Assembly (NCBI GenBank): GCA_016841965.1
Contig: JAEANN010000002.1
Span: forward strand, 1 to 64,000
DNA: 64,000 nt
Reading direction: 5' to 3'
Source: Candidatus Roseilinea mizusawaensis
Lineage (GTDB): Bacteria; Chloroflexota; Anaerolineae; J036; Brachytrichaceae
Shown here: positions 1-64,000 of the stretch, piece by piece
Layout of the letters: each line of letters starts with the position of its first letter
Numbering within the stretch: the first letter of the stretch is position 1
Made by a program: the position numbers and the translations under genes
The notes under the pieces: model-generated
What the model was told of the DNA's origin: nothing
The model's input: the letters and a program-made list of their open reading frames with translations, nothing else
Database searches by the model: none

Positions 1-70
1 AGGCTTGGGCGGCCAGGGCCAGGAACTGCTCGCGCCGCTGTGCGTAGCTGGTTACGGTTGATGTCTTCAT
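1..70 (-). CDS. Truncated hypothetical protein (N-terminus only)
   Basis: An ATG on the minus strand (complement of 68-70) opens a frame that runs off the left edge of the window. The visible residues begin MKTSTVTSYAQRREQF and continue LALAAQA. Codon third positions are GC-rich, as in the real genes here. A purine-rich stretch (AAGGGG) lies directly before the ATG and GAGGG a few bases further up. Only 23 residues are visible, so I cannot assign a family. Confidence 0.4.
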   Translation of the reverse strand, partial: MKTSTVTSYAQRREQFLALAAQA

Positions 71-564
71 GCCCCTTATTTTGCCCTCGCTGCAGAAAAA
101 GTCGCCCACATTTCTGCGCTACACCCGCGCACGTCAACAGCACTTGTCAGAAGGCGTATTCCGCCTACAATTGACGCTTCGGGGATTCTTGCTGTGTCCA
201 TCCGGCGCACAAGCAATCCCAACAACCAGAAGGCACATATGCCCAAACGCCAGGCTAACCGCAACAACGACGAGGCGCATCGGAGCCGCTTTGCCGGGAC
301 AGCGACGGATATCGGTCATGCGCGCCATCGATGTGCCACCAGAGGTCTGTTATGCCCTTTTGTGCAAAGCGCTGCGTGCGCCGATGAGCCGCGCAGCAGG
401 CTGAAGTATTCCCCCCTTGCCGGCCTGGCGCATATCCTGCACGCTGCGCGCCTTTGGCCGGCCATTGGCGCGCGCGCTGCGCAATTCCCGGCGATGATCC
501 TTACCCGGCGGACACCATCCGCGCCGACCATCGCCGTCTCATCACACTTCCGGAGATAGTGAGC
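71..564. other. Gene-poor stretch upstream of the EF-G-like gene
   Basis: Several short overlapping frames cross this stretch on both strands, but none has a good ribosome binding site, a family resemblance or consistent codon use. I see no tRNA, no clear hairpin and no tandem repeat. It presumably holds the promoters of the divergent genes at 70 (minus) and 565 (plus), but I found no convincing -35/-10 pair. Confidence 0.4.
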
Positions 565-2613
565 ATGAAAGAGTACCCCACCGACAAACTACGCAACGTT
601 GCCCTGCTGGGTCACAACGGCAGCGGCAAAACCACCTTTTCTGAAGCCATGCTATACGCCAGCGGCGCCACCACGCGGATGGGCCGGGTCGAAGACGGCA
701 CGACCATATCCGACTTCGACGACGAGGAGAAGCGTCGGCAGCAATCGCTCAGCCTATCCCTTGTGCCTATCGAGTGGAAAGATCACAAGATCAATCTGAT
801 CGACACGCCCGGCTATCCCGACTTTATCGGCGAAGTGAAAAGCGCCGTTCGCGTGGCAGACCTTGGCCTCATCTTCGTTGACGCAGTGGCCGGCATCGCC
901 GTGGGCACCGAACTGGCAATGCAAGCCGTGGAAGAGGCCGATATCCCGCGCGCCGTGATGATCTCGGGCATGGATCGGGAAAACGCAAACTACGCCAACA
1001 TCCTCAGGGATCTGCAAGAAGCATTCCACCAAACCGTTGTTCCTCTGATCATCCCCGTCGGCGCGCATGCGCACTTCTCCGGCGTGATTGACTTGCTGTC
1101 GCGCAAATATATCAAAGGCCCCAAAGGCGAAGTGGCCGATATCCCGGCCGAGATGAAGGATGAAGTCGAAGCAGCCCGCGAAAAGCTGATCGAAGCCGCT
1201 GCCGAGGGCGAAGACGACCTGATGGAGAAATTCTTCGATCAAGGCACGCTCGACGATGAAGAACTGAAGCGTGGGCTGCGCGCGGCAATCCGCAAGAAGA
1301 CATTTGTGCCGGTCATGTGCGTTGCCGCCGCTGCAGGCGTCGGCGTCCATGCAGCGCTCTTCTCGCTGATCAACTACGCGCCGGCCCCTCTGGATCGCGG
1401 CGGCGATCCCGACGACGGCCAGCATGGCACAGTGTTGTTTGTGTTCAAGACACTGGCCGATCCTTTTGTCGGCAAGCTATCCCTGTTCCGCGTCATCGAA
1501 GGCCCCGTGCGCGGCGGCGACACCCGGCTGACCTGCGTGCGCGCCAACGCCGAAGAACGCATCTCTGCCCTGTACATCCTGCGCGGCAAAGAGCAGCTTC
1601 CCATCACCGAATTGCACGTCGGCGACATTGGCATGGTGCCCAAGCTGGCCCATACTCAGACCGGCGACACACTCGCCGACAAGGCGCATGCCATCGCGTT
1701 GCCCGGCATTCAATTCCCCAATCCGCTGTTCAACGTCGCGCTGCATCCCAAGAGCAAAAACGATACCGCCAAGCTCAGCCCCTCATTGGCGCGTGTGTGC
1801 GAAGAAGACCCTAGCCTGACGACCCGCACCGACAGCGTCACCAAAGAGTTCATTCTGTCCGGCATGGGCCAAACCCACATCGAGGTTGCCATTGCCAAGC
1901 TACGCAATAAGTTTGCTGTGGATGTGGATGTCAGCGTGCCGCGCGTCGCCTACCAGGAGACGATCACCAAACGTGGCCAGGCGCGCTATCGCCACAAGAA
2001 GCAAACCGGCGGCGCCGGCCAGTTTGCCGAAATCGAGATGGCCGTCGAGCCATCGCAGCCCGGCGAAGGCTACGTCTTCGAGTGGAAAGTGTTCGGCGGC
2101 GCCATTAGCAGCTCGTTCCAAAGCTCGATCGAGAAAGGCATCAAGCAGGTCATGGAAACCGGCGTCATCGCCGGCTATCCCATTCACGATGTCAAATGCC
2201 AGGTGCTGGACGGCAAAGAGCACCCCGTCGATTCCAAGCCGATCGCCTTTGAGATTGCCGCGCGCTATGTCTTCCGCGAGGCATTCAGCCAGGCCGGCCC
2301 CATTCTGCTGGAGCCAATCTACCGCTTCACTATCGTCGTGCCCGAAGCCAACGCCGGCGACGTGATGGGCAACCTGAACACCAAGCGCGCCCAGGTCATC
2401 GGTATGGACCCGCGCGGGAACAAAATGGTCATCACCGCCGACGCGCCGCTGGCCGAAATGCAGCGCTACTCCACCGATCTGCGCAGCCTGACCCAGGGGC
2501 GCGGCTTCTACGAGATGGAGTTCCAGCGTTACGCCCAGGTGCCCCCCAACCTGGCGCAGAATATCATTGCCGCCCACAAGGCCGAGATGGCCGGCAAGGC
2601 GGAAGAAGAATAG
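565..2613 (+). CDS. fusA: Elongation factor G-like translational GTPase (EF-G2 type)
   Basis: This 682-residue protein has the full EF-G architecture: GTPase domain, domain II, and domains III-V ending in the EF-G C-terminal fold. The frame is open further upstream, but the ATG at 565 is chosen because CGGAG precedes it and EF-G homology begins there. The P-loop GHNGSGKT is at residues 16-23. Switch II reads DTPGYPDF at about 80, with Tyr where canonical EF-G has the catalytic His (DTPGHVDF). The guanine-specificity motif, normally NKxD, reads SGMD. The Tyr form is typical of the EF-G-like subgroup rather than the main factor, so this is probably a paralogue with an auxiliary or unknown role in translation. 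A terminator hairpin follows the stop codon. Confidence 0.88.
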   Translation: MKEYPTDKLRNVALLGHNGSGKTTFSEAMLYASGATTRMGRVEDGTTISDFDDEEKRRQQSLSLSLVPIEWKDHKINLIDTPGYPDFIGEVKSAVRVADLGLIFVDAVAGIAVGTELAMQAVEEADIPRAVMISGMDRENANYANILRDLQEAFHQTVVPLIIPVGAHAHFSGVIDLLSRKYIKGPKGEVADIPAEMKDEVEAAREKLIEAAAEGEDDLMEKFFDQGTLDDEELKRGLRAAIRKKTFVPVMCVAAAAGVGVHAALFSLINYAPAPLDRGGDPDDGQHGTVLFVFKTLADPFVGKLSLFRVIEGPVRGGDTRLTCVRANAEERISALYILRGKEQLPITELHVGDIGMVPKLAHTQTGDTLADKAHAIALPGIQFPNPLFNVALHPKSKNDTAKLSPSLARVCEEDPSLTTRTDSVTKEFILSGMGQTHIEVAIAKLRNKFAVDVDVSVPRVAYQETITKRGQARYRHKKQTGGAGQFAEIEMAVEPSQPGEGYVFEWKVFGGAISSSFQSSIEKGIKQVMETGVIAGYPIHDVKCQVLDGKEHPVDSKPIAFEIAARYVFREAFSQAGPILLEPIYRFTIVVPEANAGDVMGNLNTKRAQVIGMDPRGNKMVITADAPLAEMQRYSTDLRSLTQGRGFYEMEFQRYAQVPPNLAQNIIAAHKAEMAGKAEEE

Positions 2614-2623
2614 CCCTTTCAGC

Positions 2624-2656
2624 TCCCGGAGTCTCAAAGACTCCGGGAATCATTTT
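2624..2656 (+). terminator. Intrinsic terminator of the EF-G-like gene
   Basis: A 10-bp perfect stem (TCCCGGAGTC with GACTCCGGGA, loop TCAAA, 2624-2648) starts eleven bases after the stop codon and is followed by ATCATTTT. It lies between two convergent genes. Confidence 0.75.
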
Positions 2657-2665
2657 GATCGCCCC

Positions 2666-5600
2666 TTACTTGCTGCGTTTGCCATTCGCGCGGCTTGTTT
2701 TCGTCAGCGCCTTGACCTTATCGAGGGCTGTGTCGCGCTCCAGCACCGGCCTCAGATATTCCCCGGTGTGCGAGCCGGCCACAGTGGCAATCACCTCTGG
2801 CTCGCCTTGGGCGACGATCTGCCCCCCGCTTTCGCCGCCCTCTGGCCCCAGATCGATGATCCAGTCTGCCACCTTGATGATATCCAGATTGTGTTCGATC
2901 ACCACCACCGTGTTGCCGTCATCCACCAGCCGGTTCAGCACATGGATCAGCTTGTGCACATCGGCCGCGTGCAGGCCCACCGACGGCTCATCGAGCACAT
3001 ATAAGGTGCGCCCGGTGGCGCGCTTGCTCAGCTCGCGCGAGAGCTTCACGCGCTGCGCCTCGCCGCCGCTGAGTGTGGTGGCCGGCTGGCCCAATCGGAC
3101 ATAGCCCAACCCGACCTCGATCAGCGTATCCAGCTTGCGCGCGATGGCCGGAATGTCCTTGAAAAACTCGCGCGCTTCACTCACCGTCATCTCCAGCACC
3201 TCGGCGATGTTCTTGCCTTTGTAACGCACTTGCAACGTCTCGCGGTTGAAGCGCGTGCCGTGGCACACATCACACGTCACATACAGGTCTGGCATGAACT
3301 GCATCTGAATCTGAATCACGCCCTGGCCCTCGCACGCTTCGCAGCGCCCGCCCTTCACATTGAAGGAAAACCGGCCGCTCTTGTAGCCGCGCATCTTACT
3401 CTCCGGCAACGAAGCAAACAGCTCGCGCAACGGCGTCCACAGGCCGGTGTAGGTAGCCGGGTTCGAGCGCGGCGTCCGTCCGATTGGTTGCTGGTCGATG
3501 TTGATCACCTTATCCAGATGTTCCAACCCTAGCATGTCGTCCATGTCGCCGGGCCGCTCCATTGCGCCATTGAGCATATTGGCAGTCTTCTTGTACAGGC
3601 ATTCAATGATGAGAGAGCTTTTGCCGCTGCCGCTCACACCTGTGATACACACAAATCGGCCCAGCGGAATATCCACGGTAACATTCTTCAGATTGTTCTC
3701 GCGCGCGCCCTTGATAGTGATGTACTTGCCGTTGCCCTTGCGTCGCTTCGCCGGCGCCATAATGCGCTGTCGCCCACTCAAGTAGGCGCCGGTCAGCGAC
3801 GCCTTACTTTTCATGATGTCTTTGACCGTGCCGGCCGCCACCACTTGCCCCCCATGTTCCCCTGCGCCCGGCCCCATATCGATGATCCAGTCCGCCGCGC
3901 GCATGGTGTCGTCGTCATGCTCGACCACCAGCACCGTATTGCCCAGGTCGCGCAGCTTGTGCAGAGTGGCAATCAGCCGGGCCTGGTCGCGCGCGTGCAG
4001 GCCAATGCTCGGTTCATCCAAAACATACAACACCCCCATCAGTTGCGAACCGATCTGGGTCGCCAGCCGGATGCGTTGCGCTTCGCCGCCGCTCAGGGTC
4101 ATGGCCGCCCGGCTCAAGGTCAGATAATCCAGACCCACATCCACCATGAATTGCAGCCGCGCCCGCACTTCTTTTAGGATGGGCAGGGCAATGATGCGCT
4201 CTTTCTCGGACAAGATCGGGATTCCGCTGTGCTGCTCTGGCCGGCCTTCTGGCCCTGCCTGGCGAACTGCCGCGCCTTGCCCCGCCGCATCCCACAGCGC
4301 GTTCACCCACGCCAGCGCCTGCTTCACGCTCATATCGGCGACTTCGGCGATATTCTTGCCGGCCACCCGCACTGCCAGCACTTCCGGTCGCAGCCGGCGC
4401 CCATGACAGGCGGGGCACTCGCGGTAGGTCATGAAGTCCTCGATCTTGTTGCGGATGTAATCAGACGAACTTTCGCGGTATCGGCGCATCAAGTTGGGCA
4501 AAACGCCCTCGAAGCGGGTGCTGAACAAGCGTTGATCGCCCAGCCGGCTGCGATACTGCACCTTCACCTGCTCATCCCCGGTGCCGTACAGAATAATTTG
4601 GCGTTGGGCTTGGCTGAGCTTGCTCCACGGTTTGTTGGTGGGAATGTGGTATGCCTGACAGACGGCCGACAGCAATTGACCATAGTAATTCTCGTCGTCC
4701 GACCATTCCATGACCGCAATCGCGCCGTCATCTAGACTGAGATCGGTGTTGGGCACGACCAGCGCCGGGTCAATTTCCATTTTGCTACCCAGGCCTTGGC
4801 ACTCCGGGCAAGCCCCATCGGGCGAATTGAACGAGAACAGGCGCGGTTCCAGCTCAGGAAAAGCCAGGCCGGTGGCCGGATCGACGCGCTTCTCGCTAAA
4901 AACCAGGTCCTCCCATTTTGGATTTTCGATTTTCGGGTCAGGGCCGGCCGGCGCATCGGACTGTGCGGCGGCGACAGGTTTCTGAACCATAGCGATGCAG
5001 AAGCCATCGCCCAGTTTGAGCGCCGTCTCCACCGAGTCGGTCAGCCGGGTCATGAACTGCGCGTACTCCTCGGCGTCGTTTGCAGAATTCGTCAGCTCGT
5101 TAGGGTTGTCAACGTTCTGGAGCTTGCGGACTTTATCAACCTGGCGAACCTTCGTCACCACCACAAGCCGGTCTACGACAGCCTCGATGTTGTGAATCTT
5201 GTAGCGATCCAGCTCGAATTCCTCGTTCACATCGCGTATCTCGCCGTCCACGCGCACGCGCACGAAGCCCTCGCGACGCACATCATCGAACACCTGTTGA
5301 TGATGCCCTTTCTTGTCCTTGATCAGGGGTGCGAGGATTTGCACCCGCGTCCCCGGCGGCAGGGCGGCGATTGCATCCACGATACTATCGGCCGATTGCG
5401 AGATGAGCGGCTGGCCGGTCACGGGGCTATAGGGCACGCCAATCCGGGCGAACATCAGGCGCAGGTAGTCGTAGATCTCTGTAACCGTGCCCACCGTCGA
5501 ACGCGGGTTGTGACTGGCGCCTTTCTGATCGATCGACACTGCCGGCGATAGCCCATCGATCTGATCCACGTCTGGCTTTTCCATCTGGCCCAGGAATTGC

Positions 5601-5788
5601 CGAGCGTAGGCCGACAGGCTCTCGACATACCGGCGCTGGCCTTCGGCAAAAATGGTGTCGAACGCCAATGACGATTTGCCGCTGCCGCTCAGGCCGGTAA
5701 TCACCACCATCTTGTCACGCGGAATCTCAACCGTGATGTTCTTCAAGTTGTGCACGCGCGCGCCGCGCACGACGATATTCTCTTGCAT
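2666..5788 (-). CDS. uvrA: UvrABC system protein A (excinuclease ATPase)
   Basis: UvrA is the dimeric ABC-type damage sensor of nucleotide excision repair; it loads UvrB onto lesions. Both ABC modules are present: Walker [10 protein letters not shown] and GVSGSGKSS, two LSGGEAQR signatures, and Walker [11 protein letters not shown] and [10 protein letters not shown]. The second zinc module is intact (CEAC and CDVC), as is a CPAC pair in the insertion domain. The first zinc finger is not: the usual CPxCG before [11 protein letters not shown] reads VDPATG, leaving only CPEC. Just upstream an extra segment includes KIENPKW, encoded by a heptamer DNA repeat. At about 1040 residues the protein is roughly 100 longer than usual. 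The ATG at 5788 is preferred to the GTG at 5800 because GAGGGTGG precedes it. Confidence 0.95.
4913..4939 (-). repeat. Heptamer repeat inside uvrA
   Basis: On the minus strand this reads as about three heptamers of the form (C/G)AAAATC. The same heptamer occurs between genes at 19378-19414, 56765-56787 and 60624-60703. Here it is translated in frame as K-I-E-N-P-K-W within UvrA, next to the missing CxxC pair. Confidence 0.7.
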
Positions 5789-5874
5789 CGCCACCCTCAC
5801 CCTTACAGGGCCGGCAAGGATACCCCGCCGACCGTCACTTGAAAGTAACCCTACAGCCCACTTTCAATTCAGTC

Positions 5875-5903
5875 TGTATAAAGTCCCTAACCTGGCAAGT
5901 CTA
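5875..5903 (-). promoter_or_regulatory. Possible uvrA promoter
   Basis: On the minus strand, TAGACT (-35) and TATACA (-10) are separated by 17 bp, each matching the sigma70 consensus at four of six positions, about 85 bp before the uvrA start. This is a weak prediction. Confidence 0.3.
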
Positions 5904-5933
5904 GCACGGATGTTCCAGTGCCCCAGGACACGT

Positions 5934-5962
5934 CCGGCGCCCGGCGCCCGGCGCCCGGCGCC
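5934..5962. repeat. Tandem heptamer CCGGCGC, four copies
   Basis: Four perfect head-to-tail copies of CCGGCGC lie between the kinase stop codon and uvrA. They contain the GCCGGC-like core abundant in this genome and may be a slippage product. Confidence 0.85.
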
Positions 5963-5995
5963 TTGTGCATAGCCGCTCACAGGCCGGCCCGGCAT

Positions 5996-7507
5996 TCACG
6001 GGGTTGGGCTGGGGTCAGGCGTTTGTGTGGTCGGCTCGGTCGGAGCCGGCGTGGGAGTGGCCGACGGCATCTCCGTCGGCGTAGGCGTCGGCTGTGGGGT
6101 CGAGGATGGCAGCTCGGTTGGTGTTGCCGTGGGGATATCGGTCGGCGTTGGGGTTGCAGAGGGAGTAATCGTCGGTTCTGCTGGCGGCGTAACAGGGTGT
6201 GGGGTTGGGGTAACGGTTGGCGGTTCTGGCTCTGGCGTAAAGCTCGCCTGCGTGGGCGCAGGGGTGGGCGTGGCCGCCGGCGCGCCGGCAGGCAACCATG
6301 GCACTGGCAGAGTAGGCAGTTCGGGCAAAGGGGGCAGGATCAACATCTCTGGCGTCGGCATGATCGGTGTCAGTTGGAATGCCGGTGCCGCAGACGGGGT
6401 CGGCGCTATTGGCGTTGGCTGTGACCCAGAGGCGTCCCCGCTCGGATTGCCCTCCAGGCCGGCCTCGATGCGCGGGCCTGTCGGCGTCATTTGCTCGGGC
6501 GAGCGCCACAGCGTGTTGAACAGCGCCACCAACACGAGCGCAACAACAAGCGCCGTCGATGCCAGCGCAAGCAAAAGTTGACCGGGACGCATGAGAGCCT
6601 GTTGCGGCGCAGCCACACGCGCTGTCTGGCGCGCCGGGCGGCGCGCCGCCGCCTCGAATTGCGATGCCGCAGAGATCGTCTGCGGCGGTGGCGCAGGGAG
6701 TAAGGCCGCCGAAATGGCGCGCCGAAACTCAGCGGCAAACTGGCCGGCTGATTGCGGCCTGAACGCCGGCCGTTTGTGCAATGCCCACAAAACGATGTCG
6801 CTGACAGGCTTCGGCAGATCTGGCACAAGCGCGTTGGGCGGCTGGGGCGCTTCGTCGATATGCATACGCGCCACCGCAATCTCATTCGACCCTTCAAACG
6901 GATGCCGCCCACACAAGGCATAGTAGGTCGTCACACCCAGCGCGTAGATATCGCTGGCCGGCGTCAACTCATACGCGCCGGCTGCTTGCTCCGGCGACAT
7001 GTACAACGCCGAGCCAATCCGCGTGCGCGTAGCGGTGTAGGCTGTCTGCGCCGGCACCTTGGCCACGCCAAAATCCCCCAGCATAGCCTGCCCATTCGTC
7101 CGAATCAAAATATTGCTGGGCTTCACATCCCGATGGATCACGCCATGCTTGTGCGCGTGATCCAGCGCCCGCGCCACATCGGTCAAAATCGGTGCGTATT
7201 CCTCCGGACTCAGCCGGCCCTTGCGCGCAATCAGATGATCCAGCGATTCGCCCGCGACATACTCCATCACAATGTACGGCTGGCCGTCCTGTTCACCGTG
7301 CTCCAATACCCGCACTACGTTCGGGTGCATCAATGCAAGCGTGCTCTCGTGCTGAAAGCGCAACCGAGCCACAGGATCAGCCGCCAGGTGGCGATCGAGA
7401 ATCTTGATCGCCACCAGATTGCCATGCAGGGCCGTGGCGCGATACACCGTCGCCATTCCTCCCCGACCAATCTCGATCAGATTTCGATAAACAGCAAATC
7501 TCTGCAT
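5996..7507 (-). CDS. Membrane-anchored Ser/Thr protein kinase with Pro/Thr-rich tail
   Basis: This is a 503-residue Hanks-type kinase of the PknB kind. Residues 7-265 form the kinase domain, with Gly-rich loop GRGGMATVY, ATP-binding Lys in VAIKI (about 35), catalytic HRDVKPSN (Asp 127), DFG (145-147) and SPEQ. A juxtamembrane linker leads to one membrane helix at about 310-333. The remaining 170 residues, predicted to lie outside the cell, are low-complexity and rich in Pro and Thr (PTPTP runs), with no PASTA or other recognisable sensor domain. Such kinases phosphorylate cytoplasmic or envelope proteins in response to surface cues; the signal and substrates cannot be read from the sequence. 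It lies upstream of uvrA on the same strand and diverges from the CPBP protease gene. Confidence 0.92.
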   Translation of the reverse strand: MQRFAVYRNLIEIGRGGMATVYRATALHGNLVAIKILDRHLAADPVARLRFQHESTLALMHPNVVRVLEHGEQDGQPYIVMEYVAGESLDHLIARKGRLSPEEYAPILTDVARALDHAHKHGVIHRDVKPSNILIRTNGQAMLGDFGVAKVPAQTAYTATRTRIGSALYMSPEQAAGAYELTPASDIYALGVTTYYALCGRHPFEGSNEIAVARMHIDEAPQPPNALVPDLPKPVSDIVLWALHKRPAFRPQSAGQFAAEFRRAISAALLPAPPPQTISAASQFEAAARRPARQTARVAAPQQALMRPGQLLLALASTALVVALVLVALFNTLWRSPEQMTPTGPRIEAGLEGNPSGDASGSQPTPIAPTPSAAPAFQLTPIMPTPEMLILPPLPELPTLPVPWLPAGAPAATPTPAPTQASFTPEPEPPTVTPTPHPVTPPAEPTITPSATPTPTDIPTATPTELPSSTPQPTPTPTEMPSATPTPAPTEPTTQTPDPSPTP

Positions 7508-7595
7508 GATTGCACGGGCCAGCTTATGTCAACAATCGGCTGCGTCGCTGGGCAGACCCAGTCTACAACAGCGAACGCACCCTTATCGAAAGCCC

Positions 7596-7601
7596 TATAA
7601 T
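7596..7601 (+). promoter_or_regulatory. -10 box of a leaderless promoter (CPBP protease gene)
   Basis: A perfect TATAAT ends nine bases before the ATG at 7611. No Shine-Dalgarno sequence lies between them, so transcription would begin at or next to the start codon. No good -35 box is visible. Confidence 0.55.
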
Positions 7602-7610
7602 CCCCCCTCG

Positions 7611-8609
7611 ATGGATAACGCCCTCGTGACGCTATTTTTGATTTTGCCCTTCCTGACCGGTATTCTGCTGGCCAACATCGCGGCGCTCAACGCCAACCTC
7701 CGCGTGTTGCAATTCCTCTACCTCAGCATCCTGAATATCGGATTGATGGGTGTCGGACTGCTGGTCATTCTGGCAGGCATAGTGCAACCCATGATGGCCG
7801 CAAGCCAGCCGGTGGCGACCTCAACCGACTGGTTCGGTGCAGGCGCCATGCTCATCATCGGTTGCGCAATTGCCCTCGCCGCGCTGTTAAAACCAATCCG
7901 TGAAATGGCCGCGCGCCTCTTTGCCATCGATCCCGATTCTATCGTGCACATCACTGCGCTCTCGATGACGGCAACCGCTGTCGGCGGCAATTTTGCGCAA
8001 ATGATCTTCACCAACAGCTTGTTCACCCCAGAACTGCTGTCACAACTGGAGGGACAAGGAATCAGCGCGACTTTCATGGATGTCCTGATCTTCCCGTTGC
8101 TTACGCTGTCGATTGCGGCCTTGTTGGGCGTCGGGTGGCTCACGCGGCGGAATTGGGATGCGGTGGTAGAGCGGCTGGGATTGACCATGCCGCCGCCCGA
8201 GCACCTGGCGCTGGGGATTGCCATGACGCTGGCGTTCATTGGGTTGGGCTTTGCAACGGATCAGGTGTGGGCGCAGATGGACCCGGCCGGCTATCAACGC
8301 ATCGGCGGCGTGTCGAGCGCATTGATGAAGAACTTCACCGGCCTGTCGGGCGCCTTTGCCATCGGCCTGACTGCCGGCATCGGTGAAGAGCTATTTTTTC
8401 GCGGCGCATATCAGCGCCGCTTCGGCATCGTCGCAACTGCGCTGGTCTTCGCCACATTCCACATCCAGTACTTCATCTCGATTGCGACTGCGCTGGTATT
8501 CGTCATCGGTCTATGCCTGGGTGTGCTTCGCCAGCGCACTTCGGTCACAGTGTGCATTCTGGCGCACTTTCTATACAACTTCGTCAGCGTGCTGATCGCG
8601 GGCGCTTGA
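7611..8609 (+). CDS. CPBP family intramembrane glutamic endopeptidase (CAAX/Abi family)
   Basis: This is a polytopic membrane protein of 332 residues. The C-terminal half carries the CPBP signature motifs: EELFFRG with the catalytic Glu pair and Arg, FATFH, and HFLYN, the histidines being the other active-site residues. Six to eight hydrophobic segments are visible. The family covers CAAX prenyl endopeptidases (Rce1) and bacterial proteases with roles in bacteriocin immunity or membrane protein processing. The substrate is unknown. The frame is open further upstream, but the start at 7611 is chosen because hydrophobic coding begins there and TATAAT sits just before it. The gene converges on the ABC-F gene. 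Confidence 0.88.
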   Translation: MDNALVTLFLILPFLTGILLANIAALNANLRVLQFLYLSILNIGLMGVGLLVILAGIVQPMMAASQPVATSTDWFGAGAMLIIGCAIALAALLKPIREMAARLFAIDPDSIVHITALSMTATAVGGNFAQMIFTNSLFTPELLSQLEGQGISATFMDVLIFPLLTLSIAALLGVGWLTRRNWDAVVERLGLTMPPPEHLALGIAMTLAFIGLGFATDQVWAQMDPAGYQRIGGVSSALMKNFTGLSGAFAIGLTAGIGEELFFRGAYQRRFGIVATALVFATFHIQYFISIATALVFVIGLCLGVLRQRTSVTVCILAHFLYNFVSVLIAGA

Positions 8610-8626
8610 ACGCCTCTGGCAATTGT

Positions 8627-10585
8627 TCAATCAGTCAGCGCTGCCAGCTCATCCCACGCCCGCGCCAGGTCGTCCTGCGCCTGTTGATACGCCACAGTCA
8701 GCGCCTGAATCTTTGCAAAATCAGCGCCGGCCTCTTGGATGCACCGGGTCAATTCGACCAATTGTTGTTCCAACGCCTCGATGCGCTGCTCGGTGTGTGC
8801 AATCTTCGTCTGGCGCAGCTTTTCTGCGTTCTTCGAGCGGGTCTCCTGCGCCTTGTGGCTCTTGACCTCTGACTGTTGCGCTCTGGCATCCTGCTTGCGG
8901 GTTTGCGCGGCCCTTTCGGCCAGCCGCTCGCGTTCATTCAACCACGCATCATAGGCGCCTTTGAATACCGTCAGGCGTGTTTCGTTATCCGCGTCACGCT
9001 CCAGCGACCAGATCTGCGTCGCCAGCGCTGCCACCAGATAGCGGTCGTGGCTAACCAACAGCAACGTGCCGTCGAATTGATCGAGCGCCTCAGTCAGAAT
9101 TTCCTGCGAAGGGATGTCGAGATGATTGGTCGGCTCATCGAGCAGCAAGAGATTGGCCCCCTGCAAGGTCAGTTTGGCCAGCGCCAGCCGTCCCCGTTCG
9201 CCGCCGCTCAAGACCTCGATTTTTTTGAAGGCATCGTCGCCGCTGAACAGGAAGCGGCCCAGCAAGCTGCGCGCCTGTGACACGGTAATGTCCTGGCCGG
9301 CGCGCATCAATTCACCCAGCACAGTCTGGTTGGGATCTAACCCCTCATGCGCCTGGGCGAAGTAGCCGATCTTGACATTGGCACCCAGCCGCACTGTTCC
9401 CTCGAACGGCGGCAGGTCGCCGCAGATGGTTTTGAGTAAAGTCGTTTTGCCGGCGCCGTTAGGGCCGATCAACGCCGCCCGCTCCAGGCGCAGCAACTGC
9501 AAGTCCGGCGCCCTGAACAACAAGTGGCCGGTCTTCTTGCCGTTTGCCTGTTCTGTTGGATCGGCGTAACCCACTGCTAGCCCCTGCGTTTCCAGCACGA
9601 TGTTGCCGCTGCGCGGGCCGTTGTTGAGACGAATAGACATGGCGCGCGCCTCAACCGGCTTTTCCAGGCGCTCCAGTCGATTGAGCCGCTTCAGCCGGCC
9701 CTTGGCTTGGGCCACATTCTGGCCGGCGATATTGCGGCGGATGTAATCCGACTGTTTGGCAATCAACTCCTGCTGCGCCTCGTACTCGGCAAGTTGGCGC
9801 TCACGGCGCTCGGCGCGCTGGGCCGCGTAGTCGGTGTAGCCCCCGCGATATCGCTCCAGCCGCGATACGCCCAGCGAGCCATCCGGCGCGCGCCGCACGT
9901 TCATCTCCCATACATAGTCGCTCACTTCGTCGAGGAAGTAGCGATCGTGCGAGACAACAACTAGCGTACCCTCCCACGCTTGCAGGTAGGCTTCCAGCCA
10001 TTCGATGCCCTGCGTGTCGAGGTGATTGGTCGGTTCGTCGAGCAACAACACATCGGGAGACAAAAGCAACAGCCGGGCTAGCGCCGCGCGCACGCGCTGG
10101 CCGCCGCTCAGGTGAGAGAGGCGCTGTTGGACGTCCTGCGGCTTGAACCCCAGCCCACTCAAAACGCGCTGGATGCGGGAATCAACCTCGTAACCGCCGG
10201 CCAGCTCGAATTCGTGTTGCAGCCGGCCATATTGCTCCAGCGCGGCCGCATCGCCGGCCGCAATCTGCTCTTCTAACTGCCGCAGCCGTTCGGCTAGGGC
10301 ATTCAGCGCGGTGAAGGCCGCGCTCATCTCCTCCCACAGCGTGCGCTCGGTGGATTCCTCGGCCGTCTGGGCCAGATAACCCACGCTGATCCCGCGCGCA
10401 TGATGGATGCTGCCGGCCGTTGGCGCTTCGAGGCCGGCGATGATACGCAACAGGGTCGTCTTGCCCGACCCATTTGGCCCGACCAGCGCGATCTTGTCGC
10501 CGCGCGCGACCGAGAAGTTGAAATCGGTGAATACGTCAAATGCGCCGAACGACTTGCCAACGCCGGCGCCGGTGATGATCGACAT
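8627..10585 (-). CDS. ABC-F family ATPase (Uup/YdiF-like ribosome-associated protein)
   Basis: This 652-residue soluble protein has two ABC domains without membrane segments. Both Walker A motifs (GPNGSGKTT, GPNGAGKTT), both signatures (LSGGQRVR, LSGGERGR) and both DEPTNHLD Walker B motifs are intact. A charged helical linker joins the domains, and a C-terminal coiled coil (about 565-650) rich in Gln, Glu and Lys follows, as in Uup and YdiF. ABC-F proteins act on stalled or initiating ribosomes, and some give antibiotic resistance; the sequence does not say which applies. The start at 10585 is chosen because ABC homology begins at MSIITG. EF-P, another factor for stalled ribosomes, is the next gene upstream. 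Confidence 0.92.
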   Translation of the reverse strand: MSIITGAGVGKSFGAFDVFTDFNFSVARGDKIALVGPNGSGKTTLLRIIAGLEAPTAGSIHHARGISVGYLAQTAEESTERTLWEEMSAAFTALNALAERLRQLEEQIAAGDAAALEQYGRLQHEFELAGGYEVDSRIQRVLSGLGFKPQDVQQRLSHLSGGQRVRAALARLLLLSPDVLLLDEPTNHLDTQGIEWLEAYLQAWEGTLVVVSHDRYFLDEVSDYVWEMNVRRAPDGSLGVSRLERYRGGYTDYAAQRAERRERQLAEYEAQQELIAKQSDYIRRNIAGQNVAQAKGRLKRLNRLERLEKPVEARAMSIRLNNGPRSGNIVLETQGLAVGYADPTEQANGKKTGHLLFRAPDLQLLRLERAALIGPNGAGKTTLLKTICGDLPPFEGTVRLGANVKIGYFAQAHEGLDPNQTVLGELMRAGQDITVSQARSLLGRFLFSGDDAFKKIEVLSGGERGRLALAKLTLQGANLLLLDEPTNHLDIPSQEILTEALDQFDGTLLLVSHDRYLVAALATQIWSLERDADNETRLTVFKGAYDAWLNERERLAERAAQTRKQDARAQQSEVKSHKAQETRSKNAEKLRQTKIAHTEQRIEALEQQLVELTRCIQEAGADFAKIQALTVAYQQAQDDLARAWDELAALTD

Positions 10586-10595
10586 CGCGCCGCAG

Positions 10596-10601
10596 ATTGT
10601 A
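10596..10601 (-). promoter_or_regulatory. -10 box of a leaderless promoter (ABC-F gene)
   Basis: On the minus strand TACAAT ends ten bases before the ATG at 10585, with no ribosome binding site between. Confidence 0.45.
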
Positions 10602-10721
10602 ATGTGATGCAAGCCGGGTATAGCGGGCAGCGCGCAGATGTCAGCCGCCGAGCACAACAAAAACGCCGGCCTGGCCGGCCGGCAACAAGATGATCGCGCA
10701 CAAGCAGCAAAGGAATCTGGC

Positions 10722-10748
10722 CGCGCTAGCCGCGCTAGCCGCGCTCCA
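10722..10748 (-). repeat. 9-bp tandem repeat duplicating the EF-P stop codon
   Basis: Minus-strand units of CGCGGCTAG are repeated across the end of the EF-P gene. Because the unit is a multiple of three, a second TAG follows the first in frame. Confidence 0.8.
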
Positions 10749-11295
10749 GGTATTCGCCGGTGCGCGTGTCAATGCGCACCAGATCGCCTTCCTTGATGAA
10801 ATCGGGGACTTTAACAACCGCGCCGGTTTCGAGCGTGGCGTTCTTCAGCACATTGGTGGCCGTATCGCCGCGCACGGCGACATCAGCCGAGACCACTTTC
10901 AGGGTTACAAAGGTAGGCGGCTCGACGCTCAAAATCTTGCCGTCCTCCTGGCGCAACAAACTGACAGTGTCGTTCTCTTTGACAAACTCCATCTCGTCGC
11001 TGATGACGTCAACGGGGATCGCAATCTGCTCGTAGTCCTCGGTATCCATGAAGTAGTACATGTCGCCGTCTCTGTACAGATACTGAGCCGGGCGTGTCTC
11101 CGTGCGCACAATGTCGATATCCGAGCCGGCGCGCACACGATCTTCAATCACCTTGCCGGTCTCGAAGTGCTTGAGCTTCATGCGCACCATCGCGCGCCAG
11201 TTGCCCGGCGCAATGTGCTGATATTCCATCACGCGATAGATCGCGTTGTTATAGCGGATCAGCATGCCCCTGCGGAGATCAGATGTCGTCGGCAT
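10735..11295 (-). CDS. efp: Translation elongation factor P
   Basis: EF-P binds stalled ribosomes and speeds peptide bond formation at polyproline stretches. The 186-residue product has the normal three-barrel length: KOW-like N-domain (1-65), OB domain, and C-domain with GDTATN and [12 protein letters not shown], matching the family signature. The loop that reaches the peptidyl-transferase centre reads APGNWRAM. The lysine (PGKG) or arginine that carries beta-lysyl, 5-aminopentanol or rhamnose modifications in studied species is replaced by Asn at the aligned position; an Arg lies two residues later. The known modification enzymes may therefore not apply. Several genes here encode long proline-rich tails, such as the kinase at 5996-7507, which are plausible EF-P clients. 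Confidence 0.95.
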
Positions 11296-11342
11296 GGCCT
11301 CGTTTTTCCATCCGGTTCAATTAGTTTCGGTATAACCCGGCA

Positions 11343-11372
11343 ATTATACGCAGACTGGCCCCCCATTCACAA
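11343..11372 (-). promoter_or_regulatory. Probable efp promoter
   Basis: On the minus strand TTGTGA (-35) and a perfect TATAAT (-10) are 18 bp apart, giving a leader of about 40 bases before efp. Confidence 0.45.
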
Positions 11373-11440
11373 GTCACTCCCAGACTTATCATGCAGGTCT
11401 CATCGATTCATGGCACAAATCATCTCCGAGGCAGAGTAGC

Positions 11441-12826
11441 ATGACTATCCGCAACACACGCGCAGGGCGATTAACCACTGGGTTGGCTCTGTGGCTGGCC
11501 GCCGCAATATCACTGTTGGCGTTATCGGCCTGCGCAACAACAGACACCCAACAAAGCGCCTCGGATCAGCGCAGCGCCACGCTCACCAGAGGTTCACTCG
11601 TCGCGGTCGTGAATGCAACCGGCAGCATTAAGCCGGCTGCTCAGATCAGGCTGTCGTTTGACACAACCGGCATCGTGTCCGAAGTTTCTGTCAAGGCCGG
11701 CGACACGGTTAAGGCTGGCGATATCATTGCCCGTCTCGACGCAACCGATCTTGAACTGGCGCTGACCGACGCAGAAACGGCGCTGCTGATCGCCACCACC
11801 AACTACAGCCGCACGGTGCAAGGCAGCCGCGAGGCAGACATTCGCGCGGCCCAGGCTGCGCTGAATGCGGCACAAGCCAATTACACCCGCTTGAAGCGCG
11901 GGCCACAACCCGGCGATTATGCCGCCGTGGAAGCCGAACTCCGCAACGCCGAAGCTAATCTGGAACGCGCGCAAAACGCCTATAACAAGGCGTATGCCAA
12001 TGACCCGGCCACCATCAGCGCCCACCCGGCCGCCATACAATTGGAGTCGGCCACCAACGCCTACAAGGCCGCCAAAGCACGCTTTGAACGCGCCACCCAG
12101 CCGGCCAGCAGAGCAGACCTTGCTGCCGCCTGGCAGCAGGTTGAAAGCGCAAAAGCAAACCTCGAGCGCCTGAAAGAGCCGGCCCGCCCCTTCGATATCG
12201 ACCAGGCACAGGCTCAGATTGAGCAAGCGCGCATTCAAGTCGAGCAGGCCCGCCGGCGCATCGCCCAAACCATCCTGCGCGCTCCGGCCGACGGCGTGAT
12301 CGCCACCATCGACATCGAGGTCGGCGAAGCAGTTGGTCAGCAGCCGGTGGCCACATTACTTGACCTGTCCCAACTGCGGGTGGACATCAACGTAGACGAA
12401 ATCGACGTGGCCCGCATCACACCCGGCCAGAAAGTCATGCTCACGCTCGACGCGCTGCCGGGTGTGGAAGTCGCCGGCGTTGTCGAACGCATTGCGCCGG
12501 CGTCCACACTGGTAAGCGGCGTCGTATCCTATGAAGTGCGCGTCCTGATCGACCCGACCGATCAGCCGATCAGGCCCGGCATGACCGCCAACACGTCCAT
12601 CGTCCTCGACCGGCGCGAGGACGTATTGCTCGCGCCGAACTGGGCTATCCGGCGTGACCGGCAAACTGGCCGCAGCTTCCTCACCATCCGCACCGGCGAG
12701 GGCGCCAGCGAGGAAGTCGAGGTCAAGACAGGATTGCGTAACGAAACGTTTAGCGAGATTATTTCTGGGGCCACCGAGGGCCAGGTTGTCTTGGCGCCGC
12801 GCGCGCCCAACTTTTTAGGGCAATAA
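11441..12826 (+). CDS. MacA/HlyD-family periplasmic adaptor lipoprotein of an ABC exporter
   Basis: This 461-residue protein starts with a signal peptide ending in a lipobox-like LSAC (about Cys 30), so it is probably an anchored lipoprotein. It shows the adaptor layout: a first half-lipoyl segment (SVKAGDTVKAGD), a long alpha-helical hairpin (about 105-270) rich in Ala and Gln, the second lipoyl half (RAPADGVIATIDIEVGE), and beta-barrel and membrane-proximal domains. In MacAB-TolC the adaptor links the transporter to TolC. No outer-membrane partner is seen here, so it more likely loads or stabilises substrate on the outer face of the membrane. It is the first gene of an operon with an ATPase and two permeases. 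GAGGCAG precedes the start. Confidence 0.88.
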   Translation: MTIRNTRAGRLTTGLALWLAAAISLLALSACATTDTQQSASDQRSATLTRGSLVAVVNATGSIKPAAQIRLSFDTTGIVSEVSVKAGDTVKAGDIIARLDATDLELALTDAETALLIATTNYSRTVQGSREADIRAAQAALNAAQANYTRLKRGPQPGDYAAVEAELRNAEANLERAQNAYNKAYANDPATISAHPAAIQLESATNAYKAAKARFERATQPASRADLAAAWQQVESAKANLERLKEPARPFDIDQAQAQIEQARIQVEQARRRIAQTILRAPADGVIATIDIEVGEAVGQQPVATLLDLSQLRVDINVDEIDVARITPGQKVMLTLDALPGVEVAGVVERIAPASTLVSGVVSYEVRVLIDPTDQPIRPGMTANTSIVLDRREDVLLAPNWAIRRDRQTGRSFLTIRTGEGASEEVEVKTGLRNETFSEIISGATEGQVVLAPRAPNFLGQ

Positions 12827-12827
12827 A

Positions 12828-13662
<835 letters not shown>

Positions 13663-13676
<14 letters not shown>

Positions 13677-14904
13677 ACTGATCAAGCTGGCGTTGAACAC
13701 GCTGGCGGCCAACAAGACGCGTGCTTTCCTGACTATGCTGGGCATCAGCATTGGGGTCGGCGCCGTCATCGCGCTGATGTCTATCGGCACGGGCGTGCAG
13801 GCCTACGTGACCCAGCAATTCGCCAGCGCAGGCGCCAATCTGATCGGCGTTGTGCCGGGCCGCATCCAGCGCGGCCCTGGCGGCGGGGCGTTTGGGAGTC
13901 AGGCGCCGCTCACCATGGCAGACTATCGCGCAGTAGCTGCCAACACACCGAACATCGTTGACGCCTCGGCAGACTTCAGCCGGCCGGCAGTCTTCGCCTA
14001 CGCCAACAACACCTCTGAGGTCAATGTCACCGGCATCCTGGCAAACTTCAGCGCCATTCGCAACTGGAACGCCAGACTGGGCCGCACGATCGACGAGGCC
14101 GATGTGACCGGCCGCTCGCGCGTGGTCGCGCTGGGCCAGACAGTGGTCAACGACCTGTTCGAGCCAGGCGAAGATCCCTTGGACAAGATTGTGCGCATCA
14201 ACAATGTGCCATTTCGTGTCATCGGCGTGATGGAGTCGAAAGGCTCTTCGTTTCTGGGCGATCAGGATGCTGTGGCCTTCATCCCGTTGACCACAGCCCA
14301 GGAACGCTTGTTCGGGCAACAGGCGCAATCGGTGAACGGCGAGCGCATCGTGTCAACCATCTATGTGCAGGCCGCAAACAAGGATGTGACGCCGGCAGTG
14401 ATCTCCAGCATTGACGCATTGCTGCGCGAGCGTCGGCGCATCCCTGCAGATGAGCCTAGCGACTTTTCTGCGCTCAGCCAAGATGAATTGATCAACACCT
14501 TCGGCGCGGTCACCGGTGTTCTCACCGTCTTTCTCGGCGCGATTGCCGCCATTTCGCTGTTGGTCGGCGGCATTGGCATCATGAACATCATGCTGGTCAG
14601 CGTTACCGAGCGCACCCGCGAGATCGGCCTGCGCAAAGCCATCGGCGCCAAGCCATCGGCCATTCTGACCCAATTTCTGACCGAGGCAGTGTTCTTGTCG
14701 CTGATTGGTGGGTTGGTCGGCATCGGCATCGGTTTGGGAATAGCATTTGTGGTGTCACAGGTTGCCGATTTCCAGCCGGTGGTACAAGCCGGCGCAATCG
14801 TTCTGGCAGTTGGTTTTTCGGTGGCCGTCGGTCTGTTCTTCGGCATCTATCCGGCCCGGCGCGCAGCCAGACTAAACCCAATCGACGCCCTGCGCTTCGA
14901 ATAG
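13663..14904 (+). CDS. FtsX/MacB-like ABC permease, first copy
   Basis: This 413-residue permease has one N-terminal membrane helix (about 18-42), a MacB_PCD-type extracellular domain (45-270), then three C-terminal helices of the FtsX fold. The coupling segment SVTERTREIGLRKAIGAKP lies between helices 2 and 3. It lacks an ATPase domain, which is supplied by the gene before it. It is about 40 percent similar by eye to the next permease, suggesting a tandem duplication and a heterodimeric exporter. MacB-type systems use mechanotransmission to export peptides, lipoproteins or antibiotics; the cargo is unknown. Confidence 0.9.
14587..14636 (+). repeat. 50-nt segment identical between the two permease genes (copy 1)
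   Basis: This stretch encodes IMLVSVTERTREIGLRK and is identical base for base with 15890-15939, including wobble positions, although the genes differ elsewhere. Confidence 0.8.
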
Positions 14905-14938
14905 AGCAATCGTCAATTTCTCAATCGTCAATTGGCAT
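14905..14938. repeat. Intergenic CAATCGTCAATT repeat between the permease genes
   Basis: CAATCGTCAATT occurs twice in the 34-bp gap. It belongs to the same GATTGAC-type family seen at 40270-40315 and 61275-61305. Confidence 0.5.
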
Positions 14939-16213
14939 ATGTTCCGCGAAAACCTCCGAGTCGCCGCGCGCGCGCTAGCAGCCAACAAGCTGCGCAGCGT
15001 GTTGACTATTCTGGGTATCATCATCGGCGTGGCAGCCGTGATTGCGCTGGTGGCGCTGGGCAACGGCGTTCAGGCATTCATCGATGGTCAGTTCCAGCAG
15101 CAGGGGGCAAATTTGGTGTTTGTTTTCCCGGCGCGCATCGACGTGAACGGCGGAGCGAATCGCGCCGGCTTCGCCGCCGGGCCACCTGGTTCGCGTCAAG
15201 TACCGTTGTCGCTCACGCTCGGCGACGCCGAGGCGCTGCGCGACAACACACGGGTGCCCGACGCGGCTGTTGTCGCGCCAATCGTCAGCGGCAATGCGCG
15301 GGCCTTCGCCGGCGACAACAAACACCTCGCGCGCATTCGCGGCACCGTCCCCGAATACCGCTTCCTGAACAACTGGAACACCGTCTACGGTGACTGGTTC
15401 GACGATAGTGCATACACCAACGGGTCGCGTGTGGTCTTGCTGGGCGACTTTGCCTATCGCAAGCTCTTTCCAAACGGCGGCGACCCAACCGGCGAAGAGA
15501 TCCGTCTGAACAACGTGACATTCAAAGTCGCCGGCGTCTTGCAACAGCGCGTGGGCGGTCAGGAGGGCAGCGACGACGACATCATCATCATGCCCCTTAC
15601 CACTGCCCGCGAGCGGCTCTTCCCACTGCGCAATGCTAAAGGCGAGACGGTGGTGAGCATCGTGCTGGTTTCGGCCATCAACCGCGACCGTGTGGATGCT
15701 GTAGTCCAACAAGTCACCGAGGTGCTGCGCCAGCGCCACAACATCCAGTTCCAGGGGCAAGACGACTTTTCGGTGGCCACTCAAGCGGACTTGCAAAGCA
15801 CGGTTGGCGCGATCACCAGCGCAGTCACCATCTTCCTGGCCGCCGTCGCCGCCATCTCACTCTTTGTCGGCGGCATCGGCATCATGAATATCATGCTGGT
15901 CAGCGTTACCGAGCGCACCCGCGAGATCGGCCTGCGCAAGGCGATTGGCGCCAAACCGCGCGTGATCCTGATGCAGTTTCTGATGGAGTCAACTGTGCTG
16001 GCGCTGATGGGCGGTTTGATCGGCATTGGCTTTGGCTGGGGGATGGCGACTCTGGTGACTGTGTTCTCGGCCGGCCAGTTCGATGCTATCGTAACGCCCG
16101 GCGCAATCGTCTTGGCGGTAGGCTTCTCGGCGGCGGTGGGCATCATCTTTGGTGTGTACCCCGCCGCGCGCGCTGCTCGGCTCAACCCAATCGAAGCCCT
16201 GCGCTACGAGTGA
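14939..16213 (+). CDS. FtsX/MacB-like ABC permease, second copy
   Basis: This 424-residue paralogue of the preceding permease has the same layout: an N-terminal helix, a periplasmic-type domain, and three C-terminal helices with SVTERTREIGLRKAIGAKP at the coupling position. It closes the adaptor-ATPase-permease-permease operon. A 50-nt identical block (15890-15939) shared with the first copy points to recent gene conversion or strong constraint on the coupling helix. The gap from the first permease is 34 bp and holds a short repeat. Confidence 0.9.
   Translation: MFRENLRVAARALAANKLRSVLTILGIIIGVAAVIALVALGNGVQAFIDGQFQQQGANLVFVFPARIDVNGGANRAGFAAGPPGSRQVPLSLTLGDAEALRDNTRVPDAAVVAPIVSGNARAFAGDNKHLARIRGTVPEYRFLNNWNTVYGDWFDDSAYTNGSRVVLLGDFAYRKLFPNGGDPTGEEIRLNNVTFKVAGVLQQRVGGQEGSDDDIIIMPLTTARERLFPLRNAKGETVVSIVLVSAINRDRVDAVVQQVTEVLRQRHNIQFQGQDDFSVATQADLQSTVGAITSAVTIFLAAVAAISLFVGGIGIMNIMLVSVTERTREIGLRKAIGAKPRVILMQFLMESTVLALMGGLIGIGFGWGMATLVTVFSAGQFDAIVTPGAIVLAVGFSAAVGIIFGVYPAARAARLNPIEALRYE
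15890..15939 (+). repeat. 50-nt segment identical between the two permease genes (copy 2)
   Basis: Matches 14587-14636 exactly. Confidence 0.8.
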
Positions 16214-16291
16214 GACAAAAAGCGAACGACAGGCGCGGCCTGTTGCACATCCGGCACAGCGACGTTGGGCAGTACCCTGCCAGCCTCTCTC

Positions 16292-17875
16292 TCACAGACC
16301 GCTGATCTCGAACGCCTGATTGAACATGCGAAAAATGGCCGGCTGGCCGCCGGGCGGGCGTGAGAAGGTCAACTGAAAAGCAAGTGTCTCGCCCGGTGTG
16401 ATGCTCCACGGCAGGGCCGGCAGACTGGCATTCAACGCCGTCAAATTGCCGCCACTCTCTAGGCTGAAGTCGCGCAGCGACACCGGCAGAAATCGATCGG
16501 TCAGGTTACGAACGGTGCCCACAACGCGCAGCTCATTCCCTTCCGGCGAGATGCTGACATTCAGCAGGTTCACCTCGGCGACCGGCGCTTCGGTGGGCTG
16601 CGCGGTTGGCGCGACCACAATCTGCTCGTAGGGCAGTGTGACGCGCGCGATGTAGGGATTGTTCGCCTCGGTCGCAAAGTTCCATTCCAGGCGCGGGCCG
16701 GGCATAGTTACCGGCACCTGGAAGCCCGACGTCGCTGTAATAGTCTGGCCGCCTGAGAGCGCACCGCGCGTCCAGCCCAGCCCGCCATCGGCGCTGGAAG
16801 CCGACTCTGATACAGGATAGCGATTGCCGCCGCTGTCGATCAGTTGGGCAGTAAATTGCGTCGCGTCCAGCACGCGCGTGACCAGACTGCTGATCTCCAC
16901 ATTGACCTGATAGTAGTTCTGGTCAGCCGGCAGTCCTACACTCATCCCCGGTATCAGTCGTGCGCTCAACGTCCGCACACGCACATCGCCCAAATTGATC
17001 GGCGCGCCCAGCGTGGTCAGCGAATTGGCGGTGCTTTCATCGGTATACACAGCAATGACCGCCTGACGCAGATCAGCGCCCGCGCTGCTGCCTGCAAGTA
17101 ACATCAGCGTCAGTTGCGGATTGGATTGATCGCGCAAGGACACCAGCTCATCGAATTTGACAGTTGCGCTGTGCGACACGCGGTAGCGCAGCGTGCCGAT
17201 CGCGGTGTCGAGCAATATCAGATCGCCGTGGCGTAGTGAGGCGATAGCCGTCTGGTTGGCCTCGATCGCCGGCAGGCCGATCACATAGTTCACCAGAGTG
17301 CCGGCAGCCCAATAAGCAACCTGGGAGGCGGAAGGATCGATCACCCACTCGCCTTTGTCATTCGGCTGCAAGATGAGCACATCAAAGGTCAGATTGCGAA
17401 TGGTTAACCGATTGGGAACAGCAGCCGGCACAGGCGTATCGTTGACAAGCACACGCAAGGCAGCCGTGATGGGCAAAGCCGGCCCGGCCTGCGCAGCGGG
17501 GGCTGCTGTTGGCGCCGGCGCAGCCGTGCGACCGACGTTCTCGATCAGCGCCAGACTGAGCACAAAACACGACAGGCCGCACACCGCAATCAACGCGAGC
17601 AGGCTCACCAGGATGAGCGGCCGGCCGCGTGGATCATCCCACAACGACCCAAATGGAACACGCAAAGCGTCTATGACAGGTTGCAACGCGCTGCGCGCCG
17701 GAGACAATTGGCCAGGGACAGGTTTGATCTCTTCATCGGCGCTCTCCCAGGTCCCCGACCGGATATCGGGTTCTGGGGTCGAGCCGGCTGAAAGCTGGGG
17801 TGGGGGCGCTTTGGCCTCTTCCGGCAACTGCCAATCGTCGGATGGGTCCGGCGGTGGGGTCGGATTCGATGACAT
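16292..17875 (-). CDS. Single-pass membrane protein with a degenerate sortase-like domain
   Basis: This is a 527-residue protein. Residues 1-85 are a Pro/Glu-rich cytoplasmic segment and residues 86-111 a membrane helix. Residues 155-280 follow the sortase pattern: RLTIRNLTFDVLIL matches the first sortase strands, GEWVIDPS the following loop, then GTLVNYVIGL where sortases have NxVxAGH, and SLRHGDLILL and LRYRV as in GDxI and YxYxV. The catalytic His is Leu 201 and the TLxTC cysteine is replaced (LTLMLL, 255-260), while Arg 270 is kept. If this reading is right, the domain cannot be a transpeptidase. The C-terminal half resembles beta-sandwich DUF4352-like domains. The start at 17875 fits a TACAAT box seven bases upstream. 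No database search was possible. Confidence 0.6.
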   Translation of the reverse strand: MSSNPTPPPDPSDDWQLPEEAKAPPPQLSAGSTPEPDIRSGTWESADEEIKPVPGQLSPARSALQPVIDALRVPFGSLWDDPRGRPLILVSLLALIAVCGLSCFVLSLALIENVGRTAAPAPTAAPAAQAGPALPITAALRVLVNDTPVPAAVPNRLTIRNLTFDVLILQPNDKGEWVIDPSASQVAYWAAGTLVNYVIGLPAIEANQTAIASLRHGDLILLDTAIGTLRYRVSHSATVKFDELVSLRDQSNPQLTLMLLAGSSAGADLRQAVIAVYTDESTANSLTTLGAPINLGDVRVRTLSARLIPGMSVGLPADQNYYQVNVEISSLVTRVLDATQFTAQLIDSGGNRYPVSESASSADGGLGWTRGALSGGQTITATSGFQVPVTMPGPRLEWNFATEANNPYIARVTLPYEQIVVAPTAQPTEAPVAEVNLLNVSISPEGNELRVVGTVRNLTDRFLPVSLRDFSLESGGNLTALNASLPALPWSITPGETLAFQLTFSRPPGGQPAIFRMFNQAFEISGL

Positions 17876-17882
17876 AGGCGAT

Positions 17883-17888
17883 ATTGTA
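17883..17888 (-). promoter_or_regulatory. -10 box of a leaderless promoter (sortase-like gene)
   Basis: On the minus strand TACAAT ends seven bases before the ATG at 17875, placing the likely transcription start on the codon itself. Confidence 0.45.
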
Positions 17889-17921
17889 AGACAGGGGAGC
17901 GCCGACAGCCCAACGTGCAGC

Positions 17922-19373
17922 TCAGCCGCCGCCAGCGACACCCTGGATGCCGCCCTCGGTCAACTTGCGCAAGTCACCCAGCACGGCATCGACTTCGGCC
18001 AGGGTAACCGGCTGTTGCGTGTCCTTGTTAAGCAGGGCGCCGGCGGCGATGCGTTCGGCGGCTGCTTCGCGGATGGTGATGTTGCGTTTCATCGCTTCCT
18101 TGACCAGTTCGGCTGCCGCCATGTAACCGATCAGCGGATTGAGCGCAGTGGCGACGATAGCGTTTTTGGCCAACCAGCCCTCAGCCTTTTCGCGATTGGC
18201 CTTCAACCCAACCACGCACTTCGTGGTGAAAGCGTTGATTGCGCCGATCATGACGTGCATCATCTCGAACAGGTTGTGCGCGATGATCGGCATCATCACA
18301 TTCAACTCGAGCTGGCCGGCCTGCGCGGCAAGCGCCACCGTCACATCGCAGCCCTGAACGTGATAGCAGGCCATGTTCAGCATCTCGGCCAAGACGGGAT
18401 TGACTTTGCCGGGCATGATCGACGAGCCGGGCTGCACCGCCGGCAGGCGAATTTCATCGAGGCCGGTTGAGGGACCGGAGCTGAGCAGCCGAAAATCGTT
18501 GGCAATCCGCGTCAGCGTGATGGCAAGCGTGCGGATGCTGGCGCTGAAATCGGCCATGTCGGCCATGCTCTGCATCCCCTCGAACAGGTTGTCGGACTCA
18601 TGCAACGGCTGGCCGAGCAACGCGCTCAGGCGTTTGACCATGCGGGCGTGGTATTCGGGGTGTGCGTTCAGGCCGGTGCCGGTAGCGGTGCCGCCAATCG
18701 GCATACGGCGCAACGACTCGGCGGCGCGCACGATGCGCTCGCGGTCGCGCGCCACCGCTTTGGCGTAGCCGCCAAACTCCTGACCCAAGCGCACCGGCAC
18801 GGCGTCTTGCAAGTGCGTGCGGCCCGACTTTACGATATCGTCGAACTCTGCTGCCTTATCGGCCAGCGCAGCAGCCAACGCATCCACCGCCGACAGCAGT
18901 TCGGGCAAGCGCCACAAACACCCTAATCGGATGGCAGTGGGAATGGTGTCGTTGGTGGACTGGGCCATGTTGACATGATCATTGGCGCTGACCGGCTTTT
19001 TGGTCGCGCTTAGCCCAACCCCCAACAACTCGCTGGCCCGGCTGGCAATTACTTCGTTGATGTTCATGTTGTGGCTGGTGCCGGCGCCGGCCTGAAACGG
19101 ATCAACGACGAACTGATCGGCCCATTGGCCGTCCATGACCTCGGTAGCGGCAGCAACAATGGCATTAGCCAGCTTCGCATCTAGCAAGCCCAGCTCACAG
19201 TTGACTTCTGCAGCGGCGCGTTTGACGCAGGCCATGCTCCATACAAAAGCGCGATAGGGGCGCATCCCACTGATCGGGAAGTTCTGCACCGCACGCTGCG
19301 TCTGGGGGCCGTAGTACGCGCCGGCCGGCACTTGCATCTCGCCAAGTGAGTCCTTTTCAATTCGGTAATCCAT
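17922..19373 (-). CDS. Class II fumarase/aspartase superfamily lyase
   Basis: This 483-residue enzyme adds or removes water or ammonia across fumarate. The superfamily signature GSSIMPGKVNP is intact, as are GAGTSHNMN, the STND segment and RTHLQDAVP. Features are mixed: QAGAGTS and the DHVN-QSTND motif look like aspartate ammonia-lyase, while the GKVNP loop and GGTATGTGLN occur in both fumarases and many aspartases. With sucC and sucD in the same window, a citric-acid-cycle fumarase is plausible, but aspartase cannot be excluded. The ATG at 19373 is chosen over longer frames because homology begins at DYRIEKDSLG. A heptamer repeat lies directly upstream. Confidence 0.85.
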   Translation of the reverse strand: MDYRIEKDSLGEMQVPAGAYYGPQTQRAVQNFPISGMRPYRAFVWSMACVKRAAAEVNCELGLLDAKLANAIVAAATEVMDGQWADQFVVDPFQAGAGTSHNMNINEVIASRASELLGVGLSATKKPVSANDHVNMAQSTNDTIPTAIRLGCLWRLPELLSAVDALAAALADKAAEFDDIVKSGRTHLQDAVPVRLGQEFGGYAKAVARDRERIVRAAESLRRMPIGGTATGTGLNAHPEYHARMVKRLSALLGQPLHESDNLFEGMQSMADMADFSASIRTLAITLTRIANDFRLLSSGPSTGLDEIRLPAVQPGSSIMPGKVNPVLAEMLNMACYHVQGCDVTVALAAQAGQLELNVMMPIIAHNLFEMMHVMIGAINAFTTKCVVGLKANREKAEGWLAKNAIVATALNPLIGYMAAAELVKEAMKRNITIREAAAERIAAGALLNKDTQQPVTLAEVDAVLGDLRKLTEGGIQGVAGGG

Positions 19374-19377
19374 GGTT

Positions 19378-19414
19378 CGATTTTGGATTTTGGATTTTAG
19401 ATTTTGGATTTGCG
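19378..19414 (-). repeat. Intergenic heptamer repeat (C/T)AAAATC
   Basis: On the minus strand about five consecutive heptamers of the form (C/T)AAAATC fill the space just before the fumarase/aspartase start codon, downstream of upp. Confidence 0.85.
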
Positions 19415-19455
19415 ATGAGGGATGACCAACAGTCAATCCAACATCGCGAATCAAT

Positions 19456-20082
19456 TCACGCTGTGCCAAACTGCCGGTCGCCGGCATCACCCAGGCCGGG
19501 CACAATGTAGCCAATCTCATTGAGATGGTCGTCGATGGCGGCCAGATAGATCGGCACATCGGGATGATCGGTCTGCATGTGGCGCACGCCTTCGGGCGAA
19601 CCGATCAACCCGACATAGATAATGCGCGCGGCGCCCCACTTCTTGAGGATGTCGATAGTGGCTGTCGCGCTGCCCCCGGTGGCCAGCATCGGATCGAGCA
19701 CGATACACACCTGCACGGTGGGGTTGACCGGCAACTTGTTGTAATACTGCACCGGGCGCAGGGTGTGCTCGTCGCGGTACAAGCCGATATGCCACACTTC
19801 GGAGAAAGGCAGCATTTCCAGCGCCCCATCTACCATGCCCAGGCCGGCGCGCAAAATCGGCACTAGCCCAATACGGTCTTTCATCTCCCAGCCCTGCGCC
19901 TGGCCCATGGGCGTGGTGACGGTGATCGGCGACACAGGCAGGCCGGCGGTCGCTTCGGCGATCAAGAGCAGAGACAGCTCGCGCACCAGCTCACGGAAAC
20001 GTTTTGGTTCAGTTTTCTGATCGCGCAGGATGGTCAACTTGTGCAGCACCAGCGGGTGTGTGGAGACATGAACCTGGGACAT
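19456..20082 (-). CDS. upp: Uracil phosphoribosyltransferase
   Basis: Upp salvages uracil by making UMP from uracil and PRPP. The 208-residue length is normal. The PRPP-binding motif [12 protein letters not shown] is intact, as are the [15 protein letters not shown] substrate loop and the C-terminal GLGDAGDR. The frame is open well upstream, but family homology begins at MSQVHV (20082). TAGAAT lies seven bases before this ATG, which suggests a leaderless transcript. The fumarase/aspartase gene follows after 82 bp on the same strand. Confidence 0.95.
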
Positions 20083-20089
20083 CGGTCGG

Positions 20090-20095
20090 ATTCTA
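20090..20095 (-). promoter_or_regulatory. -10 box of a leaderless promoter (upp)
   Basis: On the minus strand TAGAAT ends seven bases before the upp ATG; there is no room for a ribosome binding site. Confidence 0.45.
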
Positions 20096-20196
20096 CCAAA
20101 TGCGCGGCGGCATGACGAAACGTTGCCACAAGTCGCGGGGCAAACACACTTTGCAATCGCCCAGGCAGCGCCGCGGCAACAGACGGCCAAGTAAGA

Positions 20197-20221
20197 CGAA
20201 GCCGGCTTTATGCCGGCTTCG
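20197..20221 (-). terminator. Hairpin downstream of the polytopic membrane protein gene
   Basis: A 10-bp perfect stem (CGAAGCCGGC with GCCGGCTTCG, 5-base loop) is followed on the minus strand by TCTTACTT. The U-tract is weak. The 287-bp gap it lies in (20083-20369) also holds the direct repeat TTGCGCGACAT, two copies, at about 20235-20260. Confidence 0.5.
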
Positions 20222-20359
20222 CGATGTGTTACCGGTTGCGCGACATGGGTTGCGCGACATAAAGGGCGCACACCTGACAGAGCGCCGGCCAGGACTGACA
20301 TGAATAAACTGGCGGCGTGGCGGCCAGAAAGCCCTGCTGCCTCTGGGCCGACATACGCG

Positions 20360-20375
20360 CAATAGCGCGCTATTG
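20360..20375. repeat. 16-bp perfect palindrome over a stop codon
   Basis: CAATAGCGCGCTATTG is a perfect palindrome that contains the TAG stop codon of the minus-strand membrane protein gene. It could be part of the transcript end or a binding site. Confidence 0.6.
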
Positions 20376-21350
20376 GGCCGGCAGCAGAGGCGTGAGCAGG
20401 TCTGGCTTCGGCGCGGCAACGTTGGTGAACTGGCGATAGGCCAGTGTCCAAATCACGATGATGAAGAGGTCTACGAACAATCCCACAATGCCACCAATCA
20501 ACGTCGTGACGATGAAGATTGGCGAGTTGATCAACTCCGGCAGGTCGGGCATGATGCCCTGTTGCGCTTGCTCCATCCAGTTGCCCATTTGTGGCAGCAC
20601 AGCCAGATTGCTCAACATCCCCAGAACAAAGCCAATGACTGCGGTGATCACAAAGATGGCCACGGCCAACAAGATGATATTGCCCAGATTAGCGCGGAAC
20701 AAGGCCCAGCCGCGCTTCAAGCCGGCAATTGGGCCGGCGTCTTCGATCACGATGGCGCGCTCTCCCATCACCTGCACGCCGGCGGCGATCAAAAGATAGA
20801 CCAATGAGATGCAGATCAGCCCAATGCCTGCGCACAACGCTGCCACAAACCCGCCCACCACGGATTCTGCCTGCTCGAGCGTGCTCTGCATAAGCGAGAT
20901 GAACGGCAAAACAAAAATCAAAAGCACCAGAGTCCCAATGACAATCACTGGCAGAAAGAGAACAATGTTAAACACAAGCAGCGGGATGAGCTTGCGGAAG
21001 CCGGTTCGGAGCATATCGCCGAACGAGGCTGTGCTTGTCGTCTCGAGGCTTTGAACGCCGGCGATCACGCTGCCACGCACAACCAGCAAAATGACCGAGG
21101 AAAGCAAACCAATTGCCAGTTGTAGGACAATCAACGGCATCCACAGCGCAAAGATACGCGCATAAGCAGCCAGCATCTCTTCGGCAGAGGTCACATCCAT
21201 CAAATCCTGTGGGCGAAAGACAAAGCCCTGGGCAGCGCCAGCCACCGCGCCGATGATGCTGAGCAGCGTCGGCAGCAACATGAGCGCCCAAAACACACGC
21301 TGCTGAAAGGTGAGCTTGATCGCCCGCGAGAACATCATACCAATGTCCAT
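20370..21350 (-). CDS. Polytopic membrane protein of unknown function
   Basis: This 326-residue protein has about six long hydrophobic segments separated by short charged loops: near residues 20-40, 75-100, 120-160, 170-210, 230-265 and 280-310. It resembles the broad group of membrane proteins annotated as glycerophosphoryl diester phosphodiesterase membrane domain or DUF7847-like, but carries no catalytic motif. The ATG at 21350 is chosen because AAAGGAGA precedes it at a good distance. The aldehyde dehydrogenase gene lies 66 bp upstream on the same strand. Confidence 0.8.
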
Positions 21351-21416
21351 CAGTTTGGTCTCCTTTTGTATTCTGTACGCTGAAACACTCTGCCGGCGCG
21401 CTCGCACGGATCTGCT

Positions 21417-22862
21417 TCAGCCATGCTTAACGTATACCGTCTTGGTGCGAGTATAGAACTCGATGGCGGCCTGACCCTGCTCCTTGAAGGTGTTGGCGCT
21501 GGAATGTTTGAAGCCGCCGAAAGGCGCCTGCAACGCCAAGCCGGTCGTCTGCTCGTTGATCTTCACGACGCCGGCCTCGATGCGGTTAGCAAAGCTGAAT
21601 GCCTTCTTCAAGTCGTTCGTGACGATGCTGGCCGACAGTCCGAATCCAATTGCATTTGCTTTGTCGATTGCATCGTCGATGTCGCGCGCGCGGATAATAC
21701 TGATGACCGGCCCGAAGACTTCCTCCTGAGCGATGCGCATGGTCACATCGGCATGGTCGAACACCGTCGGCTGCACATAGAAGCCCCCATCGCCTGCGCG
21801 CCCGCCGCCGGCCAGCAGCTTTGCGCCCTCCTGTTGACCGATCTGGACATACATCAGGTCGGTCTCCAGTTGATCCTGGCTGACCGCCGGCCCCATCTGC
21901 ACGCCGCTCTCCAGCCCGTTGCCAACTTTCAAGCTGCGCGCCGCCTCGGCCAACGCTTCGGCATACCGATCGGCGATGCCCTCCTCGACGATGACGCGAC
22001 TGGTGGCCGTGCACGCCTGGCCGGTCAACCCAAAGCCGCCCAACACAGCCAGGTTCACTGCCAGCTTCAAGTCGGCGTCGTTCAGCACGATCATCGGGTT
22101 CTTGCCGCCCATCTCCAACTGTACGCGCGTCATGTTTTTGACTGCTTTGGCGTAGATGCCGGAGCCGACAGCGTATGAGCCGGTGAAACTGATGCCCTTG
22201 ACGGCAGGGTTGGTGGCGATCTCGTCGCCGGCGACTTTGCCAGAGCCGGTAACGTAGTTGAGCACGCCCGGCGGCAGGCCAGCCTCGACCAGCGCCTCGA
22301 CCAGCATGAGGGCCGTTTGCGGGGCAAGCGAGGCCGGCTTGAACACCACTGTGTTGCCGTAGACCAGCGCCGGCGCCATCTTCCAAGCCGGGATAGCGAT
22401 CGGGAAGTTCCACGGCGTGATCAGTCCAATCACACCTAGCGGCTCGCGGCGCGTATACAACAAGGTGTCGCCGGTATTGGCCGGCAGCACGTCGCCGCCC
22501 ATGCGCCAGCCCTCGCCGGCGTAATACTTGAAAATATCACGCGCGCGGGCAACTTCGACGCGGGCTTCGGCCAATGTCTTGCCTTCTTCGCGGGTCAGAC
22601 AGGCCGCCATGTCCTCAAGGCGCGCGGCAATGATCTGGCTTGCCTTATCGAGGATAGCCCCGCGCGCCGGCGGCGGCGTGGCGGCCCACTGCGGAAAGGC
22701 AGCCCGCGCAGCTTCGATCGCGCGCGCGACATCCGCGCGCGTGGCGGCGGGAAACGTACCCAGAACCTCGCGCGGGTTGGCGGGATTGCGCGTCTCAAAG
22801 GTTGCGCCGTCCGATGCGCTCACCCATTCGCCATGGATCAGATTTTTGAAGGTAATTGACAT
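21417..22862 (-). CDS. NAD(P)-dependent aldehyde dehydrogenase
   Basis: This 481-residue enzyme oxidises an aldehyde to the acid. Catalytic residues are present: Glu in LEMGGKNP (about 253), Cys in GQACTATS (about 287), Asn in PWNFPIA (about 152), and EEVFGPV near the C-terminus. The overall sequence, with PWNFPIAIPAWKMAPAL and GFKHSSANTFKEQGQAAIEFYT, is closest in my recollection to 2-oxoglutarate semialdehyde or succinate semialdehyde type dehydrogenases. The substrate cannot be fixed from sequence alone. GGAGTG precedes the ATG and TAGAAT lies just upstream of that (22880-22885). Confidence 0.92.
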   Translation of the reverse strand: MSITFKNLIHGEWVSASDGATFETRNPANPREVLGTFPAATRADVARAIEAARAAFPQWAATPPPARGAILDKASQIIAARLEDMAACLTREEGKTLAEARVEVARARDIFKYYAGEGWRMGGDVLPANTGDTLLYTRREPLGVIGLITPWNFPIAIPAWKMAPALVYGNTVVFKPASLAPQTALMLVEALVEAGLPPGVLNYVTGSGKVAGDEIATNPAVKGISFTGSYAVGSGIYAKAVKNMTRVQLEMGGKNPMIVLNDADLKLAVNLAVLGGFGLTGQACTATSRVIVEEGIADRYAEALAEAARSLKVGNGLESGVQMGPAVSQDQLETDLMYVQIGQQEGAKLLAGGGRAGDGGFYVQPTVFDHADVTMRIAQEEVFGPVISIIRARDIDDAIDKANAIGFGLSASIVTNDLKKAFSFANRIEAGVVKINEQTTGLALQAPFGGFKHSSANTFKEQGQAAIEFYTRTKTVYVKHG

Positions 22863-22899
22863 GATTCACTCCAGTCAGAATTCTATTCGACGCTCTGCC

Positions 22900-25800
22900 T
22901 CAGCCCGTGTTGCGCAGGCCGCTGCTCACGCCGTTAATGGTCAGATCGATCACGGCGCGCAGCAGGTCTGTGTCGTCGACGTCATCGGTCGACGCGTGCC
23001 GGCGCAGCCGGCGGATCATCTCTACCTGGATGTAGTTGAGCGGGTCTACGTAGGGGTTGCGCAACTGAATGGAGCGCTGCAACACCGGCTCGTTATCCAG
23101 CAACGCCGTCTGGCCGGTAATGGCGCAAATGGCCCGGCAAGCCCGATCATATTCAGCCTGTATCAAGCCGAAGATGCGCGTGCGCGCCGTCGCATCCTCC
23201 ACCAGCGAGGCATATTGGGCAGCAATGCCCATGTCAGCTTTGGTCAGGCTCTGCTGAGCGTTGTCGATCAACGTCTGAAAGAAGGGCCAGTCGCGATACA
23301 TTTCGCGCAACAGGCCGGCCCCCTCGTAATGCGACGCGCCGGCATCGTGACCATCCAGCGGAATGGCCCCGCCGGCTTGCAGACCTGTGCCCAGCCCATA
23401 CCAGCCCGGCAGCACAAAGCGGCTCTGCATCCAGGAAAACACCCATGGAATGGCGCGCAAGTCGGCCACGCTGCGGGTCTTGCGGCGATAGGCCGGCCGC
23501 GAGCCGATCTTCAGCCCGCTGATTTCGGTGATCGGCGTGGCCTGTTGCCAGAAGGTCAGGAAGTCGGGGTCGTCATACACCAGGGCGCGATAGGCAGCCA
23601 GGCTTGCGGCAGACATGCGCTCCATGCAAGCCCGCCATGCCGGTGGGGTTGGCTTCGGATGGCGCGCTTGATGTATAGCCAACAATGCGCCATACACTAC
23701 CTGCTCCAGATGACGATGCGCGATGTCGGGATCGTGATAGCGCGTGGACAGCACCTCGCCTTGTTCCGTGATGCGAATGCCGCCGTGAATCAACCCCTGC
23801 GGCTGAGCCAGAATTGCGCGCGCCGCCGGCCCGCCGCCGCGCGCAATGGTGCCCCCACGCCCGTGAAACAACGTGAAGGCGATGCCGGCTGCTTCGCAGG
23901 CGCGCGTGATGGTCTCCTGAGCTTTGAAGAGCGCCCAGTTGGCAGTCAGGTAGCCGCAATCCTTGTTGCTGTCCGAGTAGCCCAGCATGATCATCTGATG
24001 ATTGCCGGTCTGTCGCAGATGCTCGCGGTAGTGAGGATGATCGAACATCGCCTTCAGAATGGCCGGCGCGCGAGTGAGGTCGTCCAGTGTCTCAAAGAGC
24101 GGCACAATGCGCATGGTCGCGCTGCACCAGCGCAGCATCAACAGCACTTCCAACACATCCGACAGCCCGTTCGTCATGCTGATGACGTAGACGCCCATGA
24201 CCTCACGTCCATAGCGCCGCATAGTCTCGCGGGCGAGCTGGATCGGCTCGATGACGTTGCGCGTTTCGTCGCTCAGATCACCGGCGCGATCGAGCACGCT
24301 GCGGGCCGGCCTGGACAGCGCCTGACTCAACACAGCGATTTTGTGGGCCTCGTCCAGCGCGGCATACGCGCCGCCGGCCACTTCGAGCAGCGCGCCTTCG
24401 GCCTTGGCCAGCACTTCGGCCACAGCCGGCTCGTGCCAAGCCGAATGCTGGCGCAAATCCAGCCGCGCCATGTGCAGGCCAAACACGTTCAGGCGGTGAC
24501 GCAGTTGCTTGAGCTCGCCATCGACCAACCGCGCAGCGCGCCCCGCGCTCAGGCTGCGCGCCACTACGTCCAGCACCTTGCCCAGATCCCCGGCCGTCAG
24601 GTCTGGTTGGGCCGGCAACGGCAGCGATAGGGTACTGGACAGCGCCACGCTACGCGATTGGGCCAGAGGATAGAGCGGCCGGGTAGAGGTGTGTTGCCAG
24701 GCATCGGCCAGTTGCGCGGCCAGGTCGGCCAGCACCACGCGATAGGGTTCGTTCGGATATCGCTCGGCAAGCGTCTGCACGTGACGCGACGTGAAGCGAC
24801 CGGCGCTGATCAATTCCAGCACTTCCGCCGAGATGCGGTCGCGGCGCTTGGAGATGCTGAGCAAACGCGACAGCTCGTGCACGGCTTCGCGCAGTTTGTC
24901 AAGCGCCAGCCGGCGGTGCAACTGAATCGTCTCGGCCGTGACAGTCACCGTGACGTTAGGATTGCCGTCGCGGTCACCGCCAATCCACGAGCCAAAGGTC
25001 AGCCAACGGGTGGGGGCGCGCACGCCGGGGTAGTGCCGGGCTAGGGCCTGTTCCAAATCATCCTGAAGCCGGGGCAGCGTATCCCACAGTGTGTTGTTGA
25101 AGTACCACAGACCGGTGCGCACTTCATCGGTCACAGCCGGCTGAACCGTGCGTGAACGGTCGGTCAGCCATAGAGCGGTGATCTCGCGGCGCAGCGCTTC
25201 GTTGCTTGAGGTGTGATCGCTGACAAGGGACGATAGGGCGCCGTTTGCGGTATGCACCTCTTGTGCGCGCAGCAACCCGGCGATACGCCGCAAGCGGGTG
25301 AGCACTGTGCGACGCTTGGACTCGGTGGGGTGCGCTGTCAGCACCAGTTCGACATTTAGCCGGTCCAGGATATCCTGCAATTCCGCAGCCGGCAGGCCCT
25401 GCCGCTTCAGCTCAAGAATCGCTGCCTCGATGGATTCGCGCACCGGCGGCTGGCTGTCATCATCCTGCACGTGCAAGCGCGCCGCACGGCGCTGGCGCAG
25501 CCGGCGCGTCCGGTAATCTTCTTCGGCCAAGTTCACCAGCTCGAAGTACGTGGTGAAGGCCATGGCGATCTCGAAAGCATCGCGAGCCGACAGGCCGCCA
25601 ATCACGGCACGCAGTCGCGCCGCCGAATCCATGTCTCCGGCGCGACTGTTCTTGGCAAGTTGCCGCGCCTCTTCCACCAGATCAAAAATGCGCGGTCCTT
25701 CAAGATCGACGATAAGCTTGCCAAGAATGCTGCCCAGCCTGCGAATTTGGGCAGCGAGAAAATCAAGCGTGACCTCGCCCGATAACAAGCCGTGTTCCAT
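22900..25800 (-). CDS. ppc: Phosphoenolpyruvate carboxylase
   Basis: PEP carboxylase makes oxaloacetate from PEP and bicarbonate, refilling the citric acid cycle. The 966-residue length is typical. Key motifs are intact: LTAHPTESKRRT with the catalytic His, SWIGGDRDGNPNVT, GYSDSNKDCGYLTANW, FHGRGGTIARGGGPA, and the C-terminal NTG that closes the active site. An upstream frame of 19 codons exists but ATG 25800 is chosen because homology begins there and a TATACT box lies eight bases before it. The gene diverges from alaX, sharing one palindromic -10 element. Confidence 0.97.
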   Translation of the reverse strand: MEHGLLSGEVTLDFLAAQIRRLGSILGKLIVDLEGPRIFDLVEEARQLAKNSRAGDMDSAARLRAVIGGLSARDAFEIAMAFTTYFELVNLAEEDYRTRRLRQRRAARLHVQDDDSQPPVRESIEAAILELKRQGLPAAELQDILDRLNVELVLTAHPTESKRRTVLTRLRRIAGLLRAQEVHTANGALSSLVSDHTSSNEALRREITALWLTDRSRTVQPAVTDEVRTGLWYFNNTLWDTLPRLQDDLEQALARHYPGVRAPTRWLTFGSWIGGDRDGNPNVTVTVTAETIQLHRRLALDKLREAVHELSRLLSISKRRDRISAEVLELISAGRFTSRHVQTLAERYPNEPYRVVLADLAAQLADAWQHTSTRPLYPLAQSRSVALSSTLSLPLPAQPDLTAGDLGKVLDVVARSLSAGRAARLVDGELKQLRHRLNVFGLHMARLDLRQHSAWHEPAVAEVLAKAEGALLEVAGGAYAALDEAHKIAVLSQALSRPARSVLDRAGDLSDETRNVIEPIQLARETMRRYGREVMGVYVISMTNGLSDVLEVLLMLRWCSATMRIVPLFETLDDLTRAPAILKAMFDHPHYREHLRQTGNHQMIMLGYSDSNKDCGYLTANWALFKAQETITRACEAAGIAFTLFHGRGGTIARGGGPAARAILAQPQGLIHGGIRITEQGEVLSTRYHDPDIAHRHLEQVVYGALLAIHQARHPKPTPPAWRACMERMSAASLAAYRALVYDDPDFLTFWQQATPITEISGLKIGSRPAYRRKTRSVADLRAIPWVFSWMQSRFVLPGWYGLGTGLQAGGAIPLDGHDAGASHYEGAGLLREMYRDWPFFQTLIDNAQQSLTKADMGIAAQYASLVEDATARTRIFGLIQAEYDRACRAICAITGQTALLDNEPVLQRSIQLRNPYVDPLNYIQVEMIRRLRRHASTDDVDDTDLLRAVIDLTINGVSSGLRNTG

Positions 25801-25808
25801 ATCCGGCG

Positions 25809-25816
25809 AGTATACT
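25809..25816. promoter_or_regulatory. Palindromic shared -10 element of divergent leaderless genes
   Basis: The perfect palindrome AGTATACT gives TATACT on both strands. It ends eight bases before the ppc ATG (minus, 25800) and ten bases before the AlaX-type ATG (plus, 25827). The whole space between the two start codons is 26 bp, so both transcripts must be leaderless or nearly so if they start here. Confidence 0.6.
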
Positions 25817-25826
25817 GGGCACCCGT

Positions 25827-27107
25827 ATGACAGTCCGCTTGTACCGCGTCGATCCATTCCTGCGACACTTTTCCGCCCGTGTGACTATGCTTGCGTGGAT
25901 AGAGGGCCGGCCGGCCGTCACGCTCGATCAAACCGCCTTCTATCCGACCTCTGGCGGGCAAGCATTCGACCGGGGCACGTTGGCCGGCGTGGAGGTGATC
26001 GATGTCATCGAGCGTGACAACGGCGAAATTCTACACACGCTGGCGCGTGCGCCTGAATTTAACGTGGGCGATGCGATAGCAGGCGAAATTGATTGGCTGC
26101 GTCGATTCGACCACATGCAACAACACAGCGGCCAGCACGTGTTGTCGGCGGCATTTGCGCGCGTGGCCGGCCTGGACACGCTGTCGGTGCATATGGGTGA
26201 AGACGATTGCACCGTTGATTTGCCGGCTGCCCGCCTGGAGGCGGAACTTGTCCAGCGCGTCGAAGACGCCGCCAATCAAGCCATCTACGACGACCTGCCC
26301 ATTCGCACGCACGAGGTGACCGCCGCTGAACTGCCCGGCATTCCCCTGCGCAAACCGCCCAGCGTGACCGGCTTGATCCGCATCGTCGAAGTGCAGGGGT
26401 TTGACTGGTCTGCCTGTGGCGGAACGCATGTGGCTTCAACCGGCCAGATCGGCATGATTCGCATCCACAAGGTTGAAAAGCGAGGCAGCGAGACGCGCAT
26501 CCACTTTCATTGCGGGCAGCGCGCACTGCGCGATTATCGGCAGGCCAGCGCCGTGGCCGGCGCACTGAGCGACCAATTGCGTGTCAGCCGGCAGGAATTG
26601 CCCCAAGCCGTGCAGCGGCTGTGGCTCGAAGCACAGGCAGCGCGCAAAGCGTTGGCAGATGCTCAGGACAGATTAGCCCAAACAGATGCCATGACCCTCT
26701 TGCGCGACGCCAGAAACGCTGCCGCAGAAGCTGCCGCAGAAGCTGCCGCAGAAGCCGCGCCCATGGTCATCGCGCGCGTGTTGGCAGACCGAGACGCAAC
26801 ACAACTTAAAGCCATTGCCAAACATCTGACAGCCGGGCCGGGCGTAGTGGCACTGCTGGGCGCCCCCGGCGAGAAAGCCAGCCTGTGCTTTGCCCGCTCA
26901 AAAGACGCAGCCGGCGATATGGGCAAACTACTGCGCGAAGCGTTGGCTGCGCTGGGAGCAAAAGGCGGCGGCTCGCCCGACTTCGCGCAGGGTGGCGGCG
27001 TGCCGGCCAGCCCCGAGCAGATTCAGCAAGCTGTGGATCGGACAAGGATCGCAATGCAACACAGTTTAGCCGGCAACACACAATCATCGGGAGTTCAGGA
27101 GCGATGA
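25827..27107 (+). CDS. Alanyl-tRNA editing protein AlaX-type with DHHA1 domain
   Basis: AlaX proteins hydrolyse Ser-tRNA(Ala) or Gly-tRNA(Ala) made by mistake. The 426-residue product has the second-additional-domain/editing core: zinc ligands in HMQQHSGQHVL (HxxxH, about 95-105) and CGGTH (about 193), plus FYPTSGGQ. After a helical linker containing three Ala-Ala-Glu repeats, the C-terminal part (about 310-410) looks like a DHHA1 domain, ending GGSPDFAQGGG. This is the long form of AlaX, resembling the C-terminal half of AlaRS without its catalytic core. The stop codon overlaps the next start codon (ATGA), so the two are translationally coupled. Confidence 0.9.
   Translation: MTVRLYRVDPFLRHFSARVTMLAWIEGRPAVTLDQTAFYPTSGGQAFDRGTLAGVEVIDVIERDNGEILHTLARAPEFNVGDAIAGEIDWLRRFDHMQQHSGQHVLSAAFARVAGLDTLSVHMGEDDCTVDLPAARLEAELVQRVEDAANQAIYDDLPIRTHEVTAAELPGIPLRKPPSVTGLIRIVEVQGFDWSACGGTHVASTGQIGMIRIHKVEKRGSETRIHFHCGQRALRDYRQASAVAGALSDQLRVSRQELPQAVQRLWLEAQAARKALADAQDRLAQTDAMTLLRDARNAAAEAAAEAAAEAAPMVIARVLADRDATQLKAIAKHLTAGPGVVALLGAPGEKASLCFARSKDAAGDMGKLLREALAALGAKGGGSPDFAQGGGVPASPEQIQQAVDRTRIAMQHSLAGNTQSSGVQER
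26718..26753 (+). repeat. 12-bp tandem repeat in the AlaX-type gene, three copies
   Basis: Three copies of GCTGCCGCAGAA, in frame, encode Ala-Ala-Glu-rich helix in the linker before the DHHA1 domain. Confidence 0.85.
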
Positions 27108-28003
27108 AAAAGCTTCAGAAGAACATCTACTATCACACCACCGACAACGGCATCAATCTGGGCTGCGTCATTGGGGACGATGGGGCGGTCAGCATCGACC
27201 TGCCACTGACACCCCAGGAAACCCTTGCCTGGCGCACGGAGATTGCAACCTTGAGCGACAAGCCGCTGCGCGCAGTGATCTTCACCTCGGCTGACCGTGT
27301 GAACAGCGATGCGCTCGGCGCACTAGCGGCGCACCCCGGCCCACTCAGCATCCCGTCGATCATCCACGATGCCGGCTTCGCCCAGCTCTATGCCGAACTT
27401 GAGGCATCGCAACCAAAGTTCCCAGAGCCGCCGACGCCGGCCCAGTTACGCGAGCGCGCCGTGTTGCCGGATATCACATTCACCGATTCAACCACGCTGG
27501 TGGTTGGCTCAACCAATCCCTTGTTCCTGGACATCAAGCACGTAGGCGGCTATTCACCCAGCAGCGCAATCGTCGTTGTGCGCGATACCGGCATTGTGTT
27601 CGCGGGCGATCTGATCACCAACCGAGAGCCGCCGTCGCTCACGCAGAGCAATCTAGAGCATCTGGAACAGTGGAGCGCGGCGCTCAGCGAGTTCAAACGC
27701 AGCCTGAAGGCAGCCAAAATCGTGCCGGGGCGCGGCCCGGTGGCAGACACCCAGGCCATCTCCGAGACGCTGGCTTGGTTGAAGGCAACACGCAACGCGG
27801 TCAACAAGCTGATTCGGAGCCGCAAGACACGGGCAGATGTATTGGCGCTCGTGCCAGAATTGCTGGCGCTGTATGACATCAAGCCGGGCAAGTCACGACG
27901 TGGCGGCCCAGACACAAGCCTTATCCAGCAGCGTGTCTTGCTCAGTCTCGAATCTCTGTTCGATCAACTTAGCCAGGCCGCGAATCAACCTGTTGCAAGC
28001 TAA
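27104..28003 (+). CDS. Metallo-beta-lactamase-fold protein lacking the metal motif
   Basis: This 299-residue protein follows the MBL layout: early strands NGINLGCVIGDDGAVSIDLP, then AVIFTSADRVNSDALGAL exactly where active members have THxHxDHxGG, and later a strand with VVRDTGIVFAGDLI, which keeps the aspartate of GD. A C-terminal helical region follows. The HxHxDH zinc ligands are absent, so hydrolase activity through the usual metals is unlikely. It may bind a ligand or regulate its partner. The ATG overlaps the AlaX-type stop codon by four bases, suggesting a functional link. Confidence 0.7.
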   Translation: MKKLQKNIYYHTTDNGINLGCVIGDDGAVSIDLPLTPQETLAWRTEIATLSDKPLRAVIFTSADRVNSDALGALAAHPGPLSIPSIIHDAGFAQLYAELEASQPKFPEPPTPAQLRERAVLPDITFTDSTTLVVGSTNPLFLDIKHVGGYSPSSAIVVVRDTGIVFAGDLITNREPPSLTQSNLEHLEQWSAALSEFKRSLKAAKIVPGRGPVADTQAISETLAWLKATRNAVNKLIRSRKTRADVLALVPELLALYDIKPGKSRRGGPDTSLIQQRVLLSLESLFDQLSQAANQPVAS

Positions 28004-28060
28004 ATTCCTCTCTCATGTCAGGGAAGCCTGTCGGCATGGCCCCGGTGGCTCGATGATGTC

Positions 28061-28999
28061 ATGGCACAACCGGCCATCACCGTAGTTGGCAGTCTGATGG
28101 TCGATGTGTTTGCACACACGCCCGACTGGCCGGTACACGGGCGTGTGACGCACGGCGAATCGGCATTCATCGACGGCGGCGGAAAAGGGGCCAATCAGGC
28201 ACTCATGGTTGCGCGCATGGGCTGGCCGGTTCGATTGATCGGGCGGGTGGGCCGTGATGTTGCCGGCGCCGGCCTGACAGCCCATTTGCGTGCGTCGGGC
28301 ATCGACACAACACACGTGCTTCAGGACACCTCTACCGGCACCGGCCTGTTCATGGTGTTGATGTCGGCAGCCGGACACAGCGGGGCGCTGGCCATAAACG
28401 GTGCAAATGGGCGATTGAGCATTGAGGATGTGAGACAACGAGCAGAGATGGTGCGACGTTCGGCAGCTCTCATCACGCAGTTAGAAATTCCCCCGTCTGT
28501 GGCAGCGGCGGCGCTGCGCATCGCATCAGAAGCCGGCGTACTCACGGTGTTCAACGCGGCGCCCCGCTTCGACTTTCCAAGGTCGATGCTGGCATGGTGC
28601 GACTACGTGGTGGTGAATGACGAAGAGGCCGGCAGGTTGACCGGTCTGACCGCGCAGGACGCAACCGGCGCAGCCGAGGCGGCGCAACGCATCGAGGCGA
28701 TGGGCGCGCGCAATGTGGTGGTGACGATGGGCGCGCGCGGGGCATGGACGCACACGCGCGACTGGCAGGGCCACATGCCGGCGCCGGTCATGCCGCCGGC
28801 CAACCTGATCAACGCCATCGGCGCCGGCGATGCGTTCGTAGGCGCTTTGACTGTTCGCCTGTGCGAAGGCGCTTCTGCACGCGAGGCGGTGCAGTTTGCT
28901 TCGGCAGCAGCGGCGCTGTCTGTGACACGGCGCGGAGCGCAAGCCGGCCTGCCTGCGCGCAGCGATGTAGAAGCGCTGTTGCGCCGGGCAATACCCTGA
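28061..28999 (+). CDS. PfkB-family sugar kinase (ribokinase-like)
   Basis: This 312-residue kinase phosphorylates a sugar or nucleoside. It has GGGKGANQA near residue 42, typical of ribokinases, and the catalytic signature as NAIGAGDAF (about 252), with the general-base Asp present. The anion-hole GAGD is intact, but the usual D-T-T before it is N-A-I. No sugar transporter or catabolic gene lies nearby, so the substrate is open; ribose is the default guess. It follows the MBL-like gene by 57 bp on the same strand. Confidence 0.85.
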   Translation: MAQPAITVVGSLMVDVFAHTPDWPVHGRVTHGESAFIDGGGKGANQALMVARMGWPVRLIGRVGRDVAGAGLTAHLRASGIDTTHVLQDTSTGTGLFMVLMSAAGHSGALAINGANGRLSIEDVRQRAEMVRRSAALITQLEIPPSVAAAALRIASEAGVLTVFNAAPRFDFPRSMLAWCDYVVVNDEEAGRLTGLTAQDATGAAEAAQRIEAMGARNVVVTMGARGAWTHTRDWQGHMPAPVMPPANLINAIGAGDAFVGALTVRLCEGASAREAVQFASAAAALSVTRRGAQAGLPARSDVEALLRRAIP

Positions 29000-29028
29000 G
29001 TGACGCAGGTGACATGGGATCAGAACAC

Positions 29029-29060
29029 AAACACAAAAGGCGACCAGAGTTGGTCGCCTT
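29029..29060 (-). terminator. Intrinsic terminator of acpP
   Basis: A 10-bp perfect stem (AAGGCGACCA with TGGTCGCCTT, four-base loop, 29037-29060) is followed on the minus strand by TTTTGTGTTTGTG. It lies downstream of acpP and between convergent genes. Confidence 0.8.
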
Positions 29061-29117
29061 GCACATCGGCCCGCCGAGCGATAGCGGGCAGCGTCAGAAA
29101 CGACAGGGCCGGCCGGT

Positions 29118-29366
29118 TCAGGCCTTGGCCAATCGTTCTTCAAGATACTTCACTGCCTCGCCGACAGTGGTAATCTTCTGCGCGTCTTCGTCCGAAATCT
29201 CGCCGCCAAATTCCTCTTCAAAGGCCATGATGAGTTCAACCAGGTCTAGCGAATCGGCTTCAAGATCCTCGCGGAAACGGGCTTCGAGCGTGACCTTCTC
29301 CGGCGGCACGCCAAGCAGTTTAATCACTAGCGCCTTTACACGCTCGAATGTTCCTTGATCTGACAT
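29118..29366 (-). CDS. acpP: Acyl carrier protein
   Basis: ACP carries growing acyl chains on a 4'-phosphopantetheine arm in fatty acid synthesis. The 82-residue acidic protein has the attachment motif [12 protein letters not shown] with the modified Ser, and helices typical of the family. TAGGAGGAA gives a strong ribosome binding site. It has its own promoter and terminator and is separated from any fab genes, as monocistronic acpP genes sometimes are. Confidence 0.97.
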
Positions 29367-29406
29367 TGATTCAATTCCTCCTAAAGTTTGGCCATTTGTG
29401 GCTATG

Positions 29407-29436
29407 ATTCTATCTCAAATAAGGCGTTATGTGCAA
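29407..29436 (-). promoter_or_regulatory. Probable acpP promoter
   Basis: On the minus strand TTGCAC (-35) and TAGAAT (-10, five of six matches) are 18 bp apart, about 40 bp before acpP. Confidence 0.4.
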
Positions 29437-29493
29437 ATGCGATCATGCAGCGTCTCTGGGTGAGGAAACACCATATTCGCAAAGGAGTTACGC

Positions 29494-30513
29494 GTGACAC
29501 AAGCAACTCTACCTCAACGCAAGTCCGACCATATCCGGATCAATCTTGAACAGGATGTCGCATCGCGAATCACCACCGGCCTGGAGCGCGTGCACTTTGT
29601 GCATCAGGCCGTGCCAGAACTGAACATGCACGCGATTGATCTATCGACCACCGTATTCGGCAAGCAACTGCGCGCACCACTGCTGATGTCGTGCATGACC
29701 GGTGGAACTGAAGAAGCACTGGCAATTAATCGCAACCTGGCAGCAGCCGCGCAACGAGCCGGCGTGGCCATGGGGCTGGGATCGATGCGAGCGGCTGTCG
29801 TGCATCCGGAACTGGCCTACACCTTTCAGGTGCGCGATGTGGCGCCCGATGTGCTGCTGTTTGCCAACATTGGGGCAGTGCAACTAAATTACGGCTTCAC
29901 GGTCGATCAATGCAAGCAGGCGATGGATATCGTCGGCGCAGACGTTTTGGCCTTGCATCTAAACCCGCTGCAGGAAGCGCTGCAACCCGAAGGCGATGTG
30001 AACTGGGCCGGCCTGCTGTCAAAGATCGAGCGCGTGGCGCGCAGCATGCCGGTCGTAGCAAAGGAAGTCGGCTGGGGCATCTCGCGCCGGGCAGCCGCCG
30101 ATCTTGCCAACGCAGGCGTGATCGGCATCGATGTGGCCGGCGCCGGCGGGACATCGTGGAGTCAGGTCGAGATGTATCGCGCCAAAACAGACCTGCAACG
30201 GCGCGTGGCCGAAGCTTTTGTTGACTGGGGCATCCCAACCGCAGACTCCATTCGTTTTGTGCGCGAGGCCGCGCCGGGATTACCCATCATCGCCAGTGGC
30301 GGGCTGAAAAACGGGGTGGATGGCGCCAAGTGCCTGGCGTTGGGGGCCAGCCTGTTCGGCCTGGCGCGCCCGTTCTTGAAGCCGGCCACACTATCTGCCG
30401 ATGCGGTTCTCGAAGAAGTAACCGTTCTGCTCGACCAGTTGCGCGTGGTGATGCTGTGCACAGGCGCACGCACCATACACAGCCTCGGTCAAGTAGAGCT
30501 TCTGACCTGCTGA
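29494..30513 (+). CDS. fni: Type 2 isopentenyl-diphosphate delta-isomerase (FMN-dependent)
   Basis: Fni interconverts isopentenyl and dimethylallyl diphosphate for isoprenoid synthesis, using reduced FMN. The 339-residue length is usual. Visible motifs are RKSDHI at the N-terminus, SCMTGGT, GLGSMR, LHLNPLQEALQPEGD with the catalytic Gln, DVAGAGGTSW, and SGGLKNGVDGAKCLALGA for FMN phosphate binding. The start is a GTG, supported by AAAGGAGTT at seven-base spacing. No other mevalonate or MEP genes are in the window. It diverges from acpP. Confidence 0.95.
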   Translation: MTQATLPQRKSDHIRINLEQDVASRITTGLERVHFVHQAVPELNMHAIDLSTTVFGKQLRAPLLMSCMTGGTEEALAINRNLAAAAQRAGVAMGLGSMRAAVVHPELAYTFQVRDVAPDVLLFANIGAVQLNYGFTVDQCKQAMDIVGADVLALHLNPLQEALQPEGDVNWAGLLSKIERVARSMPVVAKEVGWGISRRAAADLANAGVIGIDVAGAGGTSWSQVEMYRAKTDLQRRVAEAFVDWGIPTADSIRFVREAAPGLPIIASGGLKNGVDGAKCLALGASLFGLARPFLKPATLSADAVLEEVTVLLDQLRVVMLCTGARTIHSLGQVELLTC

Positions 30514-30626
30514 GACGGGCAGCCAAAACCAGCAAGACAGAGCCAATCGCTTCACAAAATTATCATTGATTTTTAATAAAAACTTAAACGTAAATCCGTC
30601 TTTCGGCTGAATGCCGATCGCTGGCG

Positions 30627-30654
30627 TTGACAACGGGCAAAGACATTGTATACT
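30627..30654 (+). promoter_or_regulatory. Strong sigma70-type promoter of the 68-residue protein gene
   Basis: A perfect TTGACA and TATACT are separated by 16 bp. An AT-rich tract (about 30556-30600) lies just upstream and could act as an UP element. The predicted leader is about 120 nt, long for this window; its role is unknown. Confidence 0.7.
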
Positions 30655-30780
30655 ACACAACGTAGGCTTGTGTTTGGTTTTGAAAGGTTTTGAATTTCAC
30701 CGACCAAAACGAACATAATCCGGCCACACGATGAGTCCAACACAGGGCCATCACCGGGCCGGCAAGCAAGGAGATGCATT

Positions 30781-30987
30781 ATGGATTGGTACAACATGAT
30801 GGAGACGTGTCGGCTTCGGCACGCTGAACTGATTCGCGAAGCGCAAGACCACAATCGCCTAGTGGCCAATCAGGGACTGAGCGCCTTTGATCGCGCAGTG
30901 ATTTGCTTCAGTGAAAAGATCATCGCCCTCGGCCACAGCTTGCGCCGGCGATACGCGCTGGAGCTGTCAAGCGCAGAACGCGCTTGA
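30781..30987 (+). CDS. Small protein of unknown function (68 residues)
   Basis: I do not recognise this family. The product is soluble and probably all-helical, beginning MDWYNMMETCRLRHAEL, with many Arg, Glu and His residues, two Cys and no membrane segment. It is well supported as a gene: a strong promoter with an AT-rich upstream tract, a good ribosome binding site (AAGGAG, seven bases before ATG), and a near-perfect terminator right after it. It is therefore a monocistronic, probably highly expressed unit between fni and the DUF2089 operon. Confidence 0.75.
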   Translation: MDWYNMMETCRLRHAELIREAQDHNRLVANQGLSAFDRAVICFSEKIIALGHSLRRRYALELSSAERA

Positions 30988-31012
30988 TTCTGCGCGCCGC
31001 GCACGCCCCCAT

Positions 31013-31049
31013 AAGCCCCCGGCTTCATGCTGAAGCCGGGGGCTTTTTT
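31013..31049 (+). terminator. Strong intrinsic terminator of the small-protein gene
   Basis: A 15-bp perfect stem (AAGCCCCCGGCTTCA and its complement, loop TGC) runs directly into six T residues. It lies 25 bp after the stop codon. Confidence 0.95.
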
Positions 31050-31119
31050 GTGCTGCCCGGCTTCCACAGGCCTGTGCCGGCGTTGGCACAGCCTGTCCGT
31101 TGTGCCCACGAACACAGGT

Positions 31120-31160
31120 CAGGATGGCCTATTTCAGGATGGCCTATTTCAGGATGGCCT
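31120..31160. repeat. 15-bp tandem repeat, 2.7 copies
   Basis: CAGGATGGCCTATTT occurs at 31120-31134 and 31135-31149, and its first eleven bases at 31150-31160. It is non-coding by all signs. Confidence 0.85.
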
Positions 31161-31274
31161 TGTTTACGGGTTCTCGCTGCAAGGCGGATAGGCAGCCCCT
31201 GGGGTCGGCTGCGCACCGTCAGCTTGCCCGCTCAAACCAATCCCAAAGCGCAAGTTGGTATTCCAAAACCCACA

Positions 31275-31302
31275 TTGACAAAAAACAATAAAAATCTATA
31301 AT
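31275..31302 (+). promoter_or_regulatory. Perfect-consensus sigma70 promoter of the DUF2089 operon
   Basis: TTGACA and TATAAT match the consensus at all twelve positions with a 16-bp spacer rich in A. It is the only perfect match I noticed in the window. Transcription would start near 31309, about 100 nt before the first gene. Confidence 0.8.
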
Positions 31303-31406
31303 TCGGTTCAGATTTTCTAAGATGCGTTTTTGCTCTTTCGGCATCAGCAGCATGGCCGCCGATGGGTCGCTGTGCTGGCGTGTTTCGCACAAGGCTTTCA
31401 AATTCA

Positions 31407-31820
31407 ATGCAGCAGATACTTCCCACCCAGTGCCCGTTATGTGCGGGCGAGATTACCGTCACCCGGTTGTATTGCCCGGCATGTGATGTGACGATCGAAG
31501 GACGATTTGCCGTCGGACATTTTCTGCGCCTGACCCCCGAACAACTCGCCTTTGTCGAGACATTCGTGCGCTGTGAGGGCAAGCTGTCGCGCATGGAGGG
31601 CGAGCTGGGGTTGTCGTACCCAACGATCCGCAGCCGGCTGCACGATGTCATTCGCGCGCTGGGCTACGAGCCGGGCAAGGAGGAGTCGCCGTCCTCACCC
31701 AGAATTAGTGACGAGGAGCGGCTACGCATTCTGGAAGCGTTGAATCAGGGACGCATTTCGACTCAGAAGGCAATGGCGTTGTTGCAGGGCGACATGTCCG
31801 GCATCGACGCGGAGGAGTAA
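31407..31820 (+). CDS. DUF2089-family zinc-ribbon/HTH protein
   Basis: This 137-residue protein begins with a zinc ribbon (CPLC, about 9-12, and CPAC, about 24-27). A DUF2089-type region follows with LRLTPEQLAFVETFVRCEGKL and a sigma-like HTH (LGLSYPTIRSRLHDVIRALGY). The C-terminal 35 residues, SDEERLRILEALNQGRISTQKAMALLQG, form a SHOCT-like helical motif that recurs in the next two genes. The family is commonly taken as transcriptional regulators, so this may control its own operon. The frame is open 15 codons further upstream, but the ATG at 31407 is chosen because homology begins at MQQILP. The next gene starts six bases after its stop codon. Confidence 0.85.
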   Translation: MQQILPTQCPLCAGEITVTRLYCPACDVTIEGRFAVGHFLRLTPEQLAFVETFVRCEGKLSRMEGELGLSYPTIRSRLHDVIRALGYEPGKEESPSSPRISDEERLRILEALNQGRISTQKAMALLQGDMSGIDAEE

Positions 31821-31825
31821 ATCCA

Positions 31826-32980
31826 ATGGAACAACAAGTGCTTGCGACGGGAGACACCCCCGCCATCGTAGTCGAGGCAGTCAATGGGGATCTGCACGTG
31901 ATGGGTTGGGAGCGCGCCGAAGTGCTGGCCCGCGCGCGCTCGGATAGCGCCCTCAGCCTCGACCAGCGCGGCGACCACATTGTGCTGAGATGCCACGACG
32001 ACTGTGTTTTGCGGGCGCCGCAGTCTGCCACACTCGATCTGGTGCATGTTATCGGCGACGTGCGCGTCAAGCTGGTTCGCGGCGCGCTGACCGTTCGCCG
32101 GGCGGGCGACATCGGCGTTTATGGGGCCGGCCCCACGACTATCGAGGTAGTCAGCGGGGACTGTGTCGTTAAATCGGTGGCCGGCGATTTGCAGGTGAAT
32201 CAGGTAGGCGGAGATCTTTCTGCGCGCGATGTGCAGGGCCAATTCGTTGCGACTGCGGTGGGCGGCGACATCCGCATTAGCGGGATTGCCGGCATGGCAA
32301 CTGCATCTGCCGGCGGCGACATCTCGCTCAGTCTGACGCCGACACCCGGCCAGAAATGCCAGTTCACTGCAGGAGGCGACATCAGCGTGCGCGTGCCCGC
32401 CGACGCCAACGCACGCTTCACGATGACCAGCCGCGCAGACAATATTCGCGTGCGCATTCCTGGCGTGTCCAGCGGCGCCGGCACAGGCACCCGGCAGGTT
32501 ACGCTGGGCGATGGCAGCGCCGAGATCATCCTGACCGCCGGCGGCGACATCTCACTTTCCAGCGATAGCACCGGCCAGAATGTCGACGACCTGGGCGCAC
32601 GTCTCGACGCAGCGTTTTCTCGCATGGGCGACCTCATTGCCCAGCGCGCACAAGAGGCCGCCCAGCGCATGGCGTCGCGCGTCGAAGCCAAAGCACAGCG
32701 CGCAGCCCGCAAGGCCGAGCGCATGGCCCAGCGCATCGCGCGCGAGGCCGAACAGCAGTCACGCGGCTGGATGCGGCATGGACACCCCTTCGAGGGTCGT
32801 CACTTTGCCGGCCCCTTTGCGCCGCCTCCGCCCGGCACCCAGCCCACACCCCGTCCGGGCGCGCAGCCCGTAACGGATGAAGAGCGGCTGGCGGTTCTGC
32901 GCATGGTCGAACAGAAAAAGATTACCGTGGAGCAGGCAGAGAAACTTCTTGCCGCGCTCGAAGGAAACCCGCAATCATGA
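31826..32980 (+). CDS. DUF4097-type beta-repeat protein with C-terminal SHOCT-like motif
   Basis: This 384-residue protein has no signal peptide. Residues 1-255 are a beta-solenoid-like repeat of DUF4097 type, in which motifs such as VGGDIRISGI, AGGDISLSLT, AGGDISVRVP and AGGDISLSSD recur about every 25-45 residues. Residues 260-320 form a charged Ala/Arg/Glu-rich helix, probably a coiled coil. After a Pro-rich linker comes TDEERLAVLRMVEQKKITVEQAEKLLAALEG, the motif shared with both neighbours. DUF4097 proteins occur beside envelope-stress systems such as LiaFSR; the role here is not established. The stop overlaps a downstream ATG (ATGA) opening a broken small frame. Confidence 0.85.
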   Translation: MEQQVLATGDTPAIVVEAVNGDLHVMGWERAEVLARARSDSALSLDQRGDHIVLRCHDDCVLRAPQSATLDLVHVIGDVRVKLVRGALTVRRAGDIGVYGAGPTTIEVVSGDCVVKSVAGDLQVNQVGGDLSARDVQGQFVATAVGGDIRISGIAGMATASAGGDISLSLTPTPGQKCQFTAGGDISVRVPADANARFTMTSRADNIRVRIPGVSSGAGTGTRQVTLGDGSAEIILTAGGDISLSSDSTGQNVDDLGARLDAAFSRMGDLIAQRAQEAAQRMASRVEAKAQRAARKAERMAQRIAREAEQQSRGWMRHGHPFEGRHFAGPFAPPPPGTQPTPRPGAQPVTDEERLAVLRMVEQKKITVEQAEKLLAALEGNPQS

Positions 32981-33115
32981 ACGATGAGGCGGTCGAGGCC
33001 CTCACGAACAGTTGAACCCGCACAAGGGTTGAGTTCAGCGTCGCCGGATGCGCCGTTCTATGTCGATGTAGCAGAGGGCAAAAACGGCGCGCGTGTGCAG
33101 GTGTTCATCGGCTGA
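32977..33115 (+). pseudogene. Frameshifted remnant of a short protein gene
   Basis: An ATG overlapping the previous stop (ATGA) opens MNDEAVEALTNS and then stops at 33013-33015. One frame over, a reading frame ends with APFYVDVAEGKNGARVQVFIG and a stop at 33113-33115. That ending aligns with the C-terminus of the next intact gene (IDVVDEQDGEHVEIFVE). A single-base shift would join the two parts into one small protein. It could also be a sequencing error. Confidence 0.45.
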
Positions 33116-33195
33116 TTTGGAGATTGCTGGGCGTTGAGCCATTGACCCATTTGGCATTTGACTGAATGACCCAATCGCCAATCGGCGAAATGGAG
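33107..33195. repeat. Intergenic repeat with TTGAGCCATTG and related short words
   Basis: Degenerate words such as TTGAGCCATTG, CCCATTTGGC and CCAATCGCCAATCGG follow each other. TTGAGCCATTG recurs before hisG at about 53852-53862. The stretch looks like decayed tandem repeat DNA. Confidence 0.45.
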
Positions 33196-33203
33196 AAAGA
33201 GAA

Positions 33204-33593
33204 ATGGCTTCTGTTGAAGAACGCATGAAGGTGCTCAAAATGATCGAAGAGGGCAAGATCACAGCCGAGGAAGGCGCAAAGCTGCTGGCAGCTCTGGATA
33301 TGGGAGCGCGACCGAGCAAAGGGACTGTGCCGCCACCGCCGCCGCCGGCCGGAGCAGGGCGCTGGTTGCGCATCCGCGTCACCGACACAGCAACCAACCG
33401 GCCCAAGGTCAATGTCACCATCCCCATGGGGCTGGTGAATGTGGGCCTGAAGATGGGCGCGCGCTTTGCGCCGGAAACCGAGGGCCTGGATTGGCGGCAG
33501 ATCGCCGACGCCATCAACGCCGGCATGATCGGAAAGATCATCGACGTGGTAGACGAGCAAGACGGCGAGCACGTCGAGATTTTCGTGGAGTAG
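33204..33593 (+). CDS. Short protein with N-terminal SHOCT-like motif
   Basis: This 129-residue protein starts MASVEERMKVLKMIEEGKITAEEGAKLLAALD, the same helical motif that ends the two previous genes, now at the N-terminus. A Pro-rich linker leads to a compact domain of about 85 residues (WLRIRVTDTATNRPKVNVTIPMGLV to VEIFVE). I recognise no catalytic residues. GGAGAAAGAG precedes the ATG. It completes the DUF2089-DUF4097 operon and probably interacts with the same partner, since the motif is present in all three. Confidence 0.8.
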   Translation: MASVEERMKVLKMIEEGKITAEEGAKLLAALDMGARPSKGTVPPPPPPAGAGRWLRIRVTDTATNRPKVNVTIPMGLVNVGLKMGARFAPETEGLDWRQIADAINAGMIGKIIDVVDEQDGEHVEIFVE

Positions 33594-33605
33594 GCAAAAC
33601 AGGCA

Positions 33606-33628
33606 AGGGCAACCGGCTCGGTTGCCCT
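33606..33628. terminator. Hairpin between convergent genes
   Basis: A 10-bp perfect stem (AGGGCAACCG with CGGTTGCCCT, loop GCT) lies between the DUF2089 operon and the convergent beta-CASP gene and touches the latter's stop codon. There is no clear U-tract on either strand. Confidence 0.45.
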
Positions 33629-35027
33629 ACAATTCGAATGAATCTCCGCGCGCGGGAACATGGACGTTTTGCGCGCCCAATGCGCGCATCCCTTCAGCCA
33701 ACGCTTGCGCCGCGCGCTCCTCGCCGTGTACGACAAAGACCCCGCGCAGTTTGTCCACATGTGGCTTCACCCATTGCAACAGGTCGTCGCGGTCGGCGTG
33801 CCCGCTGAAGGCTTCGATGCGCCGCACTTCAGCGCGCACCCGGAAATCATCACCCAGGATACGCACGCGCGGCTCACCATCCAGAATGCGCCGGCCCAGG
33901 GTATGCTCGGCCTGGAAGCTGACAAACAGGATCATGTTCTTGGGATCCTCCAGCGTGTTGCGCAGGTGATGCAAGATGCGCCCGTTCTCGCACATGCCAG
34001 AGGCGCTGATAATGACTGCCGGCCCGCGCAAATGGTTAAGCGCCTTAGACGACTCGACATCGCGGACATAAAACAGCCGCCGAAAACCAAACACATCCCC
34101 GTTGTCCGCTTCGATCAGCAGTTGCCGGGTCTCGCGGTCATAGCATTCCGGGTGCTGACGAAAGATCTCGGTCACATTCACTGCCAGCGGGCTATCGACA
34201 AAGATCGGGACGTCGGGCAACTGTTTATCACGCATCAATTGGTGCAGGCCATAGACTATCTCTTGCGTGCGCCCAACCGCGAAGGCAGGGATGATAACCT
34301 TACCGCCACGCCGGACTGCGTCATCGACAGCCTGGCCCAGTTCCGGCAGCGCGTCTGCGATGGGCGGGTGCGTACGGTCGCCATACGTGCTCTCGATGAT
34401 GAGATAGTCTGCCTCCGGCATCGGACGAGGGTCGCGCAAGATCGGTAGCCCAAAGCGTCCCAGGTCGCCACTAAAACATATCCGCAGGCTGCGGCCGTTT
34501 TCTTGCGCCTCCACCAGCACCCAGGCCGACCCCAACATGTGGCCGGCGTCGCCGAGCCAGGCGCGCAGATTGGCTGTAAGCGCCATCGGCTTGCCATAGT
34601 CGTAGCTGGCAAAGGCATGCAGCGCATCCTCAGCGTCTTCGAGGGTGTAGATGGGTTCGATCGGCGGCAAATCGCCATCCTTGCTGCGACGCTTGTTCAG
34701 GAAGCGCGCGTCTTCCTGCTGGATCATGGCCGAATCGCGCAACATCGCAGCGCACAGATCGCGAGTGGCGTGGGTGCAATATACATGGCCGGCAAAGCCG
34801 CTTTTAACCAGGTTAGGAATGTTGCCGCTGTGGTCAATGTGTGCGTGCGACAAGACAACCGCGTCAATCTGGCCAGCCTCGAATGGCAGATTCTGATTGA
34901 TGGCATAGCTGTCAGAGCGGCGGCCCTGATAGAGACCGCAATCAAGCAGAAGCCGGCTCGACCCGGCTTCCAGAAGATGCTGCGAGCCGGTGACCGTGCG
35001 AGCAGCGCCCCAACACGTAAGCTTCAT
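33627..35027 (-). CDS. MBL-fold beta-CASP RNA nuclease/exonuclease family protein
   Basis: This 466-residue enzyme belongs to the RNA-processing MBL group (CPSF73/YSH1-like). Metal-binding HAHIDHSG is at about 59-66, GHMLGSA supplies a further ligand, and SGDLGR and the C-terminal SGHAD and VHGE motifs complete the active site. Residues 200-390 carry the beta-CASP insert (ESTYGDR, PAFAVGRTQE, SGMCENGRILHHL). It probably degrades or processes RNA. TATACT ends nine bases before the ATG, and the -10 overlaps that of the divergent bifunctional nuclease gene. Confidence 0.92.
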   Translation of the reverse strand: MKLTCWGAARTVTGSQHLLEAGSSRLLLDCGLYQGRRSDSYAINQNLPFEAGQIDAVVLSHAHIDHSGNIPNLVKSGFAGHVYCTHATRDLCAAMLRDSAMIQQEDARFLNKRRSKDGDLPPIEPIYTLEDAEDALHAFASYDYGKPMALTANLRAWLGDAGHMLGSAWVLVEAQENGRSLRICFSGDLGRFGLPILRDPRPMPEADYLIIESTYGDRTHPPIADALPELGQAVDDAVRRGGKVIIPAFAVGRTQEIVYGLHQLMRDKQLPDVPIFVDSPLAVNVTEIFRQHPECYDRETRQLLIEADNGDVFGFRRLFYVRDVESSKALNHLRGPAVIISASGMCENGRILHHLRNTLEDPKNMILFVSFQAEHTLGRRILDGEPRVRILGDDFRVRAEVRRIEAFSGHADRDDLLQWVKPHVDKLRGVFVVHGEERAAQALAEGMRALGAQNVHVPARGDSFEL

Positions 35028-35036
35028 GGTGAGGCG

Positions 35037-35044
35037 AGTATAAT
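35037..35044. promoter_or_regulatory. Shared divergent -10 element
   Basis: AGTATAAT gives TATAAT on the plus strand (35039-35044) and TATACT on the minus strand (35042-35037). The minus gene would be leaderless (nine-base gap); the plus gene would have a leader of about 20 nt with a GGAGG site. Confidence 0.55.
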
Positions 35045-35072
35045 GGCCGCACTGTGGAGGTAAGCAACCAGC

Positions 35073-35570
35073 ATGGAAGGCATGGTTGAGGTCAAAATCG
35101 AGAGCATCCGCGTGAGCCTGATGTCGCAGTATCGGGTTGTGATTCTGAAAGACCTGGCCAGCAATCGCTATCTACCCATCTGGATCGGCCCCTACGAAGC
35201 GGATGCCATCACCATCCACTTGCAAGAGGTTCAGGTCCCGCGTCCGCTCACACACGATCTGATCGTGAAAATCATCGAAGAGTTGGACGCCAAAGTAGAC
35301 TACGTCTATGTTAGCGATTTGAACAACGACACCTTCTATGCTCGCGTCGTCCTCAAGGTGAGAGACCGCGAATTGAGCATTGACTCGCGGCCCAGCGACG
35401 CGGTCGCTATCGCTGTTCGGGTCGAGTGCCCCATCTACGTCAACGAAGAAGTCATGGAACGCGCCGGCGTGACGCCAGAGGAAGAAGGCACGGTCGCCGA
35501 TGAAGACCTGGGCGCGTTCAAAGACTTTATCGGTTCCCTGGACCTGGATGACCTGGACAAGAACCAATAA
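35073..35570 (+). CDS. Bifunctional nuclease family protein (DUF151)
   Basis: This is a 165-residue protein. The first 135 residues match the BFN/DUF151 fold: VEVKIESIRVSLMSQYRVVILKD, YLPIWIGPYEADAI, RPLTHDLI, and SIDSRPSDAVAIAVR. The acidic C-terminus (about 135-165) is variable in the family. Family members from plants and Thermotoga have been linked to RNase/DNase activity; the physiological role in bacteria is unclear. GGAGG lies 12 bases before the start. The divergent neighbour is another nuclease, which may be meaningful. Confidence 0.92.
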   Translation: MEGMVEVKIESIRVSLMSQYRVVILKDLASNRYLPIWIGPYEADAITIHLQEVQVPRPLTHDLIVKIIEELDAKVDYVYVSDLNNDTFYARVVLKVRDRELSIDSRPSDAVAIAVRVECPIYVNEEVMERAGVTPEEEGTVADEDLGAFKDFIGSLDLDDLDKNQ

Positions 35571-35676
35571 GGCGCGTCTCTGCGTCGCCCTGTGACCCGT
35601 TTGCGCCTCCGCCGCGCGATGATCGCCCGGCGGAGTTTGTTTGCCGAACGGGCGAGAGACTGCGCGGGAGACCTGC

Positions 35677-37209
35677 GTGTCCCTGCTTGATGCGTTCACA
35701 ACCACGTTGCTGGCAGTTAACATTGGCGCGGCGCTCATGGTGACACTGTATGCCCTCTACCAGGGCGCACTGTTACTGCTCTTCTTGCGCACCTGCCGCC
35801 GGCCTCAGACAATGTCTGCCAGATGTCCTTTCGCCGGAGACCTGCCCTATGTCTCTGTGCAGGCGCCGCTTTACAATGAACGCTTTGTCGCTCAGCGGCT
35901 CGTTGCGGCATTGAGCGCACTCGATTACCCCCGCGACCGCCTGCAGATTCAGATTCTAGACGACTCGACGGATGACACATTGCACATCGTCCGGGCGGCC
36001 GTCGAGGCCGCCGTAGCAGCCGGTGCACCCATGGAGTTGATTCACCGCAATCATCGCGCCGGCTTCAAGAGCGGTGCGCTGGCGAATGGTTTGCGCACAG
36101 CGCGCGGCGAATTCATCGCCGTGTTCGACGCCGACTTCGCGCCGCAGCCCGACTTTCTGCGCCGGCTCTGCGCACCCTGTGGCCCGTTTAGCGACCCGGC
36201 TGTCGGGTTCGTTCAAGCGCGCTGGGGCTACCTCAACCGCGACGAGAGTGTGCTGACGCGCGCTCAGGCGCTGTTGCTGGACATGCATTTCGGCATCGAT
36301 CAGCCGGCCCGCAGCGCCTGGCGATTGCCGATGAATTTCAATGGATCGGCCGGGGTATGGCGGCGGACCTGCATCGACGACGCCGGCGGCTGGCAGTTCG
36401 ACACGCTGACCGAGGACCTGGACTTAAGTTATCGCGCTCAGTTGCGCGGGTGGCGCGGCGTCTATTTGCTGGACGTTGTTGCGCCCAGTGAACTGCCCGA
36501 AGCTGTGATCTCCTTCAAGCGCCAACAAGCGCGCTGGGCGCGCGGCACTGTGCAGTGCCTGCGCAAACTGACCGGGCGCTTGTTGAGCAGCGCCCTCTCT
36601 CCCGCGCGCAAAGCGACTGGGCTGATGCATTTGAGCGGCTACATGACTTATCCATTCCTACTCGTGCTGGCGATCAGCTCACCGTTGCTGGCCATCGAGG
36701 CCCACGGCGCGCGCGTTATACCCGGCTGGATGAGCCTGATCAGTCTGGCCGGCCTGTTGCCGATGGTGTCTATGTTTGTCGCGCATCGGCAACAGGGCAG
36801 GTCGGCGCGCCTGTTCGCGCGCGATTTGCCGGTGGTCATCATGTTGGGGATTGGTCTGGCCTGGTCGAACAGCGTGGCCATGTTCGCCGGGCTAGTTGGC
36901 CGGGCGTCAGGTGTTTTCGTGCGCACGCCAAAGGCTACCCCACGTGCGGCAAATAATGCTGCAAATGCCCACGCAGCAGGGTACACAGAGATGCCAGATT
37001 GGACCATGGCCGCCGAGTTGTGCATGGCGCTCTATGTGTTGGGAGTGTGCCTGACACTGGCGCGTCTGGGCGAATGGCTAGCTGTCTTTCCGCTCCTGCT
37101 TTATGGGCTCAGTTTCGCAGGAGTCGCCCTCGGCCAACTGGCGCCACTAGCTCGACGCGCCCTGCAACAGTGGCAGGCATCGCGCATGCGCGCGCCTTCA
37201 GCCGACTAA
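35677..37209 (+). CDS. Membrane-bound family 2 glycosyltransferase (cellulose synthase-like)
   Basis: This 510-residue processive-type GT2 enzyme has one N-terminal hydrophobic segment (about 10-38), a catalytic domain with LDDSTDD, FDADF, TEDLDLSYR and QQARW (the D, DxD, D, QxxRW set), then four to five C-terminal membrane helices. It probably polymerises or transfers a sugar at the membrane. The frame begins with TTG at 35641, but the GTG at 35677 is preferred because GGGAG precedes it by six bases and the hydrophobic segment follows directly. It ends ten bases from the convergent manA gene, whose product makes mannose-6-phosphate precursors. Confidence 0.9.
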   Translation: MSLLDAFTTTLLAVNIGAALMVTLYALYQGALLLLFLRTCRRPQTMSARCPFAGDLPYVSVQAPLYNERFVAQRLVAALSALDYPRDRLQIQILDDSTDDTLHIVRAAVEAAVAAGAPMELIHRNHRAGFKSGALANGLRTARGEFIAVFDADFAPQPDFLRRLCAPCGPFSDPAVGFVQARWGYLNRDESVLTRAQALLLDMHFGIDQPARSAWRLPMNFNGSAGVWRRTCIDDAGGWQFDTLTEDLDLSYRAQLRGWRGVYLLDVVAPSELPEAVISFKRQQARWARGTVQCLRKLTGRLLSSALSPARKATGLMHLSGYMTYPFLLVLAISSPLLAIEAHGARVIPGWMSLISLAGLLPMVSMFVAHRQQGRSARLFARDLPVVIMLGIGLAWSNSVAMFAGLVGRASGVFVRTPKATPRAANNAANAHAAGYTEMPDWTMAAELCMALYVLGVCLTLARLGEWLAVFPLLLYGLSFAGVALGQLAPLARRALQQWQASRMRAPSAD

Positions 37210-37219
37210 CCGAATCCAC

Positions 37220-38353
37220 TCAAGTGCTGATTGCCAGTAGGCGGCGCAGATCAGAGCGGTCGCCATCGCCGCCCAGTTGTGCAATCGCTTCGGCAGGCAC
37301 ATCACGCGCCAACAGAGGCCGCGCGATGTCTTCTATCAAGTCAGGCACATAGGCTTTGGCGACCACATAGGGCCGGCTGCCCGCCACGATTTGGTAGGCC
37401 CCCAGGCCGGCCGGGATGACGACGGATTCGCCGGCGCTTAACGGCATAAACCGACCCTCGCCATACACAACGCTTCCTTCACCCCGCAACACCGTCAATG
37501 TGTGAAAACTGGCGCCGGTTGTCTGTTGTGCGCTGACGCTGGCGATGATCAGAATTTCGCCGGCAAAGTGGCGCGTGGCAGCCAAGCAGATGCGTCTGAC
37601 GCCGGCCTCGCTGATCACCACCGGCTCGATGGTATGGCGTTCAAACGGGGCGAGATCGGCCACCTCGATGGACTGATCGATGTGCAGCGCGCGCGGCCGG
37701 CCGTTCTCCAACCGACCCCAGTCATACAGGCGATAGGTGAGATCGGAGAACTGCTGCAACTCGTACACCAGCATCCCCGCACCGAGCGCATGCACTGTAC
37801 CCGGCGTGTTCAGCACCACATCCCCCGGCTTGACCTGCACCGTCTGCAACACATCCGCCAGCCGGCCCTGTGCGATTGCCTCTCGCAACTCGTCTCGAGA
37901 CATATGGCGCTTGAAGCCGTGAATAATCTGCGCGCCCGGTTCCGCCTCCAGCACATACCAGACTTCGCACTTGCCAAACGGCTGGCCCTCCCGCGCTCTG
38001 GCATAGGCATCGTCGGGGTGAACCTGAACCGAGAGCACATCACCGGCATCGAGCAATTTGATCAGCAAGGGGAAGCGGCAGATTGCCGATGCGCCGGCCG
38101 GCGACTGCTCGCAGCCGGCCGATTGGCCCAGTGCGCCCAGAATGCCTGCCGGGTCGCGGCTGACGATTTCGTTCAGGGTCAGGCCATCGAATGCCCCCCC
38201 TGCAACAGTCACGGTGTCTTCTATCAACCAGGCTTCGCCAATGCGCCGTTGCGCGTCGGCAACGCGATACAGCCGGCCCAGTCGCTTGCCGCCCCACAAT
38301 TTGTCTTTCAAGGCCGGTCTCAATTTCAGCGGTTGATTGGGTATGTCAGTCAT
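37220..38353 (-). CDS. manA: Mannose-6-phosphate isomerase, class I cupin type
   Basis: ManA interconverts fructose-6-phosphate and mannose-6-phosphate. The 377-residue protein has the type I PMI motifs: LWGGKRLG near the start, VQVHPDD (zinc ligands), GKCEVWYVL, GTVHALGAGMLVYELQQ, and a C-terminal cupin ending GESVVIPAGLGAY. The ATG at 38353 is chosen because homology begins at MTDIPNQP, but an ATG at 38374 overlaps the upstream stop codon (ATGA) and is also possible. It is the last gene of a minus-strand cluster with a PGI/PMI-like gene. Confidence 0.92.
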   Translation of the reverse strand: MTDIPNQPLKLRPALKDKLWGGKRLGRLYRVADAQRRIGEAWLIEDTVTVAGGAFDGLTLNEIVSRDPAGILGALGQSAGCEQSPAGASAICRFPLLIKLLDAGDVLSVQVHPDDAYARAREGQPFGKCEVWYVLEAEPGAQIIHGFKRHMSRDELREAIAQGRLADVLQTVQVKPGDVVLNTPGTVHALGAGMLVYELQQFSDLTYRLYDWGRLENGRPRALHIDQSIEVADLAPFERHTIEPVVISEAGVRRICLAATRHFAGEILIIASVSAQQTTGASFHTLTVLRGEGSVVYGEGRFMPLSAGESVVIPAGLGAYQIVAGSRPYVVAKAYVPDLIEDIARPLLARDVPAEAIAQLGGDGDRSDLRRLLAIST

Positions 38354-38370
38354 GTTGGACCTGTTGGACT

Positions 38371-39414
38371 TCATGCGTGGTGAATGAGAGACGCGGGGGC
38401 CGGATCGACATCGGACATGATGGCGGTGTAATAGGCAGTCCAGTCGCCGAAAGTCGCCAGCGAACAAGCCTGGGCCAGTGAACTGACGCCTCGGGCGCGC
38501 ACAGTGTCCTGGTTAAGGCCGGCTTCGAGCATGAGGGTCGTCGTCAGATCATGCCGGGCGGCAATGCGCGGGTCGTCGCACGCGCCGCGCAGCGCGATGA
38601 CGATACTTTTTTGCCACACCGCATCCGGCCGCTCATATCCGAGCACCGAGCCATGACTTGCGTTGGGCATTTCGTCGCACACAGCAGCCGTTTTGGAAAC
38701 GTGGTTGAGCTGCAACTTCCAGTAAGCTGCTACCGGGGCCAGAATTCCCGCGCCGACAATGATGGGCAAGCGGCCCACGAATTGTCCGGCCAGCCGTTTC
38801 GACGGGTTGCGAACAGCCGGCCTATCTGGGCCAATGAGGCGAGTGGTTTCGTGCATGACAGACACAGCCTCGGTGACGGACTCGCCGGGGTCGGGGACAA
38901 GCCACAGTTCACTGAGGATGCCGAGCAACAGGAAAGCCTGCCACACAGCAGTCTGACGGGCCGGCGTGGCAAAGTCTGGCCAATAGCACGGCAGGCCGAG
39001 CTGAGACGCGCGCCGGGCAAGCGCGCCATCGGGGCTGAGCAGCAGCGCATTGCACCGACGCCGGCTTGCTTCATCCAGCGCGCTCAGCGACTCGTCATCA
39101 ACGCCGGTTGTCGAGGATACGATGAGCAGCGTGTCCGGCCCGCCGGCAAAAGCCGGCAGGTCATAGTCGCGCCACACGCTGAGGTGCAGCGGCGATTCGC
39201 GCACATAGAGCGCGCGCACCAAATCAGCGGCCACGGCTGCGCGCCCCATACCGGCACACACCACCCGCCGCGCGCGTCGAAAGGCGTCGGGCAGGGACAG
39301 CGACCGGCCGGCCATATACGCAGCCTGGCACCAGTCGGGCGACTGAAGCAGATCGTCGCGCACCTGCGATGGATCGACAGTCTGATAGGATTCCGGGGCA
39401 TCAAGATCGCTCAC
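38371..39414 (-). CDS. SIS-domain protein of the bifunctional phosphoglucose/phosphomannose isomerase family
   Basis: This 347-residue protein has two SIS subdomains. Its framework fits the PGI/PMI family: VCAGMGRAAVAADL where active members read GMGGSAIGGDL, LIVSSTTGVDDESLSAL for the SxTGxTxE loop, and QLNHVSKTAAVCDEMPNASHGSVLGYE in place of the Glu- and His-bearing ENAK...ELNHNEIVG segment. The His is kept but the Glu and several phosphate-binding Ser/Gly residues differ. Activity may be altered or lost. It lies three bases from rsmI and overlaps a possible manA start. Confidence 0.75.
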   Translation of the reverse strand: MSDLDAPESYQTVDPSQVRDDLLQSPDWCQAAYMAGRSLSLPDAFRRARRVVCAGMGRAAVAADLVRALYVRESPLHLSVWRDYDLPAFAGGPDTLLIVSSTTGVDDESLSALDEASRRRCNALLLSPDGALARRASQLGLPCYWPDFATPARQTAVWQAFLLLGILSELWLVPDPGESVTEAVSVMHETTRLIGPDRPAVRNPSKRLAGQFVGRLPIIVGAGILAPVAAYWKLQLNHVSKTAAVCDEMPNASHGSVLGYERPDAVWQKSIVIALRGACDDPRIAARHDLTTTLMLEAGLNQDTVRARGVSSLAQACSLATFGDWTAYYTAIMSDVDPAPASLIHHA

Positions 39415-39417
39415 AGT

Positions 39418-40269
39418 TCAGATGTCCTCCAGATGCTCCGCTGAGTCGGGTGAAGCATGCAGCAGGGCAATCACATCGCGCTTGTTCCAGCCGGCCTGTT
39501 GGGCCACATCTCTGGCAGCGTCGCGGCGCGTAAGGCCGGCTGCCAGCCGATCATTTAATGCGCGCAGCACTTGCGCCGCCGTCCACTGCTCCGCCGGTTC
39601 GAGCACGGCCCCTTCCAGCAGCAGCACATACTCCCCGCGCGGCGGATGCTGGCGCAGATAGTCGCCCGCGGCCGCGCATGTGCCGCGCCAAACCGATTCA
39701 AACATTTTTGTCAGCTCACAGGCGATCACCAGCCGGCGCTGCGGAAAAGCGTTGGCCATTGCCTCGACCGTTTTTGCCAGCCGGTGCGGCGCTTCGTACA
39801 GCACAATCGTGCGCGGTTCACGGCGCACCGCTTCGATCCAGCGCGCCAGCGCAGAGGGCTTGCGCGGCACAAAGCCCTCGAAGACAAAGGCATTGGTAGG
39901 CAAACCCGACACAGCCAGCGCACTGATAGCAGCGCACGCGCCTGGGATCGGGGTCACAGTGTGCCCGCGCGCGATTGCCGCGACCACCAACTCATAGCCA
40001 GGGTCGGATATGCCGGGTGTGCCGGCGTCGCTCACCAGCGCCACATCCCCCGCCTCGAGCGCCGCCAAAATCGCATCCAGCTTGGTCAGTTTATTGTGCT
40101 CGTGATAGCTGGTCATCGGTGTGTTGATCTGATAGCGATCGAGCAACACGCGCGTAGTGCGCGTGTCTTCAGCGGCAATCAACGGCGCCTCGCGCAGCAC
40201 ACGAATCGCGCGCAGCGTCATGTCTTCCAGATTGCCGATGGGCGTGGCAACCAGATAGAGCGTACCCAT
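39418..40269 (-). CDS. rsmI: 16S rRNA (cytidine1402-2'-O)-methyltransferase
   Basis: RsmI methylates C1402 in the ribosomal P site with S-adenosylmethionine. The 283-residue protein has the tetrapyrrole-methylase fold with LYLVATPIGNLEDMTLRA, EDTR, HEHN, LVSDAGTPGISDPG, PIPGACAAISAL and LYEAPHRL, all diagnostic. The C-terminal helical domain is present. The ATG at 40269 is chosen over one 11 codons upstream that would read through repeat DNA. Confidence 0.96.
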   Translation of the reverse strand: MGTLYLVATPIGNLEDMTLRAIRVLREAPLIAAEDTRTTRVLLDRYQINTPMTSYHEHNKLTKLDAILAALEAGDVALVSDAGTPGISDPGYELVVAAIARGHTVTPIPGACAAISALAVSGLPTNAFVFEGFVPRKPSALARWIEAVRREPRTIVLYEAPHRLAKTVEAMANAFPQRRLVIACELTKMFESVWRGTCAAAGDYLRQHPPRGEYVLLLEGAVLEPAEQWTAAQVLRALNDRLAAGLTRRDAARDVAQQAGWNKRDVIALLHASPDSAEHLEDI

Positions 40270-40315
40270 GGCGATTGATGATTGATGATTGACGATCGTC
40301 AATTGACGATGGACA
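40270..40315. repeat. Intergenic GATTGAY heptamer repeat
   Basis: GATTGAT, GATTGAT and GATTGAC follow each other and then reappear inverted (GTCAATTGAC). The stretch fills the space between the prsA-like gene and rsmI. Confidence 0.7.
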
Positions 40316-40321
40316 AACAGC

Positions 40322-41362
40322 CTATTCCAGGAACTTCTCGATCGTGGCTTTGGCTTTCAAGGACTCGATCCACCGATCCAGGGCGAGTTGCTGGAAATAG
40401 GCTGTGTCTTCGGCGGTCAGCGCGCGCGTCTGGCGATCGACTACCCAGACCAGGTGGAAGCCAATCGGACTTTGCACGATTGGGCTGATTTCGCCGGGAG
40501 CGAGGGCAAAGGCAGCGTCTTCAACTTCGGGCCACAGCACCGCGCCGGCGCCACGGGTGAACCAGCCCAGGTCTCCGCCATCGGGCCGGGTGCTGTCGTC
40601 GATGGATAAAGACTGCGCCAGAGCTGTAAATTTAGCGCCGGCAGCCAGCCGGCTCTGCACAGTCCGCGCTTCCGCCTCGGTTGCAACGACGATATGGTAG
40701 GCATGCACATACTCGGCAGTGCGCGGCAGTTGAGCCAGCACTTGATCGCGCAGAGCATTCGCCATCAACTCCTGGCGCACCATGTCGCGCGCGTCGGCCT
40801 CTGTTTGAGCATTGGCCGCCAGCCATGCTTCGAAGTCAACACGACTGCCGCGTATCTTGATGAGCGTCTCGATCTCCTGTTCGACCATCTCATCGGTGAT
40901 CACGATATTGTTGGCTTTTGCTTGCTGCTCGATAAGGGCCTGCTCGATCAAGGCGTCCAACACGTCGTGCTTGAGTTGAGCAGTGAGCGCAAGTCCTTCC
41001 GGGGTGTCTGGCGCGGGGCCGGCAGGATCCGCCAGGAGGTAGCGAGTCAGCTCGCGCTCGAACTGTGCGCGGGTAATTGGCTGGCCGTTGACGCGCGCCA
41101 CAAGAGCATCAACAGGCAGTTCGGTTGCCGGCGCGCCAGACGCTGGCGGCGGCGTCGCCGTCGCCATCTCGAAGGGGGTTGCAGTCAGGTTCAGGATAAC
41201 GTTGATCGTGACAGTGGACGCCGGGCCGCTTGGCCCGGCAGATTGCGCGCTGCCATCGGTGCATGACCCAAGCAGAACTGTCAGCGGCAAGCACACCAGC
41301 GCAATACAGAAGCGATGGAAACCCGGCGCGGATTGTGCTGTTCGAATGCGGAATGGCCTCAT
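40322..41362 (-). CDS. Peptidylprolyl isomerase lipoprotein (SurA/PrsA-like)
   Basis: This 346-residue extracytoplasmic foldase has a signal peptide ending in LLGSC, a lipobox, so it should be anchored to the membrane. A SurA_N-like chaperone region (about 85-215) is followed by a parvulin PpiC domain (about 225-320) with YHIVVATEAEA, GGDLGWFTRG and GFHLVWV. It probably helps fold secreted proteins, like PrsA of Gram-positive bacteria. The start at 41362 is chosen because the signal peptide begins there; TATAGT lies ten bases upstream. Confidence 0.9.
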   Translation of the reverse strand: MRPFRIRTAQSAPGFHRFCIALVCLPLTVLLGSCTDGSAQSAGPSGPASTVTINVILNLTATPFEMATATPPPASGAPATELPVDALVARVNGQPITRAQFERELTRYLLADPAGPAPDTPEGLALTAQLKHDVLDALIEQALIEQQAKANNIVITDEMVEQEIETLIKIRGSRVDFEAWLAANAQTEADARDMVRQELMANALRDQVLAQLPRTAEYVHAYHIVVATEAEARTVQSRLAAGAKFTALAQSLSIDDSTRPDGGDLGWFTRGAGAVLWPEVEDAAFALAPGEISPIVQSPIGFHLVWVVDRQTRALTAEDTAYFQQLALDRWIESLKAKATIEKFLE

Positions 41363-41372
41363 TGTCCGTTGA

Positions 41373-41394
41373 ACTATACCAAAGCCCGTATACT
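41373..41394. promoter_or_regulatory. Divergent pair of leaderless -10 boxes
   Basis: TATAGT on the minus strand (41378-41373) ends ten bases before the lipoprotein ATG. TATACT on the plus strand (41389-41394) ends eleven bases before the glycosyltransferase ATG. Only 43 bp separate the two start codons and neither has a ribosome binding site. Confidence 0.5.
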
Positions 41395-41405
41395 TAACCT
41401 CCGAC

Positions 41406-43781
41406 ATGACTGCCCGGCGCGCGCGTCTGATCATTCCCCTTCCTTTCCTGCTGGCCCTGCTGGGTCTATTAGCAGGATATGCCGCGCGCGTGGCCTGGCT
41501 GGGTGACCAGGATTTGTGGTGGGATGAGGGGCTGGCGGTGTGGGCCGTGCGGCAACCGCTCGCACAAACGACGCTGTGGACGGCCGGCGATGTGCATCCA
41601 CCGCTCTATTTCTGGCTGTTGTGGGGCTGGGTGCGGCTGGGCGGCGATACGCCTTTTGCCATGCGCTATCTAACGGTTGCGCTGGGCATGTTGACGGTTG
41701 CCGTCAGCTATGCGCTGGCGCAGCGATTGGGGGGCCAGTGGGCCGGCGCGCTGGCAGTCTGGATCGTGGGCATGTCACGCTTGATGGTGTGGTGGTCGCA
41801 GGAAATGCGCATGTACATGCTGGCAGCCCTGATGAGCCTGATCGCGCTGAACTTCACGCTGCGATTCGTGGACACAGCCCGGCGCGGCCTGAAAGGCCGG
41901 CCCATTTGGCGCAATCTCGCGCTGTATGCGCTGGCGGCCACCGGCGCCATGTACACGATCTATCTCTCGGCCGCCAATCTGTTGCTGCTCAGTCTGATCG
42001 TGGCGCTGGCCGGCCTGGCACACGTCATGCGCCGATGCTGGCGACGCGCTGCGGTGACGCTCGGCGGGTGGTTCATCGCCAATCTGGCGGTGATTGCTGC
42101 GGTAATGCCCTGGCTGACGCTGGCATTCGGCACGATGCGAAGCTGGTCAGTAGCTACGTCAACCTCCCTCATATTCCCCTTTCAGTTGTACGGCGTGCTG
42201 CTGGCTACCGGCATCTCGACCGACCTGGACAGCGTAACGTGGACAGCGGCGCTGGCCGGCGGTGTGCTGGTTGCGGGGATGGCTGCCGCCTTCGCAGCGC
42301 GCCGGCCGGCTGCGGGATTCCGGCCGGCCTGGCTGACTGTTGCACTGCTAGCGCTGACGCTTGTGCTGCCTCCACTCGTGCTGTACGCCCTCACGCAACC
42401 AGGCCGCACGTTATTCTACGTGCCGCGCCTCGAAGCGCGTTACTTCGTGCCGTTTGCGCCTTATATGCTGGCCGGCCTGGCCTGGGCCATCGTATCGATT
42501 GGGCGCGCGCGGCGCTGGGCCGGCGCGGCCACTTTGGTGGCCGTGGCCGGACTGTTGATCTGGAGCCTGCCCCAGTACTATGCCGGGCGTCACCTGAGCG
42601 GCAGTTTTCCTTCTCTCGTGCGCACCATTCGCGCACATGCCCGGCCCGGCGACGGGGTAGCACTCATTTCCGGTGACCGCTACCCGGTCTTCTTGTACGA
42701 GTACGATCGCGCAGAACTGAGCGGCTATCGCCCACCGGTCGCGCTGATTCCACGCGGCGATGCCCGCCTCACGCCAGATAACCTTGAAAGCGAGCTGGCG
42801 CCGTTGATGACCGAGTTCAGCCGGCTGTGGGTGGCGCTGTCCGACGCGCACATGCAAGACCCCGACGGCCTGGCCCTGCCCTGGCTACAAGCACGGCGTC
42901 AGACTCTTTTCGATCAACGCTTCAACGACAAGCGGCTGCTGTTGCTGACCGACGCATCGATCGACCTGACGATCACGCCGGCAGAGGCCCACCCACAGTT
43001 CCGTGTTGCAGCCGGCGTCGAGCAAGACGTGTTGGGCTACGATCTGCCGGTTCAGCGCGGCGTGCCGGGAATGAGCGTGTATCAGGCGGTCTATGTTCAA
43101 TCGCCGGGCGAGCAAATCGCGCAAGCCGTGTGGCGACATGAGAGCGGGCGGGAGATGATGCCCCATGCTGTCGCGCTGAACGCAGCGCCCGGTAGTGTGG
43201 CGCGCTTCATTGCAGAGCTGCCCGTCTTTTCATCCACGCCGGCAGGGCAGTACGAACTGGTGTTGCGCCGGGCAGATGGGCGCGCGGTAGTGTTGCCGGG
43301 GCCGCGCATCGACGGCACGCGCTCGCTGCCTGCGCTAAATGGGCGCACAGAACAGCCGGCGCAAGTTGGGCCGTTTGAGTTGGTCGGCTTTGCCATCGAA
43401 CCGGCCAGCAGCATTCTGACGCCAGGCACAACGCTGACGGTACGGCTCGATTGGCGCATTCAACAGCCGGTCGCTCAACGCTACACTTTCTTTGTTCACC
43501 TGCTGGGCAACGCTTTCAACCCGGCCACAAACGGGCCGATGTGGGCCGGCCAAGACAGCGAACCGCTGGACGGCGGACTGCCCACCACGCAATGGTGGGC
43601 CAAGGAGATCATCGCAGACGAGATCAGACTGGCGCTGCCCGACACGCTGCCGGCCGGCGATTATCAGATCGAGATCGGCGCCTATCCAACCGGCGCGCCA
43701 GAGCGGCTGGGGGTGTCGGGCGCAGGCGCCGATGCCGACAATCGGCGCGTACTGTTGCGCGTCACCCTGCACGCGCCGTAG
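41406..43781 (+). CDS. GT39-family membrane glycosyltransferase (ArnT/PMT-like)
   Basis: This 791-residue protein has about ten to twelve membrane helices in its first 400 residues. The first extracytoplasmic loop carries LWWDEGLA and DVHPPLYFWLLW, the acidic and HPP motifs of GT39 enzymes that use polyprenyl-phosphate sugars. The C-terminal half (about 420-790) is soluble, extracytoplasmic and beta-rich. Likely roles are protein mannosylation or modification of surface glycans; the acceptor is unknown. The 3' end is repeated in tandem, duplicating the stop codon. Confidence 0.88.
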   Translation: MTARRARLIIPLPFLLALLGLLAGYAARVAWLGDQDLWWDEGLAVWAVRQPLAQTTLWTAGDVHPPLYFWLLWGWVRLGGDTPFAMRYLTVALGMLTVAVSYALAQRLGGQWAGALAVWIVGMSRLMVWWSQEMRMYMLAALMSLIALNFTLRFVDTARRGLKGRPIWRNLALYALAATGAMYTIYLSAANLLLLSLIVALAGLAHVMRRCWRRAAVTLGGWFIANLAVIAAVMPWLTLAFGTMRSWSVATSTSLIFPFQLYGVLLATGISTDLDSVTWTAALAGGVLVAGMAAAFAARRPAAGFRPAWLTVALLALTLVLPPLVLYALTQPGRTLFYVPRLEARYFVPFAPYMLAGLAWAIVSIGRARRWAGAATLVAVAGLLIWSLPQYYAGRHLSGSFPSLVRTIRAHARPGDGVALISGDRYPVFLYEYDRAELSGYRPPVALIPRGDARLTPDNLESELAPLMTEFSRLWVALSDAHMQDPDGLALPWLQARRQTLFDQRFNDKRLLLLTDASIDLTITPAEAHPQFRVAAGVEQDVLGYDLPVQRGVPGMSVYQAVYVQSPGEQIAQAVWRHESGREMMPHAVALNAAPGSVARFIAELPVFSSTPAGQYELVLRRADGRAVVLPGPRIDGTRSLPALNGRTEQPAQVGPFELVGFAIEPASSILTPGTTLTVRLDWRIQQPVAQRYTFFVHLLGNAFNPATNGPMWAGQDSEPLDGGLPTTQWWAKEIIADEIRLALPDTLPAGDYQIEIGAYPTGAPERLGVSGAGADADNRRVLLRVTLHAP

Positions 43782-43816
43782 CACGCGCCGTAGCACGCGC
43801 CGTAGCGCGCGCCGTA
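43770..43816 (+). repeat. 12-bp tandem repeat duplicating the glycosyltransferase stop codon
   Basis: CACGCGCCGTAG occurs at 43770-43781, 43782-43793 and 43794-43805, followed by a partial copy. The first copy ends exactly with the TAG stop codon, so further TAG codons follow in frame. Confidence 0.9.
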
Positions 43817-43848
43817 ATCCAACATGCAGCCGGGTGCAGGCGGCTGCG

Positions 43849-46677
43849 CTAGGCAACCTCGTCCCAGTTTGGGCCGGTCGCCACATCAGCCTTCAGCCGC
43901 ACACTGAGGGGAAAGGCGCTCTCCATCTCGCGGTCGACCAGCTCCTTCACGGCATCCAGTTCGCCGAGCGGACATTCGAGCACCAGTTCGTCGTGCACTT
44001 GCAACAACATGCGGGCCTGATAGTGGCCGTCGTTCAACGCGCGATGCACACGAATCATGGCGATCTTCATGATATCGGCAGCCGAACCTTGCACGGGATG
44101 ATTGATCGCCTCGCGTTCGGCGCGGCGTTTGGCCTGATCGGTGGCTGCTGATTGCGGAGCCAACTCAGGGAAATAGCGCCGCCGGCCCAGCACTGTTTCC
44201 ACGTAGCCCTGCTCGGCGGCAGTGCGCTTGATGGCTTCGATCCAGGCGCGCACACGCGGAAAGCGCTCGAAGTACTTGCGAATGAACTCCTGCGCCTCAG
44301 TCTGACTCATGCCGGTGTTTTGCGCGAGCGCGAACGCGCCCATGCCGTACGCAATGCCAAAATTGATGCGCTTGGCGTAGCTGCGCTGCATCGCGTTGAC
44401 CGAACCGAGGGGCACATCGTAGATCGCCGCCGCCGTGGTGGCGTGAATGTCCTCGCCGCGCTCGAAGGCCGCCTTCAAGGTCGGGTCGTCGGCCAGGTGC
44501 GCCAGGATGCGCAGCTCAACCTGCGAGTAGTCTGCGCTGATGAGCTGCCAGCCGCGCCGCGCGACGAACGCCTTGCGCACGCGCCGGCCCATTTCTGTCT
44601 TGATCGGAATGTTCTGCAAGTTGGGGTTCGAGGAAGACAATCGCCCCGTCACTGCGCCGGCCTGGTTATAGTCGGTGTGGATACGTCCCGTTTTGGGGTT
44701 GATGAGCGCCGGCAGCGCGTCGACGTAAGTGCCCTTCAGCTTGCTTAACTCGCGGTGTTCGAGGATAAGCGGGATGATCTCGTGCTTGTCCTTCAGCGAG
44801 TCGAGCACATCGGCGGCAGTGGAGAATGAGCCGCCGGCGGTGCGCGGCACACCCTGGGTCGGCAGCCCCAGCTTGCCGAACAGCACGTCGGCCAGTTGCT
44901 GCGTCGAGTTGACGTTGAAGGCCACGCCGGCGATGTTGTAAATGCTCTTCTCCAACTCGCGCAGGCGCGCCCCAATCTCGACCGACAATTGCCCCAGATA
45001 TTTGACGTCGACTGCCACGCCGGTCAGTTCCATGTCGAGCAGCACCGGGATCAGCGGGGCCTCGACTTCGTAGAACAGCCTCTCGAGATTGAGCTTCCTC
45101 AACTGCGGCTCCAGGATGCCGGCCAGCTTGAAGGTAGCCACCGCATCGGCTGCCGCATAGGGCGCGATCTGTTCGAGTGGCACATCGGCCATCGACACCT
45201 GATTCTTGCCTTTGCCGATCAGGTCGGTGATCTCGGTCATCTGCCAGCCCAGATAGGCAAAAGCCATTGGCTTGAGGCCCAGCCCGCGCCCGCCCGGGTC
45301 GCACAGGAATTGCGCCAGCATGGTGTCGAACACCGGCTTGTCAAAGGACACGCCGGCCTGCCGCAGCGCCCCCAGGTCGAACTTGGCGTTGTGAGCAATC
45401 AGTTGCGCGTCGGCGCGGCCCATCGCCCGCGCAATCGGCTCGAATTTGAGCGAGGTAGGATCAATGAAGTAAGTGCCTCCGTCGCCGGGGGTCGGCCGGC
45501 AGGGCACATACCAACCTTCGGCGTCGCTGACCGCCAGCGACACGCCAACCAGATCGGCCTGCAAGGCGTCGAGCGCAGTAGTCTCGGTGTCGAAGGCGAT
45601 GCGCGTTGCGGCGTTGAGCTGCCCCAGCAGCGCGCGATAGGCGTCGTCGCTATCGACCAAGCGCGTGACAAACGGCAACGATGCGGCAGCCGTTGCGACA
45701 GATGAGACAGGAGAGTGCAGGTCGCCGGCGTCGAACATGCTCAACTGGCTTTCTGCCTCAGCGCCGGCTGTGCTATTGCCGGCCGGCTGGGCCGATGGGA
45801 TGCGCTTGATCAGGCTGGCAAATTCCAGCTCGCGGAACAGCGCCAGCGCGCGGGGATAGTCCACCTGCGCGCGGCAGGCTTCCCAGTCCACTTCGATGGG
45901 CGCATCGGTGCGGATGGTGACCAACGTCCGGCTGAGATAGGCCGAGTCTTTGCCGGCCTCCAGCGCCGTGCGCGCGCGCTTTGGGGCGTCGTCCAGGTGG
46001 GCGTACACGCCTTCGAGCGTTTCATACTGTTCGAGCAGCGCCTGCGCGGTTTTCTCGCCGACGCCGCGCACACCGGGCACATTGTCAGAGGCATCGCCCA
46101 CCAGCGCTTTGAAGTCGATCAATTGATCAGGGCGCAGGTTGAATCGCTCTTTGACCCTGGCTTCGTCGTAGAGGATGGTCTGGTCGAAGAAGCGGCCCGA
46201 TGTCAGCACTTTCACTGCCGGGTTGACCAGTTGCAGCGCGTCGCGGTCGCCGGTGACGATGAGCACATCCATGCCTTCGCCGGCTGCCCGCCGCGCCAGC
46301 GTGCCCAGCACGTCATCGGCCTCGAACCCCTCGGCAGTGAATGTGGCGATGCCCAGCGCATTGACCACCTGAGTAATGCGCTTCATCTGCTGGGCCAGTT
46401 CGTCCGGCATCTTCTGGCGCGTGCCTTTGTACTCAGCATAGATGTCATCGCGGAAGGTTTTGCCCACATCGAAGGCCACGGCGATGTAATCGGGCTTCTC
46501 GTCGTTCCACACCTTCAGCAGCATATTGGTGAAGGCATAGACGGCATTGGTCAGCTCTTTCTGGCCGTCCGCGTGTGTGATCGAGAGGGGCGTATCCTGC
46601 ATCGCAAAATACGCGCGATAGGCCAGCGAGTGGCCGTCGATGAGCATCAGTTTAGGGCGGGCAGCGGGCTTTGCCAT
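43849..46677 (-). CDS. polA: DNA polymerase I
   Basis: Pol I fills gaps and removes RNA primers. The 942-residue protein has all three parts: a 5' nuclease (1-300, with LMLIDGHSLAYRAYFA and GDRDALQLV), a 3'-5' proofreading domain (about 335-530) with intact DTETT, HNAKFDL and YAAADAVATF, and the polymerase (about 545-942) with SADYSQVELRILAH, RSYAKRINFGIAYGMGAF and LQVHDELVLE. The proofreading site looks active, unlike in Thermus or many actinobacterial enzymes. It converges on the GT39 gene; proS is upstream. Confidence 0.98.
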   Translation of the reverse strand: MAKPAARPKLMLIDGHSLAYRAYFAMQDTPLSITHADGQKELTNAVYAFTNMLLKVWNDEKPDYIAVAFDVGKTFRDDIYAEYKGTRQKMPDELAQQMKRITQVVNALGIATFTAEGFEADDVLGTLARRAAGEGMDVLIVTGDRDALQLVNPAVKVLTSGRFFDQTILYDEARVKERFNLRPDQLIDFKALVGDASDNVPGVRGVGEKTAQALLEQYETLEGVYAHLDDAPKRARTALEAGKDSAYLSRTLVTIRTDAPIEVDWEACRAQVDYPRALALFRELEFASLIKRIPSAQPAGNSTAGAEAESQLSMFDAGDLHSPVSSVATAAASLPFVTRLVDSDDAYRALLGQLNAATRIAFDTETTALDALQADLVGVSLAVSDAEGWYVPCRPTPGDGGTYFIDPTSLKFEPIARAMGRADAQLIAHNAKFDLGALRQAGVSFDKPVFDTMLAQFLCDPGGRGLGLKPMAFAYLGWQMTEITDLIGKGKNQVSMADVPLEQIAPYAAADAVATFKLAGILEPQLRKLNLERLFYEVEAPLIPVLLDMELTGVAVDVKYLGQLSVEIGARLRELEKSIYNIAGVAFNVNSTQQLADVLFGKLGLPTQGVPRTAGGSFSTAADVLDSLKDKHEIIPLILEHRELSKLKGTYVDALPALINPKTGRIHTDYNQAGAVTGRLSSSNPNLQNIPIKTEMGRRVRKAFVARRGWQLISADYSQVELRILAHLADDPTLKAAFERGEDIHATTAAAIYDVPLGSVNAMQRSYAKRINFGIAYGMGAFALAQNTGMSQTEAQEFIRKYFERFPRVRAWIEAIKRTAAEQGYVETVLGRRRYFPELAPQSAATDQAKRRAEREAINHPVQGSAADIMKIAMIRVHRALNDGHYQARMLLQVHDELVLECPLGELDAVKELVDREMESAFPLSVRLKADVATGPNWDEVA

Positions 46678-46953
46678 GCCGCTATCTTACAGCAGCTTAT
46701 CCCCAGCCTTCAACTTGCCGGCCGAACCGGCGGCACATTGAAATACCGGCTAGCTACCGAAGAGACTGGAAAACAGTCACCGATTTGCCTGTCTGCCGTT
46801 TACCGGCCGGTCGCATGGCGACGCGAAGACATGGCGCGCGAGCGAATTGCCGGCGCTCGCCGGCTTGGTGCTCGATGACTGATGCGACGCCAAAGTCTCA
46901 AGTGGGAGGCGAGTCGCTGCCGGTCAACCTGGTCAACTCGATCAACCTTCAAC
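46678..46953. other. Intergenic stretch between proS and polA
   Basis: No gene is supported here. It contains GCCGGC-rich short inverted repeats near 46853 and a degenerate run of GGTCAAC/ATCAACC words at about 46920-46950, next to the proS stop codon. I see no clear promoter for polA. Confidence 0.4.
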
Positions 46954-48384
46954 TCAATACGCCTTGCCTACCAGCGCGCGTTCGTGCACCGGCTTGCCGG
47001 TGACCACGCACGCCCATTCGCCCTCTGGTTGATCAAACGGAAAGTTGCGGTTGGTGACTTGCAACTCCTCTTTGAGCTGCGCATCTACAGCCGGATCGTC
47101 CAGAATGGGGGCAAGCGCCCAACCGTCCTTTGTGGCTTCTTTCAACTCGTCGTAAGTGTTGACCTCGTGGATGTTGGCGCGCTGGAAAGCTGCAGCTTGT
47201 TGATAGAGCGAGAGATGAATCTCATCGAAGAGGGCACGCAGGCGTTCGGTCAAGCCGTCCTGCGGCACAAATGACTTGCCGGCCTTGCCGGGGATGTCGC
47301 GCCGCGCCAGCCCCACCGTGTTGTTAGCCACATCCTTCGGGCCGACCTCGATGCGCGCCGGCACACCGCGCATCTCCCAGTCGTTGAACTTAAAGCCGGG
47401 CGTCTCTTCGCGATCATCGAGCTTAACGCGAATGCCGGCGGCCTTGAGCGTCTGACAGAGCCGGTCGCACACAGCCATTACACTGCTTTTCTCGGCGTCG
47501 TTCTTGAAGATGGGCACAATCACCGCTTGAATCGGGGCGACTTTCGGCGGTAGCCGCAGCCCCTGATCGTCGCCGTGCATCATGATCAGCGCGCCCATGA
47601 AGCGCCAGCTCAAGCCCCATGAGGTTGTCCAGCAGTACTTCTCCGTGTTGTCGCGGTCTAAATACTTGATCTCGAAGGCTTTGGCAAAGTTCTGGCCCAG
47701 GTCGTGGCTGGTAGCAGCCTGAAGCGCGCGTTTATCGCCCATCATGGCCTCGATCGAGGTGGTGTTGATGGCGCCGGCGAAGCGTTCGTTGATGCTCTTG
47801 CGCCCTTTAATGGTGGGCATGGCGCAATCCTCCACGCCGTGCCGGTGATAGACATCCAACATCTGCATCACCTCGGCCCACGATTCTTCGTGTGTGGCGT
47901 GCGCAGTATGTCCCTCCTGCCAGTAGAACTCCATGGTGCGCAGGAACGGCTTGGTGCGCTTCTCCCAGCGCACTACGCTGTTCCACAGGTTGATCAACAC
48001 CGGCAGATCGCGATAGCTCTTCACCCACTGCGCATACATGTGGCCGATGATGGTTTCGCTGGTCGGGCGCACTACCAGCGGCTCTTCCAGCGTCTCGCCG
48101 CCGCCGATGGTGACCACCGCCAGTTCGGGACTGAAACCCTCCACATGTTTGGCTTCCTTTTGCAGAAAGCTGATGGGAATGAACATGGGGAAAGCGGCGT
48201 TGACATGGCCGGTGTCTTTGAAGCGTTTGTCGAGCAGGTCGCGCATGTTTTCGTACAACGACCAGCCATAGGGTTTGACCACAATGCAGCCGCGCACCGG
48301 CGCATAGTCGGCCATGTCGGCCTCGCGGATCACGTCAAGGTACCACTGTGAAAAGTCCTGTGAGCGGGGTGTGATCTTTGCCAT
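46954..48384 (-). CDS. proS: Prolyl-tRNA synthetase, short archaeal/eukaryotic type
   Basis: ProS charges tRNA(Pro). The 476-residue size and C-terminal extension mark it as the archaeal/eukaryotic-like form without the bacterial editing insert. Class II motifs are visible: PMFIPISFLQKEAKHVEGFSPE, VVRPTSETII, TKPFLRTMEFYWQEGHTAH, and GLSWRFMGALIMMHGDDQGLRLPP. The C-terminal zinc domain ends NRNFPFDQPEGEWACVVTGKPVHERALVGKAY, where some family members have Cys (RCIP) and this one has Asn; zinc binding is doubtful. The ATG at 48384 fits homology. Confidence 0.96.
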   Translation of the reverse strand: MAKITPRSQDFSQWYLDVIREADMADYAPVRGCIVVKPYGWSLYENMRDLLDKRFKDTGHVNAAFPMFIPISFLQKEAKHVEGFSPELAVVTIGGGETLEEPLVVRPTSETIIGHMYAQWVKSYRDLPVLINLWNSVVRWEKRTKPFLRTMEFYWQEGHTAHATHEESWAEVMQMLDVYHRHGVEDCAMPTIKGRKSINERFAGAINTTSIEAMMGDKRALQAATSHDLGQNFAKAFEIKYLDRDNTEKYCWTTSWGLSWRFMGALIMMHGDDQGLRLPPKVAPIQAVIVPIFKNDAEKSSVMAVCDRLCQTLKAAGIRVKLDDREETPGFKFNDWEMRGVPARIEVGPKDVANNTVGLARRDIPGKAGKSFVPQDGLTERLRALFDEIHLSLYQQAAAFQRANIHEVNTYDELKEATKDGWALAPILDDPAVDAQLKEELQVTNRNFPFDQPEGEWACVVTGKPVHERALVGKAY

Positions 48385-48410
48385 TGTCCTACTCTGTCGC
48401 TGCCCTGTCG

Positions 48411-49310
48411 CTACTCTTTCCAGTCCGGGAAGAATTCGTCGGTGGGCGTGTCGAGATCAATCGGCGAGCGAGATCGGCCATCGGCGGTGGTGATGTACAG
48501 CCGGAATCCTTTGGCCGTGTTGAGGGTGTAAGCCAGCAACGTGTCATCGGGAGACCAGGCCGGCTGGGTGGCGGGGATTTCGTCGCGGGTCAGCGGCGTG
48601 ACGCCGCCGGTGCGCGTGTCTAGCTTGTATAACTCGTACACGCCGGTCGAGTCGGCAGCAAAGGCAAGGTACCTGCCATCGTGCGACCAGGCCGGGAACT
48701 GGTAATTGGCCTGATCGTTGTTGCTGATGCGCTCCACAGACCCATCGAGTGTCATGACATACAACTGGTATGTGCCGGTCTCGTTAGAGATGTAGGCGAT
48801 GCGCCGGCCATCTGGCGCCCAGGCCGGCTGCAAGTGGTTGCCCTTTGTTTGCGTCAGCTTGCGCAGTTGCGTGCCATCGGGCCGGATGAAGTAGATATCC
48901 TGCTGGCCGGCCTCGCCCGATGAAAACAACAGCGCGCGGCCATCCGGCGACCAGGTCGGATGCACCACGGCGCGCATGTTGGTCAACTGGCGCATGTTTT
49001 TGCCCTCGGCGTCCATGATGAACAGGTGCGACACACCATCCTGCTCGACGCTGGCGACGATCTGCGAGCCGTCAGGCGACCACTTGCCGCCCAGTACATC
49101 GGCCTTAAGGTTGGTCAACTGCCGGCGGTTATAGCCGTCGGCATCCATGGCGAACAGGTTGAAGCTGCCGTTGTCGGAGACGCTGGAAAACAACAGCGTG
49201 CCCCGCGGCTTGATGCGGGTGACAGGAACAGTGGGGCTGGCCGGCGCGGCGGCGCAGGCTGCCAGCAACAGCGCCGCGCAGCACACGGCAACAAGCAAGC
49301 GTGATCTCAT
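48411..49310 (-). CDS. TolB-like beta-propeller lipoprotein
   Basis: This 299-residue secreted lipoprotein has a signal peptide ending LLAAC and then six PD40/WD40-like blades, each with the pattern xxWSPDGxxIxxxS (WSPDGSQIV, WSPDGRALLFSS, WAPDGRRIAYIS, WSHDGRYLAFAA, WSPDDTLLAY). It resembles the propeller of TolB. Since no Tol-Pal genes are nearby and the cell is probably monoderm, a different binding role is likely. The ATG at 49310 is chosen because the signal peptide starts there. Confidence 0.85.
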   Translation of the reverse strand: MRSRLLVAVCCAALLLAACAAAPASPTVPVTRIKPRGTLLFSSVSDNGSFNLFAMDADGYNRRQLTNLKADVLGGKWSPDGSQIVASVEQDGVSHLFIMDAEGKNMRQLTNMRAVVHPTWSPDGRALLFSSGEAGQQDIYFIRPDGTQLRKLTQTKGNHLQPAWAPDGRRIAYISNETGTYQLYVMTLDGSVERISNNDQANYQFPAWSHDGRYLAFAADSTGVYELYKLDTRTGGVTPLTRDEIPATQPAWSPDDTLLAYTLNTAKGFRLYITTADGRSRSPIDLDTPTDEFFPDWKE

Positions 49311-49347
49311 GCAAGCGGTTTCGATCCTCAAGTCTGCAAGCGCTGTG

Positions 49348-49355
49348 ATTATACT
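49348..49355. promoter_or_regulatory. Shared divergent -10 element
   Basis: ATTATACT gives TATAAT on the minus strand (49353-49348) and TATACT on the plus strand (49350-49355). Both flanking genes would have leaders of about 30 nt. Confidence 0.5.
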
Positions 49356-49392
49356 TAGCCGGCGCCCGGCGCACCGAATCCGTGATCTGTCT

Positions 49393-50775
49393 ATGATCGA
49401 ATCTACCGAATTGAACTGGAACGCAATTGCCGACGAAACTATCCGGCTGCTTCAGGGCCTGATTCGTCTCGACACCTCAAACCCCCCCGGCAACGAGATG
49501 CTGGCTGCGCAGCACATCGCCGGCATTCTGCGCGACAACGGCATCGAGCCGGTGCTGATCGAGACCGCGCCCAACCGGGGCAACGTGATCGCCCGGCTGA
49601 AAGGTGATGGCAGCGCGCAGCCCCTGCTGCTGTATGCGCACACCGATGTCGTGCCGGTTGAGCCGGCGCACTGGACGGTTGATCCGTTTGGCGGCCTGCT
49701 GCGCGATGGCTATGTGTATGGCCGGGGCGCGCTGGACATGAAAGGCATCCTGGCCATGCAACTGGCCGTCTTCCTCACGGCGGCCCGTCAGATGCGCGCC
49801 GGCAACCTGTCGTTGCATCGCGATGTCATCTTGGCTGCCACCGCCGATGAGGAAAGCGACTCCAATCAGGGCATCGGCATCCTGGTCGAGCAACATCCCG
49901 ACCTGCTGCGCGCCGAATATGCCCTGAGCGAATTCGGCGGGTATTCATTGCATCTGGCCGGCAAATGCTTCTATCCCATTCAGACCGCCGAGAAAGGCAA
50001 TGTGTGGATGCGCCTGCGCGCAAGCGGCCGGCCAGGACACGCCAGCGTGCCCCATGACGACAACGCCGTGGTTCATCTGGCGCGGGCAGTAGATCGCATC
50101 GCGCGACTGAGGCTGCCCATGCACATGACCGACACGGCGCGCGCATTCGTGGCCGGCCTGGCCGATGGTCTGGGCGGTGCACAAGCTGTTGGCTTGCGGG
50201 CGCTGCTCTCAGCCGGCAATCAGATGGGATCGGCGCTGATCGACCACGCGCTGCGCGAACCTGGGATGGCCGCCGAGTTGCGCGCCATCACGCATAACAC
50301 GGTGACGCCCACCGGCCTGCGCGCCGGGTTAAAAGTCAATGTCATTCCCACCGACGCCGAAGCCACGCTGGACTGCCGCACACTGCCCGGCGTCAGCCAG
50401 GGCGATCTCCTGCGCGAGCTTGAGGACGCGCTGGGAGACGAGGCCGGCCGACTGTCATTCGAAGTGGATAGCGCCGCGCCGGGGCTTGAATTCCCCACCG
50501 ACACACCCCTGTTCAGAACAATCAGCGACGCGCTCAAGCGACACGACCCGGCCGGCATGCCGATCCCTTTCATGTTGACCGGCGCAACAGACGCCAAACA
50601 TGTGTCCCGGCTGGGCGCAATTTGCTATGGGTTCTCTCCCATGAAGTTCAGCCCCGGCGAGCGATTCAGCGAGCTAGTTCACGGGCACGATGAGCGTGTC
50701 GCCGTTGCATCCCTGGCATGGGGCACACGCGCGCTGTACGACGTGGTGAGCGCGTTCTGTCAGTCAAGACCATAG
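49393..50775 (+). CDS. M20-family metallopeptidase
   Basis: This 460-residue enzyme is of the ArgE/DapE/CPG2 family. Metal-binding motifs are intact: YAHTDVVP, GRGALDMKG (bridging Asp) and ATADEESDSNQG with the catalytic Glu. A dimerisation lobe lies at about 205-330 and a final His motif (LVHGHDERV) near the C-terminus. It hydrolyses an N-acyl amino acid or dipeptide; the substrate is uncertain. The start at 49393 is chosen because homology begins at MIESTELNW. Its 3' end is tandemly duplicated. Confidence 0.9.
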   Translation: MIESTELNWNAIADETIRLLQGLIRLDTSNPPGNEMLAAQHIAGILRDNGIEPVLIETAPNRGNVIARLKGDGSAQPLLLYAHTDVVPVEPAHWTVDPFGGLLRDGYVYGRGALDMKGILAMQLAVFLTAARQMRAGNLSLHRDVILAATADEESDSNQGIGILVEQHPDLLRAEYALSEFGGYSLHLAGKCFYPIQTAEKGNVWMRLRASGRPGHASVPHDDNAVVHLARAVDRIARLRLPMHMTDTARAFVAGLADGLGGAQAVGLRALLSAGNQMGSALIDHALREPGMAAELRAITHNTVTPTGLRAGLKVNVIPTDAEATLDCRTLPGVSQGDLLRELEDALGDEAGRLSFEVDSAAPGLEFPTDTPLFRTISDALKRHDPAGMPIPFMLTGATDAKHVSRLGAICYGFSPMKFSPGERFSELVHGHDERVAVASLAWGTRALYDVVSAFCQSRP

Positions 50776-50790
50776 CAGTCAAGACCACAG
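50761..50790 (+). repeat. 15-bp tandem repeat at the M20 peptidase stop codon
   Basis: CAGTCAAGACCATAG (50761-50775, ending in the stop codon) is followed at once by CAGTCAAGACCACAG, with one mismatch. A further ACCATAG follows. Confidence 0.85.
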
Positions 50791-50827
50791 ACCATAGTAT
50801 GATTGCCGCGCTTTTCTACAGGGCAGC

Positions 50828-51691
50828 ATGCCAAAAATGCAAGAGTCTTTCAAGCCGTCTGTATCCCCCGATAAGCACGTCGAGCTGTTCGCGATTGGCA
50901 ATGAGCTATTGGTTGGGCAAGTGCTCGACACGAATACACACTGGCTGATCCGCTCACTCACTGCGCTAGGCGCGCATGTCCGGCGCGCCCACCTTTTGCG
51001 CGACGAATACGACGAGATCGCCGATGGCATCGGGGCCGCAATTCGGCGCGCGCCGCGCCTGATCATCACCACCGGTGGGCTTGGCCCGACCGATGACGAC
51101 CTGACCTTTCGCGCTGTTGCCCTCATGCTGGGCCTGCCGCTGATCGAAGATCCAATCGCGCTGGACATGGTGCGCCGGCGTTACGAGCACCTTGCCTCAA
51201 TCCGCCCGAACTTCAGCGCCGAACTGAACGCGGCGCGCCGCAAGATGGCCCTCTTCCCACAAGGCGGGCGCCCCCTGGCCAATCCGAGCGGCGCCGCGCC
51301 GGGCCTGGCGCTGGAGATTAACCCGCAGACCACCCTGGTGTGCCTGCCGGGCGTGCCGGCCGAGATGAAAGACATTTTCAACACTTCCTTGCAGCCAATT
51401 TTGCAAAGCGCAATCGGCGCCGGCAGCCATCTCGAGCACACCATCGTGCTCGATCATGGCGACGAATCGCGCATCGCCGAAATACTTCAGAAAATCCAAG
51501 CATCGCACCCCACGGTCTATGTCAAGTCGCGCGGCCAGGCGCTGGAAGACGGGCCGCATCTGACGGTGGTGCTGTCGCATGCCGGCAACGACCCTCAATT
51601 CATTCGCCAGGAGCTGGCAGTCACCGAGCAAGAAGCCATCCGCGCGCTGTCCAGTCTGGGCTATGGTGTGCTGCGCATCATGGAAAGCTGA
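50828..51691 (+). CDS. CinA-like MoCF-domain protein (nicotinamide-nucleotide hydrolase family)
   Basis: This 287-residue protein has the MoCF_biosynth domain of CinA: FAIGNELLVGQVLDTNTHWL, TTGGLGPTDDDLT and LPGVPAEMKDIF. It lacks the C-terminal PncC deamidase domain of full CinA proteins, ending near residue 287 after the KH-like segment. CinA N-domains hydrolyse ADP-ribose or NMN-adenylate type pyrophosphates. The PncC part may be encoded elsewhere. A TATGAT box lies about 25 bp upstream. Confidence 0.88.
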   Translation: MPKMQESFKPSVSPDKHVELFAIGNELLVGQVLDTNTHWLIRSLTALGAHVRRAHLLRDEYDEIADGIGAAIRRAPRLIITTGGLGPTDDDLTFRAVALMLGLPLIEDPIALDMVRRRYEHLASIRPNFSAELNAARRKMALFPQGGRPLANPSGAAPGLALEINPQTTLVCLPGVPAEMKDIFNTSLQPILQSAIGAGSHLEHTIVLDHGDESRIAEILQKIQASHPTVYVKSRGQALEDGPHLTVVLSHAGNDPQFIRQELAVTEQEAIRALSSLGYGVLRIMES

Positions 51692-51839
51692 TCGACGACC
51701 TGCCTGCAACGCGCCAATCAAGCGGGCCATATCCATCTCCGCCAAGCCTGCTGAAAAGGCGCCAATGCCGGCTCTATGCTACAGCTCTATGCTATAGTCT
51801 CTTTACCGGTTGGCCGGACAAACTTGTTGAGTGTGAGCA

Positions 51840-52679
51840 ATGGCTATCGCAGCACCTGCTTCAACCGCGCAAACTCCGGGCAGAGCGGTTGATCCCTTTC
51901 GTTTCGGCTGGCGCTACGTGCGGCGCGAATTGCCCGACGGCGAAGAAGTCTTCGAGCAAGTTCCTCTGACCTTGCACGACGTGCATTACCCCCAGGAGGA
52001 AGATTTCATTGTGCACAGCGACGACCACGAGCGCATTCGCGGCTATTTGTACGATGCCCTAAGCGCCAGGCTGGCCGGCGACCCTTCCACAGTCGTGCTG
52101 ACCGACGTGCGCGTCGCCTGGGCAACGCCGGCTGTCAAACCCCTGGGGCCGGATGTGATTGTGCTGACCGGCGTGCGCAGCCGCCGTAACTGGAGCACAT
52201 TCAATGTAGGCGAGGAAGGCGCGCAGCCGGCGCTGGTGATCGAAATCACTTCGCCTGAAACACGCCGAATCGACGCCATCGACAAGGTTGATGAGTATGA
52301 GACCGCCGGCGTAGGCCAGTACATCATTATCGAATGCACGCCGCGCGCCGATCAGGTGCGCCACACCGTGCGCGGCTTTCGCATGACGGCGGCCGGCTAT
52401 GTGCCGGCCCCCACCAATCCACAGGGCTGGATCTGGCTCGATGCGCCGCGTGTCTGGATCGGCGTGCAAGACAACACCGTACTGCTGTTTGAACAAACAG
52501 GCGTCCCAATCGGCGACTATGTCCAGATAGATGCCAGGCGACGCGAGGCCGAAGCGCGCGCCGAACAAGAAGCCCAGGCCCGCGCCGCAGCCGAAGCACG
52601 CCTGCGTGAACTGCAGCAGGAACTGGACCGCCTGCGCAGTTCACCCAAAAAGCCTGATCGACCACACCCTGGATCTTGA
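51840..52679 (+). CDS. Uma2-family (DUF820) PD-(D/E)xK nuclease-like protein
   Basis: This is a 279-residue protein. Residues 55-220 carry the Uma2 core with [12 protein letters not shown] (metal-binding Asp), [14 protein letters not shown] (the ExK-like position) and [17 protein letters not shown]. The C-terminus (about 230-270) is an Ala/Glu/Arg-rich coiled coil, common in Uma2 proteins. The family is widespread in cyanobacteria and Chloroflexota and its role is unproven. TATAGT lies about 40 bp upstream. The start sits in GAGTGTGAGCAATG, the same words that precede hisI. Confidence 0.88.
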
Positions 52680-52701
52680 TCCAACACCTCTCCAGCCAAC
52701 C

Positions 52702-53847
52702 ATGAAACTACACGAGTATCAATCCAAACAAATCTTTGGCCGGCACGGCGTGCCCGTGCCACAAGGCATCGTAGCTGAAACACCCCAAGCAGCCCGCCAG
52801 GCTGCCGAACAAATCGGTCTGCCGGTGGTCATCAAGTCGCAAGTGCTGGTCGGTGGACGTGGCAAAGCCGGCGGCGTCAAGGTTGCCCGCACGCTCGACG
52901 AAGTCGAAGCCAAAACGCGCGACATCCTGAACCTGACCATCAAGGGCTTGCCGGTGCGACGGGTGCTTGTCGATCCGGCTGCCGACATTCGCGGCGAGAT
53001 CTATCTGGGCATCGTCATCGACCGGGTGTCGCGGCGCGCCGTGATGATGACCAGCGCAGCCGGCGGCGTGGACATCGAAGAAGTCGCCGCAACGACGCCA
53101 GAAAAGATTGTCCGCACACCAATCGATCCATTTGTGGGACTGCCAGATTACCTGGCGCGCGATGTAGCAGCGCAGATTGACTTGCCGCGCGAGCTGTGGC
53201 CGAATTTCATCAACATCGCGCGCGGCCTAGCCGCTGCCTTCGCCGCCAATGACGCCTCCCTTGCCGAGATCAACCCCCTGGCTGTGGTGGGACGAGCCGG
53301 CGGTCTGCCCGATACCCTCATGGCCCTGGACGGCAAAATGGTCATCGACGATAACGCCATCTTCCGCCACCCCGACTTGGCCACTCTGCGCGACCCCGAC
53401 GAGGACTCTGAGGCCGAGAAGAAAGCGCGCGCGTCCGATCTGAGCTACATCTCACTCGACGGCGAGATCGGCTGCATGGTCAACGGAGCAGGGCTGGCAA
53501 TGGCAACCATGGACATCATCCAGTATTACGGCGGCCAGCCGGCCAACTTTCTCGATGTGGGCGGAGGCGCCAAAGCCGACAAGGTCGCAGCAGCGTTGCG
53601 CATCATCCTGTCCGATCCCAAAGTCAAGGTAGTCTTGTTCAACATCTTTGGCGGCATCACGCGCTGCGACGAGGTGGCGCGCGGCATTGTCACGGCCCTG
53701 CAAGAGGTCAAGCCTCAGGCGCCGATGGTGGCGCGCCTGGTCGGCACCAATCAGGAAGAAGGCAACCGCATTCTCGCCGAAGCGCGCATGATCACCGCCG
53801 ACAGTCTGGCCGAGGCTGCTCAAAAAGCCGTTGCGCTGAGCCGCTGA
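52702..53847 (+). CDS. sucC: Succinyl-CoA synthetase beta subunit (ADP-forming)
   Basis: SucC with SucD converts succinyl-CoA to succinate with ATP formation. The 381-residue ATP-grasp protein has [77 protein letters not shown] and [14 protein letters not shown], all diagnostic. The alpha-subunit gene is not next to it; seven his genes lie between. The start follows the Uma2 stop codon by 22 bp. Confidence 0.97.
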
Positions 53848-53870
53848 GCGATTGAGCCATTGCTGCAATC

Positions 53871-54890
53871 ATGCGAACAGATATTCGACTGGCGATTCCC
53901 TCCAAGGGCCGGCTGCAACTCTCCACACTGGAATTCCTGGCGCACTGCGGCTTCGACGTGAAGCAGTCGGTGACCCGCAGCTATGTCGGCGCAATCAGCT
54001 CGCTGCCAGGTGTGACCGTGCTCTTTCAGCGCCCGCGCGACATCATCGTGAGCGTTGCCAATGGCGGGGTTGATTTCGGCATCACCGGCTACGATGTGAT
54101 CGCCGACGCGAACGCAGGCGAGCGCACATGCGTGATCCACGATGCACTGGGCTATGGCAAGTGTCGCATTGTGGTTGCCGTGCCCGAGACATGGAGCGAG
54201 GTGATGTGCATGGCCGACCTGGCAGCCAAAGCAGCCGCTATGCCCTACCCGCTGCGCGTCGTGACCAAATATCACCATCTCACCGGCCAATTTCTGCGCC
54301 GGCACGGCGTGCAGCCACACACCCTGATCGACGCGGAAGGGTCGTTGGAAGTTGTGCCGGAGATCGGCTATGCCGACATCATCGTAGATGTCGTAGAGAC
54401 CGGCTCCACGCTGCAACAGAACCGACTGCGCGCCTTGAGCGACGGGACGATCCTGGCGTCGCAGGCCAGCCTGGTTGCCAACCGTGCAGCGCTACAGCGT
54501 CCCGAAGTCATGCAAACAGGCATTGCGCTGCTTGAATATTTCGAGGCGCACCTGCGCGGCGAGGGGCAGGTGATGGTGTTTGCCAACATGCGCGGCGCGT
54601 CGGCTGAGGATGTGGCGCGCAAATTGCACACCCAGACCACGTTGGGCGGATTGCAGGGGCCAACAGTGTCGCCGGTTTACCCGCCGGCCAATGCTGCCGC
54701 GCGAGCCGGCGTGGGCAACTGGTTTGCCGTCAACTTGGTTGTGCGGCGCAGTGAACTCACCGACGCCATCCAGCAACTACGCAGCATTGGCGGCAGCGGC
54801 GTCGTGGTCACGCCGGTCACCTATATCTTTGAAGAACAACCGGATCGTGTGCGCGCGCTGAAGGCGCTGGCCGGCGATCCCACCGTCTGA
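53871..54890 (+). CDS. hisG: ATP phosphoribosyltransferase, long form
   Basis: HisG condenses ATP and PRPP in the first step of histidine synthesis. At 339 residues it is longer than the short HisG, with LAIPSKGRL, PRDIIVSVANGGVDFGITGYD and DIIVDVVETGSTLQQNRLR in the catalytic part and an extra C-terminal domain (about 235-320). That resembles the regulatory HisG_C region, so histidine feedback is plausible and HisZ is not needed. The gap to sucC is 23 bp. Confidence 0.93.
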   Translation: MRTDIRLAIPSKGRLQLSTLEFLAHCGFDVKQSVTRSYVGAISSLPGVTVLFQRPRDIIVSVANGGVDFGITGYDVIADANAGERTCVIHDALGYGKCRIVVAVPETWSEVMCMADLAAKAAAMPYPLRVVTKYHHLTGQFLRRHGVQPHTLIDAEGSLEVVPEIGYADIIVDVVETGSTLQQNRLRALSDGTILASQASLVANRAALQRPEVMQTGIALLEYFEAHLRGEGQVMVFANMRGASAEDVARKLHTQTTLGGLQGPTVSPVYPPANAAARAGVGNWFAVNLVVRRSELTDAIQQLRSIGGSGVVVTPVTYIFEEQPDRVRALKALAGDPTV

Positions 54891-54911
54891 GTAAGTCGCC
54901 ACACACACACC

Positions 54912-56072
54912 ATGCGCCCGTCTGCAATCGACATCGAATCCTTCATCGCCCCGCACCTGCGCCAGATGCAGCCCTACACGCCGATCGTGCCATTCGAGGT
55001 GCTCTCGAAGCAACTGGGGCGGGATGCATCTGAAATTGTCAAGCTCGACGCGAACGAGAATCCCTATGGGCCGTCGCCGCAGGCGCTGGAGGCCATCGCG
55101 CGTTGCAACACCCTGCACATCTACCCCGACCCCGATCAAAGCGCGCTGCGTGAGGCAATCGCCGGCTACCTGGGGCTTCCCGCGGCGCACATTTTATGCG
55201 GCGCAGGAGCCGATGAGATCATCGACATCGTTGGACGCGCATTCATCCAACCCGGCGACGCTGTGATCGATCTGCCGCCCACGTTTGGCATGTATCGCTT
55301 CGAGAGCGACATCGTCAACGCCAGCTATGTCCCTGTCGCGCGCCGGCCTGACTTTTCAATTGACATCGACGCCGTGTGCGCAGCCATCCTCAAGCCCCAG
55401 GCGCATGGCCGGCCCCCCAAACTGGTGTTCGTCGCCAATCCCAACAATCCCGACGGCTCGCCGGTGGGAGATGACGATATGCGCCGGCTGCTCGATCTGC
55501 CGGCGCTGGTGGTGTTGGACGAGGCATACATCGACTTCAGCAACCAACCCAGCCGCGCGCACTGGGTGCGCAACTATGACAATCTGGTCGTGCTGAGGAC
55601 GTTCAGCAAGTTGGCGGGCCTAGCCGGCTTGCGCGTCGGCTATGGCGTGTTCCCGCTCAAAATCATCCAGCATCTGTGGAAGATTAAGCAACCCTACACG
55701 CCGAATGTCGCGGCCGGCGTGGCGGCGATTGCGGCATTGGCCGACCCATCTTATCTGCGCGAGACGGTGCAGCGCATTGTGGCCGAGCGAGAACGGCTAG
55801 GCAGATTCCTTCAGGAACTGGGCTGGTTGCGCGTTTATCCCAGCCAGACCAATTTCCTATTGTGCCGGATCGACGCAGCGCAAGCTCCCGGCAGGTTGCG
55901 CGCCGCCGATGCGCCGCCGGGGCGGCAGCTTAAGCTGGCATTGCAGCAACGCGGCATCCTGGTGCGCTATTTTGACAAGGATGGCCTGCGCGATTGTGTC
56001 CGCATCAGCATCGGCAAACCAGAGCACACCGATGCGCTGATGTCGGCATTGCGCGATATAGGAGCAAGTTGA
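54912..56072 (+). CDS. hisC: Histidinol-phosphate aminotransferase
   Basis: HisC is the PLP enzyme that makes histidinol phosphate. The 386-residue protein shows KLDANENPYGPSP, GAGADEIID, NPNNPDGSPVG, LVVLDEAYIDFS and RTFSKLAGLAGLRVGYG with the Schiff-base Lys. About 25 extra residues (GRLRAADAPPGRQLK) interrupt the small domain compared with the usual form. It is the second gene of the his cluster. Confidence 0.95.
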   Translation: MRPSAIDIESFIAPHLRQMQPYTPIVPFEVLSKQLGRDASEIVKLDANENPYGPSPQALEAIARCNTLHIYPDPDQSALREAIAGYLGLPAAHILCGAGADEIIDIVGRAFIQPGDAVIDLPPTFGMYRFESDIVNASYVPVARRPDFSIDIDAVCAAILKPQAHGRPPKLVFVANPNNPDGSPVGDDDMRRLLDLPALVVLDEAYIDFSNQPSRAHWVRNYDNLVVLRTFSKLAGLAGLRVGYGVFPLKIIQHLWKIKQPYTPNVAAGVAAIAALADPSYLRETVQRIVAERERLGRFLQELGWLRVYPSQTNFLLCRIDAAQAPGRLRAADAPPGRQLKLALQQRGILVRYFDKDGLRDCVRISIGKPEHTDALMSALRDIGAS

Positions 56073-56102
56073 AATCGATCAATCTGGCAGGATGGTGAGC
56101 GT

Positions 56103-56699
56103 GTGAGCGGAAGTGCGCGCGTGGCGGAAATTCACCGTGTGACACGAGAAACAGATGTGTGGGTGCGCCTGAACCTCGATGGCAGCGGGCAGGCTGATTT
56201 GCGCACAGGGATTGGCTTCTTCGATCACATGCTGCATCATGTGGCCCATCATGGCCTGTTCGACCTCAGCGTGAAGGCCAGCGGCGACCTGCATATCGAT
56301 GCACATCACACTGTTGAGGATGTATCGATTGTGCTGGGACAGGCGCTTGACCGCGCGCTGGGCGATCGGGCCGGCATTGTGCGCATGGCCGACGCCTGGG
56401 TGACGATGGACGAGGCATTGGCGCAGGTGGTCGTCGATTTAAGCGGCCGGCCCTATGCCGTGTTCAACGGCGAGTTTGCCGGCCCGACCCTGGGCGGGAT
56501 GAGCGTATCGCTCATCCCACACATGCTTGAATCACTGGCGGCCCATGGGCGCATGAACCTGCATACCCGCATTGTCTACGGGCGCGACGACCATCACAAA
56601 GCCGAAGCTGTGTTCAAGGCGCTGGGCCGGGCGCTCGACGCAGCAACCAGCATTGATGCGCGTCGCTTGGGCGTGCCTTCGACCAAAGGAGTGCTGTAG
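56103..56699 (+). CDS. hisB: Imidazoleglycerol-phosphate dehydratase
   Basis: HisB (monofunctional) dehydrates imidazole glycerol phosphate. The 198-residue protein has the metal-binding repeats [25 protein letters not shown] and [19 protein letters not shown]. The start is a GTG; AGGA lies about 11 bases upstream. Confidence 0.96.
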
Positions 56700-56756
56700 C
56701 TGTAGCGCGAAGCGCATGTTATCTGTCGGTATTGAACACGCTGCCGGCGTTCAACC

Positions 56757-56787
56757 GTCAATCCAACATCTAAAATCCAAAATCGAC
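56757..56787 (+). repeat. Heptamer repeat before hisH
   Basis: The 88-bp gap between hisB and hisH ends in CTAAAATCCAAAATCGAC, the (C/T)AAAATC heptamer, directly before the hisH ATG. No ribosome binding site is visible. Confidence 0.75.
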
Positions 56788-57405
56788 ATGGTTGCTGTAG
56801 TGGACTACGGCGCAGGCAATCTGCGCAATGTGTGCAAGGCGCTGGAACATGTCGGCGCTCCGGTGCGCCTAACCAGCGATCCGCACGAGCTGAGGCAGGC
56901 TGACAAAATGGTGCTACCGGGCGTGGGCGCCTTTGCCGACTGCCTGCATGGGTTGCAATCGCGCGGTTTGTTCGAGCCGCTGCGCGAGCTGGCACTGGCC
57001 GGCAAACCGCTGCTGGGCATTTGCGTGGGCATGCAACTATTGATGAGCATTGGCGAGGAAATGGGTGAGTGGCCAGGGTTGAATCTGATCGCGGGGCGGG
57101 TAGTGCGCTTTCAATTTGCCGCTTCACAGCCCCAGCCCTTGAAAGTGCCGCACATCGGCTGGAACCAGATCACACCCAAACAAGACCATCCGCTCATCGC
57201 CGGCGTCAAAGCCGGCAGCTATGCCTATTTTGTCCATTCGTTCCACCCGCTGGTCAACGATCCTGCCCATGTTGTGGCCATGACTGACTACGGCTACGAC
57301 TTCCCATCCGTCATCGCGCGCGACAACGTGTGGGGGATACAATTCCATCCAGAAAAGAGTCAGGATACCGGCTTGACGATGTTGAGGAACTTTGTCCGAT
57401 TTTAG
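56788..57405 (+). CDS. hisH: Imidazole glycerol phosphate synthase, glutaminase subunit
   Basis: HisH supplies ammonia from glutamine to HisF. The 205-residue class I amidotransferase has MVAVVDYGAGN, LPGVGAFADC, the nucleophile in GICVGMQLL, and HSFHP and GIQFHPEKSQ with the catalytic His and Glu. The start at 56788 is fixed by homology although a repeat takes the place of the ribosome binding site. Confidence 0.96.
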   Translation: MVAVVDYGAGNLRNVCKALEHVGAPVRLTSDPHELRQADKMVLPGVGAFADCLHGLQSRGLFEPLRELALAGKPLLGICVGMQLLMSIGEEMGEWPGLNLIAGRVVRFQFAASQPQPLKVPHIGWNQITPKQDHPLIAGVKAGSYAYFVHSFHPLVNDPAHVVAMTDYGYDFPSVIARDNVWGIQFHPEKSQDTGLTMLRNFVRF

Positions 57406-57425
57406 ATCTCAAATTTGGGATTTGG
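57398..57425 (+). repeat. Degenerate heptamer repeat after hisH
   Basis: GATTTTAGATCTCAAATTTGGGATTTGGG covers the hisH stop codon and following bases; it resembles the GATTTTG heptamer in the other orientation. Confidence 0.5.
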
Positions 57426-57471
57426 GACTGGCGGCCAGTTGAAGCACATCCACCGAATCCCAGGGCGGACT

Positions 57472-58218
57472 ATGTTTACCATTTATCCTGCAATCGACCT
57501 GCGCAACGGAGCAGTGGTGCGTCTGCGCCAGGGTGATCCAAGCCAGCAGACCACCTACTCCGAAGATCCAATCGCCACAGCCAAACGCTGGGTGAGCGAC
57601 GGCGCAACCTGGCTGCACATTGTCAACTTGGATGGTGCATTTGGCGATGCGACCGGCGCGCGCGCCAACCGGCGCGCGCTGACAGCCATCGCCACAACAT
57701 TGAAAGCCAAGATCCAGTTCGGCGGTGGGTTGCGCGCCATGGATGATGTGAAAGTAGCCTTTGACGCCGGCGCCAATCGGATTGTGCTCGGCACAGCAGC
57801 CGTCGAAGCGCCGCGGCTGGTTGCAGAGGCGCTTGCGCTGTATGGCCCCGATCGCGTGGTCGTGGGTCTGGACTCGCGCGATGGGATGATCGTCACGCGC
57901 GGATGGAAAACCGAAACGCCCATCAGCGCCATAGAGCTGGGCCAGCGCATGAAAGAAATGGGGTTGGCTCATGCGCTATACACCGAGGTGGGCCGCGATG
58001 GTATGTTGACCGGCCCGGCTGTCGAACTTACTGCTGCCGTGGCGCAGTTGACCGGCCTCAATGTCATGGCCTCTGGAGGCGTGCGCAATCTGCATGACGT
58101 GAAAGAGATCATGGCCTACGCAAGCCGGGGGGTGACGGGCGTGGTCGTGGGGCGTTCGCTGTATGAGGGCACGCTGTCACTCAAAGAAGCAATCGAATTG
58201 TCCCGATCGGCGCTCTAG
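57472..58218 (+). CDS. hisA: Phosphoribosylformimino-5-aminoimidazole carboxamide ribotide isomerase
   Basis: HisA is the (beta/alpha)8-barrel isomerase before the HisHF step. The 248-residue protein has YPAIDLRNG (first catalytic Asp), RLRQGDP, QFGGGLR, GLDSRDG (second catalytic Asp region), [12 protein letters not shown] and ASGGVRN. The start at 57472 is fixed by homology. Confidence 0.96.
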
Positions 58219-58260
58219 CCCTTGCCGACCGGGCTTGCTGATCCAATAGCGCCATCACAC

Positions 58261-59019
58261 ATGCTTGCCAAACGCATCATTCCCTGTTTCGACGTTGCTA
58301 ATGGCCGGGTGGTCAAAGGCGTGAACTTCGTCAACTTGCGCGACGCCGGTGACCCGGTCGAACAGGCGCGCGTGTACAACGACGAGCGCGCCGACGAACT
58401 GGTATTTCTCGACATCATGGCCTCGCATGAAAACCGGGGCACAACGATCGAAATGGCCCGCCGGGTAGCCGACGAGGTCTTTATCCCGTTCACCATCGGC
58501 GGGGGCGTGCGCGCGCCAGAAGATTTCCGCGAGTTGTTGCTGGCCGGCGCCGACAAGGTCAGCATCAACAGCGCAGCGGTGCGCAATCCAACCCTCATCA
58601 GCGAGGCGGCATGGCGCTTTGGCGCGCAGTGCGTCGTGGTTGCCATCGACGCCCGGCGCGACGCGTCGCTGGGTGGCTGGCGCGTGTATTTAAACGGCGG
58701 GCGTGTGCCAACTGATCTGGAAGCTGTGGCCTGGGCAGTCGAGGCCGAGCGATTGGGCGCCGGCGAAATTCTGTTGACGAGCATGGACACCGACGGCACA
58801 CAAGATGGATACGACCTGCCTTTGTTGAGGGCGATCAGCAGCGCGGTCAGCATTCCGGTCATTGCCTCGGGCGGCGCCGGCAAACTAGAGCATTTCTACG
58901 ATGCCATCGAGGCCGGCGCAAGCGCGGTGCTGGCAGCCTCTGTTTTTCACTACAAGACTTTTCGCGTCGGCGAGGTCAAGCAATATCTGGCCGGCCGGGG
59001 CGTGCCCGTGCGCCTGTAA
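58261..59019 (+). CDS. hisF: Imidazole glycerol phosphate synthase, cyclase subunit
   Basis: HisF joins PRFAR and ammonia into imidazole glycerol phosphate and AICAR. The 252-residue barrel has [21 protein letters not shown] (catalytic Asp 11), [33 protein letters not shown] (catalytic Asp) and IASGGAG. It pairs with hisH two genes upstream. Confidence 0.97.
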
Positions 59020-59034
59020 GCGTGAGTGTGAGCA

Positions 59035-59664
59035 ATGCAACTGCACTTTGACACCAATGGACTGATGCCCGCCATTATCCAAGACGCCATCAGCGGCCGG
59101 ATCTTGATGCTGGGCTGGATGAACGCCGAGTCACTGCAACGCACACGCGACAGCGGCCAGGTGTGGTTCTGGTCGCGCAGCCGGCAAGAGCTATGGCACA
59201 AGGGCGCCACCAGCGGCAACGTGCTGCGCGTGCGCGAGCTGCGCGTCGATTGTGACGCGGACTGCATCCTGGTGCGCGCCGAGCCGGCCGGCCCCACCTG
59301 CCACACCGGCCGCGCGAGCTGCTTCTGGCAAAGCCCAGAGGGTGAGATTGTCGACGATGCCCCGTCAGCCAGCTTCCTGGACGACCTGGAGCGCATCATC
59401 CAGCAGCGCCGCGTCGATGCGCCAGAGGCAAGCTATACGGCCCGCCTGTTCGCCAAAGGCCGCTTCAAGATCGCCCAGAAGGTCGGCGAAGAAGGGCTGG
59501 AGACGGCCATGGCCGGCGTGGCGCAGGACGACAACCGGCTGACAGATGAAGCCGCCGACCTACTATATCATCTGCTCGTGTTGTTGAACGAGCGGGGCGT
59601 TCCACTGCGAGATGTGCTGGAGCGACTGGCAAGCCGGCATCGGCAGCAAGTGCAGACCCCATAA
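59035..59664 (+). CDS. hisI: Bifunctional phosphoribosyl-AMP cyclohydrolase/phosphoribosyl-ATP pyrophosphatase
   Basis: This is the fused HisIE enzyme for steps two and three, 209 residues. The HisI half has MLGWMNAESL, WHKGATSGN, DCDADCILV and GPTCHTG with zinc/magnesium ligands. The HisE half (about 118-205) has the MazG-like KVGEEGLETAMAG and DEAADLLYHLLVLL. hisD and a histidinol phosphatase are not in the cluster. The start lies in GAGTGTGAGCAATG. Confidence 0.95.
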   Translation: MQLHFDTNGLMPAIIQDAISGRILMLGWMNAESLQRTRDSGQVWFWSRSRQELWHKGATSGNVLRVRELRVDCDADCILVRAEPAGPTCHTGRASCFWQSPEGEIVDDAPSASFLDDLERIIQQRRVDAPEASYTARLFAKGRFKIAQKVGEEGLETAMAGVAQDDNRLTDEAADLLYHLLVLLNERGVPLRDVLERLASRHRQQVQTP

Positions 59665-59757
59665 GCAAACACATCACGACTGAAATTCAGAGCGAGTATT
59701 CCGCTGAAAGCAATCAGCGCACAGAAACAAAAAGGACTGGAGCAACACTGAAAAGAC

Positions 59758-60624
59758 ATGGCAATTCTGGCAGACAAGAACACCAGACTGATTGTGCAGG
59801 GCATCACCGGCCGCGAAGGTGATTTTCACGCCCGGCAGATGCACGCCTATAGCCCCGGCATTTTGGTCGGCGGGGTTACGCCCGGCAAGGGTGGCATGAA
59901 GACCGATTACGGCGTGCCCGTGTTTGACACCGTCGGTCAGGCCGTGCGCGCCGTCGGCGCAGACACCAGCGTCATCTACGTGCCGGCTCGTTTCGCGCCA
60001 GATGCAATCATGGAAGCGGCGGATGCCGGCATCAAACTGATCGTGTGCATCACCGAAGGCATCCCCGTGCAAGACATGATCCGCGTGCGAGCTTATCTGG
60101 ACGCGCGAGGGACTACCCTGATCGGCCCCAACTGCCCCGGTCTGATCACGCCCGGCCAGGCCAAAATCGGCATCATTCCCTACAACATCGTCATGCCTGG
60201 CAACGTCGGGTTGGTGTCACGCAGTGGCACCCTGACCTACGAAGTCATTCATGCTCTGACACAGAACGGCATGGGGCAAAGCACCTGCGTGGGCATCGGC
60301 GGCGATCCGGTGCATGGCCTGGATTTCATCGACGTGATCAAGCTGTTCAACGAGGACCCGCAAACCGAAAAGATTGTAATGATCGGGGAAATCGGCGGGA
60401 GTGACGAAGAGCGCGCGGCAGCCTATATCCGCGATCACGTGAAGAAGCCGGTAGCGGGATTCATCGCCGGCCGCGCTGCACCGCCGGGCAAGCGCATGGG
60501 ACACGCCGGCGCAATCATCGAGGGGGGTATGGGCACGGCCGCAGGAAAGGTCGCGGCGATGCAAGCAGCAGGAATTAGGGTGGCGGACTTGCCGACGCAG
60601 ATACCCGAATTGCTGCGACCGTGA
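59758..60624 (+). CDS. sucD: Succinyl-CoA synthetase alpha subunit
   Basis: SucD binds CoA and carries the phosphohistidine. The 288-residue protein has [62 protein letters not shown] and GHAGAI with the active-site His. It lies nearly 6 kb from sucC, separated by the his genes, but on the same strand. GGAGCAAC precedes the ATG. Confidence 0.97.
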
Positions 60625-60703
60625 ATTTAGGATTTTGGATTTTAGATTTCGGATTCGGACTGGTCAATCCAAAATCGCCAATCCAAAACCCAAAATCCGA
60701 GAG
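60624..60703. repeat. Inverted heptamer repeat between sucD and rpmG
   Basis: GGATTTTG-type heptamers in one orientation (about 60628-60655) are followed by CCAAAATC-type heptamers in the other (about 60665-60700). Together they could fold into a long imperfect hairpin between convergent genes and act as a transcript end. Confidence 0.75.
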
Positions 60704-60704
60704 G

Positions 60705-60869
60705 TCACTTCTCTTCCTTGTACATCACATGCTTGCGCAGGATGGGATCGAAGCGGCGAAGCTCCAGCCGGCCGGTGTCGTTTTTGCGGTTTTTCTCCGA
60801 CCAATACACGTGGCCGCTCTCTGAGCTTTTCAGCTTGATAATCACCCGATTGCCTTTCTTCTTTGCCAT
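60705..60869 (-). CDS. rpmG: Ribosomal protein bL33, cysteine-free form
   Basis: This 54-residue ribosomal protein begins [16 protein letters not shown] and contains [13 protein letters not shown] and [14 protein letters not shown], diagnostic of bL33. It has none of the four zinc-binding cysteines of the C+ form. Cysteine-free bL33 is the only type in some bacteria and a zinc-starvation paralogue in others. GAGAGGTG precedes the ATG. Confidence 0.95.
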
Positions 60870-60917
60870 GTTGGGTCACCTCTCCATGAGCGCAGGGCTA
60901 CGCTCCGTGCGGACAGC

Positions 60918-61268
60918 TCACAGCCATGTCGGGCGTGCGCCGGCGATGGGCAGCAACGCAAGATGACGCGCGCGCTTGATGGCGCGAGCCAACAGCCGTT
61001 GATTCCTGGCGCTCAGACCGGTGCGACGACGCGGCAGGATCTTGCCCTGCGGATTCACGTATCGACGCAACCGCTCGTAGTCCTTATAATCCGGCACTGT
61101 GCCCGTCGTCGCAAACTCGTCCACGCGCTTGGGGCGCGCCGTGTTGCGATCGTAGCTGTTGGCAGCCACATTGCGATTAAAGCCTCTGCGAGGCTTTGGC
61201 CGAGGGGCAGCAGACGAAGTGGTTTCGCCTTCAGTCCCGGCTACGCTTGGAACGACGTTCTCTTCCAC
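60918..61268 (-). CDS. rpsR: Ribosomal protein bS18 with N-terminal extension
   Basis: The C-terminal 60 residues are clearly bS18: [49 protein letters not shown]. The N-terminal 50 or so are a Ser/Pro/Arg-rich extension, making 116 residues against about 75-80 usually. The start is taken as the GTG at 61268 because AAGGAGAAA lies six bases before it. The frame stays open to a GTG at 61367, which would add 33 residues and would suit a leaderless start. rpmG follows after 48 bp. Confidence 0.9.
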
Positions 61269-61274
61269 AGTTTC

Positions 61275-61305
61275 TCCTTGACGATCTGATTGACGATCTG
61301 ACAGA
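61275..61305. repeat. GATTGACGATCTGA repeat in the rpsR leader
   Basis: GACGATCTGATT and GACGATCTGACA occur back to back just upstream of the rpsR GTG, matching the GATTGAC repeat family. Confidence 0.5.
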
Positions 61306-61378
61306 CGAGCGCGCAGGATGCCCCGCGCGCTCACCTCATCGGTTTTGCCGACCGGCGATTTTATCACAGGCTGTTGCT

Positions 61379-61390
61379 GATGATATCATC
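61379..61390. promoter_or_regulatory. Palindromic shared -10 element
   Basis: The perfect 12-bp palindrome GATGATATCATC gives TATCAT on both strands. On the plus strand it ends eight bases before the YfhO-like ATG (61398). On the minus strand it lies 12 bases before the upstream GTG of the rpsR frame. Confidence 0.45.
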
Positions 61391-61397
61391 GCGCCGC

Positions 61398-64000
61398 ATG
61401 GATCGTTCTCGCGTCGTTTTCATGTCTGCCCTACGAGTCTTGCCACGTCTGATTGCGCCGGCGTTGATCGTGATGGCTACCAGCCTGGCAACTTGGAAAC
61501 TGACGCTGGGAGATCGGGCGATTGCGCGAGGAGACCTGCTACTCTACTTTTACCCGTTGCGTGAGTTTGCTTCGGCAGCAATTCGCGCCGGTCACCTGCC
61601 GTTGTGGAATCCACACACATTCATGGGCGCGCCGTTCCTTGCCAACTCACAGGTTGGCTTTTTTTACCCGTTCAACATGTTGACAGCCTGGATGCCGGCG
61701 GAACAGGCAGTCTCATGGAACATTGCGCTGCATCTGTGCCTGGCCGGCCTGGGCATGTATGCCCTGGCACAGCGAGGGATGGGACTGACAAGGCCGGCGG
61801 CGCTGGCAAGCGGACTGGCCTTTGGATTGGGTGGTTATCTCGGCGCGCAGGCAGAACACTTGAACCAGCTTCAGGCGCTGGCATGGTTGCCCTGGCAGAT
61901 ACTGTGCCTGTTTGTGCTGCGGCGGGGCACTGCGCTGCGCACGACGGTTGCACTGGCTGCGCTGATTACTCTACAGGTCTTGGCCGGGCACACGCAGTCT
62001 CTGTACATCTGCCTGGTTGCGCTTGGGCTGACTGCCATCGCGCTTGCCCTTACGCCAAACAACGCGCAGCGTACCGGCGCCGCCTCGCGCGTGGGCAGCG
62101 CGATCTGGCTATTTGCGACGCTTGGCGCCGCCAGCCTTCTCGCAGTTGCACTCTCAGGCGCGCAACTGATCCCAACGCTGGAGCTGGCAGCGCACTCTGC
62201 GCGTTCCGGTGGACTGCCCTACAACGAAGTGGGATCATTCTCTTGGCGGCCCTGGGTGATTGCGCGCGCGCTGATGCCCACGTATGGCGATCCGCTATTT
62301 GCCGAGTATGTGGTGTACTTTGGCGCAGCCGGCCTGGCGTTGGCTGTGTTGGGCGCGCTGGCAGGGTTGCAATCAGCCTGGCGCGGCACGCCGACCGAAA
62401 CACCAGCGCGCCTCAGTCGGGGAGTGGCGTCGGCGCTCGTGCTGACCGTCGCAGGCTTTGTGCTGGCGCTGGGCATTGCAACACCCCTGTTTGGAATCCT
62501 GTATCAGTTTGCGCCGGGCTTTAATCTGTTCCGGGCGCAGGCGCGCTGGCTGGTCTTACTGGCAATCGGCGTATCGATGCTGGTCGGGTTGGGGATGCAG
62601 GCGCTGGCGGAGGGCGTGTCGCGCCGGCTGAGCATGAGCTGGCTGCTGTCGTGGTGTGCGTTGGTCGCAATGGGCGCGCTGGGCGCATGGTTGGGCGCGC
62701 GCATCTCACCAGAAACCGAGTATCAGACGTTGCCGGCTGCTGGCGTGCTGACAGGCTGGCTGGCGGGCATCGCCGGCGTTACGCTGTGGGGGGCCGGCCT
62801 GCTCGTCGCACGGTTGAACAGTCGCGCCCAGGCAATCTGGCGGATTGGGTGGTTGGTTGCTTTATCGGCAGAGCTGCTCGCAGCCTCGCAGTTTCAGCCC
62901 TATGCGCGGGCATCCGATCGTGAAGCAATCACCTCGCTGCGCCCGGCAACCGCGCATTTGCTGGCCGGGCAAGCCCTTTCAAGCGAACAGGCGGATGAGG
63001 GAGGGCGCATCCTGGCGCTGTCGGGCTTGTTCTTTGACCCCGGCGATCTGCCGGAACAGCGGCAGATCTATCAGAATCAATTGAGCGCAGATGAGCTGTA
63101 CGATCGCATCATTGCCTCGAAGCACAAAGAGATCCTGTCGCCCAATCTGGCGCTGTACTACCGGCTGCCGGGCGTCGACGGCTACGACGGCGGATTGCTG
63201 CCGTTGAAACGCTATGCCGAATTTGTGTCTCAGTTTGCGCCGCGCGAAGACGCGCGCACGCAAGATGGCCGACTGCGCGAATTTCTGACCGACGTGCCCG
63301 ACAGCGCCTGGCTATCACAGATGGCGGTGCAGCATATCATCGTCGATAAAACGCTGAATGTGCCTATCGACGCGGTGTTCTATGATCTGCAATTCAGCCA
63401 TACGCTGACACAGCCGGCCACCTTCCCGCTCGATCCGTTCGAATCGACTGCACTTGGGGTGGTGCTCAGCGCGCCCGGCAGCCGGCCCCGCACATCGCTC
63501 GGCGTGGCGCGCATCGACATGCCGGGGCACATATCCCGTGTGATCGATTTGACCGCCACCGAGGCTGTCACCCGGCCATTTTTTGCCTTGCGATTGAGCT
63601 TGGGCGCGCGCGCCTTAGCGCTTGCGCTCACAATTACCCCCAGCGCCCCCGCGCTGGTTGTGCGGGGGCTGGCCAGCATCGACGAAGATGCCGGCGCCTT
63701 TCTGACGCAACTGGCGCGCACCGATCGCGATTTGCGGCTGACGTATTCGGGGGATGTGAAAATCTACACGCGCACGCAGCCGGCACAACGGGCGTTGGTG
63801 CGCGATCGGGCCGGCGCGCGCGCGGGCAACGCGCGCATTGTGTCAGAGCAGCCCGAACGGGTCGAGATCGAGGTTCAGGCAGAGCGCGAGGGGCAGTTGG
63901 TGCTGCGCGATGCCTGTTATCCAGGCTGGAGAGCTGAGGTAAACAGCCGGCCGGCTAGCATATCCTGCACCGACATCCTGTTTCGGGCAGTCGCGGTGCC
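61398..64000 (+). CDS. YfhO-family membrane protein (truncated by window end)
   Basis: The frame runs 867 residues to the edge with no stop. Eleven or more membrane helices fill the first 520 residues, with early loop motifs GDLLLYFYPLREFASAAIRAGHLPLWNPHTFMGAPF. These are typical of YfhO and related lipid-linked glycosyltransferases (DLLLYFYP, PLWNP, GAPFLANSQ). The rest is an extracytoplasmic beta-rich domain with CYPGWRAEV, the conserved YfhO C-terminal motif. In Gram-positive bacteria YfhO glycosylates lipoteichoic acid. A leaderless TATCAT box precedes the ATG. Confidence 0.88.
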   Translation, partial: MDRSRVVFMSALRVLPRLIAPALIVMATSLATWKLTLGDRAIARGDLLLYFYPLREFASAAIRAGHLPLWNPHTFMGAPFLANSQVGFFYPFNMLTAWMPAEQAVSWNIALHLCLAGLGMYALAQRGMGLTRPAALASGLAFGLGGYLGAQAEHLNQLQALAWLPWQILCLFVLRRGTALRTTVALAALITLQVLAGHTQSLYICLVALGLTAIALALTPNNAQRTGAASRVGSAIWLFATLGAASLLAVALSGAQLIPTLELAAHSARSGGLPYNEVGSFSWRPWVIARALMPTYGDPLFAEYVVYFGAAGLALAVLGALAGLQSAWRGTPTETPARLSRGVASALVLTVAGFVLALGIATPLFGILYQFAPGFNLFRAQARWLVLLAIGVSMLVGLGMQALAEGVSRRLSMSWLLSWCALVAMGALGAWLGARISPETEYQTLPAAGVLTGWLAGIAGVTLWGAGLLVARLNSRAQAIWRIGWLVALSAELLAASQFQPYARASDREAITSLRPATAHLLAGQALSSEQADEGGRILALSGLFFDPGDLPEQRQIYQNQLSADELYDRIIASKHKEILSPNLALYYRLPGVDGYDGGLLPLKRYAEFVSQFAPREDARTQDGRLREFLTDVPDSAWLSQMAVQHIIVDKTLNVPIDAVFYDLQFSHTLTQPATFPLDPFESTALGVVLSAPGSRPRTSLGVARIDMPGHISRVIDLTATEAVTRPFFALRLSLGARALALALTITPSAPALVVRGLASIDEDAGAFLTQLARTDRDLRLTYSGDVKIYTRTQPAQRALVRDRAGARAGNARIVSEQPERVEIEVQAEREGQLVLRDACYPGWRAEVNSRPASISCTDILFRAVAV

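Follow-up and report, generated by a model that had tools for sequence, protein, structure and literature searches.

The window analysed here, a stretch of 64,000 nucleotides from Candidatus Roseilinea mizusawaensis, contains two divergent genes whose start codons are separated by a putative control region of only 26 bp (positions 25801 to 25826). The gene on the minus strand, ppc (22900..25800), is predicted to be leaderless and encodes a phosphoenolpyruvate carboxylase of 966 amino acids, while the gene on the plus strand (25827..27107), predicted to be leaderless or nearly so, encodes an alanyl-tRNA editing protein of 426 amino acids. These identities had been proposed from the sequence in an earlier note and were confirmed by matches of the ppc product to PF00311 (E value of 1.7e-292) and, above the cut-off, to NF000584, and by the presence of tRNA_SAD (PF07973) and DHHA1 (PF02272) domains in the editing protein. 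The latter scored below the equivalog cut-offs for both AlaXM and AlaS and hence is correctly described as AlaX-type; the gene is termed alaX below. A gene for an MBL-fold protein (27104..28003, plus strand) overlaps the alaX stop codon by 4 bp and is probably present in the same transcript. The starts at 25800 and 25827 were both selected by a gene finder that utilizes a hexamer coding score and is blind to upstream motifs. The start of alaX was fixed by its conserved N-terminus, M(T/A)xRLY, which lines up at the 25827 ATG across most relatives.

The 26-bp gap reads cat-ATCCGGCG-AGTATACT-GGGCACCCGT-atg. At its center, AGTATACT (25809..25816) consists of two overlapping −10 hexamers, with TATACT present at 25811 to 25816 on the plus strand and at 25814 to 25809 on the minus strand, an arrangement of overlapping −10 elements on opposite strands that defines bidirectional promoters. 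Reading of the sequence agreed with the earlier description of this element as an 8-bp palindrome located 10 bp from the ATG of alaX (25827, plus strand) and 8 bp from that of ppc (25800, minus strand). The first T of each hexamer is situated 16 bp before the alaX ATG and 14 bp before the ppc ATG, as is characteristic of the TA-led signals of leaderless genes. The suggestion that no ribosome binding site fits also held, as no Shine-Dalgarno site of the GGAG, GAGG or AGGA type was detected on either strand of the gap. No −35/−10 promoter was found in a scan of positions 25600 to 26100, and an RNA element was rejected as there was no match to an Rfam family within the whole window. Relatives have gaps of 23 and 24 bp, and hence the claim that this is about the smallest possible control region had to be abandoned.

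Leaderless initiation was examined by a gene-level census of a 2.14-Mb portion (∼55%) of the genome, while the pattern search alone covered the whole genome. TAnnnT was detected 6 to 11 bp before 178 start codons as compared to ∼75 expected from more distant upstream positions; for genes with a divergent neighbor, 92 such sites were observed at these spacers against an expectation of ∼29. Shine-Dalgarno sites also exhibited a peak at the usual position in the 2.14 Mb, indicating that two modes of initiation coexist. An alignment of 98 leaderless-type sites produced the consensus TA(T/C)AAT, with C at position 5 in 11%, and exhibited neither a −35 consensus nor general symmetry. The A located two bases before the −10 was not enriched in these 98 sites, and the idea that leaderless promoters generally require symmetry was, therefore, rejected. 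The TAnnnT spacer had a peak at 6 to 7 bp with the 10 bp of alaX falling on the shoulder, such that a leader of 1 to 4 nt is as likely for this gene as none. Leaderless initiation without a −35 element is thus, on these counts, ordinary in the source genome. This agrees with a survey of TA-led leaderless genes, which detected them in 4 of 12 Chloroflexi genomes, at ∼4 to 6% of genes (PMC3160421).

A comparison of three species of the genus (G000 to G002) detected an identical core, CCGGCGAGTATACTGGGC (25803..25820), with 18 of 18 bases conserved, while three-way identities at the four-fold sites of the flanking genes were 34% and 38% in the same species. Within this core, the flanks CCGGCG (25803 to 25808) and GGGC (25817 to 25820) were as invariant in the genus as the −10 element itself, a point that weighs against the promoter reading proposed below. 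Rarity of the palindrome was dropped as evidence, since AGTATACT is not rare: five copies are present in the whole genome, with three in the 2.14 Mb compared to one to five in Markov-2 simulations. The complete layout, CAT-N6-11-AnTATAnT-N6-11-ATG, occurred at two sites in the 2.14 Mb (2, 0, 0, 0, 0, 0, 0 and 0 in eight simulations), and only the alaX/ppc site has predicted genes beginning at both ATGs. There were 224 divergent gene pairs in this region, with a gap of 23 to 30 bp in one and of 0 to 30 bp in three, and alaX/ppc was the only pair with AnTATAnT between both starts. A chance origin of the layout is unlikely on these data, with conservation being a stronger argument against it than the pattern counts.

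AnTATAnT with both ATGs 6 to 10 bp away was detected in eight genomes of three genera, with gaps of 23 to 28 bp. The box was AGTATACT in the three species of the source genus, ACTATAAT in sister genus g8 (G009, G024 and G022) and AATATAAT in sister genus g5 (G006 and G012), with the gap being 23 to 24 bp in the two sister genera. Bases T1, A2, T3, A4 and T6 of the hexamer were kept on both strands in all eight genomes and variation was observed at base 5. In g5 and g8, alaX is divergent from a gene for carboxypeptidase Taq (M32; PF02074), with spacers to the ATG of 7 to 10 bp on the alaX side and 6 to 9 bp on the M32 side, and ppc lies behind the M32 gene on the same strand. This M32 copy is missing in the source genus: there, ppc takes its place next to the promoter, and the sole full-length M32 gene is located elsewhere. 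The direct pairing of ppc and alaX, therefore, appears to stem from gene loss, for which deletion would be the simplest route. One genome of g8, G022, has two copies, ∼2.1 kb apart, of the promoter together with the start of alaX and the first M32 codons (L151, 560-2900); the copies flank a PAS/GAF/HD-domain gene and both have retained ACTATAAT. The earlier note had proposed that the promoter would couple anaplerotic carbon flow to tRNA editing. This proposal was not supported, as it is M32 that is directly opposite alaX in the sister genera, with ppc behind, and the neighbors of alaX differ in other genera.

These comparisons also bear on whether the box serves both genes. It could be utilized by one gene only, probably alaX, with the ppc promoter being inside alaX and the symmetry being incidental. 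TATA is self-complementary, such that a forward TATAnT with one A two bases earlier is also a reverse TATAnT, and in most of the family alaX is likewise preceded by a leaderless −10. Where alaX has no close divergent partner (genus g7 near Candidatus Roseilinea, g3 and G014), a TATAAT- or TACAAT-type box was observed 6 to 8 bp before the ATG, with the forward −10 being kept but the A required for the reverse −10 being missing. The extra A was, however, present in all eight genomes where alaX has a close divergent partner as compared to 1 of ∼11 other leaderless-type alaX promoters, each of these eight genomes has the ATG of the partner at 6 to 10 bp from the reverse −10, and the scan described above provided no −35/−10 promoter for ppc. 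Use of the box by a single gene is, therefore, improbable. The exception among the alaX genes lacking a close partner is G005, which has AATATAAT 7 bp before alaX even though ppc is ∼340 bp away; this two-way box may be a remnant. The alaX-ppc spacer of G005 (L150) also contains a hairpin-like inverted repeat, GAAACACGCTGTTCCTCCTC.

A second alternative is that the palindrome is an operator for a transcription factor, with the promoters located elsewhere or overlaid. A perfect 8-bp palindrome with flanking bases conserved within the genus would fit this alternative, but the dyad ends at 8 bp without any extension, each genome of the genus has a single copy of the longer GGCGAGTATACT, indicating that there is no regulon, and the other copies of AGTATACT that were inspected are not at comparable sites. 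The exact palindrome was, furthermore, lost in g5 and g8 while both −10 hexamers were retained, which is the pattern of a two-way −10 box rather than of an operator whose dyad should be conserved. The operator explanation was rejected on these grounds and is very unlikely. The N-termini of PPC proteins aligned from just past the proposed ATGs (MEHGLLSGEVTLDFL, MGHLIPSGEITLDFL and MAPLAGSSEVTLDFL); in combination with the coding-score finder and the alaX N-terminus, this alignment upheld the start codons at 25800 and 25827. There is hardly any likelihood that the gap is an annotation artefact with the true ppc start inside alaX at 25857, to which in-frame ATG the reading frame is open in the source genome and for which the upstream peptides are alike in G000 and G001, as this likeness is due to antisense overlap with conserved alaX codons, the coding score ends at 25800 and the 28-bp gap of G002 (versus 26 bp) shifts the frame, making the peptide upstream of PPC unrelated and resulting in rejection of this start.

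The same layout was sought across the family. CAT-N6-11-AnTATAnT-N6-11-ATG matched 114 places in 28 family genomes compared to 19 for the reversed pattern, a ratio that is only a guide since the reversed pattern was not dinucleotide-matched and AT-rich genomes supply many of the 114; part of these places fall away from genes. A total of 21 loci (L326 to L346), from patterns other than CATC and CATT, were read. Besides alaX, 8 of the 21 (L329, L333, L335, L336, L342/L343, L344, L345 and L346) had frames of >45 codons from both ATGs, with L333 and L345 being one pair in two genomes and likewise L342 and L343. Pairs that could be named were a CT398-like coiled-coil protein with a GT2 protein and a NUDIX-GNAT protein with a 77-amino-acid protein (each in two genomes), RbsD with a TrmA-like methyltransferase, an MFS protein with an OmpR-type regulator, and RsfS with an ammonium transporter. 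The combination of a shared −10 with two leaderless genes had been termed unusual; this judgement requires softening for the present family, where leaderless genes are common and other such pairs exist.

A second shared −10 is present in the window, with AGTATAAT being located between genes for a beta-CASP nuclease and a bifunctional-nuclease-domain protein (33627 to 35570). The beta-CASP gene (33627 to 35027, minus strand) is of the leaderless type, with TATACT 9 bp from the ATG, while the bifunctional-nuclease-domain gene, starting at 35073 on the plus strand, has the Shine-Dalgarno site GGAGGT. All three species of the genus that were compared retain the AGTATAAT site, and in other genera GAGTATAAT is again located ahead of this gene. 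GGCGAGTATA is found at this second promoter near 35 kb as well as at ppc/alaX. The beta-CASP protein scored 430 bits with the type VII Cas14 model NF045584 and 304 bits with aCPSF1, both below the cut-offs, and is probably a related housekeeping or uncharacterized nuclease.

We consider, with a probability of roughly 83%, that the 26 bp constitute a conserved minimal bidirectional promoter in which one symmetric −10 element serves two predicted leaderless genes. A shared −10 for two divergent leaderless genes was the central claim of the earlier note; at the sequence level, both its conservation and the signal for leaderless genes across the genome support it well. A polymerase with a housekeeping sigma factor (sigma-70 type) would recognize AnTATAnT, here AGTATACT, in either orientation and without a −35 element. 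In one orientation, transcription of alaX would start ∼7 to 11 bp past the −10, at ∼25823 to 25827; in the other, the ppc transcript would have its 5′ end at A25802 to A25800. An optimum of 7 bp would place the starts at ∼25823 and 25802, 21 bp apart, with this distance reaching at most 27 bp if both were at the A of the ATG; the transcripts would more likely begin with one of the purines at 25825, 25827, 25802 and 25800. The 5′ ends of the two mRNAs would thus be at the AUG or within ∼4 nt of it, and both would be translated as leaderless messages. As polymerase could bind in only one orientation at a time, ppc and alaX would share basal promoter access. Bidirectional promoters of Escherichia coli are common and weak, and are mutually exclusive only if strongly activated (PMC12825309; PMC10268837); by analogy, both genes may be expressed basally with little interference. 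Loss of the M32 gene from between the promoter and ppc would have left ppc directly behind the promoter.

A broader proposal, to which we assign somewhat less than an even chance, is that this family repeatedly utilizes a ∼20- to 30-bp AnTATAnT unit with two starts as its smallest two-gene module, in which polymerase exclusion would fix the ratio of the leaderless mRNAs and either gene could be replaced while the promoter stays. The bidirectional promoter described above would join symmetric −10 elements and leaderless mRNAs in a conserved control region of 23 to 28 bp, with translation and transcription starts coinciding on both sides. Since the promoter has been kept while its partner changed from M32 to ppc, selection appears to act on the promoter rather than on a functional pairing. 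Such a control region would be a very simple test bed for the choice of orientation by polymerase and for the evolution of start codons toward an existing transcription start.

The ppc/alaX unit has counterparts in several known systems. In the bidirectional promoters of Warman et al. (2021, Nat Microbiol), as they are presented in PMC10268837 and PMC12825309, one pseudo-symmetric −10 likewise serves both strands, and elements of this symmetric class are located between divergent genes and need no −35. The predicted distance between starts of ∼21 to 27 bp is mostly within the 7- to 25-bp window which, in these accounts, defines the class, whereas the four-base overlap of the present unit (AnTATAnT, 21 bp predicted between starts) differs from the commonest layout of 18 bp. 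Position −18 is G (25805) for a plus-strand start at 25823 rather than T; however, T at −18 is specific to the 18-bp layout and, as the spacing differs here, its absence is compatible with class membership. Divergent pairs that have been tested also have a bidirectional promoter, with start sites 10 to 23 bp apart, but are regulated by activators or repressors, and no such control is indicated at ppc/alaX. The TA-led leaderless genes (PMC3160421) similarly have TAnnnT just before the start codon and no Shine-Dalgarno site, but that survey treats genes singly whereas one signal is predicted to serve two genes here. Both products are predicted to be leaderless in the present case, while the words leaderless and palindrome are absent from PMC12825309, and a literature search found no paper on double-leaderless shared −10 elements. 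By sequence, the ppc/alaX unit belongs with the symmetric −10 bidirectional promoters as a variant of them, the new features being the predicted lack of a leader on both products and the conservation of the unit even though one partner gene has changed.

Follow-up and report, generated by a model that had tools for sequence, protein, structure and literature searches.

A reduced DUF2089-Toastrack operon with three SHOCT-like domains in Chloroflexota, its conserved promoter, and a possible role in envelope stress

We analyzed a 64,000-nucleotide stretch of DNA (the window) from a 3.86-Mb Chloroflexota (Thermoflexales-type) genome, in which three consecutive genes encode a DUF2089 regulator, a Toastrack (DUF4097-type) protein, and a third protein (Table 1). 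The first-pass annotation had proposed that these genes share a helical motif, and both the open reading frames and the motif are present. The motif corresponds to Pfam PF22746 (SHOCT-like_DUF2089-C), which hmmscan matched with E 3e-11 in the third protein, E 5.9e-9 in the Toastrack protein, and E 2.9e-5 in the DUF2089 protein (24.0 bits, just below the 27-bit cut-off). We assigned the domain to each of the three proteins, and the two AlphaFold2 models, of the DUF2089 and third proteins, both contain it as a two-helix hairpin. A six-frame search of the whole genome gave exactly three PF22746 matches, all at this locus. Three profile matches with none elsewhere rule out a chance motif. The domain resembles the published SHOCT domain (PMC3581485) in being short, two-helical, mostly terminal, and present on many proteins, but the copies here match a separate Pfam model rather than classical SHOCT. 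The annotation had also read a single motif, EERxxx...LLxAL, in all three proteins; the family is indeed shared, but the DUF2089 copy ends in LLxG. DUF2089 copies form a separate subclass, which excludes one identical motif.

Table 1. Features of the operon, with positions in the window
Feature	Position	Strand	Details
Sigma-70 promoter, TTGACA-16 bp-TATAAT	31275..31302	+	exact consensus match
Candidate operator, inverted repeat ATTG-N8-CAAT	31274..31289	+	from sequence; overlaps the -35 box; putative
GTTCAG element just 3' of the -10 box	31306..31311	+	conserved in relatives
DUF2089 regulator	31410..31820	+	zinc ribbon and HTH, then a SHOCT-like hairpin at the C-terminus; reading frame open from 31362
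SHOCT-like copy 1, in DUF2089	31713..31784	+	whole-genome PF22746 search
Toastrack (DUF4097-type) beta-solenoid protein	31826..32980	+	charged helical stretch, C-terminal SHOCT-like hairpin
SHOCT-like copy 2, in Toastrack protein	32879..32971	+	whole-genome PF22746 search
Deletion junction, 43 bp without match	32981..33023	+	blastn against L141
3' remnant of deleted SHOCT + two-TM + core gene	33024..33118	+	frame ends in ASPDAPFYVDVAEGKNGARVQVFIG and a stop
Third protein	33204..33593	+	SHOCT-like hairpin at the N-terminus, then a Pro-rich linker and an alpha/beta core (T3core)
SHOCT-like copy 3, in third protein	33216..33299	+	whole-genome PF22746 search

The DUF2089 protein likely starts at 31410 rather than 31362. 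Matches by hmmscan to PF22747 (E 3.8e-12, 46.5 bits) and PF09862 (E 1.1e-21, 76.7 bits) place it in the DUF2089 family, with a four-cysteine zinc ribbon followed by a helix-turn-helix (HTH), both above the cut-off. The zinc-ribbon cysteines (C8, C11, C22, and C25) are nearly invariant among relatives. In the AlphaFold2 model (pLDDT 86), the HTH resembles sigma region 4, which is bound at -35 boxes, and RcsB, LiaR, and VraR, at the level of fold only (E 0.3 or worse). The second protein scored 22.6 bits against PF13349 (DUF4097; cut-off 22.9, E 7.9e-5, hmmscan), E 3.7e-5 against the LiaG model, and E 4e-72 against our own home-made profile. Its assignment as a Toastrack protein, despite the PF13349 score below the cut-off, appears well supported by its relatives. 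Beyond the SHOCT-like domain, hmmscan gave no Pfam match for the third protein. Its AlphaFold2 model (pLDDT 69) has helices at residues 4-16 and 21-33, followed by a b-b-a-a-b-b core. A fold search with this model found nothing in the PDB at or below E 0.001, and the best VIA Z was 4.2; with a pLDDT of only 69, this outcome gives no firm indication of a new fold.

The operon is flanked by terminator-like structures. Upstream, a strong stem of 15 pairs followed by a T run (31013-31045) would shield it from upstream transcription. Downstream, a stem on the minus strand (33606-33628) separates the third gene from a beta-CASP/RMMBL metallo-hydrolase gene (33627-35024) that runs toward it.

The sigma-70 promoter upstream of DUF2089 is, as first annotated, a perfect consensus match. 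It is unique within the window and is conserved in near-consensus form in relatives. The whole genome contains 12 such perfect promoters and none of the reversed-pattern control, and a genome of the same genus (L141) has an 11/12 match at the corresponding place. Across the phylum, at least 11/12 consensus positions are matched upstream of DUF2089 in 32 of 94 loci (11 perfect), where shuffles give about 0.4 expected. Control genes in the same loci, which were crude gene calls, reached this level in 11 of 207 cases (1 perfect; Fisher 3e-10, the loci being related and hence not independent). A second near-perfect promoter-like site (TTGACA-16-TATACT, 11/12) lies at 30627-30654, upstream of a small ORF, and three direct copies of a ~14-bp sequence (caggatggcctattt) lie at 31120-31160, downstream of the first terminator-like stem and ahead of the operon promoter.

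An inverted repeat overlapping the -35 box is a candidate operator. Relatives carry ATTGA-N5-T(C/T)AAT at the same place, and 44 nonredundant promoters give ATTGACA-N3-TTAA/TCAAT around the -35 box. The inverted-repeat score in relatives was 112, compared with 67 +/- 6.6 in shuffles and 40-67 for axis shifts other than +1. In the window, the gap between the shorter half-sites is longer, N8 rather than N5, which counts against the reading we favor below. The conserved element beyond the -10 box is placed slightly differently in the window: TTCA occurs at offset 3 in 7 of 47 relatives (0.19 expected) and at offset 4 here. The simplest reading is that DUF2089 acts on the strong promoter of its own gene by binding around the -35 box.

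We determined how widely the genes occur together in 301 genomes drawn across the Chloroflexota. DUF2089 is present in 191 of them; 133 genomes contain both DUF2089 and the third protein, 58 DUF2089 only, 6 the third protein only, and 104 neither (Fisher 1.5e-30), a count in which some weak third-protein matches span the SHOCT part only. We also fetched 97 loci through DUF2089 or PF22746 matches and called their genes with home-made profiles. Among the 96 that hold DUF2089, the regulator has a SHOCT-like tail in 89, Toastrack is nearby in 82 (75 with SHOCT-like), and a T3core protein, related to the third protein, is present in 56. Loci picked by the third protein alone, with enough upstream sequence, contained DUF2089 in 58 of 62 cases, Toastrack in 57, and a major facilitator superfamily (MFS) transporter in 42; these relatives were sought with a single protein, a search that reached only close relatives, all of them Chloroflexota. 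For spread beyond this phylum, we rely on PMC11237479. The first-pass annotation had set its idea against two possibilities, that the motif would prove random in relatives and that the genes would not co-occur elsewhere. The motif is real and nonrandom in relatives, and the genes are linked in both locus sets and across the 301 genomes, so both checks came out on the side of the operon. In the neighborhood analysis that the annotation had called for, the genes form one conserved operon.

The gene content varies around this theme. Some lineages retain just DUF2089 and the third protein (L062-L066). Four loci have a swapped order, in which a Toastrack gene with an N-terminal SHOCT-like domain lies upstream of DUF2089 (L098, L099, L101, and L107). 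Third-protein relatives occur with no DUF2089 in the fetched stretch in four others (L233, L235, L236, and L237). Four distant relatives (L077, L114, L115, and L116) have a LiaF-like_C gene between DUF2089 and Toastrack, identified as PF09922 in L077. Such a gene was found in only these four among the loci, and it connects the operon directly to the Lia module.

Comparison with the same-genus genome L141 indicated that the operon in the window has lost genes. The order in L141 is DUF2089, Toastrack, MFS transporter, a 282-residue SHOCT + two-TM + T3core protein, and the third gene; the product of this fourth gene in relatives has two transmembrane helices and the same hairpin and core as the third protein. 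In the window, genes 2 and 3 are 223 bp apart, and the gap holds a gene remnant. This remnant comprises about the last 25 codons of the SHOCT-TM gene (33041-33118) and matches the intact gene in L141 (7782-8645; phmmer E 5.9e-11), in agreement with the DNA alignment. By blastn, the left match to L141 stops at the Toastrack stop codon, and the right match begins at L141 position 8557. Because identity resumes past the 43-bp junction, about 2.27 kb present in L141 is missing from the window; this segment encodes the MFS exporter and the greater part of the membrane protein. A 3' fragment without a start, together with intact copies in other families (L044-L061), marks the window as the derived state. 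The apparent deletion could be a misjoin in metagenome assembly, but sister matches flank both sides of the short junction, which points to a real deletion.

Exporter genes recur at these loci. We found an exporter in 42 of the 96 DUF2089 loci, a count biased upwards since the exporter profiles were built from members of these same operons; in the other 54, none lay within reach, which counts against our favored reading. Of the 67 loci with sufficient sequence, 28 have an MFS or ABC transporter gene downstream in the same orientation as the operon and 2 have one upstream; none has a downstream transporter gene on the other strand. The types differ. The L141 exporter is a Mef(A)-like MFS protein that scored 245 bits, far under the 675-bit cut-off, making it a relative of Mef(A) and not Mef(A) itself; L044 has an MdtG/Tet-like MFS exporter, and L151, L152, and L072 have DrrAB-like ABC exporters. 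This repeated linkage to different exporters suggests that export of toxic compounds is an output of the operon.

The annotation had put the operon forward as a candidate for an undescribed regulatory system. That it is undescribed is not supported: the motif is PF22746, and Ravi et al. 2024 (PMC11237479) describe a DUF2089 + Toastrack "four-gene context," with SHOCT-like domains, for which PSP/Lia-like stress signaling was proposed. The SHOCT-like domain, the DUF2089 architecture (zinc ribbon, HTH, and SHOCT-like), and its operon with Toastrack are known from that source, and the operon in the window, with a SHOCT-like-tailed DUF2089 and a Toastrack gene, belongs to this context. The partners differ: in the paper they are LiaI-LiaF-TM, B-box, or PspC, whereas here they are the SHOCT + T3core protein, the SHOCT-TM-T3core protein, and exporters. 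None of those published partners is among the operon genes, and PspC was not found genome-wide. The T3core family, the exporters, and the promoter do not appear in the paper's description of the context, as far as its accessible text goes. Within the literature searched, the new elements are the T3core family, including a form anchored in the membrane, the link to exporters, a conserved promoter carrying the repeat, and the deletion.

Other known systems are similar in part. YvlB of B. subtilis and LiaX of E. faecalis also combine SHOCT-like and Toastrack/DUF4097-type domains and are tied to membrane stress, but their SHOCT domain is N-terminal and here it is C-terminal. Their partners are PspC-type (YvlC and LiaY), and they are controlled by LiaRS or sigma W, whereas control here would fall to the operon-borne DUF2089. 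The operon has neither a two-component system nor a PspC-type LiaY, unlike LiaFSR-LiaXYZ, and it lacks the PspA of classical PSP systems. In leaderless-bacteriocin loci (enterocin DD14 and bawcin), a DUF2089-family gene likewise adjoins ABC exporter genes, but that DUF2089 is short (89-98 residues), bacteriocin genes are present, and Toastrack and T3core are unmentioned.

The reading we favor, and hold with about even confidence, is that the locus is a reduced operon of the DUF2089-Toastrack type that responds to envelope stress and toxicants in a PSP/Lia-like manner. DUF2089 would control transcription of the operon that encodes it: its HTH, similar to those of sigma region 4 and LuxR, would sit on the -35 inverted repeat and hold the near-perfect promoter down until stress released the repression. 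The Toastrack and third proteins would be sub-membrane adaptors that relay membrane or toxicant stress, their SHOCT-like hairpins docking to a common partner or to a site at the membrane. The SHOCT + two-TM + T3core protein would fit as this site in most Anaerolineae-type relatives, where an MFS or ABC exporter would be the output. With exporter and anchor deleted, the remaining proteins may keep a residual membrane-stress role or be heading for loss. The domain composition, the co-conservation, the link to exporters, the deletion, and the conserved promoter and repeat are observed; autorepression, docking, release by stress, and export as the output are inferred, as are the annotation's ideas that the HTH protein could sense the state of the other two and that repression would be expected. 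In favor of this reading, YvlB binds PspA and LiaH in two-hybrid assays. Membrane localization has been proposed for SHOCT-like domains. Against it count the absence of PspC from the genome, the absence of a two-component system from the operon, and the position of the sole PspA homologue on another contig (C31). A signaling system apart from Lia/PSP, widespread in Chloroflexota and encoded in one operon, in which DUF2089 as a sigma-4-like zinc-ribbon regulator, the Toastrack adaptor, and soluble and membrane-anchored members of a new SHOCT + T3core family gate interchangeable drug exporters through competing SHOCT docking at the membrane, seems to us improbable.

The hairpins may instead bind each other, with DUF2089 sequestered by Toastrack, the third protein, or both in an anti-sigma- or titration-like switch. 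The confinement of all three PF22746 copies to one operon fits this, as does the likeness of Toastrack and third-protein hairpins, which is greater within a locus (0.537) than between loci (0.507; 0 of 2,000 permutations). The DUF2089 hairpin, however, had no such within-locus likeness or covariation with the other two (P = 0.34 and 0.78); the pattern suggests that the two adaptors coevolved and makes one contact common to all three less likely. Moreover, a published SHOCT domain did not homo-oligomerize, though it was classical SHOCT rather than PF22746. The copies need not bind one another, and the single helical interaction first envisaged for all three is unproven; we regard sequestration as unlikely. 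A different role for DUF2089, as an activator or RNA polymerase-binding regulator whose HTH recruits polymerase to the conserved promoter, draws on the similar folds of that HTH, sigma region 4, and LuxR/RcsB domains of the activator type. We consider this role quite doubtful: a near-perfect promoter requires no activator, and a dimer bound to the repeat on the -35 box would block polymerase. It is similarly doubtful that the operon here is a functionless, decaying relic left by the loss of exporter and anchor. The deletion and remnant speak for decay, and the gene set appears to be frequently lost, since PF22746 is absent from 11 of 28 searched members of the genome's family (G301-G323). In a second same-genus genome (L142), Toastrack was lost independently and the MFS gene kept, the contig edge falling in DUF2089. 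Yet all three genes that remain have intact frames, the promoter is perfect, the third protein shares 88% identity with its copy in the sister genome, and other lineages also retain just DUF2089 and the third protein.

The operon connects two groups, the SHOCT-like domains and the Toastrack proteins, with exporters and with a regulator that has a candidate operator. This connection, with the candidate operator in view, makes their function testable. A conserved protein core that has no Pfam model can now be named (T3core), and the deletion is a natural one that parts the adaptor proteins from their exporter and membrane anchor.
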